Of a DNA stretch of 64,000 nucleotides, positions 1-64,000 are shown in pieces (positions within the stretch are counted from its first letter, which is position 1; each line of letters begins with the position of its first letter). The notes under the pieces were generated by a model, which saw only the letters and a list, made by a program, of their open reading frames with translations, did not search any database and had not been told where the DNA came from. The stretch is taken from contig PAAV01000052.1 in the NCBI GenBank assembly GCA_002699485.1, positions 1 through 64,000 on the forward strand. Direction: 5' to 3'. The DNA is from Chloroflexota bacterium (GTDB lineage: Bacteria > Chloroflexota > Dehalococcoidia > Lucifugimonadales > UBA2962). Position numbers and translations under genes: made by a program.

Positions 1-357
1 AGGGCACGTAATGTAAGTCTGTCTCTTGCTGGTCCGTATAACAGCGGTATATTGGCCGCAGGTTTGAAAGACGAATTAACTAAGGAATCCAAGTTCTTTT
101 ATGAAAATGTATCCCCGGAAGTTCTCAAACACGCGCAATCAATTAAATCAGTTTGTGATAATCATCAAGTGCCACTGAAGGCAGTAGCCTTACAGTTTGG
201 AACTGCTTCAGATGTGGTAGCCACAACGGTTCCAGGTGCCAGAAAAGCTGCAGAAGCTTTAGATAATGCACAAATGATTGATTTAAAAATCCCTAATCAA
301 CTCTGGGATGAACTTAAATCAAAAAATTTAATTCCTGGAAATTGCCAAACACCTTAA
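1..357 (+). CDS. aldo/keto reductase family protein, C-terminal fragment (5' end outside window)
   Basis: Frame is open from base 1 (RARNVSLSLAGPYNSGILAAGLKDEL...). The QFGTASDVVATTVPGARKAAEA segment resembles the aldo/keto reductase C-terminus. Confidence 0.7.
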   Translation, partial: RARNVSLSLAGPYNSGILAAGLKDELTKESKFFYENVSPEVLKHAQSIKSVCDNHQVPLKAVALQFGTASDVVATTVPGARKAAEALDNAQMIDLKIPNQLWDELKSKNLIPGNCQTP

Positions 358-475
358 ACGTAAAATAAGCTCCATTTTTAAATCCGAATGCAATCACGTT
401 TATGCTATACTTCAAACTGTCATACGTCTGGTATTAGACTGGTAAATAACAAATTTGAGGCATTAAATTAAAACA

Positions 476-1684
476 ATGATTGAGTTAATTCAAAATGGCA
501 ATGTGACATCTCCTTTAGGTTTTTTGGCTGGAGGTACATACGCTGGATTAAAAGCTCCTGGTGATGAAGTGTTGGACATGGGAGTTCTTATTTCAGAGAG
601 CCAAGCCTCTATTGCTGCAACATTTACAACGAATAATGTGCCATCTCCTTCTGTAGTCTTAAGTAAAGAAAGAGCAGTTAACGATACTGCGATGGGTGTT
701 ATTGCAAATAGTGGTAGTGCTAATTGTTGTGTAGGTTCTCAAGGCTATGAAGATGCTAAAGAGATGTCTGCATTAGCTGGCGCTCATTTGGGTGTTAACC
801 CTGAAGACATTTTGGTTTGCAGCACAGGCGTCATAGGAGTGGAGTTACCAATGGCCCTTATTAGGCAGAACATGGGTAATATAAAGACCACTTCAGATGG
901 AGGTCATGATTTTGCTAAAGCAATTATGACAACTGATACGCGCAGTAAAGAATTAGCAATTTCCTTTGATTTAGGTGGTAAAAAAGTGACGATCGGTGGA
1001 GCTGCAAAGGGAGCAGGCATGATACATCCCAACATGGCTACTATGCTTGCTTTTATAACAACCGATGCTTCAGTAGGAAAAGCATTTTTGCAGAAATCAT
1101 TAGGTGAGTCCGTAGGGCAATCGTTTAATATGATTGATATTGATAATGATCAAAGTACAAATGACACGGTTTTAGCTTTAGCTAATGGGAAATCTGGAGC
1201 TGATGAAATTGATGAAAATTCACCCGATTCAAACGCTTTCAAAGAGGGACTCACATATGTATGTGTTGAATTGGCAAAGGAAATAGTAAGGGATGCCGAA
1301 GGCGCTCAAAGGGTAATGGAGGTAGCTGTGGAAGGGGCATTATCTATCGAGGATGCCGCTAAAGCTGCCAGAGAAATATCCAGTTCAATGCTCGTTAAAA
1401 CTATGCTTCATGGCGGAGACCCAAACTGGGGCAGGTTAATGATGGCAATAGGTAAAAGTGGGATAAAAATTAACGAGTCAAAAATAGATATATATATTAA
1501 TGAAATACAGATAGTTCATGAAGGACAAACGATTTCATTTTTTAAGGATGCTGTAGTCAGTGCAATGAATGCGCCAGAAGTTAAATTTGGTATATCGCTC
1601 AATGTGGGTGATGCCTCAGCTACTGCTTGGGGTTGTGATTTAACAGAAGAATATGTGGTGTTTAATTCAGCATATAGTACGTGA
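476..1684 (+). CDS. argJ: bifunctional glutamate N-acetyltransferase/amino-acid acetyltransferase (ArgJ)
   Basis: Self-cleavage region AAKGAGMIHPNMATMLAFITTDA and HGGDPNWGR motif; next to argB. Confidence 0.95.
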   Translation: MIELIQNGNVTSPLGFLAGGTYAGLKAPGDEVLDMGVLISESQASIAATFTTNNVPSPSVVLSKERAVNDTAMGVIANSGSANCCVGSQGYEDAKEMSALAGAHLGVNPEDILVCSTGVIGVELPMALIRQNMGNIKTTSDGGHDFAKAIMTTDTRSKELAISFDLGGKKVTIGGAAKGAGMIHPNMATMLAFITTDASVGKAFLQKSLGESVGQSFNMIDIDNDQSTNDTVLALANGKSGADEIDENSPDSNAFKEGLTYVCVELAKEIVRDAEGAQRVMEVAVEGALSIEDAAKAAREISSSMLVKTMLHGGDPNWGRLMMAIGKSGIKINESKIDIYINEIQIVHEGQTISFFKDAVVSAMNAPEVKFGISLNVGDASATAWGCDLTEEYVVFNSAYST

Positions 1685-1710
1685 AATATACGCTAGTTGA
1701 GCTTTAGATT

Positions 1711-2619
1711 ATGCAGTATCAAGAAGATTCCGTAAATTTACAATCATCTAATTTAGATGCTAATACTGATATGCCAGTTAAAAATAAACAAGAAGCACCT
1801 AATAATTCGCAGCGAATAAACAATTCAAGCCGATCTCTAGTAGTAGTTAAGATCGGCGGTAGCACATTTGGATCTGATGATACGACAGTTGCTGACCTAG
1901 TGAAGTTACAAAAACAAGGGTTCCACCCCGTTGTTGTTCATGGCGGAGGTAAGGTGGTCAGTGATTGGCTAAAAAAGCAAGGAATACGACCGAAATTTAT
2001 ACGTGGTTTACGCGTAACTGATCAGAATACATTGGATGTTGTCGTAGGTGTTTTAACTGGGGTAGTTAACAAGAAACTTGTAGGCGAAATTGTATTGCGC
2101 GGAGGGAAAGCTGTAGGGCTTTCTGGAGTTGATGGAGGAATATTAAAAGCCGATGCTGAAAACCCAGAATTAGGGTTTGTAGGTACTATCAAGAAAGTTG
2201 ATGTTAGCGCCCTTTTAGATATATTAGATGGTGGCAATATACCTGTGCTAGCGCCAGTCGCAATAAAGCAGGGCCGCGGGGATGATCCTATTCAACTATT
2301 GAACATTAATGCTGACATTGCAGCTGGTGAGGTAGCAGCAGCTCTTAAAGCCGACAGGTTAATCATGTTAACTGATGTACCTGGAGTTCTTGACTCCTCG
2401 AGAAGGGTTATTAAAAGACTTACTCAAAAACAAGCTAAAGGATTAGTTGAATCAAATATTGTAGCTGGTGGAATGGTTCCGAAAATAGAATCTTGTATTA
2501 AGGCACTCGAAGAAGTAAAGGAAACTTTCATTGTTGATGGCCGTAAGCCACATATTCTTCTTGAATGCTTCGAAAAAGAGGCTGGAAATTCCTTCAATAA
2601 TGGAACCAGAGTTGGTTAA
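1711..2619 (+). CDS. argB: acetylglutamate kinase
   Basis: VVVKIGGS, VVVHGGGKVVSDWL and GGMVPKIESC motifs. N-terminal extension of about 40 aa, so the true start is uncertain. Confidence 0.92.
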   Translation: MQYQEDSVNLQSSNLDANTDMPVKNKQEAPNNSQRINNSSRSLVVVKIGGSTFGSDDTTVADLVKLQKQGFHPVVVHGGGKVVSDWLKKQGIRPKFIRGLRVTDQNTLDVVVGVLTGVVNKKLVGEIVLRGGKAVGLSGVDGGILKADAENPELGFVGTIKKVDVSALLDILDGGNIPVLAPVAIKQGRGDDPIQLLNINADIAAGEVAAALKADRLIMLTDVPGVLDSSRRVIKRLTQKQAKGLVESNIVAGGMVPKIESCIKALEEVKETFIVDGRKPHILLECFEKEAGNSFNNGTRVG

Positions 2620-2709
2620 ATCAGAAATTAAAATTTTCTTTGAATGTTACATTTTTAACTAAGTTCATCATATACTTGGCAGTTAAGTTTGATTTTATAG
2701 GAGAATAAA

Positions 2710-3897
2710 ATGGCTGATTGGAGATCCAAAGAGGCTAAATACTACATGAAAGTGGTTAATCGCCAATCCATTGTAATTGTGAAAGGTGAAGGTACTCGGG
2801 TGTGGGATGATGAAGGTAAAGATTATCTAGATTTCACAGCTGGATGGGCAGTAAACAATATTGGCCATGCGAACCCTGCAATTACTGCGGCTATACAGAC
2901 GCAAGCTGGTCAACTTTTACAAACATCTAATCAGTTTTTTACTATACCGCAGTTGGAATTAGCAGAACTGTTAGTAGAAAACAGTTGTATGGAGAAAGTA
3001 TTTTTCTGTAATAGCGGAGCCGAAGCTAACGAAGGTGCTATAAAGCTAATCCGTAAATGGGGAAAAATAAATAAAAATGGGCCAGGCGAAATTATCACAG
3101 CTTACAAATCATTTCATGGCCGGACCATGAATATGGTGGCAGCAACCGCTCAGCCAAAATATCAAGAAGCATGGGCTCCGATTCCTACAGGTTTTACACA
3201 CGTAGATTTCGATGACATTACTCAGATAAAGAATGCAACTAATGAAAACACCGTTGCAGTGATGCTCGAGCCGGTGCAAAGCGAAGGGGGAGTTAATATC
3301 CCGTCATCTGACTATCTCTCAAATGTACGGTCTTGGTGTGATGAAAACAACTTACTTTTAATATTTGATGAAGTATCCACAGGATTAGGTAGGCTTGGCG
3401 AATTGTTTGGATATCAATTATTTGATGTGGAGCCAGATGTTTTAACTCTTGCTAAAGGCTTGGGAGGCGGAGTTCCAATAGGCGCATTTCTATGTAATCA
3501 AAGAGCAAACGTACTTGAACCTGGTGACCATGGATCTACATTTGGAGGCAATGCGTTAACGTGCGCAGCTTCTGAAGCTTCAACAAGATTCATTATTGAA
3601 GAAGATGTGCCGGGTAATTCTAGAAATGTTGGTAAGTATATGAAAGACCAATTAGAAAATCTCAGAATGAAACATGAGATCATATCTGATGTGCGAGGCA
3701 TTGGCTGTTTAGTTGGTGTTGAGTTTTCAGCCGATATAGCAGGCAAGTTATTATCTGCCTGTAACGATAATGGATTGCTGTTAAATGTTACTGCGACCAA
3801 TATCGTACGCTGGATGCCTCCTTTGACTGTCACTAAAGAAGAAGTAGACGAAGCTATAGAAAAGTTCGACAAAGCTTTGGATATTGCGAAGGTGTAA
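2710..3897 (+). CDS. argD: acetylornithine/succinylornithine-type aminotransferase
   Basis: Class III aminotransferase motifs FCNSGAEANEGAIKL, LLIFDEVSTGLGR and the TLAKGLGGGVPIGA lysine; arg operon context. Confidence 0.92.
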   Translation: MADWRSKEAKYYMKVVNRQSIVIVKGEGTRVWDDEGKDYLDFTAGWAVNNIGHANPAITAAIQTQAGQLLQTSNQFFTIPQLELAELLVENSCMEKVFFCNSGAEANEGAIKLIRKWGKINKNGPGEIITAYKSFHGRTMNMVAATAQPKYQEAWAPIPTGFTHVDFDDITQIKNATNENTVAVMLEPVQSEGGVNIPSSDYLSNVRSWCDENNLLLIFDEVSTGLGRLGELFGYQLFDVEPDVLTLAKGLGGGVPIGAFLCNQRANVLEPGDHGSTFGGNALTCAASEASTRFIIEEDVPGNSRNVGKYMKDQLENLRMKHEIISDVRGIGCLVGVEFSADIAGKLLSACNDNGLLLNVTATNIVRWMPPLTVTKEEVDEAIEKFDKALDIAKV

Positions 3898-3901
3898 TAC
3901 A

Positions 3902-5164
3902 TTGAATTGGAAAGATTTACAAAAATCTGGCTCTTCTGTTTTTGCTGGTGCTCTATCCGGTGGCTTAGATAGCTGCACTATTACCCACTGGCTTGCTGAC
4001 AAAGGTATTAAAGTGCATGCTTTTACAGTTGATATCGGCCAGCCTGATGAAGAGGATATCAACTCAATAGCAGAACGAATGAAAGGATGCGGGGCGTATA
4101 AAGTTGATATTTTGGATGCTAAAGATATCTTGGCACAGTCAGCTTTAAAGCTTTTGCAAAGTCAGGCTAGATATGAGGGTGGATATTGGAATACAACTGG
4201 TATCGCTAGACCCGTTATTGTTTCAACAATTCTCAATGCTATGGCTGAAAGTAAAATAAAAGTTTTTTTCCATGGGGCTACCGGCAGGGGCAATGACCAA
4301 GTTAGGTTTGAACTGGCAGCAAACATGCTTGATCCGTCTGTTTCTGTTTATGCTCCTTGGAGGGATCCTGAATTTCTTGAGAGTTTTCCTGGCAGGCAAA
4401 GTATGATTGATTATTGTGAATCAAACGGTTTGCCAATAAAAACCAGATCCGAATCCAGGTATTCGACAGATGCCAACTTTGTAGGCCTATCTCATGAGGC
4501 AGGCGATTTAGAGGATGTTTCTATCCCTTCAGATTTTGTGACGCCTGTAATGGGAGTTACTCCTGAGGATGCGCCAATCACCGCTGAAACAGTAAGTATT
4601 GAATGGGCTCAAGGCATACCAATCAAAATTGATTCTAAGCCTTTAAATTTGACCGAAATGTTTGTTGAATGTAACAAAATTGGTGGTCGGAATGGAATTG
4701 GAATTAACACACATGCAGTAGAGAACAGATTTGTAGGTATTAAGTCTCGGGGTATCTACGAGGCACCGGGCATCGAAGTCTTGGGTCAGTCCTTAGAATA
4801 TTTATTACAGTTTATTTTGGATAGACGAGCCAGAGAATTCTATGAACAAGTTTCTGCGGTAGTAAGCAGGCAGCTTTATCAGGGATACTGGCTAGATTTA
4901 GCTACAACTGCGGCGTTATCTTCTCTCGATCCAATAATGCGATTAGTTAATGGGACAATAAAAGTAAGCTTATATAAAGGCAACGTTTTGTTTGACTCTG
5001 CCGCTACAGGTGCATCTGAAATGCCTCATTCGCTTTATACCGATGATTCTTCAATGGAAGCAATCGGAAATTATGATCACTTAGATGCTGAAGGATTATT
5101 AAAGATATATGGGCTATCTGCCAAGAACTTTGGTAACAGCCAATATAAATCCACCGGGAGATAA
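3902..5164 (+). CDS. argG: argininosuccinate synthase (probable TTG start at 3902)
   Basis: ATP-binding ALSGGLDSC; DIGQPDEEDINSI and GRGNDQVRFEL motifs. The track ORF starts at 3884 and would overlap argD; the TTG at 3902 is more plausible. Confidence 0.9.
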   Translation: MNWKDLQKSGSSVFAGALSGGLDSCTITHWLADKGIKVHAFTVDIGQPDEEDINSIAERMKGCGAYKVDILDAKDILAQSALKLLQSQARYEGGYWNTTGIARPVIVSTILNAMAESKIKVFFHGATGRGNDQVRFELAANMLDPSVSVYAPWRDPEFLESFPGRQSMIDYCESNGLPIKTRSESRYSTDANFVGLSHEAGDLEDVSIPSDFVTPVMGVTPEDAPITAETVSIEWAQGIPIKIDSKPLNLTEMFVECNKIGGRNGIGINTHAVENRFVGIKSRGIYEAPGIEVLGQSLEYLLQFILDRRAREFYEQVSAVVSRQLYQGYWLDLATTAALSSLDPIMRLVNGTIKVSLYKGNVLFDSAATGASEMPHSLYTDDSSMEAIGNYDHLDAEGLLKIYGLSAKNFGNSQYKSTGR

Positions 5165-5166
5165 AT

Positions 5167-6324
5167 TTGCCTGAGGTAAATAAAGAGACGCAAGCGCAAA
5201 TAATCTCTCTTGTTAGTGACTTTGTTCGTCGAGACGTTTTGCCAGTCGTTAAAGACCTTGAAGCCAAAGATATTTATCCGGAAGATTTAATTGACCAGAT
5301 GGCAGAATTGGGCTTATTTGGAATTACAATTCCTCAGCAATATGGTGGGATGGGACTAGACCACACGACGTTCGCAATGATTTTTGAGGAACTTTCGAAA
5401 GGATGGATGAGTCTGACAGGACCCATAGGGACTCATCATGTAATGGCTTCTATTATCTCTAATTTTGGCACGCCAACCCAGAAAGAGACATGGCTTCCTA
5501 AGATGGCCTCGGGTGAAATTAGAGGTGGATTGGGATTAACTGAACCAAGTGGTGGAAGTGACATACAAGCTATACAAACCAAAGCTGTCAAAAATGACGA
5601 TCATTACGAGATTACTGGATCCAAAATGTTTATTACTAATGGAGACCATGGTCACGCGTTTGCCATATTAGCCAAAACTGATGAAAAGGCTAACCCGCCA
5701 TATAAGGGCATGAGTTGTTTCATTGTCAGTAAAGATGTTAAGGGGTTTTCGGTTGGTAAGAAACTAGATAAATTGGGATATAAAGGTGTGAGCACCTGCG
5801 AACTTATATTTCAAGCTGCTAAGGTTCCTGAAACCGAGTTGATTGGTCAAATTGAAGGTAAGGGTTTTGGGCAAGTGTTATCTGCATTAGAATCGGGTCG
5901 GATTAATGTTGCTGCCAGAGCCGTTGGCGTGGCTCAAGCAGCATTTGAGGATGCAATAAAATACAGTCAAACTCGAGAAACTTTTGGAAAGCCAATATCA
6001 TCTCATCAGGCCATCCAATTAAAGCTCGCAGATATGGCTACTAAAATTCAGGCTGCACGGCTATTAACGTATGAAGCGGCTAATGACAAAGACAACGGGA
6101 AACGGGTAGATTTACAGTCTGGTATGGCAAAATTGTTTGCCAGTGAGATGTGTGCTTATGTTGCAATGGAATCGATGCGTATACATGGGGGCTACGGATA
6201 TATAAAAGATCTTCCTGTGGAAAGATATTATAGAGATGCACCATTAATGATCATAGGTGAAGGTACAAATGAGATACTTAGTTTGTTAATAGCCAAGCGA
6301 CTATTAGATGAATATAAGCTATGA
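5167..6324 (+). CDS. acyl-CoA dehydrogenase family protein
   Basis: GLGLTEPSGGSDIQAIQTKA, RETFGKPISSHQAIQ and RIHGGYGYIKDLPVERYYRDAP motifs. Confidence 0.93.
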   Translation: MPEVNKETQAQIISLVSDFVRRDVLPVVKDLEAKDIYPEDLIDQMAELGLFGITIPQQYGGMGLDHTTFAMIFEELSKGWMSLTGPIGTHHVMASIISNFGTPTQKETWLPKMASGEIRGGLGLTEPSGGSDIQAIQTKAVKNDDHYEITGSKMFITNGDHGHAFAILAKTDEKANPPYKGMSCFIVSKDVKGFSVGKKLDKLGYKGVSTCELIFQAAKVPETELIGQIEGKGFGQVLSALESGRINVAARAVGVAQAAFEDAIKYSQTRETFGKPISSHQAIQLKLADMATKIQAARLLTYEAANDKDNGKRVDLQSGMAKLFASEMCAYVAMESMRIHGGYGYIKDLPVERYYRDAPLMIIGEGTNEILSLLIAKRLLDEYKL

Positions 6325-6330
6325 TTCACC

Positions 6331-6831
6331 GTGAAAACTAAATTAATTATGGGAAAAACAATCTACGATAGCAAAGACACATTTGGCGGGTATTTTGAAG
6401 ATTTTTCTGTTGGAAGTGTTTATAAACACTGGCCAGGGAAAACTATTACTGAGTCTGACAATCATCTGTTTTCTCTTATAACAATGAACACTAGTCCATT
6501 GCATATCGATGAAAACTATATGCTAAATCACAAACATGGAAAGATATTAGTTTGTGGTCCATTAGTGATGAGTTTAATAGTAGGGATGAGTGTTTCAGAC
6601 ACGTCAGGCAAAGCTGTTGCAAATTTGGAATACGAGTCAGTAAAACATTTGGGTCCGGTTTTTATTGGAGATACCATATATTCTCAGAGCGAGATTTTGG
6701 ACTGTACTCTAACAAGTGATAAAAAACGTGGAATTATATACATGGAAACGGTTGGTATTAATCAAAACGATGAGAAAATATTAAGTCTCAGGCGAAAGTT
6801 TTTAGTCCCTTGCAACCCGGATGGAGTCTAA
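6331..6831 (+). CDS. MaoC-like (R)-hydratase/dehydratase domain protein
   Basis: FEDFSVGSVYKHWPGKTITESDNHLFSLITMNTSPLHID is typical of MaoC-like hotdog dehydratases. Confidence 0.8.
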   Translation: MKTKLIMGKTIYDSKDTFGGYFEDFSVGSVYKHWPGKTITESDNHLFSLITMNTSPLHIDENYMLNHKHGKILVCGPLVMSLIVGMSVSDTSGKAVANLEYESVKHLGPVFIGDTIYSQSEILDCTLTSDKKRGIIYMETVGINQNDEKILSLRRKFLVPCNPDGV

Positions 6832-8254
6832 TCTAATGATGAAAAAAGGTAAATCCAACTTTACAGTTTCAATTCGTTACGATAAACGATTATATGATTA
6901 TGATATTAGAGGTTCACTAGCCCACGTACATATGTTGTCTAAGGTTGGAATCATCAATGAATCGGATGCTAACGAAATAAAGAAAGGTCTCGACTTAATC
7001 CGCAAAGAAATTGAAAGTGACAAATTTCCATGGAATGCAGATTTTGAAGACGTCCACATGAACATAGAAAAGCGCCTTACAGAGATTATTGGTGACATTG
7101 CTGGACAAATGCATACAGCTAGATCCAGGAATGATCAGGTTGCACTCGATATGCGTTTATTTGTTAAAGATTATACGACGGAGATTTTAGGCGAAGTATA
7201 TAGTCTGATAAATGTTTTAATTTATATAGCTGAAACCAAAGGTAAGATAGCTATGCCAGGCTACACTCATTTACAGAGAGGGCAGCCTGTTTTACTTTCT
7301 CATCACCTATTAGCATATGTTGAAATGTTGAATCGGGACGCAGAGCGATTTTGGCAGGTGTTGCATGCTTCAGATGTAATGCCTCTAGGAAGCGGAGCAA
7401 TGGCCGGCTCACCATATCCTTTGGATAGAGAATTAGTAGCAAAACAACTTGGCTTTAATCGGATATCTAGAAATAGTATGGATGCGGTGTCTGACAGAGA
7501 TTTCCTTCTTGATTTACTGTCGGCATCTTCTATAGCAATGATGCATTTATCTAGGTTATGTGAAGAATTAATCTTGTGGTCATCTGATGAATTTGCTTTT
7601 ATTAAGATGTCAGATGAATATACTACTGGGAGCAGCATGATGCCCCAGAAGCGCAATCCAGATTACGCTGAGTTAACTAGAGGCAGGACTGGGAGAGTAT
7701 ATGGGAATTTAATTTCACTGCTCACTACAATGAAAGGTTTGCCATTAACTTATAATCGTGATTTACAAGAGGATAAAGAAGCCGTTTTCGATACGGTTGA
7801 CACGCTAATTGGATGTTTGGATGCGTGCGCAGGTATGGTTTCCAATATGGAAATAAACGAAACTGCAATGCAGGGTGCTGCTGCTAAAGGTGCTTTATTG
7901 GCGACCGACTATGCTGATTATTTGGTATCAAAAGGATTGCCGTTTAGGAAAGCACATCAAGTTATTTCGTCAATCTCAGAGAGAGCTTTATCTGAGAATG
8001 TTGATTTGAAAGATTTTAAATTAGCTGACTTGAAAAAATTCTCAGAACTCTTTGATGAAGATATATTTTCAATCACGGCTGAATCATCGATTGAGGCCAG
8101 AGATGTTTTCGGAGGTACTGCCAAAAATAGAGTTAATGACGCCATAGAGTACAATAAATTGCGCATAACTCAACAGCTTGATCAAGCTGAAAAGTTGTAT
8201 GGCTCAGAACTCGTTTCCAGGATTAATAAAATCCAATCCTCAACGAGTCGCTGA
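6821..8254 (+). CDS. argH: argininosuccinate lyase
   Basis: HTARSRNDQVALDMRL and GSSMMPQKRNPDYAELTRGR signatures. Overlaps the maoC 3' end by about 11 nt; start could be slightly downstream. Confidence 0.95.
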   Translation: MESNLMMKKGKSNFTVSIRYDKRLYDYDIRGSLAHVHMLSKVGIINESDANEIKKGLDLIRKEIESDKFPWNADFEDVHMNIEKRLTEIIGDIAGQMHTARSRNDQVALDMRLFVKDYTTEILGEVYSLINVLIYIAETKGKIAMPGYTHLQRGQPVLLSHHLLAYVEMLNRDAERFWQVLHASDVMPLGSGAMAGSPYPLDRELVAKQLGFNRISRNSMDAVSDRDFLLDLLSASSIAMMHLSRLCEELILWSSDEFAFIKMSDEYTTGSSMMPQKRNPDYAELTRGRTGRVYGNLISLLTTMKGLPLTYNRDLQEDKEAVFDTVDTLIGCLDACAGMVSNMEINETAMQGAAAKGALLATDYADYLVSKGLPFRKAHQVISSISERALSENVDLKDFKLADLKKFSELFDEDIFSITAESSIEARDVFGGTAKNRVNDAIEYNKLRITQQLDQAEKLYGSELVSRINKIQSSTSR

Positions 8255-8278
8255 TTAAACAAAAAGGGGTAAAACGAG

Positions 8279-8950
8279 ATTACTCAAAAGATAAAAATTG
8301 CTCCCTCTATGCTTGCTGCTGACTTTAGTAACTTCGGATCTGAAATTACAAATGTGACAGAAGCAGGCGCAGATTGGATTCACTTAGACGTGATGGATGG
8401 CCAGTTTGTTCCAAATTTAACGTTTGGTCCTCCAGTTATTGCTTCTCTGCGAGAATACAGTCGATTACACTTTGATATTCATTTGATGGCCAATAATCCA
8501 CATGAATTAATTGAGCCTTTGATAGATGCTGGAGCCGATTCTATTACTTTGCATGTGGAAGCATTAACGGACCTTGAAAAAGGCATTAATCAAATTAAGT
8601 CGCATGGTTGTAAAGTAGGTGTAGCTGTAAATCCAGCCACAGATGAACAAGAGATATTGCCATTTTTGCAGTCAGTGGATTTAATATTGGTAATGAGTGT
8701 AGTGCCAGGATACGGAGGGCAATCATTCATTCCAGCTTCTATCGATAAAGTGAAGCGTGTCAGAAGTATAATAGAAGATGCAAATCAAGATATCGAGCTT
8801 CAAGTTGATGGAGGAATTTCGACAGAGAACTCACAGGCTTTAATAAACGCGGGAGCCACAATTTTGGTTGCTGGATCATTTCTGTTTTCAAGCAATAATC
8901 AAATGTCAAATTCGATATTGAGTTTAAGAGGAAATGTAAATCAGGATTAA
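8279..8950 (+). CDS. rpe: ribulose-phosphate 3-epimerase; the conserved N-terminus implies an ATT start at 8279 (track ORF begins at internal ATG 8309)
   Basis: KIAPSMLAADFSNFGSEI, HLDVMDGQFVPNLTFGP and VMSVVPGYGGQSF motifs. No ATG/GTG/TTG between the upstream stop (TAA 8270-8272) and the conserved KIAPS motif. Confidence 0.9.
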   Translation: MTQKIKIAPSMLAADFSNFGSEITNVTEAGADWIHLDVMDGQFVPNLTFGPPVIASLREYSRLHFDIHLMANNPHELIEPLIDAGADSITLHVEALTDLEKGINQIKSHGCKVGVAVNPATDEQEILPFLQSVDLILVMSVVPGYGGQSFIPASIDKVKRVRSIIEDANQDIELQVDGGISTENSQALINAGATILVAGSFLFSSNNQMSNSILSLRGNVNQD

Positions 8951-8972
8951 CTTCTTTTATAAATTTACATAA

Positions 8973-10019
8973 ATGGATAAAAAAATAATACTCGGAATAG
9001 AAACATCTTGCGATGAGACCGCTGCAGCAGTTGTAGATTCCGGAACAAAAATCATTTCTAATATTGTTGCTTCACAAGCAAGCTTGCATGCTACGTTTGG
9101 TGGAATAGTTCCAGAAGTCGCTTCCAGACAGCACATCCTAGCGATATCTACAGTTATAAATGCTGCAATGTCAGAGTCTGAGATGAAAATTAATGACCTT
9201 GATGGCATAGCAGTAACTTATGGACCTGGTTTGGCAGGGTCTTTATTGGTTGGTTTGAATGCTGCGAAAGGGTTGTCATTTGGTTCATCGGTGCCTTTAT
9301 TACCAGTAAATCATCTTGAAGGACATGTCTACGCGACTTGGTTAAACGAATCTAACAAGTTAGAAGAAATAGACTTTCCGTTACTATGTCTGATCGTTTC
9401 AGGTGGACATACGGACCTTGCGTTAATGTCCGCTCATGGGCAATTTAAATTAATCAATAGAACTAGAGATGATGCCGCGGGAGAAGCGTTTGATAAGGCT
9501 GCTAGAGTTTTAGGCTTAGGATATCCTGGAGGCCCTGAAATTCAAAAGGCCGCCGAGAAAGCAAAAGGAACAGAAAAGCCTTTCCCTAGACCAAAAGTAA
9601 AAAATTCTAATGATTTTTCGTTTAGCGGTTTAAAAACATCTTTAATTCAACGAGCCGTGGATAAAAGAATCTATCCGAGAGAGGATGATACTTGTGTCGA
9701 TTCAGAGTTAATTAATGAGATCTCTTTTGCTTTCCAAGAAGCCGTTGTGGACACTTTAGTTGACCGTACACTTAAAGTTGCCTCAGAGCTTTCTGTGAAA
9801 GGAATTATTGTTTCCGGGGGAGTTGCAGCTAATTCTTGTCTTAGGTCACGTATTGAAGAAAAATCACCTCTGCCAGTTGTAATGCCTAAGCCGGCTTTAT
9901 GTACTGATAATGGTGCGATGATAGCTTCTGCGGGGTATTTTAAATTTAAGGAACTACCCTTAACAAAATGGGATTTAGATATTTTACCGGGATTAAGGAT
10001 AGGCGAACAAGGATTTTAG
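8973..10019 (+). CDS. tsaD: tRNA N6-adenosine threonylcarbamoyltransferase TsaD
   Basis: ILGIETSCDETAAAVVD, VNHLEGHVYATWL and IIVSGGVAANSCLR motifs. Confidence 0.96.
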   Translation: MDKKIILGIETSCDETAAAVVDSGTKIISNIVASQASLHATFGGIVPEVASRQHILAISTVINAAMSESEMKINDLDGIAVTYGPGLAGSLLVGLNAAKGLSFGSSVPLLPVNHLEGHVYATWLNESNKLEEIDFPLLCLIVSGGHTDLALMSAHGQFKLINRTRDDAAGEAFDKAARVLGLGYPGGPEIQKAAEKAKGTEKPFPRPKVKNSNDFSFSGLKTSLIQRAVDKRIYPREDDTCVDSELINEISFAFQEAVVDTLVDRTLKVASELSVKGIIVSGGVAANSCLRSRIEEKSPLPVVMPKPALCTDNGAMIASAGYFKFKELPLTKWDLDILPGLRIGEQGF

Positions 10020-11222
10020 TTAAGGGATAAATAGTTCGCTTTCTGCAAAAACCTCGTCTTCAGCTACTCCGCCTGATATAAGTACTCTTCCGTCTGGTAA
10101 CGTTATCACCGCATGCCGATATCGAGATTTAATCATCTCAGATGCATTGATCCACGAAGAATCCTCGGGGTTATAAATTTCAGCTGTGTTCTTAGCTCCT
10201 TGCCCCCCGGTAACAAGTACTCGACCGTCATTAAGAAGACTCGCGGCATGTTCAGATCTCGCTATGCCAGTATCTCCTGCAGATGACCAAGATGATGACT
10301 CTGGATCCCAAATCTCTGCGGACGTCACCTTACCGGTTCCTCCGACTATTTTGCCTTGCCCCCCTACCACGAGTACTCTACCATCACTTAGTAGTGTAGT
10401 TGTATGGAGTACTCTGCCAAGCAACATATTGCCTGCATCAGACCAAGTATTAGACTCAGGGTCATAGATTTCAGCTAAGTCGATATGGGGGCCATCTAAC
10501 TTTCCACCTCCTACGACAAGTACTCGGCCATCCTTTAATGCTATAGCTGTATGTAGCGTTCTTTCTGTGGTCATAGGAGCTAGTTCTGACCATTCCCCAG
10601 TTTCTGGATCGTATGCTTCAACTGTGTCGAGCCTTTTCGCCTTCTTCGTATCAAACCCGCCAATAACGATAACTCGTCCATCTAGTAGTTGTGCCCACGC
10701 ACTTCTTTCGCGTGCTTTTATCATGTCGCCAGTCTGACTCCATGTTCCCTGAGATGAGTCCCAACTCTCAGCAGATTTAATTCCTTCAGTTGTTGACCTC
10801 TCTCCACCTGCAGCTAAAACTGAGCCATCTGGAAGTAATGCAACTAAGTTTTTTGTCCTGCCTTCAGATTGCTCTCCAGTGTATTCCCATTTATCAGTAG
10901 CTGGGTCATATATTTCTGCTGTAGGGTGAACTAAAGCGCGGTGTCCGCCAACACCTTTGCCTCTTCCTCCAGTAGTGAAGATTCGACCGTCATTCAGTAA
11001 AACCATGTGATGAGATTGCCTATCGTTACCCATTGACCCGGTTGCAATGAATTGACCAATCGGTTCTATTACCTCAGTTTTTTCATCAATTTCAGTAGAT
11101 TCATCTACATTAGCTTGAGTTTCGATTGAAGCAGGTTCATTAGAACAGGATATTAATGTTGTTCCAATTAAACCAATTAAAAGTAAACTGATTGTTTTGA
11201 GGAATGCTGTTTTGCAATTCAC
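10020..11222 (-). CDS. Kelch-repeat lipoprotein
   Basis: N-terminal signal and lipobox (LLIGLIGTTLISC); repeated DGRVLVVGG...AEIYDPES..W Kelch blades. Confidence 0.85.
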   Translation of the reverse strand: MNCKTAFLKTISLLLIGLIGTTLISCSNEPASIETQANVDESTEIDEKTEVIEPIGQFIATGSMGNDRQSHHMVLLNDGRIFTTGGRGKGVGGHRALVHPTAEIYDPATDKWEYTGEQSEGRTKNLVALLPDGSVLAAGGERSTTEGIKSAESWDSSQGTWSQTGDMIKARERSAWAQLLDGRVIVIGGFDTKKAKRLDTVEAYDPETGEWSELAPMTTERTLHTAIALKDGRVLVVGGGKLDGPHIDLAEIYDPESNTWSDAGNMLLGRVLHTTTLLSDGRVLVVGGQGKIVGGTGKVTSAEIWDPESSSWSSAGDTGIARSEHAASLLNDGRVLVTGGQGAKNTAEIYNPEDSSWINASEMIKSRYRHAVITLPDGRVLISGGVAEDEVFAESELFIP

Positions 11223-11224
11223 AG

Positions 11225-11764
11225 CTAATCTCCTATTGTGTATACCTGGTTTGAATACCTGTTTTTATGTTTAATTGCATTTCCCCGTTCATTGGTTGAT
11301 GTTTTACCTGAAACGCGAGATTTTCTTCTGTGTATGGCTTCTACGAATGATAATGTATCATTTTTTGATTGCTTACCGGTGAGCGTGACTCGGTAATCTG
11401 TATTGGCCGTTAGATTAAAAACGAGGACGATATTCCTGTTCAGAACTAGTTTATCAACAAAAAAGTATATGCCTAATAGCCAAATTATTCCGCAAGATAA
11501 CCAGGCCCATACCTCATTATCAATCAACCTCCAGGCAATCAACCCAACTAATATAGAAATTAGCAACCAAAATATATTTGAATAATTACTGCCGCCTGAG
11601 ATAACAGCGGTAGATTTAACATCATCGACGTTGAACATAACAGATTCGTCATGATCAGAGTTTAGTTTTAATTCAACCGTATTAGAGTCGTGTAATACTA
11701 CCCTGTTTGAATCTGAATTTTCTTCTTCAATGAACCCTTTTTTTAAGTCAAGTATCAGTGCCAT
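11225..11764 (-). CDS. hypothetical membrane protein (two predicted TM helices)
   Basis: Hydrophobic segments IFWLLISILVGLIAWRLI and VWAWLSCGIIWLLGIYFFV; no family recognised. Confidence 0.6.
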   Translation of the reverse strand: MALILDLKKGFIEEENSDSNRVVLHDSNTVELKLNSDHDESVMFNVDDVKSTAVISGGSNYSNIFWLLISILVGLIAWRLIDNEVWAWLSCGIIWLLGIYFFVDKLVLNRNIVLVFNLTANTDYRVTLTGKQSKNDTLSFVEAIHRRKSRVSGKTSTNERGNAIKHKNRYSNQVYTIGD

Positions 11765-11885
11765 GATTTGTTCTTGTTTGAAAGGTTATCAGATAAGTAA
11801 TATTTACTATTTTTTTTCAACACGTTTCCATTATAATCACAAAAACAAATTTTGTGATCATAATGGCACATTCAAGGAGTTTCGA

Positions 11886-12983
11886 ATGGAACGACCTATA
11901 TTTAAGTCTTTAGGTAGTAAAGTAGAAGAGCTAGATACTCCTGCATTGTTAGTTGACCTAGATGTCTTTGAATCAAATGTAAAGTCTGTGCATTCTTTCT
12001 TTCAAAATCAAGACGCTAAAATTCGACCTTTTGTTGGTGTGCATAGATGCCCCGCTCTAGCAAACATACAGATGCGATATAGTGGACATAATGGTGGCGT
12101 TGCCGTTGGGACCGTTAGCCAGGCTGAGACATTTATAGCTAATGGTTTTCAGGACACATTGATTACCGGTAAATTAGTTACAGCTGACAAAATACAATTG
12201 GCTTGCTCGCTTGCACAGAGAGCAAGCATAACCGTTACAGTCGATAGTCAAGAAAACTTAAAGGATATTTCTGCTATAGCCAGTTCCAGAGGAGTCACTT
12301 TATCAGTTCTTATTGAAATAAGTTCACCGAATGGATTTACTGGTGTGTCTGATTCAAAATCTGCACTTGATTTAGCTAAACAAGTTGTTGGGGCTGAAGG
12401 GACAGACTTTCAGGGTTTGATCTTGGCATACAGTCCCACCATGAGTGGAATCAAATCTGATGAAGTTATTGATTCGCTTAAGCCGTTATTAGACGTGAAA
12501 TCTTTAATAGAATCAAATGGTATTCCTGTGAACACAGTCTCAGCTGGCTCTACGAGCAATTATGATTTGATAGCCAAAGTTGATGGTATTAATCAAGTTA
12601 CGGCAGGGGCTTACGCGTTGATGGATGTATTAAATAGTGAGTATCAATCGTCGCTTAAGCCTGCTGCGATGGTTGTCGGTACGGTAGGCAGTTTGCCGCG
12701 CGATGGTTTAATAATTGGTGATGCTGGAATGAAAACTAATGGTAATGATATTGGCTTGCCAAGAATAATGAATTATCCAGATGCAGAAATCATGTATCTT
12801 AGCGCGGAGCATTGCAACATCATTACTACTAAAGTTAAAAAGCCTATATCAAGAGGAGATAAGTTATTTTTCCAACCTTATGATGTAGGTGTTACTGCGA
12901 ATTTGTTTGATTTCATAATGCTTATTAAAAATGGCGAATTACAAAGCATTCTAGAAGTAACTGCAAGAGGAAGGTATAGGTAA
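11886..12983 (+). CDS. alanine racemase/D-threonine aldolase (DSD1-like) fold protein lacking the PLP lysine motif
   Basis: ELDTPALLVDLDVFESNV start motif and family-like length. RPHxKTHK-type motif reads RPFVGVHR. Track ORF begins at 11730 but ATG 11886 fits the family. Confidence 0.8.
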   Translation: MERPIFKSLGSKVEELDTPALLVDLDVFESNVKSVHSFFQNQDAKIRPFVGVHRCPALANIQMRYSGHNGGVAVGTVSQAETFIANGFQDTLITGKLVTADKIQLACSLAQRASITVTVDSQENLKDISAIASSRGVTLSVLIEISSPNGFTGVSDSKSALDLAKQVVGAEGTDFQGLILAYSPTMSGIKSDEVIDSLKPLLDVKSLIESNGIPVNTVSAGSTSNYDLIAKVDGINQVTAGAYALMDVLNSEYQSSLKPAAMVVGTVGSLPRDGLIIGDAGMKTNGNDIGLPRIMNYPDAEIMYLSAEHCNIITTKVKKPISRGDKLFFQPYDVGVTANLFDFIMLIKNGELQSILEVTARGRYR

Positions 12984-13002
12984 TAGTCTTTAAGGAGACG
13001 AA

Positions 13003-14112
13003 ATGGATCATTATAGACCCACTGTTGGCACAAAGATTAGTGAATTAGATACCCCATGTTTGATTTTGGATCTGGATGCATTAGATCATAATTTTGACAG
13101 AATGTCCGAGACATTTAAAGATACCAAAGTCAAGCTAAGAGAACATACAAAAAATATTAAAAGCCCAGCGCTCGCACATATGCAAATACGTAAGGGCGGG
13201 ACAGTTGGAGGAGTATGCTCTGCCAAAGTAGCTGAAGCTGAAGTTATGGTTGAAGGTGGCATTGCGAGTGTATTAATCCCTAATCAAGTTGTAACTGAAG
13301 ACAAAATAAAAAGATTGTGTGTTTTAGCAGGCCGAGCTGATGTCACTGTTTGCGTCGACTCAGAGGAAAATGTACGTGATATATCCAGGATTGCCTCTAA
13401 TTTGAATGTGAAAGTTGGTGTTGCAATTGAGGTGGATACAAATATGGATAGGGCGGGCGTTCGTAGTGTTGAGCAAGGTGTTCATATAGCGAGCGTTGCT
13501 AATCAACTAAGCGGATTAAACTTTAGAGGTGTGATGAGTCACTCTGCAATGTTTGGTGTGCCCAAAGATGATGAATTCAAAAATGATGAAGCTATAAAGT
13601 ATTATAAAAAAACAGTCGAACTCGCAGATGCTATACGAGCAAAGGGTATAGCATTTGACATGGTTTCCTCAGGAGAGACTTTTTCTTATGATATGGCACC
13701 ATTTGTTGATGGCATCACTGAGGTTGAAGGTGGTATGTATGCACTTATGAGCACAATGCTGTCATATATGGACGGTCATTTTAAATATGCCGCCAAAATT
13801 TTAGGAACAGTTGTTAGTCAACCTAAATCTAATCTAGCAGTGGGTGATATAGGATATCGTTCAATTGCATCATCGCTCAATACAGAGCTTCCTGTTTTGG
13901 AAGGATATGATGAGGTTGAATTCACATCGATGCATGATGAAGCATGTTTATTAACTTCTAAAGCCGAAATGCCATTAACTGTTGGTGATAAATTTATGCT
14001 TAGATGCCCTCAACAAGATTTAACTGTTAATAGATATGATAACTATATTGCCGTTAGAAATGGGCTTGTCGAGCAGGTAATTTCAATACCAGGTCGTGGG
14101 TGCCACAATTAA
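13003..14112 (+). CDS. alanine racemase/D-threonine aldolase (DSD1-like) fold protein, PLP lysine motif retained
   Basis: ELDTPCLILDLDALDHNFDRM...LREHTKNIKSPALAHMQ; EVDTNMDRAGV; paralog of the preceding gene. Confidence 0.85.
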   Translation: MDHYRPTVGTKISELDTPCLILDLDALDHNFDRMSETFKDTKVKLREHTKNIKSPALAHMQIRKGGTVGGVCSAKVAEAEVMVEGGIASVLIPNQVVTEDKIKRLCVLAGRADVTVCVDSEENVRDISRIASNLNVKVGVAIEVDTNMDRAGVRSVEQGVHIASVANQLSGLNFRGVMSHSAMFGVPKDDEFKNDEAIKYYKKTVELADAIRAKGIAFDMVSSGETFSYDMAPFVDGITEVEGGMYALMSTMLSYMDGHFKYAAKILGTVVSQPKSNLAVGDIGYRSIASSLNTELPVLEGYDEVEFTSMHDEACLLTSKAEMPLTVGDKFMLRCPQQDLTVNRYDNYIAVRNGLVEQVISIPGRGCHN

Positions 14113-14116
14113 ATTT

Positions 14117-15076
14117 TTATAAATTAGAGACGTGCTCGTAGGCAGTTGTAGCAGCCATTGAACCCTGTGCAGCCGCAGTAATCGTTTGTTTTAGGTCTCC
14201 AGAAGCGTCTGTTAAATCTCCTGCCGCAATAAGCCCAGGTATATTTGTGTTCATATATTTGTCTACAATTACCTCACCCAGCTCATTTACCTTTGCACCT
14301 AGATGCATGGGAAGCTCTTTGCGTGGGTCTGCACCAATTTCAATGAACAGGCCATCAACATCTAATGACTCTAGGGTTTGATAGGGATTATCTAATTTTA
14401 TTCCGGTCAAACCTTTTTGATCGTCTCCAAGTAGCTCCACGACATTCGTATTGAAAATACGTTCAACATTTGTTGCAGAATCTAACTGGCGAAGATTCGC
14501 CGCTTCTGGTCGGGTTAATTCGGATTTACGGTAGATTAAATATACTTTATCTGCGTATTTACTGATTAATACTGAACCTTTAACAGCTGAGTCACCACCA
14601 CCTACTACCGCTACTGTGTTGCCTTTATGCATAGGAGCGTCACATGTAGAACAGTATGAAACTCCTCTTCCTGTCCAATCCTCTTCGTGATCAAGCCATA
14701 GTGAACGTCGTTCCCGTCCAATTGCAAGTATCACAGATCGGCCCCTATAGATTTGATCTGATTCTCCAGCAATTTCAAAGATATCTGATTCTTTCCTCGA
14801 GTTACCATTTGCGTTGGATATAACCAACTTATCGTCGATTACAGGCACATCATACTTTTCTGCGTGTTCTTTGAATTTCATCATCAGTTCAAAGCCATCA
14901 ATATCTGGGTATCCTGGGTAATTTTCTATTAATCCACCTGTGGCAGTTTCGCCCCCAAATGTTGTTCCCACAACTATAGCTGACATTTGATATCGGGCAG
15001 CATACATCCCTGCTGCGAAAGCAGCAGCTCCTTGCCCGCCGATAACTACATCATAAATTTTATTTTCAGAGTTCAT
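14117..15076 (-). CDS. thioredoxin reductase-like FAD/NAD(P)-disulfide oxidoreductase
   Basis: GVSYCSTCDAP redox CxxC; VVGGGDSAVKGS; PGLIAAGDLTDASGDLKQTITAAAQGSMAA. Confidence 0.9.
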   Translation of the reverse strand: MNSENKIYDVVIGGQGAAAFAAGMYAARYQMSAIVVGTTFGGETATGGLIENYPGYPDIDGFELMMKFKEHAEKYDVPVIDDKLVISNANGNSRKESDIFEIAGESDQIYRGRSVILAIGRERRSLWLDHEEDWTGRGVSYCSTCDAPMHKGNTVAVVGGGDSAVKGSVLISKYADKVYLIYRKSELTRPEAANLRQLDSATNVERIFNTNVVELLGDDQKGLTGIKLDNPYQTLESLDVDGLFIEIGADPRKELPMHLGAKVNELGEVIVDKYMNTNIPGLIAAGDLTDASGDLKQTITAAAQGSMAATTAYEHVSNL

Positions 15077-15157
15077 ATCTATTATTGTATTAAATTAACT
15101 TATCAATTTATACAGTGTAATTGATACAAATAACAATTAGGAATATCATGGTATTTT

Positions 15158-15778
15158 GTGACAATATCTCAAAAACTATTCGCCAATTCCTATGACTTAC
15201 TTAATACGTTAGTTGAGTGGCGCATATCTTCTTATCGTCGATCTACCGCAGGCCAAGCTAATGGCCGTGTATTAGAGATTGGTTTTGGAACAGGTTCAAA
15301 CCTTAAGTATTACCCAGATTCGGTGAATATTACTGCTTTGGAACCAAACCCTTTTATGTTTAAAAAAATTCGTGATAGGACATTAAAATCTAAAAAAGAC
15401 GTTACTATTTTTCAGGGATATGGAGAGAATATGCCTTTTGAAAATGAGGTTTTCGATACCGTTGTTGTGACCTTGGTTTTGTGTATGGTTGATGACGTGG
15501 AAAGCGTCATTTCTGAAATAACTCGGGTTTTAAAACCTGGAGGCAGGTTTTATTTTTATGAGCATGTGTCTTCAAGTAGTTACATTGGCAGCAAGTTTCA
15601 AGACTTGTTAAATCCTTTATGGAAATTTATAACCACCGGTTGTAATTTGAACAGAGATACGGAGAGAATCATTAATAAAGCTGGTTTTGCTAAGGTAGAT
15701 ACTAGCAAGTTCACTATAAGGTTCGGAACTCCGATTTCACTCCCCAATTTGGTTGGTGTTGCAATAAAGAAACCCTAG
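15158..15778 (+). CDS. class I SAM-dependent methyltransferase
   Basis: VLEIGFGTGSNLKYYP, VITRVLKPGGRFYFYEHV-type motifs. Confidence 0.88.
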   Translation: MTISQKLFANSYDLLNTLVEWRISSYRRSTAGQANGRVLEIGFGTGSNLKYYPDSVNITALEPNPFMFKKIRDRTLKSKKDVTIFQGYGENMPFENEVFDTVVVTLVLCMVDDVESVISEITRVLKPGGRFYFYEHVSSSSYIGSKFQDLLNPLWKFITTGCNLNRDTERIINKAGFAKVDTSKFTIRFGTPISLPNLVGVAIKKP

Positions 15779-15858
15779 TTATAGGATTTGCTGAATTCAT
15801 GTCTTAAATGAATGAATTTGCCATGGTTTTAATAAAAGTAACTTAGCCTGGAGCTCGT

Positions 15859-17595
15859 ATGATAACTAGAACAGTTATAACCTTCTTAACGTTTTTTCTA
15901 ATCTTTCTTATCAGTTGTTCGGGTTCAGAAATTAATGAATCGAAAGTTAGCGATTCAGGTGGTGAATTTGCTGTACCTACTCCAAGTGAGTTAACTGCGG
16001 TTGATTGTGAGCCTTACGGCACATGGACACTTTTAGAAGATAAGATGATTAATGAAAGGCAGAACCATGTTTGGACACCTTTAAATGATGGACGGATTTT
16101 ATTGGCAGGAGGGAGAGGCAAAGGTGGCGTACGTTGGCCGAGAGTCTTCCCTCATACAGAACTTTTTGACCCTACTACAGGCAAGTGGATCGAATCTGGA
16201 GATATGTTTGACGAGAGACAAGACTTCGCAATGTTCACTCTAGATGATGGCAGAGTTCTGGTTGCTGGAGGGCAAGACATTCGATTGGACGCCATTAAAG
16301 GAAGTGAGGTTTGGGACGAGAGCGGCAATTGGACTAAGACAGGAAAATTAAATGACTCTCGAGAGAGAGGAGCTGCGGCCAAATTAAGTGACGGCAGAGT
16401 CTTGTACACCGGTGGCAAAAATAATCTTTTGGGAGACAATGCGACCACAGAGATATTTAACCCCAATACTAACGAATGGGCACTTTCAGGTGACATGAAC
16501 CAAAAAAGATCCATACATACTGCTACACTACTTCAAGACGGCAGAGTTATAGTTATTGGAGGAGGGAAACACAGGGAAGGACCATATTACTCTAGTGCCG
16601 AAGTATGGGATCCTGAGACAGAGACTTGGGAATATACAGGGTCAATGCGATTGGCACGAGTTCAACATACAGCAACACTACTTGATGATGGCAAAGTTCT
16701 TGTGGTTGGAGGAGTAGGAGAAGCAGTACCCGATGTCGATACCGGCACTCGCGCCTCCGCTGAAATTTGGGATCCCGCTACTGGTGAATTTGAGCCAGCT
16801 GCTTCAATGGGTAATTCTCGAACAGAACATGAATCGACTCTTCTGTCGGATGGTAGGGTATTGGTAACAGGAGGTTTATATCCTCAATCTGAGATTTATG
16901 ATCCTGCAACAGATACTTGGTATTCAACAGGCCCTATGATAGAACCGAGATATCGGCATACAGCAACACTACTTGATGATGGCACGGTTATTGTTAACGG
17001 TGGTCAAGATGACAAATATACACATATTACGATTGAACAATTCGATGGTTCTGGATTTGATACATCAAAAGCATGTGCTGTAGGTATAAAAGGAGATGAG
17101 TCCCCATTGTTGACATTACCAAGTCCCGAGAGTGGAGTTGTTGCAGAGGATGACTTGAATGAATTTGGTACTGAAAAAGGAAGCCATGACGCTAAATTCT
17201 CTGAACTAGAGGATTCTGGACTTTCTGAATCAGATCTTGTGTTTGAAGAGCCGATTATTGGCGGCGCAGATGGTGATGATGTAATTGTGCCATTGGGTAC
17301 TCCAGCTACTCTTCATGTTGGTCAACGACTTGGAAGTCCATCTGCTGATGCAAATGGAAATATAGTTACTTTCAAAGAATTGATCGCTAATTCACCTGAA
17401 GAAGGCATTGCTGTCCGTGTGAATTTACGTGCAGCGAATTTTGATTGGGGTGATATGGAACTTTCAATTCCAGCTGGTCAAAGCGGGCCAGGCGTAAAAA
17501 GCGTTGGAAGAGTTTGGCTTGGAGTTTTGGGAGTGTCTACGAATGAAGCAGGTGAAATCACTGCTACTATAGTTGTCTTTGACCCAGTAAAATAA
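15859..17595 (+). CDS. Kelch-repeat lipoprotein with extra C-terminal domain (paralog A)
   Basis: Lipobox FLISCSGSE; multiple DGRVLV(A/V)GG Kelch blades; C-terminal VPLGTPATLHVGQRLGSPSADANGNIVTFKELI domain. Confidence 0.87.
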   Translation: MITRTVITFLTFFLIFLISCSGSEINESKVSDSGGEFAVPTPSELTAVDCEPYGTWTLLEDKMINERQNHVWTPLNDGRILLAGGRGKGGVRWPRVFPHTELFDPTTGKWIESGDMFDERQDFAMFTLDDGRVLVAGGQDIRLDAIKGSEVWDESGNWTKTGKLNDSRERGAAAKLSDGRVLYTGGKNNLLGDNATTEIFNPNTNEWALSGDMNQKRSIHTATLLQDGRVIVIGGGKHREGPYYSSAEVWDPETETWEYTGSMRLARVQHTATLLDDGKVLVVGGVGEAVPDVDTGTRASAEIWDPATGEFEPAASMGNSRTEHESTLLSDGRVLVTGGLYPQSEIYDPATDTWYSTGPMIEPRYRHTATLLDDGTVIVNGGQDDKYTHITIEQFDGSGFDTSKACAVGIKGDESPLLTLPSPESGVVAEDDLNEFGTEKGSHDAKFSELEDSGLSESDLVFEEPIIGGADGDDVIVPLGTPATLHVGQRLGSPSADANGNIVTFKELIANSPEEGIAVRVNLRAANFDWGDMELSIPAGQSGPGVKSVGRVWLGVLGVSTNEAGEITATIVVFDPVK

Positions 17596-17640
17596 AATTC
17601 TATTGATTTCCAGTAAATCTAAAAACAATAAGGACTTTTC

Positions 17641-19395
17641 ATGAAAAGCAGAATATCTGCAGGTATTTTAACTGTCACCCTAATCTTTCTTATAAGCTGT
17701 TCCAGTTCAGAAAATAATGAATCGTCGGCTGGCGATTCAGATGGTGAATTTTTGATCTCAACCCCGACTCCTTTTAGTACAGTAGATTGTGAACCATACG
17801 GCGCTTTCACACTGTTAGAAGGGAAAATGTTTAATGAAAGACAGAGACACGGTTGGGTAATTTTGAGCGACGGCCAAATTTTGACGACTGGAGGGCGTGG
17901 CAAGGGCGGCCCACGTGGACCAAGGGTATTTCCTCATTCAGAGACTTTTAACGCTGATACCGGTCAATGGACCGAATCTGGAGATATGCTTACAGAGAGG
18001 CAAGACTTTGCAATGTTTACCCTGGATGATGGAAGAGTTCTTGTTGCCGGTGGACAAGACATCCAAATGGAAGCTATGAAAAACAGTGAGGTATGGGACG
18101 AGAGTGGCAACTGGACTAAGGTAGGAAAATTAAATGATTCTCGAGAAAGAGGAGCTGCGGTTAAATTAAGTGACGGCAGAGTCTTGTACACCGGAGGCAA
18201 AAACGATCGTTTAGGAGACAATACGACCACTGAGATATTTGACCCTAATACGAACGAATGGGAACTTTCAGGTGACATGAACCAAAAAAGATCCATACAT
18301 ACTGCTACAGCTCTTCAAGATGGCCGTGTGATTGTTATCGGAGGAGGCAAACATAGGGAAGGACCTTATTATTCTAGTGCCGAAGTATGGGATCCTGAGA
18401 CAGAGACTTGGGAATATACTGGATCAATGAGATTGGCGCGCGTGCAGCATACAGCAACTTTGCTGGCTGATGGAAGAGTTCTTGTGGTTGGGGGAGTAGG
18501 GGAAGCTGTTAATGACGTGGATACGTCCACTCGTGCATCAGCCGAGATTTGGGATCCAGCTACTGGTAAATTTGAGCCAGCTGCGTCAATGGGAGATGCT
18601 CGAACAGAACATGAAGCTACTCTTTTATCAGATGGCAGGGTGTTGGTAACGGGTGGTTTATTACCTCGGGCCGAGGTTTACGACCCTGATACTGATACAT
18701 GGTATTCAACCGGACCGATGATAGAGACTAGGTATAGACATCTAGCATTGAAACTTAACGATGGTACGGTGATTGTAAGTGGTGGCCAAGCAGATAAATA
18801 TGTTCATATTACAGCTGAAACATTTGAGGCACCGGTCTTTGACACAACAAAAGCATGCAGCGTTGGAATACAAGGGAAAGTTTCGCCTCTGCTGGCTCTT
18901 GATGATCCTGGTTCTGGAGAGATTGACGATGCAGGAAATGTTTATGCTGAAGGTGAATTAAATGAATTAGGCAGCGTGGAAGCACATTCCGCTCGGTTCT
19001 CTGAACTGGAAGAATCAGGACTTTCCGAATCAGATCTTGTGTTTGCAGACCCTGTTGTCGCGGAGCCTGGTGAAGATGTGGTTGTACCTTTAGGTACTCC
19101 AGCTACCATAAGAATTGGTCAAGGCCTTGGTAGCCCTTCAATGGACGCAAATGGAACTTTAGTGAGGTTCAAAGAATTGGTCGCAAACTCTGATGAAGAA
19201 GGTGTTATTGTTAGAGTCAATCTACGTTCCAGTGGATGGGATATGGGAGATATGGACTTGACGATTGCTCCAGGAGAAAGCGGGCCAGGGGTGACAAGTT
19301 TTACCAGAGTATGGCTTGGACTTTTGGGAGTCTCAACAAATGAAGCTGGTGAAACAACTGCTACTATAGTTGTATTCGAGCCGAGTACGAAATAA
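17641..19395 (+). CDS. Kelch-repeat lipoprotein with extra C-terminal domain (paralog B)
   Basis: Lipobox FLISCSSSE; close tandem paralog of 15859-17595 with long exact DNA matches. Confidence 0.87.
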   Translation: MKSRISAGILTVTLIFLISCSSSENNESSAGDSDGEFLISTPTPFSTVDCEPYGAFTLLEGKMFNERQRHGWVILSDGQILTTGGRGKGGPRGPRVFPHSETFNADTGQWTESGDMLTERQDFAMFTLDDGRVLVAGGQDIQMEAMKNSEVWDESGNWTKVGKLNDSRERGAAVKLSDGRVLYTGGKNDRLGDNTTTEIFDPNTNEWELSGDMNQKRSIHTATALQDGRVIVIGGGKHREGPYYSSAEVWDPETETWEYTGSMRLARVQHTATLLADGRVLVVGGVGEAVNDVDTSTRASAEIWDPATGKFEPAASMGDARTEHEATLLSDGRVLVTGGLLPRAEVYDPDTDTWYSTGPMIETRYRHLALKLNDGTVIVSGGQADKYVHITAETFEAPVFDTTKACSVGIQGKVSPLLALDDPGSGEIDDAGNVYAEGELNELGSVEAHSARFSELEESGLSESDLVFADPVVAEPGEDVVVPLGTPATIRIGQGLGSPSMDANGTLVRFKELVANSDEEGVIVRVNLRSSGWDMGDMDLTIAPGESGPGVTSFTRVWLGLLGVSTNEAGETTATIVVFEPSTK

Positions 19396-19431
19396 TGATA
19401 ACTTTTACCATTAGTAATCGGGGGTATTAAA

Positions 19432-19707
19432 TTGGCAACCTATCACATTACAGTCACTCATTCAGCCGGAAATTGCTTTGGCCCTCCGAATGAAGATGAA
19501 TCCACAATGTCTTTATGGAAGCAAGTTAAAGCAAATGCTGAGGAAAACAAAGTGGATATAAAGTTTTTCAAAGTTAATCCTTCTGAACATATATTCTTTA
19601 TTTTATTGGAAGCTGAAGACTATTCGGATGTAGAAAAAACAATAGGACAATGCAAGAAGACAGCTGATTTTACAGTAACGCCAGTAGTCGAGCAGATCTT
19701 TTTTTAA
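19432..19707 (+). CDS. hypothetical protein (91 aa)
   Basis: TTG start after GGGGGT; compact ORF between same-strand genes. Confidence 0.5.
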   Translation: MATYHITVTHSAGNCFGPPNEDESTMSLWKQVKANAEENKVDIKFFKVNPSEHIFFILLEAEDYSDVEKTIGQCKKTADFTVTPVVEQIFF

Positions 19708-19760
19708 TTCTGTAAAATTAAACTTATAACCAATATTTAATATGGATCGTTGAGAGGATC

Positions 19761-20252
19761 TTGTTAATAAAAAGAATTTTAAGTTTACTTAGCTTTTATC
19801 AGACATTTGTTTTAGAGAGACAGACAGTCATTGATCAACCGATTGATGTAGTGTTCAGTTTTTTTTCTGACGCATCTAATCTGGAAGTCCTGACACCACC
19901 GTGGTTAAACTTCAATATACTTACAGTTTTGCCAATAAAGATGAAGACAGGGACACAGATAAACTACAAGCTAAAATTACACGGTATTCCTGTTAAATGG
20001 CAAAGTGATATAAAAAAATGGGATCCACCAAATAAATTTGTTGATGAACAAACCAAAGGGCCTTACACAAAGTGGGTTCATACGCATGAGTTTACTGAAA
20101 CACCTCATGGTATTTTGATAAAAGACAAAGTTGAATACCAAGTGCCAGGAGGATTTATTAGCAACTTTTTATATGTCCGCAATCAATTGAATCAAATATT
20201 CGATTATCGCCAAAACAAGATGCAGGAATTCTTCGAACTAAAAGACTCCTAA
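19761..20252 (+). CDS. SRPBCC (START-like) family protein
   Basis: RQTVIDQPIDVVFSFFSDASNLEVLTPPWLNFNIL...GTQINYKLKLHGIPVKWQSDIKKWDPP is typical of this family. Confidence 0.8.
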   Translation: MLIKRILSLLSFYQTFVLERQTVIDQPIDVVFSFFSDASNLEVLTPPWLNFNILTVLPIKMKTGTQINYKLKLHGIPVKWQSDIKKWDPPNKFVDEQTKGPYTKWVHTHEFTETPHGILIKDKVEYQVPGGFISNFLYVRNQLNQIFDYRQNKMQEFFELKDS

Positions 20253-20255
20253 TAT

Positions 20256-20858
20256 CTATTTAATCTCCGTCCACGTTTCAGACCATGCCAGGCATGATGA
20301 GCTCGTTGGATGTCCATCAAATAATTCGGAGTAAGGAGACCCTAATGCAGGAATATCATTGTTAGTTATTTGAGCTTTGCTTGAAGGAATCATACAACTG
20401 TATACTCCAAGTTTTGGGGCTGTTTCTAAAAATCCAGCGCCTACTCTTAAATAAAATGGCTCGCCAATCCCATGCCAATTCATTTGTATACTTTCATTTA
20501 ACGAGTCTATGCTTTCTATCCAATAGTTAATTCCATCACCGGAACTTGAAAACACAGAGTCAATTATAGGTGTTTCAGGATCACCAAATTCAGGATTTAA
20601 AGCACATTCTATTTTCCCTTGAATCCATCTGGTCATAGCAAAATTGTCAGAATATATACGTACTTCATTGTCCGTTATGTCACTTTGAAGGAACAATACG
20701 TGACCAGGGCCACCCGGGGATTTCAGTATGCGCCAGTGAGTAGCTTTGGTAGTTATCGGTCCGTCATCTTTTTGTTTTAGCCTGATAAACGAATTTTCTC
20801 CGGTCAACAATATTTCATTTAAATCAAGGTTTTTTGAAGAGTTTTGGTTTTTTGACAT
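20256..20858 (-). CDS. hypothetical protein
   Basis: Intact 200-aa ORF convergent with the preceding gene; no recognised motif. Confidence 0.55.
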   Translation of the reverse strand: MSKNQNSSKNLDLNEILLTGENSFIRLKQKDDGPITTKATHWRILKSPGGPGHVLFLQSDITDNEVRIYSDNFAMTRWIQGKIECALNPEFGDPETPIIDSVFSSSGDGINYWIESIDSLNESIQMNWHGIGEPFYLRVGAGFLETAPKLGVYSCMIPSSKAQITNNDIPALGSPYSELFDGHPTSSSCLAWSETWTEIK

Positions 20859-20896
20859 TTGTATTTTCCTTATTTAATAAAATTCAAAGTATTAAC

Positions 20897-21412
20897 TTAT
20901 CCGGACATATATTTTGATACCACTTTATAGTCCGATTCTGCTCCCTTTCGATCTCCTAAGGCCCATTTGCTCATAGCTCTGTTATTATATGCGTACCAAT
21001 AGTCAGAATCTATTTCAATGGCTTTTGTGAACTCCGTAATCGCTGCCTCATATTCATAATTGTCTGCTAGTACCATACCACGATTATTATAAGCTTCTCG
21101 ATAGTCAGGTGTAATTTCTATAGCTTGTGCGAAATCTGCTAACGCTTTTTCTTTATCCGAGGCACGCCTATAAGCTACTCCTCTGTTATTAAATACCATA
21201 GGGTTAGTCGGATCCAGTTCTATCGCTTTTGTTAAATCAGATATGGCTTCACCTAACTTGCCGGCGTCCAAGTAGTTATTGCCTCGCATAACATACGCTT
21301 TACAGTCGTTAGGGTTTGTACTAATTATTTCTGTCATCTGCAGTATGACTTTAGAATTATAGTCTCGATCGCTTATCCGGCTTTTTTTTGCATCTTCCAG
21401 TTCTTCATGCAT
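20897..21412 (-). CDS. TPR-repeat protein
   Basis: Repeats of AY.NRG..(...)A..(D/E)(L/F)(T/A)KAIE(L/I)(D/T)P. Confidence 0.85.
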   Translation of the reverse strand: MHEELEDAKKSRISDRDYNSKVILQMTEIISTNPNDCKAYVMRGNNYLDAGKLGEAISDLTKAIELDPTNPMVFNNRGVAYRRASDKEKALADFAQAIEITPDYREAYNNRGMVLADNYEYEAAITEFTKAIEIDSDYWYAYNNRAMSKWALGDRKGAESDYKVVSKYMSG

Positions 21413-21451
21413 ATTAATTTTTGATCCTTTTGAGCTTGTGATTCATAAATT

Positions 21452-22039
21452 TTATTGACATGAACGGAGTTGACTTGTTGTTTCCAATAGTTCACTTTCA
21501 ATCTGTTCTCGATTAAATATTTCTTCCCCTGAGCCCAATCTGGCTTCATAAATTTCTATGGCTTTATTTAAATCTGCACAAGCTTCAATAAACATTCTTT
21601 CGTTTGCGTAAACAACTCCACGATTTCTTAATGCAGAAGCGTAATCAGGTTTTATTTCTATTGCTCTATTAAAATCTTCAATGGAGCGTTCAACCATTCC
21701 TTCCTTGTAGTATGCAAGGGCTCGCCCATGATAGGCCAAATATAGTTCTGGTAGGATTTTAAGTACAACGTTGTAGCTACCAATGGCCTCTTTATACATC
21801 GCTGCACCCAATAAAGATTGTGCTCTAAGGTAGTCAAACAAAACATCTTTGGCAACAGCTTGAGTATTATCTATTTCTATCGTGGGTCGAATTAACTCTT
21901 GCGTTTCTATAGTAGGTTCTCGGCTGGGTTCTGATCTCGTATCAATGTCGGTATCTTTAGTACAGCTAGCCAGTGTGAAAAGCCCTAGCAGGAGTGCAAC
22001 CGAACATGCGGTAATATATTTAACTTTAAATTTAATCAT
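21452..22039 (-). CDS. TPR-repeat lipoprotein
   Basis: Signal with lipobox LFTLASC; TPR repeats AYHGRALAYYKEGMVERSIEDFNRAIEIKPDYASAL. Confidence 0.8.
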   Translation of the reverse strand: MIKFKVKYITACSVALLLGLFTLASCTKDTDIDTRSEPSREPTIETQELIRPTIEIDNTQAVAKDVLFDYLRAQSLLGAAMYKEAIGSYNVVLKILPELYLAYHGRALAYYKEGMVERSIEDFNRAIEIKPDYASALRNRGVVYANERMFIEACADLNKAIEIYEARLGSGEEIFNREQIESELLETTSQLRSCQ

Positions 22040-22176
22040 ATTTTTATTGTAATCCGCTCAATCGGATTCGATCATGATCTGTCGTTACAATTATAATCGG
22101 TTTAAACTTGAGTTATCTTATTTTTAAAATACAAAGTAAAACCTTTTAAATCAATAAAGGCCATCGGAGGCTCTAG

Positions 22177-22698
22177 ATGATACGAACTGTAAATGGAAAG
22201 AAACCGAATATTCATCCTAAGGCATTTGTAAGCGAATTCGCATACGTAGCTGGTGATGTCGAGATAGGAGAGGGATCAAGTGTTTGGCCTGGCACAGTGA
22301 TAAGAGGAGATTCCGGGAAAATAGTGATCGGTAAAAATACATGTATTCAAGATAATTCTGTTGTACATGGAGATAGTGACGTTCTTATAGGGGACGATGT
22401 TGTTATAGGACACAGGGTTCTATGCCATGGACGTATTGTTGGAGACAGGGTGTTATTAGGTAATGGCTGCATTGTAAATGATGGAGTTACCATTGGGTCG
22501 GATTGCATTATAGCCTCAGGCGCCATGGTTGTGGACAGAATGGAAATAAAATCAGGTTCGATAGTTTCAGGTTTGCCAGCAAGGGTAAGGCGTGAAACAA
22601 CACAGAAGGATATAGATTTAATTAAAGGTTATCGTGATATATATGTTAATAACACAAAGATATATCTGGCTGAAAAATTAAATACTGAAGTAAATTAG
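22177..22698 (+). CDS. gamma-carbonic anhydrase family hexapeptide-repeat protein
   Basis: Left-handed beta-helix repeats; VVHGDSDVLIGDDVVIGHRVLCHG carries three His typical of the family zinc site. Confidence 0.87.
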   Translation: MIRTVNGKKPNIHPKAFVSEFAYVAGDVEIGEGSSVWPGTVIRGDSGKIVIGKNTCIQDNSVVHGDSDVLIGDDVVIGHRVLCHGRIVGDRVLLGNGCIVNDGVTIGSDCIIASGAMVVDRMEIKSGSIVSGLPARVRRETTQKDIDLIKGYRDIYVNNTKIYLAEKLNTEVN

Positions 22699-22705
22699 AC
22701 TCGAA

Positions 22706-24391
22706 TCACATCTTTTCTGGTGCAGACATCCCCATCAAATTCAGGCATCTGTTTATTGTAATCCTAGTTGCTTCACATAACTTTAGGCGTGCTTTTGTTA
22801 GTTCTTGATCATTAGGCGAAATCACTTTGCAATTTTGATAATAGAGGTGGAAAGCGGACGATAAGTCTAAAGCAAAGTGGGCCAGATGATGAGGTTCAAG
22901 TCTCATGGATACTAATCGTATTATCTCGGGAAGGCCTAGTATTTTTTTTATTAGATTTAATTCATTGGGATCGTTTAATAAATTTACGTCACCATCGTCA
23001 AACTGAATGCTATTTTCCTTGGCATTTTTTAGAATGCTACATATTCTGGCATGACCATATTGAATATAATAAACAGGGTTTTCCGAAGATTGTTTCTGAG
23101 CTAATTCTATATCGAAATCTAATTGGCTATCTGCAGATCGTGAAAGAAAGAAGAATCGACAAGCATCTGAACCGACTTCGTTAATAAATTCAGAAAGTGT
23201 AATTAATTCGCCCGATCTTTTTGACATTTTCACAGAAGTAGATCCACGTTTTAGCTTAACCATTTGGGTCACAATAAACCTCAATCGACTGGGATCTATT
23301 CCGAGTGATTGAACAACTGTTTTCAACCTAGGTATATGGCCTTGGTGGTCTGCTCCCCAAATATCTACGACAAACTCGAAGTCTCTTAATGCAAATTTGT
23401 TGTAATGGTATGCAATGTCAGAAGCAAAATATGTGGGACTTCCATTACTTTTCTCTATCACATTATCTTTGTCATCTCCAAGATCAGATGATTTAAACCA
23501 TAATGCGTTATCTCTTCTTTGTAGTAGATTGTTTTTTTCCAATTTACTTTTAATTTCGTCATACGTGCCATTTTCAAACAATGATTTTTCACTAAACCAT
23601 TCGTCCATATGTACTCGCAGGGATTTTAGGTCTTGTTTTATTGAGGTTAGCATTAAATTAAGCCCATAGTCTTTAATACAATTTAATGCTGTTTTTTCCG
23701 ACATATCTTCGATGTTATATTCTGATGAAGAAGCGATGTTTGATGCTATGTCATCAATATAATTGCCCTTATATCCGTCTTCTGAAATTTTAACTTCGAT
23801 CCCTTTGCTTTTTTTATACTGAGCATAGATACTTTCGGCAAAGTTATCGATTTGTGACCCTGCATCGTTAACATAGTATTCATTTTGGACTTCGAAATTA
23901 GCTGCATTTAATATGTTTGATAAGCTGCTGCCGACAACAGCTCCCCTTGCATGGCCAATATGTAGGGGCCCAGTAGGATTTACACTGACAAACTCTATTT
24001 GTATTTTTGCTCCTCGGCCAAGTGATATGTCACCATACTCAGCACCCATTTCTATAATTCCATGAACTTGTCGTTTAACCCAAGTCGGGTCAAGATTAAA
24101 ATTCAAGAATCCTGGTTTGGCAACAGAGACGGCTTCGATCGGACTTTCTATGTCTAGATATTCTTCAATAAGTTCGGCAATTTGCATTGGATTGATCTTC
24201 ATAGGTTTTGATAATCGCAGAGCAATATTGCTTGAATAATCGCCATGAGTTGGATTCTGGGGATGTTCTATGGATTTGTGTGGTAATTTGCAAGCTGGTA
24301 AATGACCGGTATTCTGTGCCTTGTCTATTGCAGCTGTAATGGCATCCCAAATTTGATCTTGTACGGTCATTAAAGGATAAAGATTCGTCAT
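22706..24391 (-). CDS. argS: arginyl-tRNA synthetase
   Basis: VSVNPTGPLHIGHARGAVVG (HIGH), VKMSKRSG (KMSKS-like), C-terminal ALdb helix. Confidence 0.95.
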   Translation of the reverse strand: MTNLYPLMTVQDQIWDAITAAIDKAQNTGHLPACKLPHKSIEHPQNPTHGDYSSNIALRLSKPMKINPMQIAELIEEYLDIESPIEAVSVAKPGFLNFNLDPTWVKRQVHGIIEMGAEYGDISLGRGAKIQIEFVSVNPTGPLHIGHARGAVVGSSLSNILNAANFEVQNEYYVNDAGSQIDNFAESIYAQYKKSKGIEVKISEDGYKGNYIDDIASNIASSSEYNIEDMSEKTALNCIKDYGLNLMLTSIKQDLKSLRVHMDEWFSEKSLFENGTYDEIKSKLEKNNLLQRRDNALWFKSSDLGDDKDNVIEKSNGSPTYFASDIAYHYNKFALRDFEFVVDIWGADHQGHIPRLKTVVQSLGIDPSRLRFIVTQMVKLKRGSTSVKMSKRSGELITLSEFINEVGSDACRFFFLSRSADSQLDFDIELAQKQSSENPVYYIQYGHARICSILKNAKENSIQFDDGDVNLLNDPNELNLIKKILGLPEIIRLVSMRLEPHHLAHFALDLSSAFHLYYQNCKVISPNDQELTKARLKLCEATRITINRCLNLMGMSAPEKM

Positions 24392-24427
24392 TTTATTTAA
24401 TATATCTCATTATTCTAGCCATTAATT

Positions 24428-25483
24428 TTAATTCACTTTGATATGTAATGAAGGTTCTGGGCGTGACTTTATCTCTCCTATGACCGCGTGGTCAGAGACA
24501 CCGTTTAGCTTTAAATTTTCAACAAGACTGGGTAATTTATTTGGACTAACTGAAATAAGTAGACCGCCTGATGTTTGGGCGTCGCAAAGGATAAGTTTAT
24601 TTTCCATACTAATATCTGATGACCATTTAACTGAATTTGCAGCCGCTTTAAAGTTTTCCTTAGTTCCTGAAGGGGCATGCCCTGCTAATGCAGATTCATA
24701 GGCATTAACCATGGTAGGTATGTTGTTCATATGTATATTTGCCATTAGTCCGCTACCTTCAGTCATTTCCATTAAATGGCCAATCAGCCCAAACCCGGTT
24801 ATATCCGTACAGGCGTTAACCTTAGAGGCTCTCATCGCTTTAGCTGCTTTATCATTTAAAGTTTTCATAATGTTTATGCACTCGTTTAGTGCCTCACTTG
24901 GAAGGTCATCGAATTTTGCAGCTGTAGTTAGTATGCCAGATCCAAGTGGCTTTGTTAGTACCAACACGTCATCTGGGTTACATGAAGAATTCGAAATCTC
25001 ACTGCCTGGTTTCACTGTTCCTGTAACTGATAATCCGTATATTGGAACATCATTTTTTATGGTGTGACCACCGACAATCAACATTCCAGCTTCTATAGAC
25101 TTGGATGACCCGCCATCAATAATATCTTGAAGTATTTTATTTGGTAAATTGTCAGGAAAAGAAACTATGTTGAGAGCAAAAAGTGGCTCCGCACCCATAG
25201 CATAGATATCACTTACTGCATTAGCTGCTGCTATTTCTCCATAGGTAAAAGGATCATCTACATTAGGAGGAAAAAAATCAACTGACTGAACTATAGCTGT
25301 ATCTTGACTTAACTTATATACAGCTGCGTCGTCTCTTGATTGAATCCCTGACAATAAAGATGGATTATTTAATTTAGGTAATTGATGCAGTACCTGCACC
25401 AAGCGCTCTGAGCTAAATTTAGCAGCTCAACCAGCTGACGAGCTTAGTTGAGTCAAACGAATTTCGTGACCAGTTTTTGACAA
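24428..25483 (-). CDS. selD: selenide, water dikinase (SelD), selenocysteine-containing; UGA at 25427-25429 is read as Sec (track ORF 24428-25402 is an artefactual truncation)
   Basis: Manual translation from TTG 25483: MSKTGHEIRLTQLSSSAG-U-AAKFSSERLVQVLHQLPK..., then SRDDAAVY, VDFFPP.VDDPFTYGEIAAANAVSDIYAMG, GGHTI. Sec aligns with the catalytic Cys of E. coli SelD (RLTQYSHGAGCGCK). GGGAG-like RBS upstream. Confidence 0.92.
25382..25402 (-). promoter_or_regulatory. candidate bacterial SECIS hairpin in selD
   Basis: Minus-strand RNA UUGGUGCAG-GUA-CUGCAUCAA: 9-bp stem (one G-U pair), loop GUA; loop starts 33 nt after the UGA. Confidence 0.75.
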
Positions 25484-25554
25484 TCTGACTACTCTCCCTT
25501 CTTATATATATATAATCATATAAAATCGGTTTAAGTTTGGGGAGGTATAAACAT

Positions 25555-26355
25555 ATGTCCAAATACAAAGTTAATATAGGCGATATAGAGTTAATTTCAT
25601 TAACGGATGGGCAGGGATCAGGTGAGGCAACAGAGATTTTCCCGACTAGCGATTTGGATATCTGGCAGTCAGAATATAGAGATTTATTAGATGGTACGGT
25701 CATACATCCAAGATTTGGATCATTTGTTATTTCTTTGAATGGAAGATTAATAGTTGTCGATACGGGAATGAATGGTCCAGATGGAAAGTTATTAGATGAT
25801 ATGAATGCAAAAGGTGTGGATCGCAATCAGATAGAAATAGTAATAAATACACACCTCCATCCTGACCATGTCGGATGGAACTTAAGTAATGGAAAACCTA
25901 CTTTTCCTAATGCGAGATATCTTGTGCCAAAGCATGATTGGGATTACTGGACAGGACCTGAAGTTATTAATGACGCTCCATGGGTTACTGATAGTGTAGT
26001 ACCTCTAAATGAGGAACGAATTTTAGATTTAATTGAAGGTGAGTATGATATTACTTCAGAGATCAAGGCTGTACCTACACCGGGGCATACTCCGGGACAC
26101 ATTTCCATATCTATTACCTCTAATGGCCACCATGGATTTATACTTGGTGATGTTGCACACAGTCCCGCTCAGGCGGAATATACTGACTGGAGTCCAGCCT
26201 TTGACGTAGACTCAGATCTCGCGAGGTCAACGAGAAACAGGGTGTTTGATAATCTGGAAAACGAAAATACTTTAATAGCTGCAGGGCATTTCCCAGAACC
26301 AGGGTTTGGTCGTCTAAAACGTTCTAAAGGTCGCAGATATTGGGTTATTGAATAA
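25555..26355 (+). CDS. MBL-fold metallohydrolase (lactonase-like)
   Basis: NTHLHPDHVGW metal motif; PTPGHTPGHISI; FILGDVAHSPAQ. Track ORF starts at 25537; ATG 25555 is likely. Confidence 0.9.
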   Translation: MSKYKVNIGDIELISLTDGQGSGEATEIFPTSDLDIWQSEYRDLLDGTVIHPRFGSFVISLNGRLIVVDTGMNGPDGKLLDDMNAKGVDRNQIEIVINTHLHPDHVGWNLSNGKPTFPNARYLVPKHDWDYWTGPEVINDAPWVTDSVVPLNEERILDLIEGEYDITSEIKAVPTPGHTPGHISISITSNGHHGFILGDVAHSPAQAEYTDWSPAFDVDSDLARSTRNRVFDNLENENTLIAAGHFPEPGFGRLKRSKGRRYWVIE

Positions 26356-26369
26356 CTGGGGATTATAAC

Positions 26370-27017
26370 TTGGAATTGTGCAGGTTATGCAGGACAGATA
26401 ATGCATCTATTTTTTACGTAGATGATGAATTAAATTTTGGCAAAATATTTTTTTTATGCAATTGCTGTAAACTCATTTTTGTAGAACAAGATTCACTTCC
26501 CAATCCGGAAGTGGAAAAAGATAGATACTTATCACACAATAACGATATAGATGATCCGGAATACCAAGCTTTCCTGTCAAAATTATGGAACCCAATGGAA
26601 AAGAGACTAAGCACAGGATCTTCAGGATTGGATTACGGAGCGGGACCAGGCCCGGCACTTTTACACATGATGTCCCGATCTGGATATGTCGTCCAAATGT
26701 ATGATCCGTTTTTTTCAACTGAAATAGATGTTTTAAATAAAACATATGATTTCATTGTGTGCACGGAGACAGCGGAGCATTTTCATAACCCTTCAAAAGA
26801 TTTTGAACAATTTGACCAAATGCTTAAACCAAATGGGTTTTTAGGGGTAATGACTTCGTTTACCGATAACGTTAAGAAGTTCGAGGATTGGTACTATCGA
26901 CGGGATCCAACCCATGTTAGTTTTTATAGTACGCAAACTATGCACTGGATCGCAAACAAAATGAATTGGCATGTCGACTTTATGGAAGACAATATCGTTA
27001 TTTTTTCTAAGAATTAA
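26370..27017 (+). CDS. class I SAM-dependent methyltransferase with N-terminal zinc-ribbon-like Cys motif
   Basis: N-terminal CRLCRTD...CNCCKLIF; GLDYGAGPGPALLHMM; ETAEHFHNPSKDFEQFDQMLKPNGFLGVMT. Confidence 0.82.
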   Translation: MELCRLCRTDNASIFYVDDELNFGKIFFLCNCCKLIFVEQDSLPNPEVEKDRYLSHNNDIDDPEYQAFLSKLWNPMEKRLSTGSSGLDYGAGPGPALLHMMSRSGYVVQMYDPFFSTEIDVLNKTYDFIVCTETAEHFHNPSKDFEQFDQMLKPNGFLGVMTSFTDNVKKFEDWYYRRDPTHVSFYSTQTMHWIANKMNWHVDFMEDNIVIFSKN

Positions 27018-27034
27018 GTAGTTGAACTTCTCTC

Positions 27035-27535
27035 TTAATGTAAACGGCTCCAATCATCGATAATTTGATTGTCATGTGGAAAAGGAAGCTTTGGTAGGTC
27101 ATCTAATTTGAACCATCTGACCTGTTGGCTTTCAGGTCCAGGAAGTAGATTTCCACCAGTCTTAGTTGCACTATATACGATTAAAATTATTGGATTACCG
27201 GTATTCGAGTAAACTCCAATAAGTTTCTTAACTGCAATATCCAGATTTGTCTCCTCTTTCGTTTCTCTTACAACTGCATCTTCTACAGCTTCGCGACTAT
27301 CGACGTATCCAGAAGGGAATGCCCATTGGCCTAGAGCTGGTTCTATATTGCGTTTTATTAGCAGAAGCTCATCCTTTTCGTTAGCTACAATCGCGACTAC
27401 AACCACCTTTGGGTCAATAAAGTCGACGAATTCACAATTTTCACAATATTGCCTCGGTACTCCATCTATATCTTTCATGGTAGTTTTATAACCACATAAT
27501 TTGCAATAATTTGATTTGTAATGCGTATGTTTCAT
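27035..27535 (-). CDS. NUDIX hydrolase with N-terminal zinc ribbon
   Basis: CKLCGYKT...CENCEFVDF; Nudix box GYVDSREAVEDAVVRETKEET. Confidence 0.88.
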   Translation of the reverse strand: MKHTHYKSNYCKLCGYKTTMKDIDGVPRQYCENCEFVDFIDPKVVVVAIVANEKDELLLIKRNIEPALGQWAFPSGYVDSREAVEDAVVRETKEETNLDIAVKKLIGVYSNTGNPIILIVYSATKTGGNLLPGPESQQVRWFKLDDLPKLPFPHDNQIIDDWSRLH

Positions 27536-27606
27536 CTCTTGAGTATAATCGCTTATCAGGTCGTTAGTTTATATGACCAGATTATATTACCTTTAGGAGG
27601 AAAGCA

Positions 27607-28365
27607 TTGGCAGAATTGAGACCAAACTTAGCAAAACGAAAATTAAATGAAGGCAAAATTGTATCAGTTGCAATGGGGCCAATCACGGGGGATTTAATAG
27701 AAATCTTTTCCCAGCTTGATTTTGATGCAATTTGGCTCGAAGCCGAGCATGGACCTGTAGATTTTGCCGACATACCGGATTTGACCAGGGCATGTGACGT
27801 GTGGGGCAAGACATCTATTGTTAGAGTCAACCAGGTTAATACCGGTGATATTTATAGAACATTAGATTCCGGCGCAATGGGAATATGTGTTCCTCACGTT
27901 AATACCGCAGCAGAGGCACGCGCTGTCGTAGACGCTGCAAAATTCGGACCTATTGGACATAGAGGCATGTATACCAGTCGTCACGGAATAGGCGTTAAAG
28001 ATTATGTAAAAAAAGCGAACGAAGAAACGTTAATATCTATAATTATCGAAGATGTTGAGGCTATAAATAACCTGTCTGAAATTTTAGAGACAGATCATAT
28101 AGATGCTTTTTTCGTTGCCCCCGGAGACCTCGCTCAAAGTATGGGTCATACTGGAGAGATTAATCATCCAGAAGTAGTTGCTGTTAGAGATAAAGCTATA
28201 AAGGACATCGTTAAGGCAGGGCGCGTGGCTGGCACCATGGTAGATGATTCTAACCTTGAACACTATATAGATATTGGAGCTAGATTTTTAAGTGTTTCTT
28301 GGACTCCATGGCTCCTGGCTGGTGCACAATCTTACCTAGATAAAGTTAGTGCCTCTCATTCTTGA
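27607..28365 (+). CDS. HpcH/HpaI aldolase family protein
   Basis: AIWLEAEHGPVDFADI; SGAMGICVPHVNTAAEARAVVDAAKFGPIGHRG. Confidence 0.88.
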   Translation: MAELRPNLAKRKLNEGKIVSVAMGPITGDLIEIFSQLDFDAIWLEAEHGPVDFADIPDLTRACDVWGKTSIVRVNQVNTGDIYRTLDSGAMGICVPHVNTAAEARAVVDAAKFGPIGHRGMYTSRHGIGVKDYVKKANEETLISIIIEDVEAINNLSEILETDHIDAFFVAPGDLAQSMGHTGEINHPEVVAVRDKAIKDIVKAGRVAGTMVDDSNLEHYIDIGARFLSVSWTPWLLAGAQSYLDKVSASHS

Positions 28366-28423
28366 AAACCATTTGTTTATAATTGATTAAAATTTACATA
28401 TTTCAACGGATTGATTTATTGAT

Positions 28424-29734
28424 ATGAAAATCGTGTCATCTGAAATGAAAAATGTGTTGCCGACGGCACATTTAAAAATTTTGAATGCTGCTGTGGATTT
28501 ATCTCAACAAATGGATACAGATTTGTATCTAGTAGGTGGGTGTGTGAGGGATATCATGTTGGGTTTAAACGAGTCTGAATTCGATATTGATTTGACTGGC
28601 AGCAGCATTGACAGGGGGTTTGCGACCACATTAGCAGAAAAGTTAAATGGCGCGGTTACAAGTAGTTCTGTTTTTGGTACACATAAACTTTCTGTTCCTG
28701 TTGGCCTTGACAATAATCTTGAGATTGATTTGGCTAGATGTCGCTCTGAGACTTATAAAAACCCAGGTGCTTTGCCGGACGTAGATTCTGGTGACATATT
28801 TCAAGATCTAGATAGAAGGGATTTTTCGATAGCGGCTATGTGCATAGTTTTACGTTCTCCGAAAAATCAAGGTTGGCAATACGGCCAGCTGATCGATCCG
28901 CATTGTGGCTATGATGACCTAATCAATAAACAGTTAAGGGTTCTTCATAAAAATAGTTTTATCGATGATCCTACTAGAATGTTTAGGCTTATACGGTATT
29001 CATGCAGGTTAGGATTCGATATAGAAGAAAGCACAAGGAAAACATTTGAATCTTCCGTAAATTGGGTGACCAATATATCTGGAGATCGGGTCAGACACGA
29101 GCTTGAAAAGATATTCGAAGAAAAAGAAGTTGGGTTAATTCTTTACACATGCGTCAAGCTTGGCTTGTTGCCTGCGTTTTTTACTGAATTGAGCTGCGAT
29201 CATTTGAAGGAATTCAGAGATATGTTGTATTCCGATAGTTTAGACCAGGACCGTGTCGAGTTTTGGCTTGGACTTTTCGCAATAAATGCAGATAAAACTC
29301 AGTTGGAATATCTGTCTCAAACACTAAACTTAAGTTCGAAACAAAACAATGTGATTAATGATTTATGTGCTTTGAATGAACAACTAAAACAAAATGAGGA
29401 ATCCCTAGTTGCTGACAATCTTAAGCGAAGCGATATATACAAATTCCTATTAGGTTATAACCTTACTGCGATTCGTATATGTGCTGCGACTACTTCTAAC
29501 AAGTCCATCAAAACATTACTAGAAATTTATCTAAATTCATTAATAAATACCAATCTATACTTGAGCGGAGAAGATTTGATATCCCTAGGTATGAGTAAAG
29601 GCCCCGAGATTGGTGAACTATTAAATGATTTACTTTATGCTAAATTAGATGGGCAGTTAGAGTCTGCAGATCAAGAAATCCAATTTGTTAAAGATCATAT
29701 TTTTAACCTTAAAGATGGTATTAACTTAGACTAA
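28424..29734 (+). CDS. cca: CCA tRNA nucleotidyltransferase/poly(A) polymerase family
   Basis: LYLVGGCVRDIMLG..EFDIDLT; RRDFSIAAM; DDPTRMFRLIRYSCRLGFDIEEST. Confidence 0.87.
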   Translation: MKIVSSEMKNVLPTAHLKILNAAVDLSQQMDTDLYLVGGCVRDIMLGLNESEFDIDLTGSSIDRGFATTLAEKLNGAVTSSSVFGTHKLSVPVGLDNNLEIDLARCRSETYKNPGALPDVDSGDIFQDLDRRDFSIAAMCIVLRSPKNQGWQYGQLIDPHCGYDDLINKQLRVLHKNSFIDDPTRMFRLIRYSCRLGFDIEESTRKTFESSVNWVTNISGDRVRHELEKIFEEKEVGLILYTCVKLGLLPAFFTELSCDHLKEFRDMLYSDSLDQDRVEFWLGLFAINADKTQLEYLSQTLNLSSKQNNVINDLCALNEQLKQNEESLVADNLKRSDIYKFLLGYNLTAIRICAATTSNKSIKTLLEIYLNSLINTNLYLSGEDLISLGMSKGPEIGELLNDLLYAKLDGQLESADQEIQFVKDHIFNLKDGINLD

Positions 29735-31131
29735 ACCATTTTCGACGGATCTAAAATCTTGTCGATGTCTGATGGGTCTAGATCAGTGTCCTCCAAAGCA
29801 ATTTCTCTGATTGTTTTACCAGTATTCTGAGCTTTTTTGGCAATTGCAGCAGATGCATCATACCCGATAATTGGTACTAGAGTGGTAACTATAGCTAATC
29901 CCTTTTCAACCATTTTGGGGCCGCTGTCAGTAGCTTTGATCCCGCTTACACATTGCGCTGCTAGGTTCCCAAGCGCAGTTGATAGCAATTCGATAGACTG
30001 TAACAAATTAAAAGCAGCCACCGGCATCATTACATTTAATTCGAAATTTCCAGATTGTCCAGCAATAGAAACAGTTAAATCATTACCTATTACTTGAGCA
30101 GCTACCATTGCTGTGGATTCAGCGATAACCGGATTTACTTTCCCAGGCATAATCGAACTTCCAGGTTGAACCTCTGGCAACTCAATTTCTCCAAAACCGG
30201 CTCGGGGACCTGAACCAAGCCAACGAATGTCATTAGAGATTTTCATTGCACTAACAGCTAATGTTTTTAGTGCACCACTCATATATACGACAGCATCTAG
30301 GGTATTTTGGCTTTGAAAATGATTGTCAGTTTCCTGAATGTCTTGTCCAGTCCAGTCAGAAAGATAAATACAGACTCTCTTAGCAAATTCATTATGAGTA
30401 TTCACTCCTGTACCAACGGCTGTTCCTCCCAGGGCAACTTCACGCAATCCATTTAAAGCACTCTTTATACGTAGCCTGGATCGATTCATTTGTCCTGCAA
30501 AACCCTGGAATTCTTGGCCTAAAGTTATTGGTGTGGCATCCTGTAGATGAGTTCGCCCAGTCTTAACAATATCTTTAAATTCCCGAGATTTTTGTTCGAG
30601 CGCATTTTCTAATTGTTCAATGGCAGGAAGCAGTTGATTTGTAATAGAATCGACTGCAGATATGTGAATAGCTGTTGGAATAACATCGTTCGAAGATTGT
30701 CCCATATTTACGTGATCATTAGGATGTACCGGCTCTTTCGATCCAATAACCCCTTTCATTTTTTCAATAGCTAAATTTGAGATCACCTCATTGATATTCA
30801 TGTTAGTGGATGTTCCAGAACCGGTCTGAAATATATCCACTACAAATTGATCATCATAATTCCCCTTAATTACTTGTTCCGCTGCATCAGCTATTTTTTC
30901 AGCAATGGTTTTATCAATTAGATCAAGGTCTAGATTTGTTAGAGCAGCAGCTTTCTTTATTTGCGCAAGAGATTTAATGAATTCTCTTTGGAATTTGAGT
31001 GAGCTAATAGGAAAATTTAGGACAGCTCGCATTGTGTTGGCACCGTAGTACGCATCAGAAGGAACTTCAAATGATCCCATCGAATCTTTTTCAATTCTGG
31101 TATTAAGTTTTTTGCTCATTGATAACTCCAA
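29731..31131 (-). CDS. fumC: class II fumarate hydratase
   Basis: GSSIMPGKVNPV signature; TGRTHLQDATPITLGQEF; MGQSSNDVIPTAIHI. Confidence 0.94.
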   Translation of the reverse strand: MELSMSKKLNTRIEKDSMGSFEVPSDAYYGANTMRAVLNFPISSLKFQREFIKSLAQIKKAAALTNLDLDLIDKTIAEKIADAAEQVIKGNYDDQFVVDIFQTGSGTSTNMNINEVISNLAIEKMKGVIGSKEPVHPNDHVNMGQSSNDVIPTAIHISAVDSITNQLLPAIEQLENALEQKSREFKDIVKTGRTHLQDATPITLGQEFQGFAGQMNRSRLRIKSALNGLREVALGGTAVGTGVNTHNEFAKRVCIYLSDWTGQDIQETDNHFQSQNTLDAVVYMSGALKTLAVSAMKISNDIRWLGSGPRAGFGEIELPEVQPGSSIMPGKVNPVIAESTAMVAAQVIGNDLTVSIAGQSGNFELNVMMPVAAFNLLQSIELLSTALGNLAAQCVSGIKATDSGPKMVEKGLAIVTTLVPIIGYDASAAIAKKAQNTGKTIREIALEDTDLDPSDIDKILDPSKMV

Positions 31132-31324
31132 TTTTATTAAAGTTTATTTCCACAAATGAATGATTCTGTTTGTCATATTCAAGTTGAATTTAGCTTGCAC
31201 AAACATTATTTTGAATTTATTAATCAATTGAGATTGACGTACGTTTCTGTCACTATAGCATTTGGGTTATCAGGTTGCTAGAATCGTTTATACCTCATTG
31301 TATTAACTAAATAGGAGAAATCGA

Positions 31325-32422
31325 ATGCGGTCAGGATATGCGGAAGCCAATGAATCTACCAAGCAAAATATGGAAAAGTCCACCAGGATAGTCGATCTTC
31401 GTAGCGATACATTTACCCAACCTTCGCCAGAAATGAGAGAAGCAATATATAAGGCGGAGTTGGGTGATGATGTTTTTGGAGAAGACCCCACAGTCAATCG
31501 ATTGGAGCAGATGGCGGCTGAGATGTTTGGCAAAGAAGATGCGACTTTTGTTGCTAGTGGAACAATGGGTAACATAGCTGCTGCTTTAACTCACTGTACT
31601 CGTGGAGACGAAATGATTGTGGGGGAAAAGTCTCATATGTTTAATGCTGAAGCGGGCGCTGCATCAGCATTGGGTGGTATTGCGGTTCAACCAATAGCCA
31701 ATGATAGCCGAGGGATGATTGATCTCGATGAGCTTAGGACACGGATTAGGCCTGACAACATCCATTATCCTCCAACGACCCTTATTGGTATAGAGAATAC
31801 TGCTAATCAATGTGGCGGGAGCGCCCTCTCTGCTGAAGAAATAGAGTCAGTTGTTTCCGTAGCTAAAGAAAGAGATATTAAAACTCATGTTGACGGAGCC
31901 CGCATATTTAATGCTTCTGTTGCGCTAGAAACTCCAGTTGAACAGTTGATTGCTGGAGCAGACACGGTATCGTTTTGTTTATCTAAAGGGTTGTCTTGTC
32001 CTGTGGGTTCTGTTTTGGTTGGTAGTAATGCAGATATTGAAAGTGCACGCCGATGGCGTAAAGCAATGGGCGGTGGAATGCGCCAAGTTGGAATCCTTGC
32101 TGCGGCTGGAATAGTTGCTTTGGAAACAATGGTTTCCAGACTAGCGGAAGATCATGTAAATGCCAGGAAACTTGCCACTGGATTATCGAAAATAGATGGT
32201 ATTATTTGCGATCCTGACTCATATCCAACCAATCTGGTTTTTTGCGATGTAAGTGCTAAGAACCCCAATGAGATACTTCAAAAATTGGATGAGCGAGGAG
32301 TGAAAGCATTGTCTTTGCCCGCGGGTTGGAGATTAGTAACTCACTATGGGATTACTTCTGACGATATCGACTATGCCTTGGATGTAATTAAAGATGTATT
32401 TAAAGAATACGCTTCCTTTTAA
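31325..32422 (+). CDS. low-specificity L-threonine aldolase
   Basis: VDLRSDTFTQPSPEMREAI; HVDGARIFNA; SFCLSKGLSCPVGSVLVG. Confidence 0.9.
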   Translation: MRSGYAEANESTKQNMEKSTRIVDLRSDTFTQPSPEMREAIYKAELGDDVFGEDPTVNRLEQMAAEMFGKEDATFVASGTMGNIAAALTHCTRGDEMIVGEKSHMFNAEAGAASALGGIAVQPIANDSRGMIDLDELRTRIRPDNIHYPPTTLIGIENTANQCGGSALSAEEIESVVSVAKERDIKTHVDGARIFNASVALETPVEQLIAGADTVSFCLSKGLSCPVGSVLVGSNADIESARRWRKAMGGGMRQVGILAAAGIVALETMVSRLAEDHVNARKLATGLSKIDGIICDPDSYPTNLVFCDVSAKNPNEILQKLDERGVKALSLPAGWRLVTHYGITSDDIDYALDVIKDVFKEYASF

Positions 32423-32498
32423 TTAGCATTCTTAGTGCTCATTGGATCTAATCAATTAACATGAAAGTTAAAATGAGCTTCTTTATCGTTTTACCTCA

Positions 32499-33722
32499 AT
32501 GATTTTACTAGAAAATCCCGGATTCAGACGTCTGTGGATAAGCTCGTTTTTTAGTGACATCCTCACGGTCACATTAGTTATGTGCTCAGGCCTGCTGGTT
32601 CTGGAAATCACGGATTCTGCTTTTTGGGTTGGTGCAGTGTTTGGTTTTAATGGAGCGGCCTTAACAGTTTGTAGTTTTATAGGTGGCCTTTTAGCTGATC
32701 GCTTTTATAGCCGCCGCCATACTCTTGTTGCAGTAGCAATTCTAATAGATATGGCACTCGTGCTCGTGCTGGCAACATTAATTTCAACTGAAAAAATATT
32801 ATTGTGGCATGTAATGGTAGGGGCTGTGTTAAATGCTGTGGCTCTTGCAATCAGAATACCATCGCGTAATGCTCTCACTTTAGACTTAGTTGGGAAACAA
32901 AGGTTAATTAATGCGACTGCAATTAATCTTGTCAGCTGGCAGATAACTGCTATTGGAGCGCCATTATTGGCCGGTTCTATAATTGTTAAATACGGTATGT
33001 CTTGGGCTTATTTTCTAATGACAATTTCTGCAGGGTTTGCGTTTATCTCGGCTTTGACTTTGAACAGCTCACATATCCCTGCTCCTGTCTCGGATAAGCT
33101 GGGTAACACAGGTAGCATTAGAATCATTTTGGATGGATTTAAATACGTTTTTACTGCTCCAGCAGTAAGGACTCTTATTTTGTTGGCAATAGTCGCTGAA
33201 TCATTTATATGGTCCCATGAATCCATCTTAGCGGTTATGGCAACAAAAGTGTTAAATGTAGATGCATTTGGCTACGCGTCATTGCTGTCTGTCGGTGCTG
33301 TTGGGGCAGTAATTAGTTTAATATTCATATCTTTTTCAAAACAAGCGACTGCACGGGGCTTGTTCCTTGCTTCGACTTTAGGGCTGTTTTCTATATCACT
33401 TTTATTATTCTCTTTTTCTCCTTGGTTTCCAGTTTCTTTAATCTTAATTGCGATTGCCTATGCATTCGCTATGGGATATGAAACTATCATATCCGCTCTT
33501 CTGCAACTTGTTGTTCCGGATGAAATGAGAGGTAGGGTTTTAAGCTTTCAGACATCCAGTTGGGGTTTTACTGGATTAGCCGGACTCTATATGGGAGCCA
33601 TAGCAGGAGCATTCAGTGCATCTATTGCAATCGGTGCTGGTGCAATAGTCGTATTAGTTTATTTGGTTATCAATTTCAGGCAACTGTTAAAGTTAGATAG
33701 ATTTACTGAGAAAAGCGAATAG
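32499..33722 (+). CDS. MFS transporter
   Basis: Multiple TM helices; GGLLADRFYSRRHTL between TM2 and TM3; MRGRVLSFQTSSWGF. Confidence 0.87.
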   Translation: MILLENPGFRRLWISSFFSDILTVTLVMCSGLLVLEITDSAFWVGAVFGFNGAALTVCSFIGGLLADRFYSRRHTLVAVAILIDMALVLVLATLISTEKILLWHVMVGAVLNAVALAIRIPSRNALTLDLVGKQRLINATAINLVSWQITAIGAPLLAGSIIVKYGMSWAYFLMTISAGFAFISALTLNSSHIPAPVSDKLGNTGSIRIILDGFKYVFTAPAVRTLILLAIVAESFIWSHESILAVMATKVLNVDAFGYASLLSVGAVGAVISLIFISFSKQATARGLFLASTLGLFSISLLLFSFSPWFPVSLILIAIAYAFAMGYETIISALLQLVVPDEMRGRVLSFQTSSWGFTGLAGLYMGAIAGAFSASIAIGAGAIVVLVYLVINFRQLLKLDRFTEKSE

Positions 33723-33724
33723 AA

Positions 33725-35056
33725 TCACTTTTTATTTTTCTTGTTCCATCGTTCGTTATGCCACCCTGTTATTTTTGGCTCGTAACCCTGTTTTGATGGA
33801 CTGTAGTACACATTGTGTTTAACTTTTGGTGGTCTATTTTCCATTTCGGCAAAATGATTTTCGTAATCATGGGAATATTTATATCCCTCTCCATATCCAT
33901 GCTCTTTCATCAAGTCTGTAACCGCATTTCGCAAGTGTAGTGGCACAGGTTCGGTTGCTGTTAACCGCGCATCGTTCAAGGCTAAATCAATCGCTCTATA
34001 TGCTGAATTGCTTTTTGGGGCTGTGGCAAGATAAATGGTAGCTTCAGATAAGGGTATTTTAGCTTCGGGCAGTCCAATGAAGTGAGTTGCTTGGTAAGCT
34101 GCAATAGCTATTGACAGGGCTCTAGGGTCGGCTAACCCTATATCTTCCGAAGCAAGAATTACGATCCTGCGAGCTATAAATAAAGCGTCCTCTCCAGCAT
34201 CGATCATACGTGCCAACCAATATAGAGCAGAGTCGGGGTCTGAGCCCCGAACTGATTTTATAAATGCAGAGATCAGATCATAATGCTGGTCACCTTTTTT
34301 ATCATATGAAGGGATGCTTTTTTGCATCACATCTTGGATTATTTCCCGTGAGATAATATGGAGGCCTGATTCATTTGCATCCGCTGATGCCAATGCAAGT
34401 TCAATAGAATTAAGCGCTATTCGTGCATCACCTCCTGATAATGAAATGAGCGCATTCATTGCGTCTTCATTAATTTCTACATCGAAATTGCCCATGCCAT
34501 GGTCTTTATCCTTTATAGCTCTATATAAAATTGATTCCATGTTGACCTTACTTAGCGGTTTCAGTTTAAACACTCTGCTTCTAGATAGTAGCGGTCCAAT
34601 TATTTCAAATGAAGGATTTTCAGTTGTTGCTCCAATAAGTGTTATTGCGCCTGATTCTACGTGAGGAAGAATTACATCTTGTTGCGATTTACTGAAACGA
34701 TGGATTTCGTCAATAAATATGATGGTTTTTTCACCCATCATCCCAAGTAGATCTTCAGCATTTTTTATCGCGCTTCGTAATTCCGATACCCCTGACACTG
34801 CTGCACTTATATGCACGAATTTAGATTTCGTAAGTCGTGAGATTAATAGTGATAGTGTGGTTTTTCCTGATCCCGGAGGTCCCCAGAATATCATTGAGAA
34901 AATCTGGTCAGAATCGACAATTTTCCGTAATGCGTGTTCTGGTCCAACTAAATGTTCTTGTCCAAAAAATTCTTCAAATGAGCGAGGCCGCATTCGAGTC
35001 GATAATGGAGCATTCTGATTTAAAATGTTATCTTTATTTTGATTGAAAAGAGTCAT
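33725..35056 (-). CDS. rarA: replication-associated recombination protein A (RarA/MgsA) AAA+ ATPase
   Basis: RMRPRSFEEFFGQEHLVG; Walker A GPPGSGKTTL; IDEIHRFSKSQQD; GATTENPSFEI. Confidence 0.94.
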   Translation of the reverse strand: MTLFNQNKDNILNQNAPLSTRMRPRSFEEFFGQEHLVGPEHALRKIVDSDQIFSMIFWGPPGSGKTTLSLLISRLTKSKFVHISAAVSGVSELRSAIKNAEDLLGMMGEKTIIFIDEIHRFSKSQQDVILPHVESGAITLIGATTENPSFEIIGPLLSRSRVFKLKPLSKVNMESILYRAIKDKDHGMGNFDVEINEDAMNALISLSGGDARIALNSIELALASADANESGLHIISREIIQDVMQKSIPSYDKKGDQHYDLISAFIKSVRGSDPDSALYWLARMIDAGEDALFIARRIVILASEDIGLADPRALSIAIAAYQATHFIGLPEAKIPLSEATIYLATAPKSNSAYRAIDLALNDARLTATEPVPLHLRNAVTDLMKEHGYGEGYKYSHDYENHFAEMENRPPKVKHNVYYSPSKQGYEPKITGWHNERWNKKNKK

Positions 35057-35086
35057 CTGTCCTAAAATTTAGATCTATTAGCAGTT

Positions 35087-36520
35087 CTATATCGTAAGTT
35101 CCTTAAGAGCTTGAATAACAATATCATCTTGTGCTGGTAACACGGTTCTTGCGTCTAGAATCACCTGGTCTGCCTCAATTCTCGATATAATTGGTGTTTT
35201 ATAGGATCTTAGACTAGCTGTTATTTTATTTGCTGATACAGTTTTTGGTGATATTGATAGCACGTACGTATCTAGTACTTCCCCAGGTAAGCTACCACCA
35301 CCAATGGTACTCTTTGATTTCATTACTTTCCCTTGAACACCCGAGTTTTTTAACCAGGTATTTGTTCTTCTCTTGATCTCTGGCAAGTCAGCGGAGATCA
35401 TAGCCCATATGGGTATCTTTTTTAGAGGGTCATTAGATATATAGTGTAATAAAGTAGAGTGAAGTACAGTTAAATTTAGTTTATCTATCCTTAAAGCTCG
35501 AGCTAGAGGGTGTTTCGATAATTTATCTATTAAAATTTGGCTTCCGAGTATTATGCCAGATTGAGGACCTCCTAAAAGTTTATCTCCAGAGAAGAAAGTC
35601 AGGTCTACATCGTCTCCAAGGCTTTCTTGCACAGTGGGCTCAGAATTTAATCCGAACTTTCCAGTATCTATCAACGTTCCACTACCTAAATCATTTAACA
35701 CAGGTATATTGTGATGATGTCCCAGCTCTGCTAATTCTTTAACAGACGGATTGTGCGTAAATCCTATTTTCCGAAAATTACTAGTATGTACTATTAAAAT
35801 TGCTCCAGTATTTTCTGTTATCGACTCTTGATAATCAGACAAATATGTACGGTTTGTTGTTCCAACTTCTATTAATGTGGCTCCGCTTTGATTAAGTAAG
35901 TCTGGTATTCTAAAATTCCCACCAATTTCCACGGATTCGCCTTTTGAAACAATTACTTCTTTGCCTTTGGCCAAAGCTGTTAAGCATAGTAGAGCTGCAG
36001 CTGCATTGTTATTAACTACTAATGACGAGTCACTTCCGGTGACTTGATTTATTAAGTCTTGTACGTGCTTTTGGCGATTACTTCGTTTTCCACTCTGAGG
36101 ATCATATTCGAGGTCGGTATATACACCTGCACTACTCACTATAGCTTTGATTGATTCATCTGAAATAGGGGATCTTCCTAAGTTAGTATGTAAGATAACT
36201 CCGGAAGCATTAATCACTGGACTAGGTTGAACTAGCCACTTTTCCTCTGCAGATAGTTCAATGTTTGAGATTAGTTTCTTCAATGATGAAGGTTTCTTAC
36301 CACGTTTAATTTCATTTCTTAGTTCATTCACGTTTTGTTGTACGAGTTTCACTACACTGTCATGAGAATAATATTCCAACAGTTTTTTGATAGCGGGTTC
36401 GTTTAAAATCCGATCGATACTAGGTATGTTTTTGAGATCATTCATGGCAACGATTTTAAGCATACAATAACATATATGTTGGACTAATTCAGATAATGGG
36501 TCTGTGAAGATCGATTGCAA
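35087..36520 (-). CDS. selA: L-seryl-tRNA(Sec) selenium transferase
   Basis: VINASGVILHTNLGRSP; VVNNNAAAALLCL; EVGTTNRTYLSDY; catalytic Lys in FFSGDKLLGGPQSGIILG. Start may be the internal ATG at 36445. Confidence 0.93.
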   Translation of the reverse strand: MQSIFTDPLSELVQHICYCMLKIVAMNDLKNIPSIDRILNEPAIKKLLEYYSHDSVVKLVQQNVNELRNEIKRGKKPSSLKKLISNIELSAEEKWLVQPSPVINASGVILHTNLGRSPISDESIKAIVSSAGVYTDLEYDPQSGKRSNRQKHVQDLINQVTGSDSSLVVNNNAAAALLCLTALAKGKEVIVSKGESVEIGGNFRIPDLLNQSGATLIEVGTTNRTYLSDYQESITENTGAILIVHTSNFRKIGFTHNPSVKELAELGHHHNIPVLNDLGSGTLIDTGKFGLNSEPTVQESLGDDVDLTFFSGDKLLGGPQSGIILGSQILIDKLSKHPLARALRIDKLNLTVLHSTLLHYISNDPLKKIPIWAMISADLPEIKRRTNTWLKNSGVQGKVMKSKSTIGGGSLPGEVLDTYVLSISPKTVSANKITASLRSYKTPIISRIEADQVILDARTVLPAQDDIVIQALKELTI

Positions 36521-36611
36521 ACATTTTTTATCGTTAGGTTCTTGTTAGATTAGTGGTTGAATTGACCCTTGCGGACCCCATTGTTAGAATGGCGACTTGG
36601 TATTATGAGCG

Positions 36612-37220
36612 ATGATTATTATTGGACTTACCGGAGGGATTGGCACAGGAAAATCGACAGCTTCTCGGTTGTTATCTAACTTAGGGGCCGTTGTATTAGA
36701 TGCTGATTCTCTGGGACATGATACGTATAAGAAAGGGACTGAACTTTTTAGAACCCTTGTAAAAACATTTGGACAAGAGATCGTGGGTAAAAAAGGCGAG
36801 ATAGACAGGACTAAATTAGCTGATATTGTATTTGCTAATCAAAATCTTCTTACTAAACTCAATTTAATGGTTCATCCTCAAATAAGAATACATATAGAAA
36901 AAGCAATTAGCAGGCTTGATAGAAAAAAAACAAGCATGGTTGTGATAGATGCAGCTATACTGGTAGAAGCAGAGTGGACAGATCTAGTTGATGAGGTATG
37001 GGTTTTAACTGCTGAAAGAAAAACTATAATTGAACGGTTATCTAATAAATTTAAAAACAATATGGCTGGAGCATTAAAACGCATGGAGTTCCAAATGGCT
37101 CAGTCAGAACTAGTTAGGAAAGCAGATGTAGTTATTGATAATGATGGGTCATATGGAGCGTTAAAGGAACGTGTTAGCCTGTTATTTAAAGATCGCATAT
37201 ATTTAAGCCAGGGAGAATAA
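36612..37220 (+). CDS. coaE: dephospho-CoA kinase
   Basis: IIGLTGGIGTGKSTASRLLSNLGAVVLDADSLGH; VHPQIR. Confidence 0.94.
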   Translation: MIIIGLTGGIGTGKSTASRLLSNLGAVVLDADSLGHDTYKKGTELFRTLVKTFGQEIVGKKGEIDRTKLADIVFANQNLLTKLNLMVHPQIRIHIEKAISRLDRKKTSMVVIDAAILVEAEWTDLVDEVWVLTAERKTIIERLSNKFKNNMAGALKRMEFQMAQSELVRKADVVIDNDGSYGALKERVSLLFKDRIYLSQGE

Positions 37221-37229
37221 TAATTAAGC

Positions 37230-38135
37230 ATGGCGACCAAAACTTCAAGTTCAACAAAAACTTTATATCAGAGTTACATAATTGAGGAATATCATCTTAA
37301 GAAAGAGCCGTATTATGTGTCGGTAGGAGACGAAATACAGCTTTTTGAGGCCGCATATTCACAGCGGATCCCAGTGATTTTGAAGGGGCCTACTGGTGTA
37401 GGTAAGACTAGATTCGTTGAATATATGTCTTGGAAACTGGGCGTTAATTTAACTAAAGTAAAGAAAGGGAAAAAATCAGATAATGATCTGCAGCAGGACA
37501 ACCTTCCTTTAGTCACCATAGCCTGCCATGAAGATCTAACGGCATCAGATCTGGTGGGTCGATATCTTCTAGAAGGTGATCAGACTGTTTGGATTGATGG
37601 TCCATTGACACGGGCGGTGAAAGCGGGAGGTATTTGTTATTTAGATGAAGTTGTAGAAGCTAGAAAAGACACTACGGTTTTGATACACCCATTAACGGAC
37701 CATAGAAGAATGTTGCCTGTAGAGAAAAAAGGTGAATTATTAGAGGCTGCAGAGGGATTTCTTTTGGTCTTATCATACAACCCAGGCTATCAGAGTGCCT
37801 TAAAAGACTTGAAACACAGCACTAGGCAAAGGTTTGTATCTATAGAATTTAATCCTCCGCCCAGAGAAATTGAGGCAGAAATAGTTTCTCATGAGGCAAA
37901 AATTGACCTTGATATGGCAATGAGATTAGCTCAGCTCGGGGAGAAAGTTCGTAACTTAAGGGAGCATGGCTTAGGGGAAGGTGCAAGCACAAGGTTACTA
38001 ATATATGCAGGCAAGTTGATTGGCGCAGGAATTAAACCGAGACGAGCATGCCAGGTTGCTGTTAATTGGTCAGTTACTGATGACCATTCGTTGCAAAACA
38101 GTATAGAAGAAGTCACCGCATCGATTTTTGAGTAG
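37230..38135 (+). CDS. CbbQ/NirQ/NorQ-type MoxR AAA+ ATPase
   Basis: [65 protein letters not shown]. Confidence 0.9.
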
Positions 38136-38167
38136 GTAGTACAGGATCATCGCTCATTACAACTATT

Positions 38168-38704
38168 GTGACAAATACGCAGGGGCTGAGTGAACAGTAT
38201 AAATTAGCTGCTGTCATAGTTTTAATATATTCGAATAACGGGCAAAGCAAGCTGCTTCTGACAAAAAGAAGTAACAATCTAGATCTCCATCCGGGTGAAA
38301 TTTCTTTTCCCGGAGGGCGACAGGATGCAGGTGATCTAGATCTGAAGGATACTGCCTTAAGGGAGTGTGAAGAAGAAGTTGGGGTGAATCGTAATCAAGT
38401 AAATATCATAGGTGAATTAGGATCTTTTATAACGAGTTCTAATTTTGAAATATTTGCTTTCATAGCGACATCTAAATGCGAACTTGAATTCAACATAAAC
38501 AAGCAAGAGGTTTCTCGAATAATAGAGCTTCCATTAGCCTTCCTAACTGATTCTAAGTGTATTCGTGATGATCTTTGGGTAGTTAGCGGAGAGACAAAAT
38601 ATAAACCCGCATTTGCATATAAAGGAAATTTAATATTTGGAGCTACAGCTAGAATACTTGATTGTTTGGTGCAAACATTACCTGATACGCCCTATAATTC
38701 ATAA
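38168..38704 (+). CDS. NUDIX hydrolase (CoA pyrophosphatase-like)
   Basis: Nudix box GGRQDAGDLDLKDTALRECEEEVGV; LDLHPGEISFPGG. Confidence 0.88.
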   Translation: MTNTQGLSEQYKLAAVIVLIYSNNGQSKLLLTKRSNNLDLHPGEISFPGGRQDAGDLDLKDTALRECEEEVGVNRNQVNIIGELGSFITSSNFEIFAFIATSKCELEFNINKQEVSRIIELPLAFLTDSKCIRDDLWVVSGETKYKPAFAYKGNLIFGATARILDCLVQTLPDTPYNS

Positions 38705-38780
38705 TCTGAATATATTAATAGTATGGCTCCGGTAGGCCGTTCAAATTAATTGATATTGTTAAAGAAAGTAGTATTTATAA

Positions 38781-41700
38781 TTGGATAATAAGAACATAAC
38801 AAACTTTAATAAAATACTTAAAGCATGTCCTCCTGATGTCAAAGATCAATTCACTAAATCTAGACCACATCTTGAGGAGTGTTTAAATCAAGAACAAATG
38901 TATGCTTGGGTTGATTCAGGAATCAAAATCGCTTCTCAAAGCAACAATTCGTGGGATACCACCGTCAATTTGTTTAGAGTCAGTCCGATCATAATAGGTA
39001 TGTTAAAACCAGATGATTTTATGAATTGGCTTGACACGGGTGTAGATTTAACTACTCAATACCCTGTGCTTGGAACTGGATATTTTTCTGCAAGCCCTTC
39101 AGTTCTGCGAATTCTTCCCGCAACAAAGATTAATGACTGGGCAAGTCTGGGGTCAAAGTTGTATCAAGGAACCTGGAAATCCGGAACTCTGTCCAATCGT
39201 TTTTTCGAATCAAGCGGCGATTTACTAGAACAACTTGACTTCAATCAATTAACACGATTCGTAGACTTTCTTAACATAGTTGCTAAACATTCCTATGACT
39301 TAAGTTCCGAATGCTTGACGTTGGCCCTGCGTTTGTTTCCATTAGTTGGTAATGATAAAGATAGGTTCATATCATTATCTCTTAACCTTGTCGAAACTGG
39401 GTGGAGACAGTTAAAAGCTTTTTATGATGCAAGCTTGAAGTCATTGCCTAGAGTAGATGCTTCTCAGAGAAAAAGATTTCTTGATTTATCAGAACGACTA
39501 CACATTTCAGGCATTCCTAATATGCCTAATACGATATTAGAAATTTCTCAAGCTTTACAGTTAATTGAGAAACGAGATCATACTAAATTATTTGATATAG
39601 CGGATCCATTATTAGATTTATATCCTAGCTCATTTCCAGAATTTATAAAAAGCTCACCCGTTGTGCTTGGTAAAGTCTCTTTTGATCAATTATCTGCTTG
39701 GTGTGAAGAAGGTAAGGCATTATTACAAACGAATCCCGAGGGAGGATTGGCCTTCTTCAAAATTGAATCTTCTCGATCTGAAAAGTTTTTGGAACAGATT
39801 TCATCAGCTGTGGAGTATCAAACGATAAGTAATCTGATAGAGCTGTACTGTAGAGCTTTAGCTGGAGAAGAAATTAGCTTGGCTGATTCTCGTGAACTTG
39901 TCGAGAAAAATATCGGATGGGTTGCAGCTGATTCTCCTACTACAGAAGGCTCGACAGTATATCTACCAGAAGCCATAGATAGATATTCAAAAAAATCCGA
40001 CAATTTTCTATGGTACAAAGTAGTATCGACTCATCAAGTAGGCAGAATGGAATTTGGTAGTTTTCGATTTAGCTTTAATAAGCCATCGGATCGATTTGAA
40101 AATGCAAGAATACTACTGGAGACTGGATCTACGAATGGAAAAGATTCTGGTATATCGGCTGCTACAGATATTCAGAAGTTCTTCAACTTTTTCGAAGAAC
40201 GTCAGTTAAGTTTAGATATTTTTTCGGTTATTGAAGATGGCAGAATTGATGCAAAGATAAAAGATGAGTATAAGGGCATCAGTAAAGGGTATATTTATAT
40301 TCAATCCGATGCGCTAAAGAGTAGGCCTGACACACGAGATTTAAAGGCCAGAGAGGCGCTATTAGAGTTATTGGTACAAATTAGTTTAGGACAGTCAAAA
40401 TCAATACCTATTCCTGTAAATTATCAAGATCAAGCACAAGAGGTTGTAAAGATTGCTCGTCACGCTATGGATGCAAAAAGTAGCGTTGAAGATACTGCAG
40501 AGGCCACTATTCGGATATATAGGATTTTGATTGATGTGGTGAACGACGAAGTCGATGAAGATGATTGGGATCCATTAGATTTTGAGGATGAGGAATCAGA
40601 AGGAGATAATTTTTCAGATCCAGAAGGATTCAAGCAAAGTTTAGATTCTATGGGTAATTCCGCTGGAGATGATCCTGCTGACACACTTGAAGAGAAGTAT
40701 AATTCGCCTCAAGAAGTTGATTATAGAGGTGAGTTTAAACCCGAGTTGACACAATTACTAGAAAAACTGCGAGAACAAGGTCAATTTAAAGAAGGAGACA
40801 ATGATAGTGAATCAATCACTCAAGAGATGATGGATGAATTTGCTCAAAACACTGTCGAGTTAAGTCAAGAATTGAATGAGGGAGTGGGTAGTATTACTAG
40901 TGATGAAGTGGTTGAAAACATGTTGAAAGAAGTGGGCTTGCAAAAACCAGAATCACTTGAGGGAGGACAAGGTCCCTTAGTACATGTAGATGAGACTGGC
41001 GGGGAACTCGAATCAGATGAGCCTGAAACTTTTGTTTATGATGAATGGGATTTCAGAGCGGGAGATTATAAGCCTCGATGGTGCATAGTCAGGCAAAAGT
41101 ACATGGCTGAAGGAGAAGATGCATATTATGGCAACATAGTGCAAAGCTATGGAAATTTAGTCATGCAAGTTAGACGACAATTTGAGCTGTTAGTTCCAGA
41201 AACAATGCGAAAGCAGCGAAGACTTCAAGACGGAGAAGATATAGACATAGACGATGTAATTGAAACTATGGTTGACATTAAAACAGGCTCTAGCCCGAAT
41301 GAGAAGATGTACTGGCGACGAAACAAGGTACACAGGGATGTAGCGGTTATTTTCTTACTTGATACCAGCGCATCTACGGCAGAAGCGATAGATGATTCAA
41401 AAGCCGTCAGCGATCAATCTACTGCTCCAGACGATCCAGTGGAATATATGTTGTGGTTAAGATCACGCAGGGGCGAAGGGACTAAAAGGACATATAAACG
41501 GATAATAGACCTAGAAAAAGAAGCTTTAATACTATTAATAAATGCAATTGAAGCGATAGGTGATACATATGGTATATATGGATTTTCAGGATATGGCAGA
41601 GAAAATGTTGAATTTTATACCGTCAAAGATTTGGATGAGTTGTTTTCTGATAAGGTCAAACGCAGAATAGATCGCATAGCTCCATTACATGCGACAAGAA

Positions 41701-42023
41701 TGGGCCCCGCAATAAGGCATTCAACATCGAAATTGGAATCGTTGGATGCAAGAACAAAATTAATGTTTCTAATTAGTGATGGGCGGCCCCAAGATCGAGG
41801 TTATAGTAGGGAAGGGGTTGAAAAAGAGTATGCTGTCCACGATACCCGGATGGCGCTAGATGAAGCTAGAAGTAAAGGGATCAACCCTTTTTGCTTAACT
41901 GTTGATCGTAATGGACATGATTACCTTAAAACTATGATGTCAGAGATGGGTTATGAGGTTTTAGACGACATACATGCCCTACCACACAGATTACTCTACT
42001 TGTATCGAAAATTAACTACGTAA
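38781..42023 (+). CDS. CbbO/NorD-like VWA-domain protein
   Basis: MIDAS motif FLLDTSAST; YGIYGFSGYGRENVEFY; paired with the CbbQ-like ATPase; long N-terminal repeat region. Confidence 0.85.
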   Translation: MDNKNITNFNKILKACPPDVKDQFTKSRPHLEECLNQEQMYAWVDSGIKIASQSNNSWDTTVNLFRVSPIIIGMLKPDDFMNWLDTGVDLTTQYPVLGTGYFSASPSVLRILPATKINDWASLGSKLYQGTWKSGTLSNRFFESSGDLLEQLDFNQLTRFVDFLNIVAKHSYDLSSECLTLALRLFPLVGNDKDRFISLSLNLVETGWRQLKAFYDASLKSLPRVDASQRKRFLDLSERLHISGIPNMPNTILEISQALQLIEKRDHTKLFDIADPLLDLYPSSFPEFIKSSPVVLGKVSFDQLSAWCEEGKALLQTNPEGGLAFFKIESSRSEKFLEQISSAVEYQTISNLIELYCRALAGEEISLADSRELVEKNIGWVAADSPTTEGSTVYLPEAIDRYSKKSDNFLWYKVVSTHQVGRMEFGSFRFSFNKPSDRFENARILLETGSTNGKDSGISAATDIQKFFNFFEERQLSLDIFSVIEDGRIDAKIKDEYKGISKGYIYIQSDALKSRPDTRDLKAREALLELLVQISLGQSKSIPIPVNYQDQAQEVVKIARHAMDAKSSVEDTAEATIRIYRILIDVVNDEVDEDDWDPLDFEDEESEGDNFSDPEGFKQSLDSMGNSAGDDPADTLEEKYNSPQEVDYRGEFKPELTQLLEKLREQGQFKEGDNDSESITQEMMDEFAQNTVELSQELNEGVGSITSDEVVENMLKEVGLQKPESLEGGQGPLVHVDETGGELESDEPETFVYDEWDFRAGDYKPRWCIVRQKYMAEGEDAYYGNIVQSYGNLVMQVRRQFELLVPETMRKQRRLQDGEDIDIDDVIETMVDIKTGSSPNEKMYWRRNKVHRDVAVIFLLDTSASTAEAIDDSKAVSDQSTAPDDPVEYMLWLRSRRGEGTKRTYKRIIDLEKEALILLINAIEAIGDTYGIYGFSGYGRENVEFYTVKDLDELFSDKVKRRIDRIAPLHATRMGPAIRHSTSKLESLDARTKLMFLISDGRPQDRGYSREGVEKEYAVHDTRMALDEARSKGINPFCLTVDRNGHDYLKTMMSEMGYEVLDDIHALPHRLLYLYRKLTT

Positions 42024-42039
42024 ATAATTAACGGTAGAA

Positions 42040-43077
42040 TTAATCGAGATTATCATAGTCTGAGCGTCGCATTGGGATTTCAAAGTATGGAGGGTCTTCG
42101 TCTAAGGCGAATATGCCGTCAATCCATTCGGCAGGAATAAATAACAGTGGCTGTGATAGTTCGCCTTCTTCTGTTCTAGCATAGTACCCTGATCCATCTT
42201 CCAATTTATTTCCTATTCTCCAGATGATCCCGTCGTCATATTCTGTGCCTCTTGAGCTTACTCCTGCAAATCTCAAAGTTAATGCTGTTGACATCTCGTA
42301 GATGCCATAAGGAGTGAAATCATCAATATGGGTTTCAAGAACTTTTTGTCCATTCGGACCTTTTAAAAGTGGTATCCCTTGGCTTAGCCAGATGTCCATT
42401 TTTAGGGAGGCAAATTTTGTATCTAGACCATGTCTTTGTACTGTCCACTCGTTATCACGTATTTTAAATTGAAGCCAGCTATTATTGCCTCCGTGGTATT
42501 CACCCTTTATGATGCTTAGTTCATATAAATCATCTGGGTTCCTTGCAATAAACCATTTTGGAAGAGGCGGATCAGTAGCGAGCTTTTGTAAAACCTCTCC
42601 CCAAGTTGATGTAATCAAGAATAATTGATCGAATCCTTCTACTTGCCCATAGTGATGTTTACCGTCAGTCGTTACATTTCCTAAAGATACTTTTATATCA
42701 CGACCGTCTACAAGTTTGATTCTAACTTTGGTGCGCGGGTTAGCCAGTCCATATTGTACTGGGTTGTCCACAGTTTCTTTAAGCTGCCGACGTGTTCGTG
42801 GTCCAGTTAGTATTAATACCATACCTCCCCAACGTTCTCTGCGGGGGGTTACACCGGTTAATCCTTCAAATTGCCATCTTCGTTCTTCGTCTCTTACAAA
42901 CTTGACCGTTTCGTTTAAAACTTGAACTTCTATAATATCAATATCGGATTCAGTTACTTGATAAAACCAAGGTGCTTTTTCCTGCTCGATTTCCTCGGCC
43001 TTAAATGGATTTATCCATACCACAACTCCAATTACTATACCCACTACAATCAGTATTAATGTTGCCCATAAATTCAT
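42040..43077 (-). CDS. DUF4340-like protein
   Basis: N-terminal TM; TGVTPRRERWGGMVLILTGPRTRRQLKETVDNPVQYGLANPRTKVRIKLVDGR; position after GldG-like gene. Confidence 0.75.
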   Translation of the reverse strand: MNLWATLILIVVGIVIGVVVWINPFKAEEIEQEKAPWFYQVTESDIDIIEVQVLNETVKFVRDEERRWQFEGLTGVTPRRERWGGMVLILTGPRTRRQLKETVDNPVQYGLANPRTKVRIKLVDGRDIKVSLGNVTTDGKHHYGQVEGFDQLFLITSTWGEVLQKLATDPPLPKWFIARNPDDLYELSIIKGEYHGGNNSWLQFKIRDNEWTVQRHGLDTKFASLKMDIWLSQGIPLLKGPNGQKVLETHIDDFTPYGIYEMSTALTLRFAGVSSRGTEYDDGIIWRIGNKLEDGSGYYARTEEGELSQPLLFIPAEWIDGIFALDEDPPYFEIPMRRSDYDNLD

Positions 43078-43094
43078 TTACGACTGGTTCCTAA

Positions 43095-44753
43095 TTACCT
43101 TCTGCGCCACCATATTAATGCCGCCACAATTAATAGCAAAGTTGGGGGTAGGAACCAACTAGACCATTGAATAAAGTCGCGTTGGTTGGCTGTCAAAACC
43201 AATTCTCTTACTGGGAAGACTTTAGGCCTTATAGATATAAGGTCATAATCATCAGTCAAGAAATTTACTGAATTTAAAAATAGGTCAGAATTGTCTCGAC
43301 TTGTATAAAACTCATTTGATACGAAATCGGAGTCTCCAAATGCCACTATTTTTGTTAATGGCATGTTGTTTTGACATCGTACCGGAATTGCATCTATTTT
43401 AGCGCATGCTTCTAATGCAGAACTTACTGGGAACGGCCCAGGCAGGTCTAATTCAGGATCCGGTCTGGGGTTGTCAACATTAGTTTCTAGCCAACTTGCT
43501 TGTGTAGTCATAGCAAGAGGTACGAATCTGGTTTGTGGTGGTATATCTTGAGCCAACACTGTTGACTCAATAGCGGTTGCGCCAGGAAAGAAAACTACAT
43601 CAATTTGAGATGTTATGCCTATGCCGCTTAGATCAGTACTAATAAATTGTCCATTAGCTCGTTGCATTAATGGAGTTAAAACATGACCTGCAACTGAGCT
43701 TCCTGCATCAGCTAGAGTATCTGTATAAGTTTTTATTCCCCATTCTGAGATTAAGTCCCTGAATGATTGGGGGCTGTTAGGGTCTAATAGAACTATTAAT
43801 CGGCCTCCGGAACTTAGATAACTATCTAATGCATTGTATTCCGCTTGGTCTAATTCTTGTGTGGGTCCCGCTATCACTAGAGCAGCTGCGTCATCAGGCA
43901 CCTCGCGTATCTGCATTAGATTTAGAGCCTGAACCGAATAGTTGTCTCTTAATAGCCCTTCTAAGGCTAGATCAAAGCCAAGTGGCTCAATAAGCCCGGT
44001 TGCAAGATCTCTTGTTGAGGCACGTTCCTTATGACCAGTTAATATATAAACTTTCTTTGTTTCGACTCCAGTTACTACAAGTACAGCGGTTAAAAGCTGT
44101 TGTTCAGATGCTGGAAATGCGGCTTGGAAAGTTCCAACTTCCATGTTCTCTATAACAATTGCAGGGAATTGGGTCACATTATATGTAAGGGCGACAGATC
44201 GATTTAGTTCAGGATCGATAAACCTATATGAGAAGTTTGAGCTGTTGCGAGAAAATTCGTTAAGAATATCTTCGACCTGTTGTCTCCTGCCATCTCCATC
44301 AACCAAGAAAGCATTAGCTCTGATTTCTACATCGAGGTTTTCTAAGATTTGTACAGTTTGAGGCGCTAAGCTAAAAAACCTAGTGTATGTCACATCGAAT
44401 CTTTGGAAATTACGGAAAAATAAAAAGTTTAATAAAGCAATTATGATGAAAAAAGCTAACGTCATTATCAATATATTGGTGCCAAACCGGGCTTGGCGCC
44501 CTACCAAAAACATTGCAATTCCTCGTGGAGATAATACCAGTGCTATGAATAAAAGTAGAAGTCCTATAATTAGGACGGTCAGAGAGAAACTCTGTATGTC
44601 TTTAATCGAAAGATATAGTATGCCTCCTGCGACTGCTGCAATGAAACCTACTATGCCACAAATAGAGCTCCAAAATGGAGGGGACTTCAATTGAGATTGG
44701 AATGCCTCTATGAGTGTTTCTTCGGAGGGCACAAGTTCTTTATCGTCAGCCAC
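43095..44753 (-). CDS. GldG-like ABC-associated protein
   Basis: LILTGHKERASTRDL-type segment; GGRLIVLLDPNSPQSF; DSDFVSNEFY; C-terminal TM. GTG 44753 preceded by AGGAGGTG RBS (track ORF starts at 44792). Confidence 0.82.
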   Translation of the reverse strand: MADDKELVPSEETLIEAFQSQLKSPPFWSSICGIVGFIAAVAGGILYLSIKDIQSFSLTVLIIGLLLLFIALVLSPRGIAMFLVGRQARFGTNILIMTLAFFIIIALLNFLFFRNFQRFDVTYTRFFSLAPQTVQILENLDVEIRANAFLVDGDGRRQQVEDILNEFSRNSSNFSYRFIDPELNRSVALTYNVTQFPAIVIENMEVGTFQAAFPASEQQLLTAVLVVTGVETKKVYILTGHKERASTRDLATGLIEPLGFDLALEGLLRDNYSVQALNLMQIREVPDDAAALVIAGPTQELDQAEYNALDSYLSSGGRLIVLLDPNSPQSFRDLISEWGIKTYTDTLADAGSSVAGHVLTPLMQRANGQFISTDLSGIGITSQIDVVFFPGATAIESTVLAQDIPPQTRFVPLAMTTQASWLETNVDNPRPDPELDLPGPFPVSSALEACAKIDAIPVRCQNNMPLTKIVAFGDSDFVSNEFYTSRDNSDLFLNSVNFLTDDYDLISIRPKVFPVRELVLTANQRDFIQWSSWFLPPTLLLIVAALIWWRRR

Positions 44754-44754
44754 T

Positions 44755-45468
44755 TTATCGCCACCTCCTGGTTTCAACGGAACGTACAGCAAGGAATAAG
44801 AAGACGGCTATCATGCTTAAATAATAGACAATATGACTGGTGTCTACTATGCCACGAGCGAAATCTCCGAAGTGTGTTCTCATTGATATCTCCAGTATGA
44901 TATCTCCTGTTACACCTCCTAATCTCATGCCAAGTGTATCAATAAAAGTAAGGATTAATAATGTCCCCATACCCAAAACGGCTGAAACGATTTGATTGCT
45001 AGTTAAGGAAGAAGCTAGCATGCCAATAGCTAAAGCGGCAGCTCCGTACAATATCATGCCTAGATAAGCACTCATAACAGGTCCACTGTCGGGTTCTCCA
45101 AAAGCATAAATCATTATCACGTAGTACAAGGTTGCAGCTAGAGTGGCAATTAATATAACTAGACTGGCAATATATTTCCCTAGAACTACTTCCCAGTCTC
45201 TAACTGGAGATGTAAGCAACAGTTCTAGAGTACCTAATTTTTGTTCCTCAGCTAGAAGTCTCATGGTTAAGAGAGGAGCCAACAAGATGTAGAAAATACT
45301 TGATGGCACAACAAAAGACCTCACAGTTGCTTCAGGGTTAGTTCCAATTACATTCAGTATAAAAGTTATTCCTGCGAACACAACGAACATTGCAGCGACT
45401 ACGTAAGCTGTTGGAGTCAGAAAATATATTTTCAGTTCCTTCCAAGCAATTGTCAGAGTATTATTCAC
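44755..45468 (-). CDS. ABC transporter permease (GldF-like)
   Basis: KELKIYFLTPTAYVVAAMFVVFAG; LLTMRLLAEEQKLGTLELLLTSPVRDWEVVLGKYIASL. GTG 45468 preceded by GGAGGTG. Confidence 0.87.
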   Translation of the reverse strand: MNNTLTIAWKELKIYFLTPTAYVVAAMFVVFAGITFILNVIGTNPEATVRSFVVPSSIFYILLAPLLTMRLLAEEQKLGTLELLLTSPVRDWEVVLGKYIASLVILIATLAATLYYVIMIYAFGEPDSGPVMSAYLGMILYGAAALAIGMLASSLTSNQIVSAVLGMGTLLILTFIDTLGMRLGGVTGDIILEISMRTHFGDFARGIVDTSHIVYYLSMIAVFLFLAVRSVETRRWR

Positions 45469-46453
45469 TATCAGACACCTCCCCAACTCTCATACTTTCT
45501 TCATCCTGAATAGGATCTTCAGAGGTAGTGAGTCTGAGGAATATTTCTTCTAACGACATTCCTACTGCCTCTAACCTTAATAAATCCCATTTATTTTTAA
45601 CTATTGATGTTGCTAAGTCGGTTCTAATCTCGATACCTCTCTCTGCCTCAATTTCAAAACTGCTATACCCTTTTTCGGATATATTGGTTTTTCGATTTAC
45701 TGACTCTACCCCGGGTACTTTTTCGAGAGCAGTTACAATTTCGCGGGTAGGACCCTTAACGTCTAGCTCTACTCTCTCAGTGCCCCGAAGTCGCGTGGCA
45801 AGGTTTTCTGGTTTATCTACGGCTACGATTTGCCCTTCATGAATTATGATTACTCTTTCGCAGATCATACTGACCTCCGGCAGAATATGAGTTGACACAA
45901 TTAATGTAGTTTCGCCGCCCAGGTTTTTAATTAACTCTCTTGTTTCAACCACTTGGATAGGATCTATTCCGATGGTTGGCTCATCTAAGATAAGTACATC
46001 AGGCTCATGAATGATCGATTGTGCGATACCGACTCGTTGTCTAAAACCTTTAGAAAGTTTTGATATAAAAGTGTCGAAATATTCCTCTAATCTACATATT
46101 TGTACTACTTCATCAACTCTTTTGTGTAGATGTTGACCTTTTAACTCTCTAATTCTCCCCATGAATTCTAAGTAATCAGACACGGTCATATCTGTATATA
46201 GGGGCACCGTTTCAGGCAGATATCCAATGTGCCTACGAGCCGCCAAAGAGTCTGTTAATATGTCGCTACCTGCAACTGAACATGTTCCTTCTGTCGGTGG
46301 AACAAACCCAGTTATAATTTTCATAGTAGTAGACTTTCCAGCTCCGTTTGGTCCAAGAAAGCCCAATATTTCGCCTTTCTCGACGCGGAAGCTAATATCC
46401 GTTACAGCTGGATAATTACCGTAATATTTAGTTATAGAATCAAGTTCAATCAT
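45461..46453 (-). CDS. ABC transporter ATP-binding protein (GldA-like)
   Basis: Walker A GPNGAGKSTTMKI; signature LSKGFRQRVGIAQ; Walker B VLILDEPTIGIDP. Confidence 0.95.
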   Translation of the reverse strand: MIELDSITKYYGNYPAVTDISFRVEKGEILGFLGPNGAGKSTTMKIITGFVPPTEGTCSVAGSDILTDSLAARRHIGYLPETVPLYTDMTVSDYLEFMGRIRELKGQHLHKRVDEVVQICRLEEYFDTFISKLSKGFRQRVGIAQSIIHEPDVLILDEPTIGIDPIQVVETRELIKNLGGETTLIVSTHILPEVSMICERVIIIHEGQIVAVDKPENLATRLRGTERVELDVKGPTREIVTALEKVPGVESVNRKTNISEKGYSSFEIEAERGIEIRTDLATSIVKNKWDLLRLEAVGMSLEEIFLRLTTSEDPIQDEESMRVGEVSDSE

Positions 46454-46708
46454 AGTTTTATTAAATCAAGTATTTGGTGAAATTATAAGCAAGAAGGTGA
46501 GTGAGCTGTAATAAAGCACAAATAAATAGGTTATGAGTTAAGTGAATATTATAACAAGGGAATCTTACCAACAATATAAAATTAGTGTTAGTTACCGTTT
46601 GATTTTGAAATAATCACTTCTTCAGTTCTTTATTGAGGCCAAATCACCTCGATGTTAATCTTAAACAGATGGAAAGTTTTAAACAGATAAGGCAGTAGGG
46701 GTTAATAA

Positions 46709-47161
46709 TTGCATTTAATAATTGACGGCTATCATGCCGATTCAAAAAAGATTAGCGATAAATCGGTCGTATATGATTTTTTGAATAAACACCCAAAAGA
46801 AATTGAAATGACAAAATTAATCGAGCCACAGGTATATGTTTACAGAGGTGAAAAAAAACAAGACTGGGGTATTTCAGGATTCGTATTAATTGCAGAAAGT
46901 CATATTAGTGTCCATACGTTTCCAGATCGAGGGTATATAAATATCGATATATTTTCTTGCAAAAATTTCGACATCACTAAATCTGAAAAGCAGGTAAAAA
47001 AGATTTTCAACATAAATCAAATTAAATCAGTGGTGATAGATCGGGGAATTGATTTTGAAGATCCTGAGGAGATGATGCGCGAGATGAGCAATAGCCGTAC
47101 GAACTTATCGGCTCAAGTGATGAGCAACAAAGAGAAAAAGTCTGGTTACACTAATGACTAA
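46709..47161 (+). CDS. speD: S-adenosylmethionine decarboxylase proenzyme
   Basis: AESHISVHTFPDRGYINIDIFSC contains the pyruvoyl-forming ESHIS motif. Confidence 0.93.
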   Translation: MHLIIDGYHADSKKISDKSVVYDFLNKHPKEIEMTKLIEPQVYVYRGEKKQDWGISGFVLIAESHISVHTFPDRGYINIDIFSCKNFDITKSEKQVKKIFNINQIKSVVIDRGIDFEDPEEMMREMSNSRTNLSAQVMSNKEKKSGYTND

Positions 47162-48008
47162 TTTTCTAGGTTATGCTCCTTCAGAGGTTGATCTAGATTC
47201 AGCTAAAGCCGTTATTATTCCTGTACCTTATGATGCTACGACTTCCTATAAGAATGGAGCGAGATATGGGCCAGAGGCAATAATACGGGCATCTTTACAA
47301 TTAGAAGATTATGATCTCGAACTTGATGGTGATGTTTCATCTCAAGGAATATTTACCACTCCGAGTTTGCCAGTTATTGTTGACGGGCCGAAACAAATGA
47401 TTGACTTGGTAGAAATCGAAGTTTCTAAATACATTAGTAAAGGTAAAATCATTGGAGTCTTAGGAGGAGAACACAGTATAAGTTTAGGGGCCATCAAGGC
47501 TTTTAAGGAAACTTATTCTGACTTTTCGGTACTTTACTTGGATGCTCACAGTGATATGAGGCAAAGTTATCAAGGAAGTCTCTTTAGTCATGCATGTACG
47601 GCTAGAAGGATTAAGGAATATGTACCTATTACATTGGCCGGCATCCGAAGTGTATCGTTGGAAGAGAAAAATTTCATTGAGCAATCATCGACCCCAATTT
47701 TTCCATGGCCGCATCATTCTAAATCGAATGCAGATTGGGTGAATAAAATACTGGGAACGTTAAAGTCGGATGTTTATATATCGATCGACTTGGATGTTTT
47801 GGACCCTTCAATTATGTCAGCCGTCGGGAATCCCGAACCTGGAGGTGTTAGTTGGCTTGAATTGATGTCTCTGTTAAGAACAGTATCAAAAACCAGGAAT
47901 ATAGTAGGCTTTGATGTTGTGGAATTATCACCTGGAGAGGGTCCAGAAAGCTGCTCTTACTTGGCGGCGAAGTTGGTTTATAAATTACTTGGCTATGTTG
48001 TTTTATGA
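47154..48008 (+). CDS. speB: agmatinase/arginase family ureohydrolase
   Basis: GGEHSIS; YLDAHSDMR; SIDLDVLDPSIMSAVGNPEPGG metal-ligand motifs; overlaps speD. Confidence 0.9.
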   Translation: MTNFLGYAPSEVDLDSAKAVIIPVPYDATTSYKNGARYGPEAIIRASLQLEDYDLELDGDVSSQGIFTTPSLPVIVDGPKQMIDLVEIEVSKYISKGKIIGVLGGEHSISLGAIKAFKETYSDFSVLYLDAHSDMRQSYQGSLFSHACTARRIKEYVPITLAGIRSVSLEEKNFIEQSSTPIFPWPHHSKSNADWVNKILGTLKSDVYISIDLDVLDPSIMSAVGNPEPGGVSWLELMSLLRTVSKTRNIVGFDVVELSPGEGPESCSYLAAKLVYKLLGYVVL

Positions 48009-48063
48009 TTGAAAAAACAGTTCATTCATAATTGCCACATGCTAAAATCGTTTAAATAATTCT

Positions 48064-49260
48064 ATGAATATGTCAGACAACAACCCTATTTATCTAGATC
48101 ATGCTGCTACGACTCCCTTGGAACCCCAAGTGTTTGAGTCAATGAAGCCATATTTTTTTGGTAATTATGGTAATCCATCAAGCATATATACATTAGCTCA
48201 GCAAGCTCGAGAAGCCGTTGATGTTGCTCGGGATAAAGTAGCTGGAGTGCTTAATTGTAAGACTAGTGAGATTGTGTTTACCAGTGGCGGCACTGAATCA
48301 GATAATGCAGCAATCAAAGGCACTGCAATTGCCTTAAAAAATGTAGGTAATCACGTAATAACTACCGCTGTAGAACATCATGCCGTTTTGCATTCGTGTC
48401 AACAGCTGGAGCAAATGGGTTTTGAAGTCACTTATTTGCCAGTAGATGAATCTGGAAAAGTGTCTTTGTCAGATATTGAAAATGCTATAACCACAAAAAC
48501 TATTTTAGTTAGCATAATCATGGTTAACAATGAGATTGGCACCATACAGCAGATTACTGAAATCTCAAAATTAATAAAGCGAGTAGCAAGTTCTTATAAT
48601 ACCTCGATTCTCTTTCATACTGATGCTGTACAAGCAGCTGGCTATTTGGATTTAGATGTTAAACGGTTGGGGGTTGACCTGTTGAGTCTGTCAGCCCATA
48701 AATTTTATGGGCCAAAAGGAGTAGGATGTCTTTTTATAAAAAGAGGAATACCTTTTGAACCCCAGCAAGCCGGAGGTGGTCAGGAGCGTGAGCGACGATC
48801 AGGCACACTAAATGTTCCTGGGATTGTTGGTTTAGGAAATGCTATAGAATTAGCTGAAAGCCGTAGGAATATGGCTGTCATACATTGTTCCAATCTGAGA
48901 GATAAGTTGATAAAAGCATTAGTAGAGACCATACCGGGAACAAAATTGAATGGCCATGCTGTTGATAGAGTGGCGAATAACGTTAATGTGTCTTTTGAGG
49001 GAGTAGATGGAGAGCCAATTCTTTTGGGATTGGATTTTGCTGGAATTTTAGGTTCAAGTGGAAGCGCTTGTTCCTCTGCTTCACTTGAGCCATCTCACGT
49101 TTTGCTTGCAATCGGTCTTAATGCAGAAGAAGCAAGAGGAAGCCTAAGACTTACTCTTGGGTTAAATAATACAGAAGAAGAAATAGAAAAAACTTTAGAC
49201 GTTTTGACTGATCTTGTAAAAAAATTAAGAGAAATGTCCTATACTGCAGGAGTGCACTAA
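48064..49260 (+). CDS. cysteine desulfurase (NifS/IscS-like)
   Basis: [44 protein letters not shown]; active-site [18 protein letters not shown]. Confidence 0.94.
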
Positions 49261-49261
49261 G

Positions 49262-49768
49262 TTGTTAAGATTAATAGTTCTTTCCACAATAATGTTAATG
49301 CTCGTCGTGGCTGGTTGTGGTGATAATGATACAAAAGTTTTTGCTAAGAAAGGCAGAAATCTACAAATTGTGTATGAAGAGCCAGTTTTGGTTAAGGAAC
49401 TTTTATTTAGTTCTGGCGGAGATACTGCTCTGATTGAAGTAGATGACCCAAGTACTAGGATTGCGGCAGTCAAATTCACTATAGTGAATCAGCAAATTAA
49501 CATCCTAAAACTTAGAATAGACACAGACTCAGTATTTATTGGCAATGGAGAAAAGGCCGTAAGAATCCCTGCTTTATCTCCAACTGAAAATGCCACCACA
49601 TACGGGAGTACTGAGGGCATTAAAAAGTTCTCTCCTATTTTATGGGGAGAATTTGAAGTGCAAATGGGATATCAGGCTGCGGGCTGGATTTTTTTTGAGG
49701 TTCCAACAGGCCTCGACATAACTACTATTTGGTGGCGTGCAGCTGATGAAATTATAGGACGATTTTGA
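49262..49768 (+). CDS. hypothetical lipoprotein
   Basis: Signal with lipobox MLMLVVAGCGD; no recognised domain. Confidence 0.65.
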   Translation: MLRLIVLSTIMLMLVVAGCGDNDTKVFAKKGRNLQIVYEEPVLVKELLFSSGGDTALIEVDDPSTRIAAVKFTIVNQQINILKLRIDTDSVFIGNGEKAVRIPALSPTENATTYGSTEGIKKFSPILWGEFEVQMGYQAAGWIFFEVPTGLDITTIWWRAADEIIGRF

Positions 49769-49931
49769 GTATATTATTTTGTAAAAATGATTTACTCTAT
49801 TTAAATGCAGAAAAGTTTTTGTCTGAAAGTTTCAGCCGCTGAATTTAGGCTGTTTGGTTGAGGACAAAATTTGACTAAATCGATTAGATAACAGTCAGCT
49901 TAGCGAAAATACAATTAAAACGAGGAATTTA

Positions 49932-50270
49932 ATGTCCACTATCAACGTAAGTGACACGACTTTTGAGGCTGAAGTAATATCATCAACTACACCTGTTTTG
50001 GTTGATTTTTGGGCGGAATGGTGTGGTCCGTGTAAGATGATTGGTCCGATAGTTGAAGAATTATCCGATGAATATAAAGATCAAGTTAAGTTTACCAAAG
50101 TTGACGTTGATGAAAACCCTGAAATGGCTCAGAAGTACGGTGTAAGAGGCATTCCAACGCTTCTTATTTTTAACGGAGGGGCTCCAGTCGATCAATTAGT
50201 AGGAGCACTACCGAAAAAGGCCATCAAAGATAAACTTGATACTATTTTAAACAACATTAATGGGGCTTAA
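49932..50270 (+). CDS. trxA: thioredoxin
   Basis: VLVDFWAEWCGPCKMIGPIVEEL; YGVRGIPTLLIF. Confidence 0.96.
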   Translation: MSTINVSDTTFEAEVISSTTPVLVDFWAEWCGPCKMIGPIVEELSDEYKDQVKFTKVDVDENPEMAQKYGVRGIPTLLIFNGGAPVDQLVGALPKKAIKDKLDTILNNINGA

Positions 50271-50339
50271 AGCTTCTCTAGATTGTTAATGGTATGAATA
50301 TGACAATTGGTTTCAGGGATCAAGCGAAGCCGTATTTTT

Positions 50340-50434
50340 GGGAGTGAATGGGTCCTGGTGGGCCCCTCGATCTTCAAAATCGTTGGCTCCGGCCCTTCGG
50401 CTGGAACGGTGGGTTCGACTCCCTCGCACTCCCG
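50340..50434 (+). tRNA. selC: tRNA-Sec (anticodon UCA at 50374-50376)
   Basis: Acceptor GGGAGTG/CACTCCC; 6-bp D stem GGGTCC-TGGT-GGGCCC; anticodon loop CTTCAAA; long variable arm TCCGGCC-CTTC-GGCTGGA; T loop TTCGACT; discriminator G. CCA not encoded (CCG follows). Confidence 0.93.
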
Positions 50435-50444
50435 CCGCTACGAC

Positions 50445-51260
50445 TTACTGTGCTATTACGCCCCCGTCAATTACTAATTCCGATCCTGTTATATATGAAG
50501 ATTCATCAGATGCAAGAAATACTATTCCCATAGCTATTTCTTCCGATTCAGCAAATCTTCCAAGAGGTATTTGTGATGTTCGGTCCGAATGTAACTCTGG
50601 GTTTGTAAACAATTCCGTCGTAAGAGGTGTTTTAGTAAAACCAGGATGAATTGAATTAACCCTTATGTTCTCTGGCGAATATTGCACAGCTGCAGCTTTA
50701 GTTAGCTGTCGTACGGCTCCTTTTGCTGCTTGATAGGATGTCACGGTGTGCGTTCCTACTATGCCATGTATTGATGATACGTTTATTACAGAACCACCTT
50801 TTTGCTTCCTTAATAAGGGAATAGCATGCTTCATGCCTAGCAAGACACCTTGAGCATGAACTTTAAGCTGAGATTCTAAGCCTTCAACAGTAGTATATTC
50901 AACCATAAGAGCTTCTTCAGGACTGCGCGCGTCTGTTACAGATGAATCGTAATTAGGTATTCCTGTTCCAGCATTATTCACCAAAACATCAAGCTTCCCT
51001 TCTACTGATTCTATTGACTTATATGCTGAGACCCAGTTGTCTTCGTTTGTAACATCTAAGTGTATGTAACGCGCATATCCCCCCATTTGGTTTATTTGCT
51101 GAGCCGTTTCTTCACCCATATCGTCACTTATATCGCCAATTATTGTCTTGGCTCCTTCCTCGGCACATTTCCACGCCGCTGCACCTCCGATGCCTTGTAT
51201 TTCGTCTGATAATCCGGTAGCCGCACCCGTTATTAATATAACTTTATTATTTAATCGCAT
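50445..51260 (-). CDS. short-chain dehydrogenase/reductase (SDR)
   Basis: VILITGAATGLSDEIQGIGGAAA; NNAGTG; S...YQAAKGAVRQLTKAAA. Confidence 0.92.
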   Translation of the reverse strand: MRLNNKVILITGAATGLSDEIQGIGGAAAWKCAEEGAKTIIGDISDDMGEETAQQINQMGGYARYIHLDVTNEDNWVSAYKSIESVEGKLDVLVNNAGTGIPNYDSSVTDARSPEEALMVEYTTVEGLESQLKVHAQGVLLGMKHAIPLLRKQKGGSVINVSSIHGIVGTHTVTSYQAAKGAVRQLTKAAAVQYSPENIRVNSIHPGFTKTPLTTELFTNPELHSDRTSQIPLGRFAESEEIAMGIVFLASDESSYITGSELVIDGGVIAQ

Positions 51261-51399
51261 AGTATTCTTTAGTTAGGTTGTTTTAAGATTAAACTGATTG
51301 ACAAAAATCAATCACCAAATGTTTTACTATCATGGACTATTTGACCTTGAAAGTCTATGTTTCTAAACTTTTGTATATAATTTGTTCGGGGAATTTTAA

Positions 51400-52554
51400 A
51401 TGAAATTTGGCTTAATGTATGAGACTCAAAGTCCGCTTATTGACGGGGAAGTTGATGAAAAAGCTTTAATCGAAAGTACTATTGAGCAATGGGTGTTAGC
51501 CGATGAACTCGGATATGACTATATATGGCTTGTAGAGCATCACTTTCTAGACACATTTTCGATATCTTCAAGTCCGGATATCCTTTATGGCGCTGCTAGC
51601 CGACTAACTAAAAACATCCGACTAGGTTTTGGAGTTGTGATTTTGCCACAACACCACCCAGTTAGAGTGGCTGAAAAAATTGCAATGGTGGATCAGTTAT
51701 CGAATGGCCGTGTGGATTTTGGAACGGGTAGAGGAGGAGCATACGAGCAAGTGGGTTTAAATGTTGACCCGAGGTCGAGTAGATCTATGTGGGAAGAAGC
51801 ACTAAGCATGATTCCAAAGATGTGGCGAAAAGGTGAATTTACATGGGAAGGTGAACATTGGAACATACCTGCCAGAAACGTAATACCCAAGCCTTTGCAA
51901 AATCCCCATCCACCGATGTGGCTAGCTGGCATGCAGCCGGAAACATATCGTATCGCTGCAGAAAAAGGGTTAGGTGTCTTATCATTATCAACTGGAGCAC
52001 CAGCTGAGATGGCACCATATATAAAAGAGTATAAAGAAAATATTCGAAACGCTAATCCTGTAGGTGATATGGTTAATGATCAATGGGCTCATTTAGCGGT
52101 ATCGCATTGTGGAGAAGACGATAAACTTGCTAAAGATACGGCTGTGGCTGCGTTAAAAAGCTTTTTCGGGCCAGATCGTCCATATACCAAAGGAGAGGGG
52201 GATGTTTACAAGCAGCTTATCAAAGCTTGGGGAGGGGTCCCAGACCATCTTAAAAACCAATTCAGCTGGGTGCTTAAAGAAGAAGAGGGTAGTGTCCCTA
52301 AATCTAGGGAAGCTAGAGAAACATCAGTTAAGCCATCAGGTATAGATGGCTTTGATAGCGATACACTATCAGAAAGAGGTGTAATAATCGCTGGAGACCC
52401 AGAGTCATGTAAAGAAGGTGTTCGGATTCATCAAGAAGCAGGCGAAGATCAGGTTTTGTTGCTTATGCAATTAGATACTATCCCACATGAAGAAGTGATT
52501 AATTCCATTAAATTATTCGGTAAAGAAGTTATGCCGGAATTCAAGTCTGATTAG
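51400..52554 (+). CDS. LLM-class flavin-dependent oxidoreductase
   Basis: DYIWLVEHHF; RLGFGVVILPQHHPVRVAEKIAMVDQLSNGRVDFGTGRG. Confidence 0.92.
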   Translation: MKFGLMYETQSPLIDGEVDEKALIESTIEQWVLADELGYDYIWLVEHHFLDTFSISSSPDILYGAASRLTKNIRLGFGVVILPQHHPVRVAEKIAMVDQLSNGRVDFGTGRGGAYEQVGLNVDPRSSRSMWEEALSMIPKMWRKGEFTWEGEHWNIPARNVIPKPLQNPHPPMWLAGMQPETYRIAAEKGLGVLSLSTGAPAEMAPYIKEYKENIRNANPVGDMVNDQWAHLAVSHCGEDDKLAKDTAVAALKSFFGPDRPYTKGEGDVYKQLIKAWGGVPDHLKNQFSWVLKEEEGSVPKSREARETSVKPSGIDGFDSDTLSERGVIIAGDPESCKEGVRIHQEAGEDQVLLLMQLDTIPHEEVINSIKLFGKEVMPEFKSD

Positions 52555-52569
52555 ATTAATAAGGTATTT

Positions 52570-52836
52570 ATGATAAAACCCTATGTAAAAAACTGGATAT
52601 TAACTATCATTGATAGCCCATTATCATGGAGTACGATTGGCTTTGTTACTGGGTTAGCTTTAGGAGCCAATCTAGCTTCTATGTGGATAATGTTTTTGGC
52701 CTTGATATGCTATCTGGTTTTATTACGCTACCACGGTGTTGCGAACCCATTGACCGAAACTAAATTGTTTGCGACTGGACCTAGTTTTTTGATTTGTTGG
52801 GTATTCGGATTTATGGTAAATGGTTGGGCTTTTTAA
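52570..52836 (+). CDS. small membrane protein (88 aa)
   Basis: Three hydrophobic segments; 15 nt downstream of the LLM gene; no family recognised. Confidence 0.55.
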   Translation: MIKPYVKNWILTIIDSPLSWSTIGFVTGLALGANLASMWIMFLALICYLVLLRYHGVANPLTETKLFATGPSFLICWVFGFMVNGWAF

Positions 52837-52859
52837 TTTAATTGTATTGGTGAATTAAA

Positions 52860-54002
52860 TTACTGGATCCTGGTACCAACAATTATCGTTCTAATTATTT
52901 CTTCAGTAGTTTTTGATATCAATTCATGGGCGTTTTCAGAGGCCTCTTCTAATGTCATTGGACGTGGAAGTATTGAAAATGCTGCATCGATCCCGTGATC
53001 ATGGACTAACTCATATTCTGCTCCGAGGGAACCCGATAAGCTCACTACGGGAATGTTTTTTGATTTACCCACTTTTGCTGCGCCAATGGGAGCTTTAGAA
53101 TAGACTGTTTGAAAATCCATTTGGCCTTCACCTGTAATCAGTAAATCAGCACCCTCTATTTTTTCATCAAATTCTAAGGTTTCTAAAACTATATCTATAC
53201 CTTTTTTCAACGAGGCATTTAAAAATGCAACCATGCCTCCTCCGAGTCCGCCCGCGGCGCCTGCTCCTGGCATATGTTTTATTTCTTTATTTAGATCTCG
53301 ATGTACGACGTGAGAAAAATGTTGTAATGCACTGTCTAGCACAGTTATCATTTCTTGAGACGCACCCTTTTGTGGGCCATATACAGCAGAAGCTCCTTCA
53401 GGGCCGCACATTGGGTTATCCACGTCGCATGCCACATTGAACTTACTTTCTAATATTCTGGGATCTAATCCAGACATATCGATAGTGTCTAAGTGTTTTA
53501 GATTAAAACCTCCAAGTTCAATTTCCTTCCCAGATGAATTCAATAATTTTATTCCTAAAGCTTGAGCTAACCCTGCTCCAGCATCATTGGTTGCACTTCC
53601 ACCAATACCTACAATGAATTCCCTGTAGCCTTTGTCCAAAGCTTTAGAGATGATCTCTCCCAACCCATATGTTGTCGATTTGTAAGGATCTAAATCTTTA
53701 GGTTTTATCAAAGTGAGACCGGATGTGCTTGCCATTTCCACTATTGCTGTTTTTTGGTCTGATAATGCTCCCCAATTCGCTTTGACTTTTGATCCCAATG
53801 GCCCGGTTACTTTTTCAGTTATAATATCGCCGCCCATCACATCTATTAGAGTTTCTAGCGTGCCGTCTCCGCCATCAGCAATTGGAATAAGTACGGTTTC
53901 GCAATCAGGCATAACAGATTTCACGCCTGACTCTATGGCCTTAGCTGCGTTCATGGCTGTTATGCTTCCTTTGAAAGCTTGAGGTGATATTACAATTTTC
54001 AT
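52860..54002 (-). CDS. glycerate kinase (GarK/GlxK type)
   Basis: MKIVISPQAFKGSITAMNAAKAIESG; PIADGGDGTLETL; GIGGSATNDAGAG. ATG 54002 chosen over the track start at 54053, which overlaps pepN. Confidence 0.92.
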   Translation of the reverse strand: MKIVISPQAFKGSITAMNAAKAIESGVKSVMPDCETVLIPIADGGDGTLETLIDVMGGDIITEKVTGPLGSKVKANWGALSDQKTAIVEMASTSGLTLIKPKDLDPYKSTTYGLGEIISKALDKGYREFIVGIGGSATNDAGAGLAQALGIKLLNSSGKEIELGGFNLKHLDTIDMSGLDPRILESKFNVACDVDNPMCGPEGASAVYGPQKGASQEMITVLDSALQHFSHVVHRDLNKEIKHMPGAGAAGGLGGGMVAFLNASLKKGIDIVLETLEFDEKIEGADLLITGEGQMDFQTVYSKAPIGAAKVGKSKNIPVVSLSGSLGAEYELVHDHGIDAAFSILPRPMTLEEASENAHELISKTTEEIIRTIIVGTRIQ

Positions 54003-54003
54003 T

Positions 54004-56565
54004 TCATCTCTTTCCATTTGACCAGTTTGATAGATCAGTTTCGTTATATTCAATCCACTTGATATTATTTTTTATTGTCTCTTTTGTTTGTAATAATGCG
54101 AGTTTTGCGGCAGGTACAGGGTTAAGTTTAAAAAATTGATCAATGTCTTCCAATGCGGAGTTATTCGTAAAACCTGATAATGCCTGAATCATATACATAA
54201 GGCCAAATCCTCCTTCCCCATATCGCCTGTCTAGCTCTTCCCAGTTTTCTTTTATAAATTGCCACGTTAATTCGCGTCCATTGTGACTTCCGCTTGACTG
54301 TACTATAACGCTTATAGTTTCGTGAGTTCTTACTTTATTAGATAGAGCCATCTCAAGTGTTTTCTGAATTAGCCCTGAATCTGGGAATTGTGTTAGCGCA
54401 CTGAGTAATCTAACTTTCTCTTCCTGCATATTAGATTCTGCATGCAAATCCCAGAATGTGTCATACAATTTTTTATCACCTCGTTTTGCCGCTAATACAT
54501 AGATTACTCTCCGTAAGTCTGCAGGTATTTGATTGCCCGTAGACAACGAATTATGTAGCTCATGGGTTGCTCGTTCTAGAACTTTTGCATCATCGAACTG
54601 ACCTGCTGACAATATTATCTGTGAACGCAATAAGGAAGTCAGATGATCATCATTCTCGTTTACTTCCCATCCGATATCTTGCTGTATTCGTTTCAACAGA
54701 AGCCTGCAATATTTCGTGAAATTATCATAATAACTTTGTTTATAACTAAGGTTTTGCATGTAACGAAGTCCGTAAATGAGTTCAGACCATACTGGTTGAC
54801 TAGGTTCTTCTTTATATGAATCACACTGTTTGAGGAATTTACTTGCCGGAGCTAGCATAGCCTGAACCATAGCGAAGCTGTCACTTATAAGACCTAGTCG
54901 GTCGGCTGCGCCTATCAGTTTTTGTTTAACTGCCAAATTCAGTAAATCTAAATCCTCTTGTGGGTATAGGACTCTATAAAAACCCGTCTGGTCGACATTC
55001 AACTTTAACCAACTAGTTTGGGTAAGCCTTGGTACTGTAATTGCCTCGGACTCTTTGTTTATTAAATGCACACTTGTTTTAGAGTTACTATCGATAGTGT
55101 TTATCGGGATAGGCCAGGTGTTGTTTTGGTTTTTGCTTCGAGCTCTCCGGTCATATGTAAACCTTCTTTGGATAAGTGAAACTTGATGTATATCTTTTGT
55201 TCTGTCAATTTCTAATTCAATATAGGGATAGCCTGTGGTTTTAACCCAAGCTTGCATAATTTCCTTTACTGGTTTACCTGATTCAATTTGCAAACATTCC
55301 CATAAATCGTTCGTAGATGCGTTGCCATGCTGAAATTTATTTAGATAGTTATTAATACCCTTTCTAAATATATCCTCTCCAAGAAAGTTTTCTAGCATTC
55401 TTATTACTGATGCGCCTTTACTATAACTAATTGCATCAAATAGCTGACCTATTTCGTTAGGGTTCTGTACCTCTTGTTCAATTGGATGTGAATTTAACAG
55501 ACCATCTAATCTCAGAGCATGTCCCGTGTCTGCAACTAAAAATTGTGTCCATTTTTGCCATTCAGGATAAATTGCATTTATAGTTTTATCTCCCATCCAA
55601 GATGCGAAACTTTCGTTCAGCCACAGGTCGTTCCACCATCTCATTGTAACGAGGTCGCCAAACCACATATGAGCCATCTCATGGGCTATTATCTCTGCGA
55701 CCAGTTGTTTTGTGGCAGAAGAACTGTTTGATGGGTCGAACAGCAATGCTGGTTCGCGATATGTTATGCATCCCCAATTCTCCATAGCACCCGCAGCAAA
55801 ATCTGGTATTGCCACATGATCCAACTTAGGTAATGGATATTCAATACCAAAATAACCTTCTAGATATTCTAAAATTTCTATTGCAACATCTAGCGCATAT
55901 TCACCTTTGTCTTCTAACCCTTCAGTTGACCAAATCCGGACAAGTGTGCCGCCTTCAGCAATTTTTTCAATACAGTTAATTTTTCCAACAATTAAGGCCA
56001 AAACATAAGTGGACATTATTGGGGTTTTTTCAAACCATAATGTTTTTGTACCATCGTTATGTTTAAGTTCTTTTTCTTCCGGCATATTTGAGATGGCCTT
56101 GTGATCTTCATCTATAGTGACGGAGAGTGCGAAAGTTGCCTTTTGACTCGGCTCATCAAAACATGGAAAAGCCCTTCGGGCGTCAGTGGGCTCAAATTGT
56201 GTTGAAGCCAACTTATTTTCCTTGCCATTCAGGTCTTTGTAGCTGCTTATATAGAAACCTCTAAGTCGGTCGTTTAATATGCCGTTAAAGTCAATAGATA
56301 GCACCCGATTGCCTTTTTTGATCTCCTGGGCGCAGATCAAAGTTGCAGTTTCATTTTCTTGGTCGTAATTGGTGCTTAAAGGTAAAACTATACTTTCTTG
56401 TTCAATAGATGCACTCAATATATCTAACTCTACCGTATCTATTACTAGAGATTCGGTGTTCTGAAGAACATTCAACTGGATTTTAACCTGGCCAGAAAAT
56501 GTAGATTCAATGAGGTCAGGTTTCAGAGAGATATCATAATGTATCGGTTTAATTGTTTTATTCAA
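54004..56565 (-). CDS. pepN: M1 family aminopeptidase (PepN-like)
   Basis: GAMENWGCITYRE; HEMAHMWFGDLVTMRWWNDLWLNESFASW. Confidence 0.95.
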   Translation of the reverse strand: MNKTIKPIHYDISLKPDLIESTFSGQVKIQLNVLQNTESLVIDTVELDILSASIEQESIVLPLSTNYDQENETATLICAQEIKKGNRVLSIDFNGILNDRLRGFYISSYKDLNGKENKLASTQFEPTDARRAFPCFDEPSQKATFALSVTIDEDHKAISNMPEEKELKHNDGTKTLWFEKTPIMSTYVLALIVGKINCIEKIAEGGTLVRIWSTEGLEDKGEYALDVAIEILEYLEGYFGIEYPLPKLDHVAIPDFAAGAMENWGCITYREPALLFDPSNSSSATKQLVAEIIAHEMAHMWFGDLVTMRWWNDLWLNESFASWMGDKTINAIYPEWQKWTQFLVADTGHALRLDGLLNSHPIEQEVQNPNEIGQLFDAISYSKGASVIRMLENFLGEDIFRKGINNYLNKFQHGNASTNDLWECLQIESGKPVKEIMQAWVKTTGYPYIELEIDRTKDIHQVSLIQRRFTYDRRARSKNQNNTWPIPINTIDSNSKTSVHLINKESEAITVPRLTQTSWLKLNVDQTGFYRVLYPQEDLDLLNLAVKQKLIGAADRLGLISDSFAMVQAMLAPASKFLKQCDSYKEEPSQPVWSELIYGLRYMQNLSYKQSYYDNFTKYCRLLLKRIQQDIGWEVNENDDHLTSLLRSQIILSAGQFDDAKVLERATHELHNSLSTGNQIPADLRRVIYVLAAKRGDKKLYDTFWDLHAESNMQEEKVRLLSALTQFPDSGLIQKTLEMALSNKVRTHETISVIVQSSGSHNGRELTWQFIKENWEELDRRYGEGGFGLMYMIQALSGFTNNSALEDIDQFFKLNPVPAAKLALLQTKETIKNNIKWIEYNETDLSNWSNGKR

Positions 56566-57170
56566 GGTGCAGTTTCATTTATGAGATTAAAAACTCGTTT
56601 TTTGCTGGCATTTTTTGCTTCAAATATGATTTTTTCGATTTCATATAATGTTTGTTCGATGCGATCTTCTTTATTGTAAACAATGAACTCGAAGTTGCCA
56701 GATTCATTAATTTCAGTGATAGCTGTATCTAATCTTACTTTTAGTGCTTGTTTCGACTCTGTCATTCTTTTCGTTAGGCGTTTTTCCAGATCATTTATTG
56801 ATTCGGGCATGATAAATATGGAAAGCACACGTGGCTCAAGTTTCATAATAGTTTTAGCTCCTTGAACATCAGCCTTTATTAAGGCATCCTGACCTCTAGA
56901 CAATGCAGATTTTACTTGGTCTTTTGGAACTCCATATTGATTGCCATACACATTAGCGTATTCTAAAAATTCGTTAGCTTTTTTCATCCTTTCAAAATCT
57001 TTTTGATCTACAAAAATGTAATCTCTGCCATCAATTTCTCCTACTCTGATACTTCTGGTTGTTGCTGTAATAATGACATTTATGGAATTAAAATTATCTC
57101 GAAGTTTATTGATTACAGAATCTTTCCCCACTCCAGAAGGACCTGATATTAATACGATTAAAGGGTTCAA
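56562..57170 (-). CDS. gmk: guanylate kinase
   Basis: VLISGPSGVGKDSVI; TTRSIRVGEIDGRDYIFV; overlaps the pepN start by 4 nt. Confidence 0.94.
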   Translation of the reverse strand: MNPLIVLISGPSGVGKDSVINKLRDNFNSINVIITATTRSIRVGEIDGRDYIFVDQKDFERMKKANEFLEYANVYGNQYGVPKDQVKSALSRGQDALIKADVQGAKTIMKLEPRVLSIFIMPESINDLEKRLTKRMTESKQALKVRLDTAITEINESGNFEFIVYNKEDRIEQTLYEIEKIIFEAKNASKKRVFNLINETAP

Positions 57171-57224
57171 TGCTTTGACCTACCTAACTTGATCGGCTCA
57201 ATTTCCATAATTGTAGTAATGGGT

Positions 57225-58550
57225 TCAGCGCTTTATGTCTGCCTGTTTATTTGTAAGAATTGACAAATTTTCCCAGAAGCCAGGATATGAAATCATATTT
57301 GCTTCAGCTCTATTTATCTCAGTAACCCCATTTGATAGCACTCCTGCAATTCCCATAGTCATTGCTATTCTATGGTCATCAAATGAGTCCACAGACGTCC
57401 CGACTAGATTCGATTTCCCGCTTATTACCATTCCATCATTTGTTTCTTTAACTTTTGCCCCTAATTTGGAAAGCCCATCGACTGTGGCCGCAATTCTATC
57501 CGATTCCTTGACCCTAAGCTCTCCAGCATCTTTTATAATTGTTTTGCCTTTTGCAAGGGATGCTGCTAAGGATAAAACAGGAATTTCATCAATGACCCTG
57601 GGTATTAAATCTCCTTCAATATCAATTCCTCTTAGTTGAGATGAATGTATAGTAATATCACCGTAAGGTTCGCCAGCTTCTTCGCCAATATTAGATAATT
57701 TTATGTTTGCATCCATCATTTTTAACACTTCAATCACTCCTATGCGAGAAGGGTTGAGTCCAACTCTCTTGAGTGTAATTGAAGCGTCTGGATGACATGA
57801 TGCCAAAACCATCCAAAACGCCGCTCCGCTAATATCACCTGGAACAACAACATCTAGAGCAGATAGGTCTGATGGTTTGATCTCTATTGATAAATTTTCA
57901 ATGGCGATGTTAGCTCCCATTGCTTCCAGCATTCTTTCAGTGTGATCTCGTGAAAGTTCGGGCTGGATTATAGTGGTAGTTCCTTGTGCTTTGATGCCGG
58001 CTATCATGATGCAAGATTTAACCTGAGCAGATGCTACAGGCATTACATACTCAATTCCAGATAAATTTCCGCCATGTATTTTCAGCGGTGCGTAAGAAGG
58101 TTTATTAACACCATCAATAATAGCACCCATCTTTGCGAGTGGATTGATTATTCGGTCCATAGGCCTATTCTGTAGAGAATTATCGCCAGTTATTGTTGAT
58201 TCGAATGCTTGGGTTGCAAGTAAACCGGATACCATTCGAAAAGTAGTTCCACTGTTTCCAGCGTCAAGCATTTCTTCGGGTTTCGATAAATCGCCCTTAC
58301 CGATGCCTTCAACAATAAATGTATCATCAACATACATTGAATCATCAGGCTGGACTTTTTGTATGTTGATACCTAGACCATTTAAGCAATTAATCATTGC
58401 ATTTCGGTCGTCACCCTGACAAAAATTGGATACTAATGCAGAACCGTTACTAATTGAGTTTAGTAACATGGCTCGATGCGATATAGATTTGTCTCCTGGG
58501 AGTGAGATTATGCCGTTTATTTTCTCGGCTTTGCTTACAGATTTAATCAA
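57225..58550 (-). CDS. aroA: 3-phosphoshikimate 1-carboxyvinyltransferase (EPSP synthase)
   Basis: LPGDKSISHRAMLLNSI; LDAGNSGTTFRM; LRVKESDRIAAT; DDHRIAMTMGIAG. Confidence 0.95.
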   Translation of the reverse strand: MIKSVSKAEKINGIISLPGDKSISHRAMLLNSISNGSALVSNFCQGDDRNAMINCLNGLGINIQKVQPDDSMYVDDTFIVEGIGKGDLSKPEEMLDAGNSGTTFRMVSGLLATQAFESTITGDNSLQNRPMDRIINPLAKMGAIIDGVNKPSYAPLKIHGGNLSGIEYVMPVASAQVKSCIMIAGIKAQGTTTIIQPELSRDHTERMLEAMGANIAIENLSIEIKPSDLSALDVVVPGDISGAAFWMVLASCHPDASITLKRVGLNPSRIGVIEVLKMMDANIKLSNIGEEAGEPYGDITIHSSQLRGIDIEGDLIPRVIDEIPVLSLAASLAKGKTIIKDAGELRVKESDRIAATVDGLSKLGAKVKETNDGMVISGKSNLVGTSVDSFDDHRIAMTMGIAGVLSNGVTEINRAEANMISYPGFWENLSILTNKQADIKR

Positions 58551-58552
58551 TA

Positions 58553-59554
58553 TTAACTTTTTCTAAAGTATTTCCAATTCTTGCGTGATTTATCAGTCAT
58601 TTTACGATATCTATCCATCATGTAAGTTCCTACCATCATTTCCGCCATTGTTTCTTTAGCATTCGGCATCCTTGTATCTTGACGGTCGTCTGGGTGTAAT
58701 GTTCCTGCCTCCCATTTTGCCCTTTGTTCCCACGCCGAAATGAATGATTCAAAGAGTTTCTCTTTGTCGTCAAGAAATTGTTTTCTGAAGTCATAAAGTG
58801 ATGCAATCATTTCATCAATCCAATGAATGGTATCTTTTGCATTTAGGTCAGCGGCTATGCTATTTTCTTCCGGGTCTTTGTCTGCAAGTTGAGTCATAGC
58901 TTTGAACTCGGGAGTTGATAGCTTAGACATTTCAGGCCAAGACCTACTTTTCGATGCTGTCATGATTAAAGCTGATGAAATTACATTAGGCAAAAATGCC
59001 ATCGCAGAACTATAACTGTCGTGTTCAGAAGCGTCCAGGAAATATGGCTGAGAACCACATTGTTTAGCTAACCATGTCATCGTTTGAATACCCTCTGAAC
59101 GGGTACTTTTGTCTGTGACTATGCAATATGGTGATCCCGATATGGCATCAGCATTAACGTCTTCCAGGCTCCATAAATTCGATTGTGTAACTGGCCTACC
59201 TGCTACGAAATTTACAGACGATGGCAAGAGTTCATTAGCCCATTTGATAATCGGTTGTTTTAGAGGCCCTGTATCAGTTATGGTGGCGCCCGGACTGAAA
59301 TGTGGCGAAAGATTTTCTAATAAGTCTTTGATGTAATGTAATGGAGCATCCAGTATTACAATTTCAGCATCACTGACACATTTTCTCGCACTATTTTCCG
59401 TGTTATCAACTGCACCAATATTCTTAGCAAATTTTAATTTCTCAGGTTCAGCTCCAGCAGCAGTTATTTGAAATTCACTTCTATGATTGTTCTTCAGGGA
59501 CAGCGCTATGCACAGCCCAACTATGTCAATACCAAGTATCGCTATCTTAGTCAT
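58553..59554 (-). CDS. prephenate dehydrogenase-like Rossmann-fold protein, signature motifs degenerate
   Basis: Upstream of aroA; MTKIAILGIDIVGLCIALSLK; ATITDTGPLKQPIIKWA; EHDSYSSAMAFLPN. Confidence 0.65.
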   Translation of the reverse strand: MTKIAILGIDIVGLCIALSLKNNHRSEFQITAAGAEPEKLKFAKNIGAVDNTENSARKCVSDAEIVILDAPLHYIKDLLENLSPHFSPGATITDTGPLKQPIIKWANELLPSSVNFVAGRPVTQSNLWSLEDVNADAISGSPYCIVTDKSTRSEGIQTMTWLAKQCGSQPYFLDASEHDSYSSAMAFLPNVISSALIMTASKSRSWPEMSKLSTPEFKAMTQLADKDPEENSIAADLNAKDTIHWIDEMIASLYDFRKQFLDDKEKLFESFISAWEQRAKWEAGTLHPDDRQDTRMPNAKETMAEMMVGTYMMDRYRKMTDKSRKNWKYFRKS

Positions 59555-59652
59555 AATAATACTTCCCACAACACAAGTAACTTTTCGTAATAACAGGCGC
59601 TCAGACTTGAGACTCTTTCTAGATATAACTTATAGAGGTTAATAACCTAAAT

Positions 59653-60114
59653 TTAATTTGCACCACAACCACATCCACCGCTACCACATCCCCCGCCGGT
59701 AGCAGTTCCGCTCGTGCTATCAACACTTGCCGGGTCAACTGGAGGTTTTGATCCACCACCGCATCCACAACCGCCGCCGCCGCAGGCACAGCCACCAGTA
59801 GCAGGTGTGTTTGGATTGCTAATTACAAATCCGCTTCGCATAAGACCATCAACATAATCTATGCTAGAACCATCGATTAGAGGAGCACTTTGTGAATCGA
59901 TTAAAATATCTACTTTCGACGTTTTTATGATCATATCGTCTTCTTCAGCAGCGTCTTCAACACCTAAAACATACTGCAATCCGCCTCCGCAACCTGAACT
60001 AGGCATAACCATGATTCTTAACATGCCAGCAGATTTATTTTGTTCATCGAGAACTTCGCGTAATTTTTCCGCTGCGGAATCTGTGACTTCTATAGTTGGT
60101 GTTTCAGTGGTCAA
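59653..60114 (-). CDS. A-type (IscA/HesB) iron-sulfur protein with Gly/Cys-rich C-terminal tail
   Basis: VTDSAAEKLREVLDEQ...MVMPSSGCGGGLQYVLGVED...IDYVDGLMRSGFVISNPN; tail GGCACGGGGCGCGGG...GGGCGSGGCGCGAN. Confidence 0.85.
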   Translation of the reverse strand: MTTETPTIEVTDSAAEKLREVLDEQNKSAGMLRIMVMPSSGCGGGLQYVLGVEDAAEEDDMIIKTSKVDILIDSQSAPLIDGSSIDYVDGLMRSGFVISNPNTPATGGCACGGGGCGCGGGSKPPVDPASVDSTSGTATGGGCGSGGCGCGAN

Positions 60115-60328
60115 AATTTTACCTCTAGAATATATTGATAGGTATAAAATCTTTTAGCTTCCAGATAAATACCTTAGATGATGGTAGCATTTCGCACCAT
60201 TGAGGGTCAATTGCTATTAAATCATTCGAATTGTATAACGCTGTCTATTGACTGCTTAAAGTCTATGGAATTAAAATTTACTTATCGTCTTGAGTGTTTA
60301 TATCATTTTTGATAGAACAATTGAGACT

Positions 60329-60334
60329 TATAAT
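60329..60334 (+). promoter_or_regulatory. candidate -10 box (TATAAT) for the 5S rRNA
   Basis: Exact TATAAT ending 10 nt before the 5S 5' end; no convincing -35 at standard spacing. Confidence 0.45.
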
Positions 60335-60344
60335 AATAAAGAAT

Positions 60345-60464
60345 CCCTTGGTGATTTTGGCGAGGTTGACCCACCCGTTCCCATCCCGAACACGGAAGTG
60401 AAACGCTTCAGCGCTTACGATACTGCACCCGCAAGGGTGTGGGAAAATATGTCATCGCCAAGGG
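60345..60464 (+). rRNA. rrf: 5S ribosomal RNA
   Basis: CCCTTGGTGA...CCACCCGTTCCCATCCCGAACACGGAAGTGAAACGC...CATCGCCAAGGG; complementary ends CCCTTGG/CCAAGGG; 120 nt. Confidence 0.95.
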
Positions 60465-60471
60465 TTTTTTT
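60458..60471 (+). terminator. T-tract terminator immediately after the 5S rRNA
   Basis: 5S 3' helix strand CCAAGGG followed directly by TTTTTTT. Confidence 0.5.
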
Positions 60472-60592
60472 ATTAAGCAAAGATTAGTAAAGGCTGATAA
60501 AAGATTACTATCTCGTAGTTTCACTCATTTACACTCCAGTTGGGCATATATATAATGAACCTGCCATATTTTGGACAAATTAAATTACGCTA

Positions 60593-61858
60593 ATGACATC
60601 ATTTTCATATTCCGATCCTACAAATTCAAACTCAACCAACGAAAACACATCAGAGGAAAAAACTGATGAGATACAAGATATGGGAGAATTATTAGATTCT
60701 TTTTCATCGATGGATCCCGTTAGACGTGGAGATATTGTTGAGGGTGTCGTAATGAGTTCAGATAGTGACGGTATTCTCGTCAGTTTTGGCCATAAGGCTG
60801 AAGGGTTCGTACCAGCTAGAGAAATGAGCTCATTAAGTCGAGTTGCAGGAAACAGGCCCGAAGTAGGTGATGATATTGTAACTGTAGTTTTGCGTCCTGA
60901 AGGTGGAGACCGCCCAGCGATTTTGTCGATTGATAAAGCTACAGGCGAGAAAAGTTGGCGTCAATTATCGGATTTGGCTGACTCGGACGAAACTATTTAT
61001 GGAACAATAATAGGTTTTAATCGTGGTGGAGCAATTGTTGATGTAGAAGGAGTACAAGGATTTGTACCTGCGTCTCAACTGTCCACTATCTCGCGAGACC
61101 GTTTCAAACCAGCTGATTCTGATGTCGATACCAATAATGAAGGATCAGAAACTTTGGAACTAGGTGATGCCAAAGAATCTGGGGATGAAGAAGTAGCTTC
61201 CGAAACATCAAAAGATTCCGTGGAAGACGATGAGGAAATAGGTAAAAAAATAAAACTACGTGTTTTAGAGGTGAATCGAAGCCGCAACCGTGCGATTTTC
61301 TCAGAAAGAGATTCCATGAAGGCTAGAAGAGATGAGGTAAAAGATAAATTAATTGAAGAACTCGAGATGGGATCGATCGTAAAAGGTAAAGTTTCAGGTA
61401 TTAGTAATTTTGGAGCTTTTGTGGATATTGGTGGTGCAGATGGGTTGATTCACATTTCCGAGCTGTCATGGAGCCAGGTTGAACGCCCTGAAGAGGTGGT
61501 GGAAGTTGGCCAAGAGTTGGACGTTTATATACTTAAAGCTGATAGTGAAACCAAAAAGATTGCTCTAAGCCTAAAGAGGCTAACTCCAGAGCCATGGGAA
61601 AGCATATCGGATCAACTTTCGGTTAACGATGTTGTAGATGCTACTATAACGAAACTGACTAATTTCGGAGCTTTTGCTAGAATTGAAGGATCAGTAGAGG
61701 GTTTGATTCATGTTTCTGAGCTCACCGACAGGATGGTGCAACATCCTCGTGAAGTTGTGAGACAGGGGGATAAAATACGTGTTAAAGTTCTCCGTATTGA
61801 ACCAGAGCGAAGGCGTTTAGGGTTGAGTCTAAAAAGAGCTGAAGAGGATTACGAATAA
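60593..61858 (+). CDS. rpsA: 30S ribosomal protein S1-like, multiple S1 domains
   Basis: Repeated S1 motifs: GDIVEGVV..., GSIVKGKVSGISNFGAFVDIGGADGLIHISELSW, VDATITKLTNFGAFARIEGSVEGLIHVSEL. Confidence 0.88.
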   Translation: MTSFSYSDPTNSNSTNENTSEEKTDEIQDMGELLDSFSSMDPVRRGDIVEGVVMSSDSDGILVSFGHKAEGFVPAREMSSLSRVAGNRPEVGDDIVTVVLRPEGGDRPAILSIDKATGEKSWRQLSDLADSDETIYGTIIGFNRGGAIVDVEGVQGFVPASQLSTISRDRFKPADSDVDTNNEGSETLELGDAKESGDEEVASETSKDSVEDDEEIGKKIKLRVLEVNRSRNRAIFSERDSMKARRDEVKDKLIEELEMGSIVKGKVSGISNFGAFVDIGGADGLIHISELSWSQVERPEEVVEVGQELDVYILKADSETKKIALSLKRLTPEPWESISDQLSVNDVVDATITKLTNFGAFARIEGSVEGLIHVSELTDRMVQHPREVVRQGDKIRVKVLRIEPERRRLGLSLKRAEEDYE

Positions 61859-61868
61859 ACACGAGGAG

Positions 61869-61895
61869 TTCTATGTGAGTCGCTTTTACATAGAA
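61869..61895 (+). promoter_or_regulatory. inverted repeat/hairpin between rpsA and clpC
   Basis: TTCTATGT-GAGTCGCTTTT-ACATAGAA: perfect 8-bp arms, extendable to 11 bp in RNA with G-U pairs. Confidence 0.55.
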
Positions 61896-61942
61896 ACATT
61901 AAAAGGGTCCCCACTTAACTTAATTGAAAAGAGGGTTTATAA

Positions 61943-64000
61943 ATGGCTAGCAGATTCGAAAAATTTTCTGAAAGAGCTAGAAGGGTACTGTCTTTAGCTC
62001 AGGAAGAAGCACAACGGTTTAACCATAACTATATAGGCACTGAACATATACTTCTTGGCCTTTCTCGGGAAACAAATGGGGTTGCGGCAAAGGTATTGTC
62101 TGGCTTAGGAATTGAGTTAAATAAAGTTCGGTCTGCAATTGAATTTATTATCGGCAGAGGAGAGACTTCCTCTCAGGGTGAAATAGGATTAACTCCTAGA
62201 TCAAAGAAAGTGATTGAACTAGCTGTAGATGAAGCTAGAAGAATGAATCACCACTACATAGGTACAGAGCATCTTTTGGTTGGCTTAATGCGGGAAGGCG
62301 AAGGGGTAGCCGCAGGAGTTCTAGAGAGTCTAGGTGCTAGTTTAGATAAAATTCGTACAGAAACTCTTCGGGTTTTGTCACAAAACCTAGAACAAGCTGG
62401 AGTATCTACCTCTCCAGGTCAATCGATACCACGATCTGCTACAAAAACACCTACTTTAGATCAGCTAGGTGTTGATTTAACCGCTTCAGCAAATGCAGGT
62501 AAACTCGACCCAATTGTAGGACGTGATCAAGAAATTCAGAGAGTTACTCAAATTTTGAGTCGCCGAACCAAAAACAATCCCGTTCTGGTGGGCGAACCAG
62601 GCGTAGGAAAAACTGCGATAGTAGAAGCATTAGCTCAGAGAATTGCAATAGGTGATGTGCCAATTACATTGCAAGGAAAGAGATTAGTAACGCTTGATAT
62701 GGGCTCATTAGTCGCAGGCACAAAATACAGAGGTGAATTTGAGGAGAGATTAAAGAAGGTCATTGATGAGATCAAATCGGCCTCGAATTGTGTGCTGTTT
62801 ATAGATGAAGTACATACTATGGTTGGTGCTGGAGCTGCTGAAGGAGCAGTTGATGCAGCCAATATTCTTAAACCTTCTTTGGCAAGAGGAGAGCTGCAGT
62901 GTATTGGAGCGACCACTCAAGACGATTACAGGAAGTATATAGAACGTGATCCGGCATTGGAACGGAGGTTCCAGCCCGTCAAAGTGGAGCAACCATCAGT
63001 TGATGAGACAGTTGAGATACTTAAAGGCGTCAAAGCAGCTTATGAAGAACACCATCAATTGGTGATTAGTGATGAGGCACTCGATTCAGCCGCTCAACTA
63101 GCTTCACGATATATAGCAGACAGGTTTTTGCCTGATAAAGCTATCGATTTAATTGATGAAGCTGCATCGAAAGTGCGTATAGAATTCAATTCTCCGCCAC
63201 CAGCAGTTAAACAAGTTCGACTGGACCTTGAAAAAGTAAAAAAAGACAAAGATGAGGCTATAACTGATCGGAAATATGAAATAGCAGCTGAATTGCGAGA
63301 AAAAGAGAATGAATTGACTGAAACATTGTCAAAAGTCGAAGAGGAATGGGACTCAGATCGTGGAGAAGATGCTCCAGTCGTATCGGCAGACCACATAGGT
63401 GAAGTAGTAAGTATGTGGACAGGCATACCCGTTACTAGGTTGACTTCCTCTGAAACAGAGCGTTTGATAAATATGGAAACAGTTGTCTCAGAGCAAGTAT
63501 TTGGCCAAGATGAGGCTGTAACATCTGTTTCTAAGGCTGTGCGCAGGGCACGTGCGGGGATGAAAAATCCAAAACGGCCAGTTGGCACGTTCATGTTTTT
63601 AGGGCCTACTGGAGTCGGCAAAACTTATTTAGTTCAAAAATTAGCAGAATTTCTTTTTGGTACAGAAGATGCTGTAGTAAGAGTAGATATGTCAGAGTTT
63701 ATGGAAAGGCATTCTGTTGCCAGATTGGTCGGATCTCCTCCAGGATATGTTGGTTATGATGATGGAGGTCAGTTAACTGAGGCTGTAAGACGTAAATCTT
63801 ACAGTGTCATCCTATTGGACGAAATTGAAAAAGCACATCCTGAAGTTTTTAATATTCTGTTACAAATATTTGATGATGGACATCTTACTGATGCTAAGGG
63901 TAGAAAAGTTGATTTTCGCAATACGATTATTGTAATGACCAGCAATATTGGTTCAGACTTGATCAGGCAAGATAAAGGCATTGGCTTCTCTATGGCTGTA
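61943..64000 (+). CDS. clpC: ATP-dependent Clp protease ATP-binding subunit ClpC (3' end outside window)
   Basis: [76 protein letters not shown]. Absent from the ORF track because it runs off the window. Confidence 0.95.

Follow-up and report, generated by a model that had tools for sequence, protein, structure and literature searches.

Judged from its sequence, positions 50340-50434 of the window (the whole 64,000-nucleotide stretch of DNA analysed here) almost certainly hold the functional selC gene of a SAR202-type Dehalococcoidia bacterium (Chloroflexota). The gene appears to be a genuine, ordinary member of the known bacterial tRNA-Sec family and is probably working. Taken together with its client genes, it indicates that selenocysteine is used by this marine bacterium, SelD and a SelW-like protein being among the proteins that would contain it. 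Run over the whole 64-kb window, ARAGORN reported a single tRNA, a tRNA-Sec(TCA) starting at 50340 on the + strand, and the Rfam model RF01852 (gathering score 47 bits) gave a full-length match at 50340-50433 (61.8 bits, E=3.8e-10 over the window, model positions 1-91 of 91). These two calls confirm the tRNA-Sec proposed in the initial annotation. The overlying ORFs (50338-50649 and 50348-50533), which it called spurious, have no support of their own. It had described the gene as hidden, but standard tools find it at once.

50340-50434, + strand: selC, tRNA-Sec(TCA) (ARAGORN, RF01852, anatomy compared with 33 relatives)

The earlier stem-by-stem reading (acceptor, D arm, anticodon, variable arm and T-loop) proved correct on re-examination. 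The acceptor stem has seven Watson-Crick pairs (GGGAGTG, 50340-50346, with CACTCCC, 50427-50433) and a non-standard eighth position, where A50347 lies opposite G50426. The D arm is built from GGGTCC (50350-50355), the loop TGGT and GGGCCC (50360-50365), giving a 6-bp stem and a 4-nt loop. The TCA anticodon (50374-50376) sits inside the loop CTTCAAA (50372-50378), on a stem of four clean pairs and two unpaired outer positions (C-U and U-U), and the long variable arm forms seven pairs (50388-50394 with 50399-50405). In the T arm, the stem GTGGG (50409-50413)/CCCTC (50421-50425) encloses the loop TTCGACT and carries a mismatch, U50410 opposite U50424. The discriminator G73 is at 50434, followed at 50435-50437 by CCG, not CCA. 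All positions of the 13-position acceptor-T stack (8+5) are present, two of them non-standard (A-G and U-U) and both of these common in relatives. The list of oddities drawn up earlier named the A-G and U-U positions, which are real, and missed the unpaired outer positions of the anticodon stem. Folded alone, the selC strand has a minimum free energy z-score of -2.41, with 3 of 200 shuffles equally low.

The initial annotation had said that a low Sec covariance score, or a better tRNA-Sec elsewhere with this copy decayed, would speak against the gene. The score of 61.8 bits stands above the cut-off of 47, and a covariance-model search of the window's own genome (G000; 1.9 Mb, 90.7% complete, MAG contamination 5.58%) returned this gene as the sole tRNA-Sec over that cut-off. 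The runner-up, at a site that the general tRNA model matches too, reached 46.6 bits and fell below it. The window gene does score lower than most of its relatives (61.8 vs ~70 bits). A tRNA-Sec over the cut-off was found in 36 of 40 genomes (the window's own and 39 relatives) and in 134 of the 198 genomes of the class. The congeners' tRNA-Sec genes are nearly identical, and the spacer between trxA and selC (53-73 nt) is poorly conserved among them. Despite the contamination estimate, synteny with the congeners argues against a foreign origin of selC; an origin from phage was considered and rejected, the tRNA having no match in phage records. In one congener (G002, 79% complete) selA, selD and the tRNA-Sec are seemingly absent. 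Since selB and the TGA-containing SelW gene are kept there, these absences probably reflect missing contigs. As to other RNA genes, the window carries a 5S rRNA gene at 60347-60463 (RF00001, 83 bits), its only rRNA match to exceed the gathering score.

To interpret the apparent defects of selC, 34 tRNA-Sec genes from its order (the window gene and 33 relatives) were aligned. Across the alignment, the D stem and long variable arm are paired in 98.5% and 97.3% of cells, respectively. Both sides were altered in 20 pairs, amounting to 155 cells; shuffles averaged 45 and none reached the observed number. The covariation score was 0.452 compared with 0.180 for shuffled and at most 0.141 for slid controls. 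Because double-sided changes are so far above both kinds of control, the comparison indicates that tRNA-Sec structure in the order is under selection. At the site of the window's U-U T-stem mismatch, some relatives have U-A, A-U or G-U, and the pairing register must therefore be right. The same U-U T-arm motif occurs in ARAGORN-confirmed tRNA-Sec of Rhizobiales, Burkholderiales, Rhodocyclaceae and Clostridia; since it is found in Proteobacteria and Clostridia as well, a U-U T stem is a tolerated feature of bacterial tRNA-Sec.

These comparisons bear directly on whether the gene might be a decaying tRNA-Sec pseudogene, whose stem mismatches and lost CCA would signify loss of function. The A-G eighth pair, the U-U T stem, the weak outer anticodon stem and CCG in place of CCA all seem to point that way, but the same features run through the order: of the 34 genes, 27 have no standard pair at the second T-stem position (the U-U site), 16 have a non-standard eighth acceptor pair, and none pairs the outermost position of the anticodon stem. 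Moreover, CCG is common to four congeners, the clients and machinery are intact, and the genome has no second tRNA-Sec copy. Decay is thus very improbable and already largely refuted, and the apparent defects are, on this comparative evidence, normal lineage variation, as the alignment indicates for the A-G and U-U positions noted initially. We give as little credence to the idea that this is some other UGA-decoding tRNA with a long variable arm, for instance a suppressor or allo-tRNA that carries serine or cysteine. There are tRNAs with a long arm that share some features of tRNA-Sec, and the unformed eighth acceptor pair, which leaves seven clean pairs, would be compatible with one. However, the best-matching family is RF01852, over its cut-off and with a UCA anticodon and G73, selA, selB and selD are found in the same genome, and relatives in which the eighth pair is formed are homologous to the window gene along its whole length.

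The 3´ end of selC can be set in a similar context. Of the order's 34 tRNA-Sec genes, 25 encode CCA and 9 do not, and CCG follows G73 in all four congeners examined (the window's genome and three others). In a Secmarker survey, 93% of the tRNA-Sec genes of bacteria were reported to include the CCA end (PMC5330540). In the window's genome, 17 of 30 checked tRNA genes encode CCA; as the other 13 do not, 3´-end completion by a nucleotidyltransferase would be routine there. The initial annotation proposed that this tRNA would depend on a CCA-adding enzyme such as one encoded in the window:

28424-29734, + strand: tRNA nucleotidyltransferase, PolyA_pol (CCA-/A-adding) family (NCBIfam, PF01743)

That remark holds, in that CCG is encoded and a nucleotidyltransferase gene is present at the stated place. 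From its sequence the protein is a candidate for tRNA 3´-end completion and may add all of CCA or only part of it. Among NCBIfam models an A-adding enzyme matches it best, with a score falling far short of the cut-off. A second PolyA_pol-family protein is encoded elsewhere in the genome (G000:C34), and the two may divide CC- and A-addition between them.

The genes for making and using selenocysteinyl-tRNA are present and intact in the genome. Proteins SelA, SelB and SelD all score over curated cut-offs, with selB on another contig (C20) of the same genome. The genes and elements that we consider here are:

35087-36520, - strand: selA, L-seryl-tRNA(Sec) selenium transferase (TIGR00474, 532.7 bits, cut-off 267.9)
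24428-25483, - strand: selD, selenide water dikinase, a UGA client (TIGR00476, 366.9 bits, TGA read as Sec)
25382-25402, - strand: likely bacterial SECIS hairpin, TTGGTGCA GGTAC TGCATCAA (fold and comparison with 14 relatives)
G000:C58:127049-127264: SelW/Rdx-family gene (L218) with an in-frame TGA at CVPU (CxxU site)

The selD gene has one in-frame TGA, at 25427-25429 (SSAG-U-AAKF), which falls at the catalytic site, and readthrough gives full-length SelD; in the relatives, each selD above the cut-off likewise carries one TGA. The hairpin begins 27 nt past the first base of the UGA and is likely, as a predicted fold, to be the SECIS element. In some relatives, L052 and L056 among them, both arms have changed and the hairpin is preserved, while the predicted fold of others differs. 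Its shuffle test was modest, with 10 of 200 shuffles equally stable, and an Rfam search around selD at E values up to 10 matched no SECIS family. In the SelW/Rdx-family gene, CVPU aligns with CTQC of a relative, the TGA is present in the window's genome and the three congeners searched, and a hairpin (ACAGGC-AGTTA-GCCTGT) lies 3´ of it. Formate dehydrogenase alpha was also considered as a UGA client and rejected, since no in-frame TGA occurs in the TIGR01591 homologues of this genome.

If the known bacterial pathway operates here, the selC transcript would be trimmed after G73, a tRNA nucleotidyltransferase would add CCA, and SerRS would charge the tRNA with serine. With selenophosphate supplied by SelD, SelA would then turn Ser-tRNA into Sec-tRNA, which SelB would bring to UGA codons that are followed by a SECIS hairpin. 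The clients in this genome would include SelD itself, encoded in the window, and the SelW/Rdx-family protein.

The surroundings of selC raise the question of how the tRNA is expressed. As described initially, the gene lies between trxA and a convergent SDR gene:

48064-49260, + strand: cysteine desulfurase, NifS/IscS family (TIGR03402, 515.9 bits, just under the curated cut-off of 530.75; tblastn)
49932-50270, + strand: trxA, thioredoxin with a WCGPC site (TIGR01068, 131.3 bits; tblastn)
50445-51260, - strand: SDR gene

A gap of 69 nt separates the end of trxA from selC on the same strand. We surveyed 33 relatives of the order; in two of them the contig stops at this point, which leaves 31 that can be judged. 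Of these, 27 have trxA immediately upstream of selC and in the same orientation, and four lack it there. Twenty-six of the 27 gaps measure 8-101 nt and the remaining one 350 nt. A cysteine desulfurase is often found further upstream (tblastn). In a second set of loci, drawn by the T-arm motif and so biased to the U-U form and overlapping the relatives in some genomes, trxA was upstream of selC in 33 of 48 Chloroflexota loci compared with 0 of 20 from outside the phylum. The short gaps make co-transcription of trxA and selC plausible. A scan around selC recognised no sigma-70-like promoter and no terminator. We tentatively suggest, with somewhat less than even confidence, that trxA and selC have long been kept together as a unit in Chloroflexota, often with the cysteine desulfurase upstream, in which tRNA-Sec would be produced from, or co-regulated with, a transcript encoding redox and chalcogen-handling proteins. 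A limited literature search found no paper on trxA-selC linkage, which offers a small testable lead on tRNA-Sec expression in Chloroflexota. A selenocysteine-containing TrxA, raised as seven loci with trxA matches failed the motif search, was rejected, the proteins having Cys sites (WC[QVM]PC). Elsewhere in the window, translations at 10020-11222, 15859-17595 and 17641-19395 read as three lipoprotein-like proteins with Kelch-type repeats, the latter two apparently recent tandem duplicates.

In comparison with known systems, the window gene shares with bacterial tRNA-Sec (RF01852) the UCA anticodon, the 6-bp D stem with its 4-nt loop, the long variable arm and G73. All 13 positions of the acceptor-T stack are there, but the gene differs in its A-G eighth acceptor position, its U-U T stem and the lack of an encoded CCA. 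The U-U tRNA-Sec genes of Rhizobiales, Burkholderiales, Rhodocyclaceae and Clostridia have the identical T-arm motif (GTGGG-TTCGANT-CCCTC), yet trxA is upstream in none of their 20 judgeable loci. Variants with a 12-bp (7+5) stack have been described, one of them from Dehalogenimonas (PMC5330540), and the window gene resembles these in having only seven clean acceptor pairs. In contrast to them, both strands of its acceptor stem have an eighth position, although mispaired, and the usual 8/5 spacing is kept; selC of the window is therefore not a true 7/5 gene and belongs to the 8/5 type.
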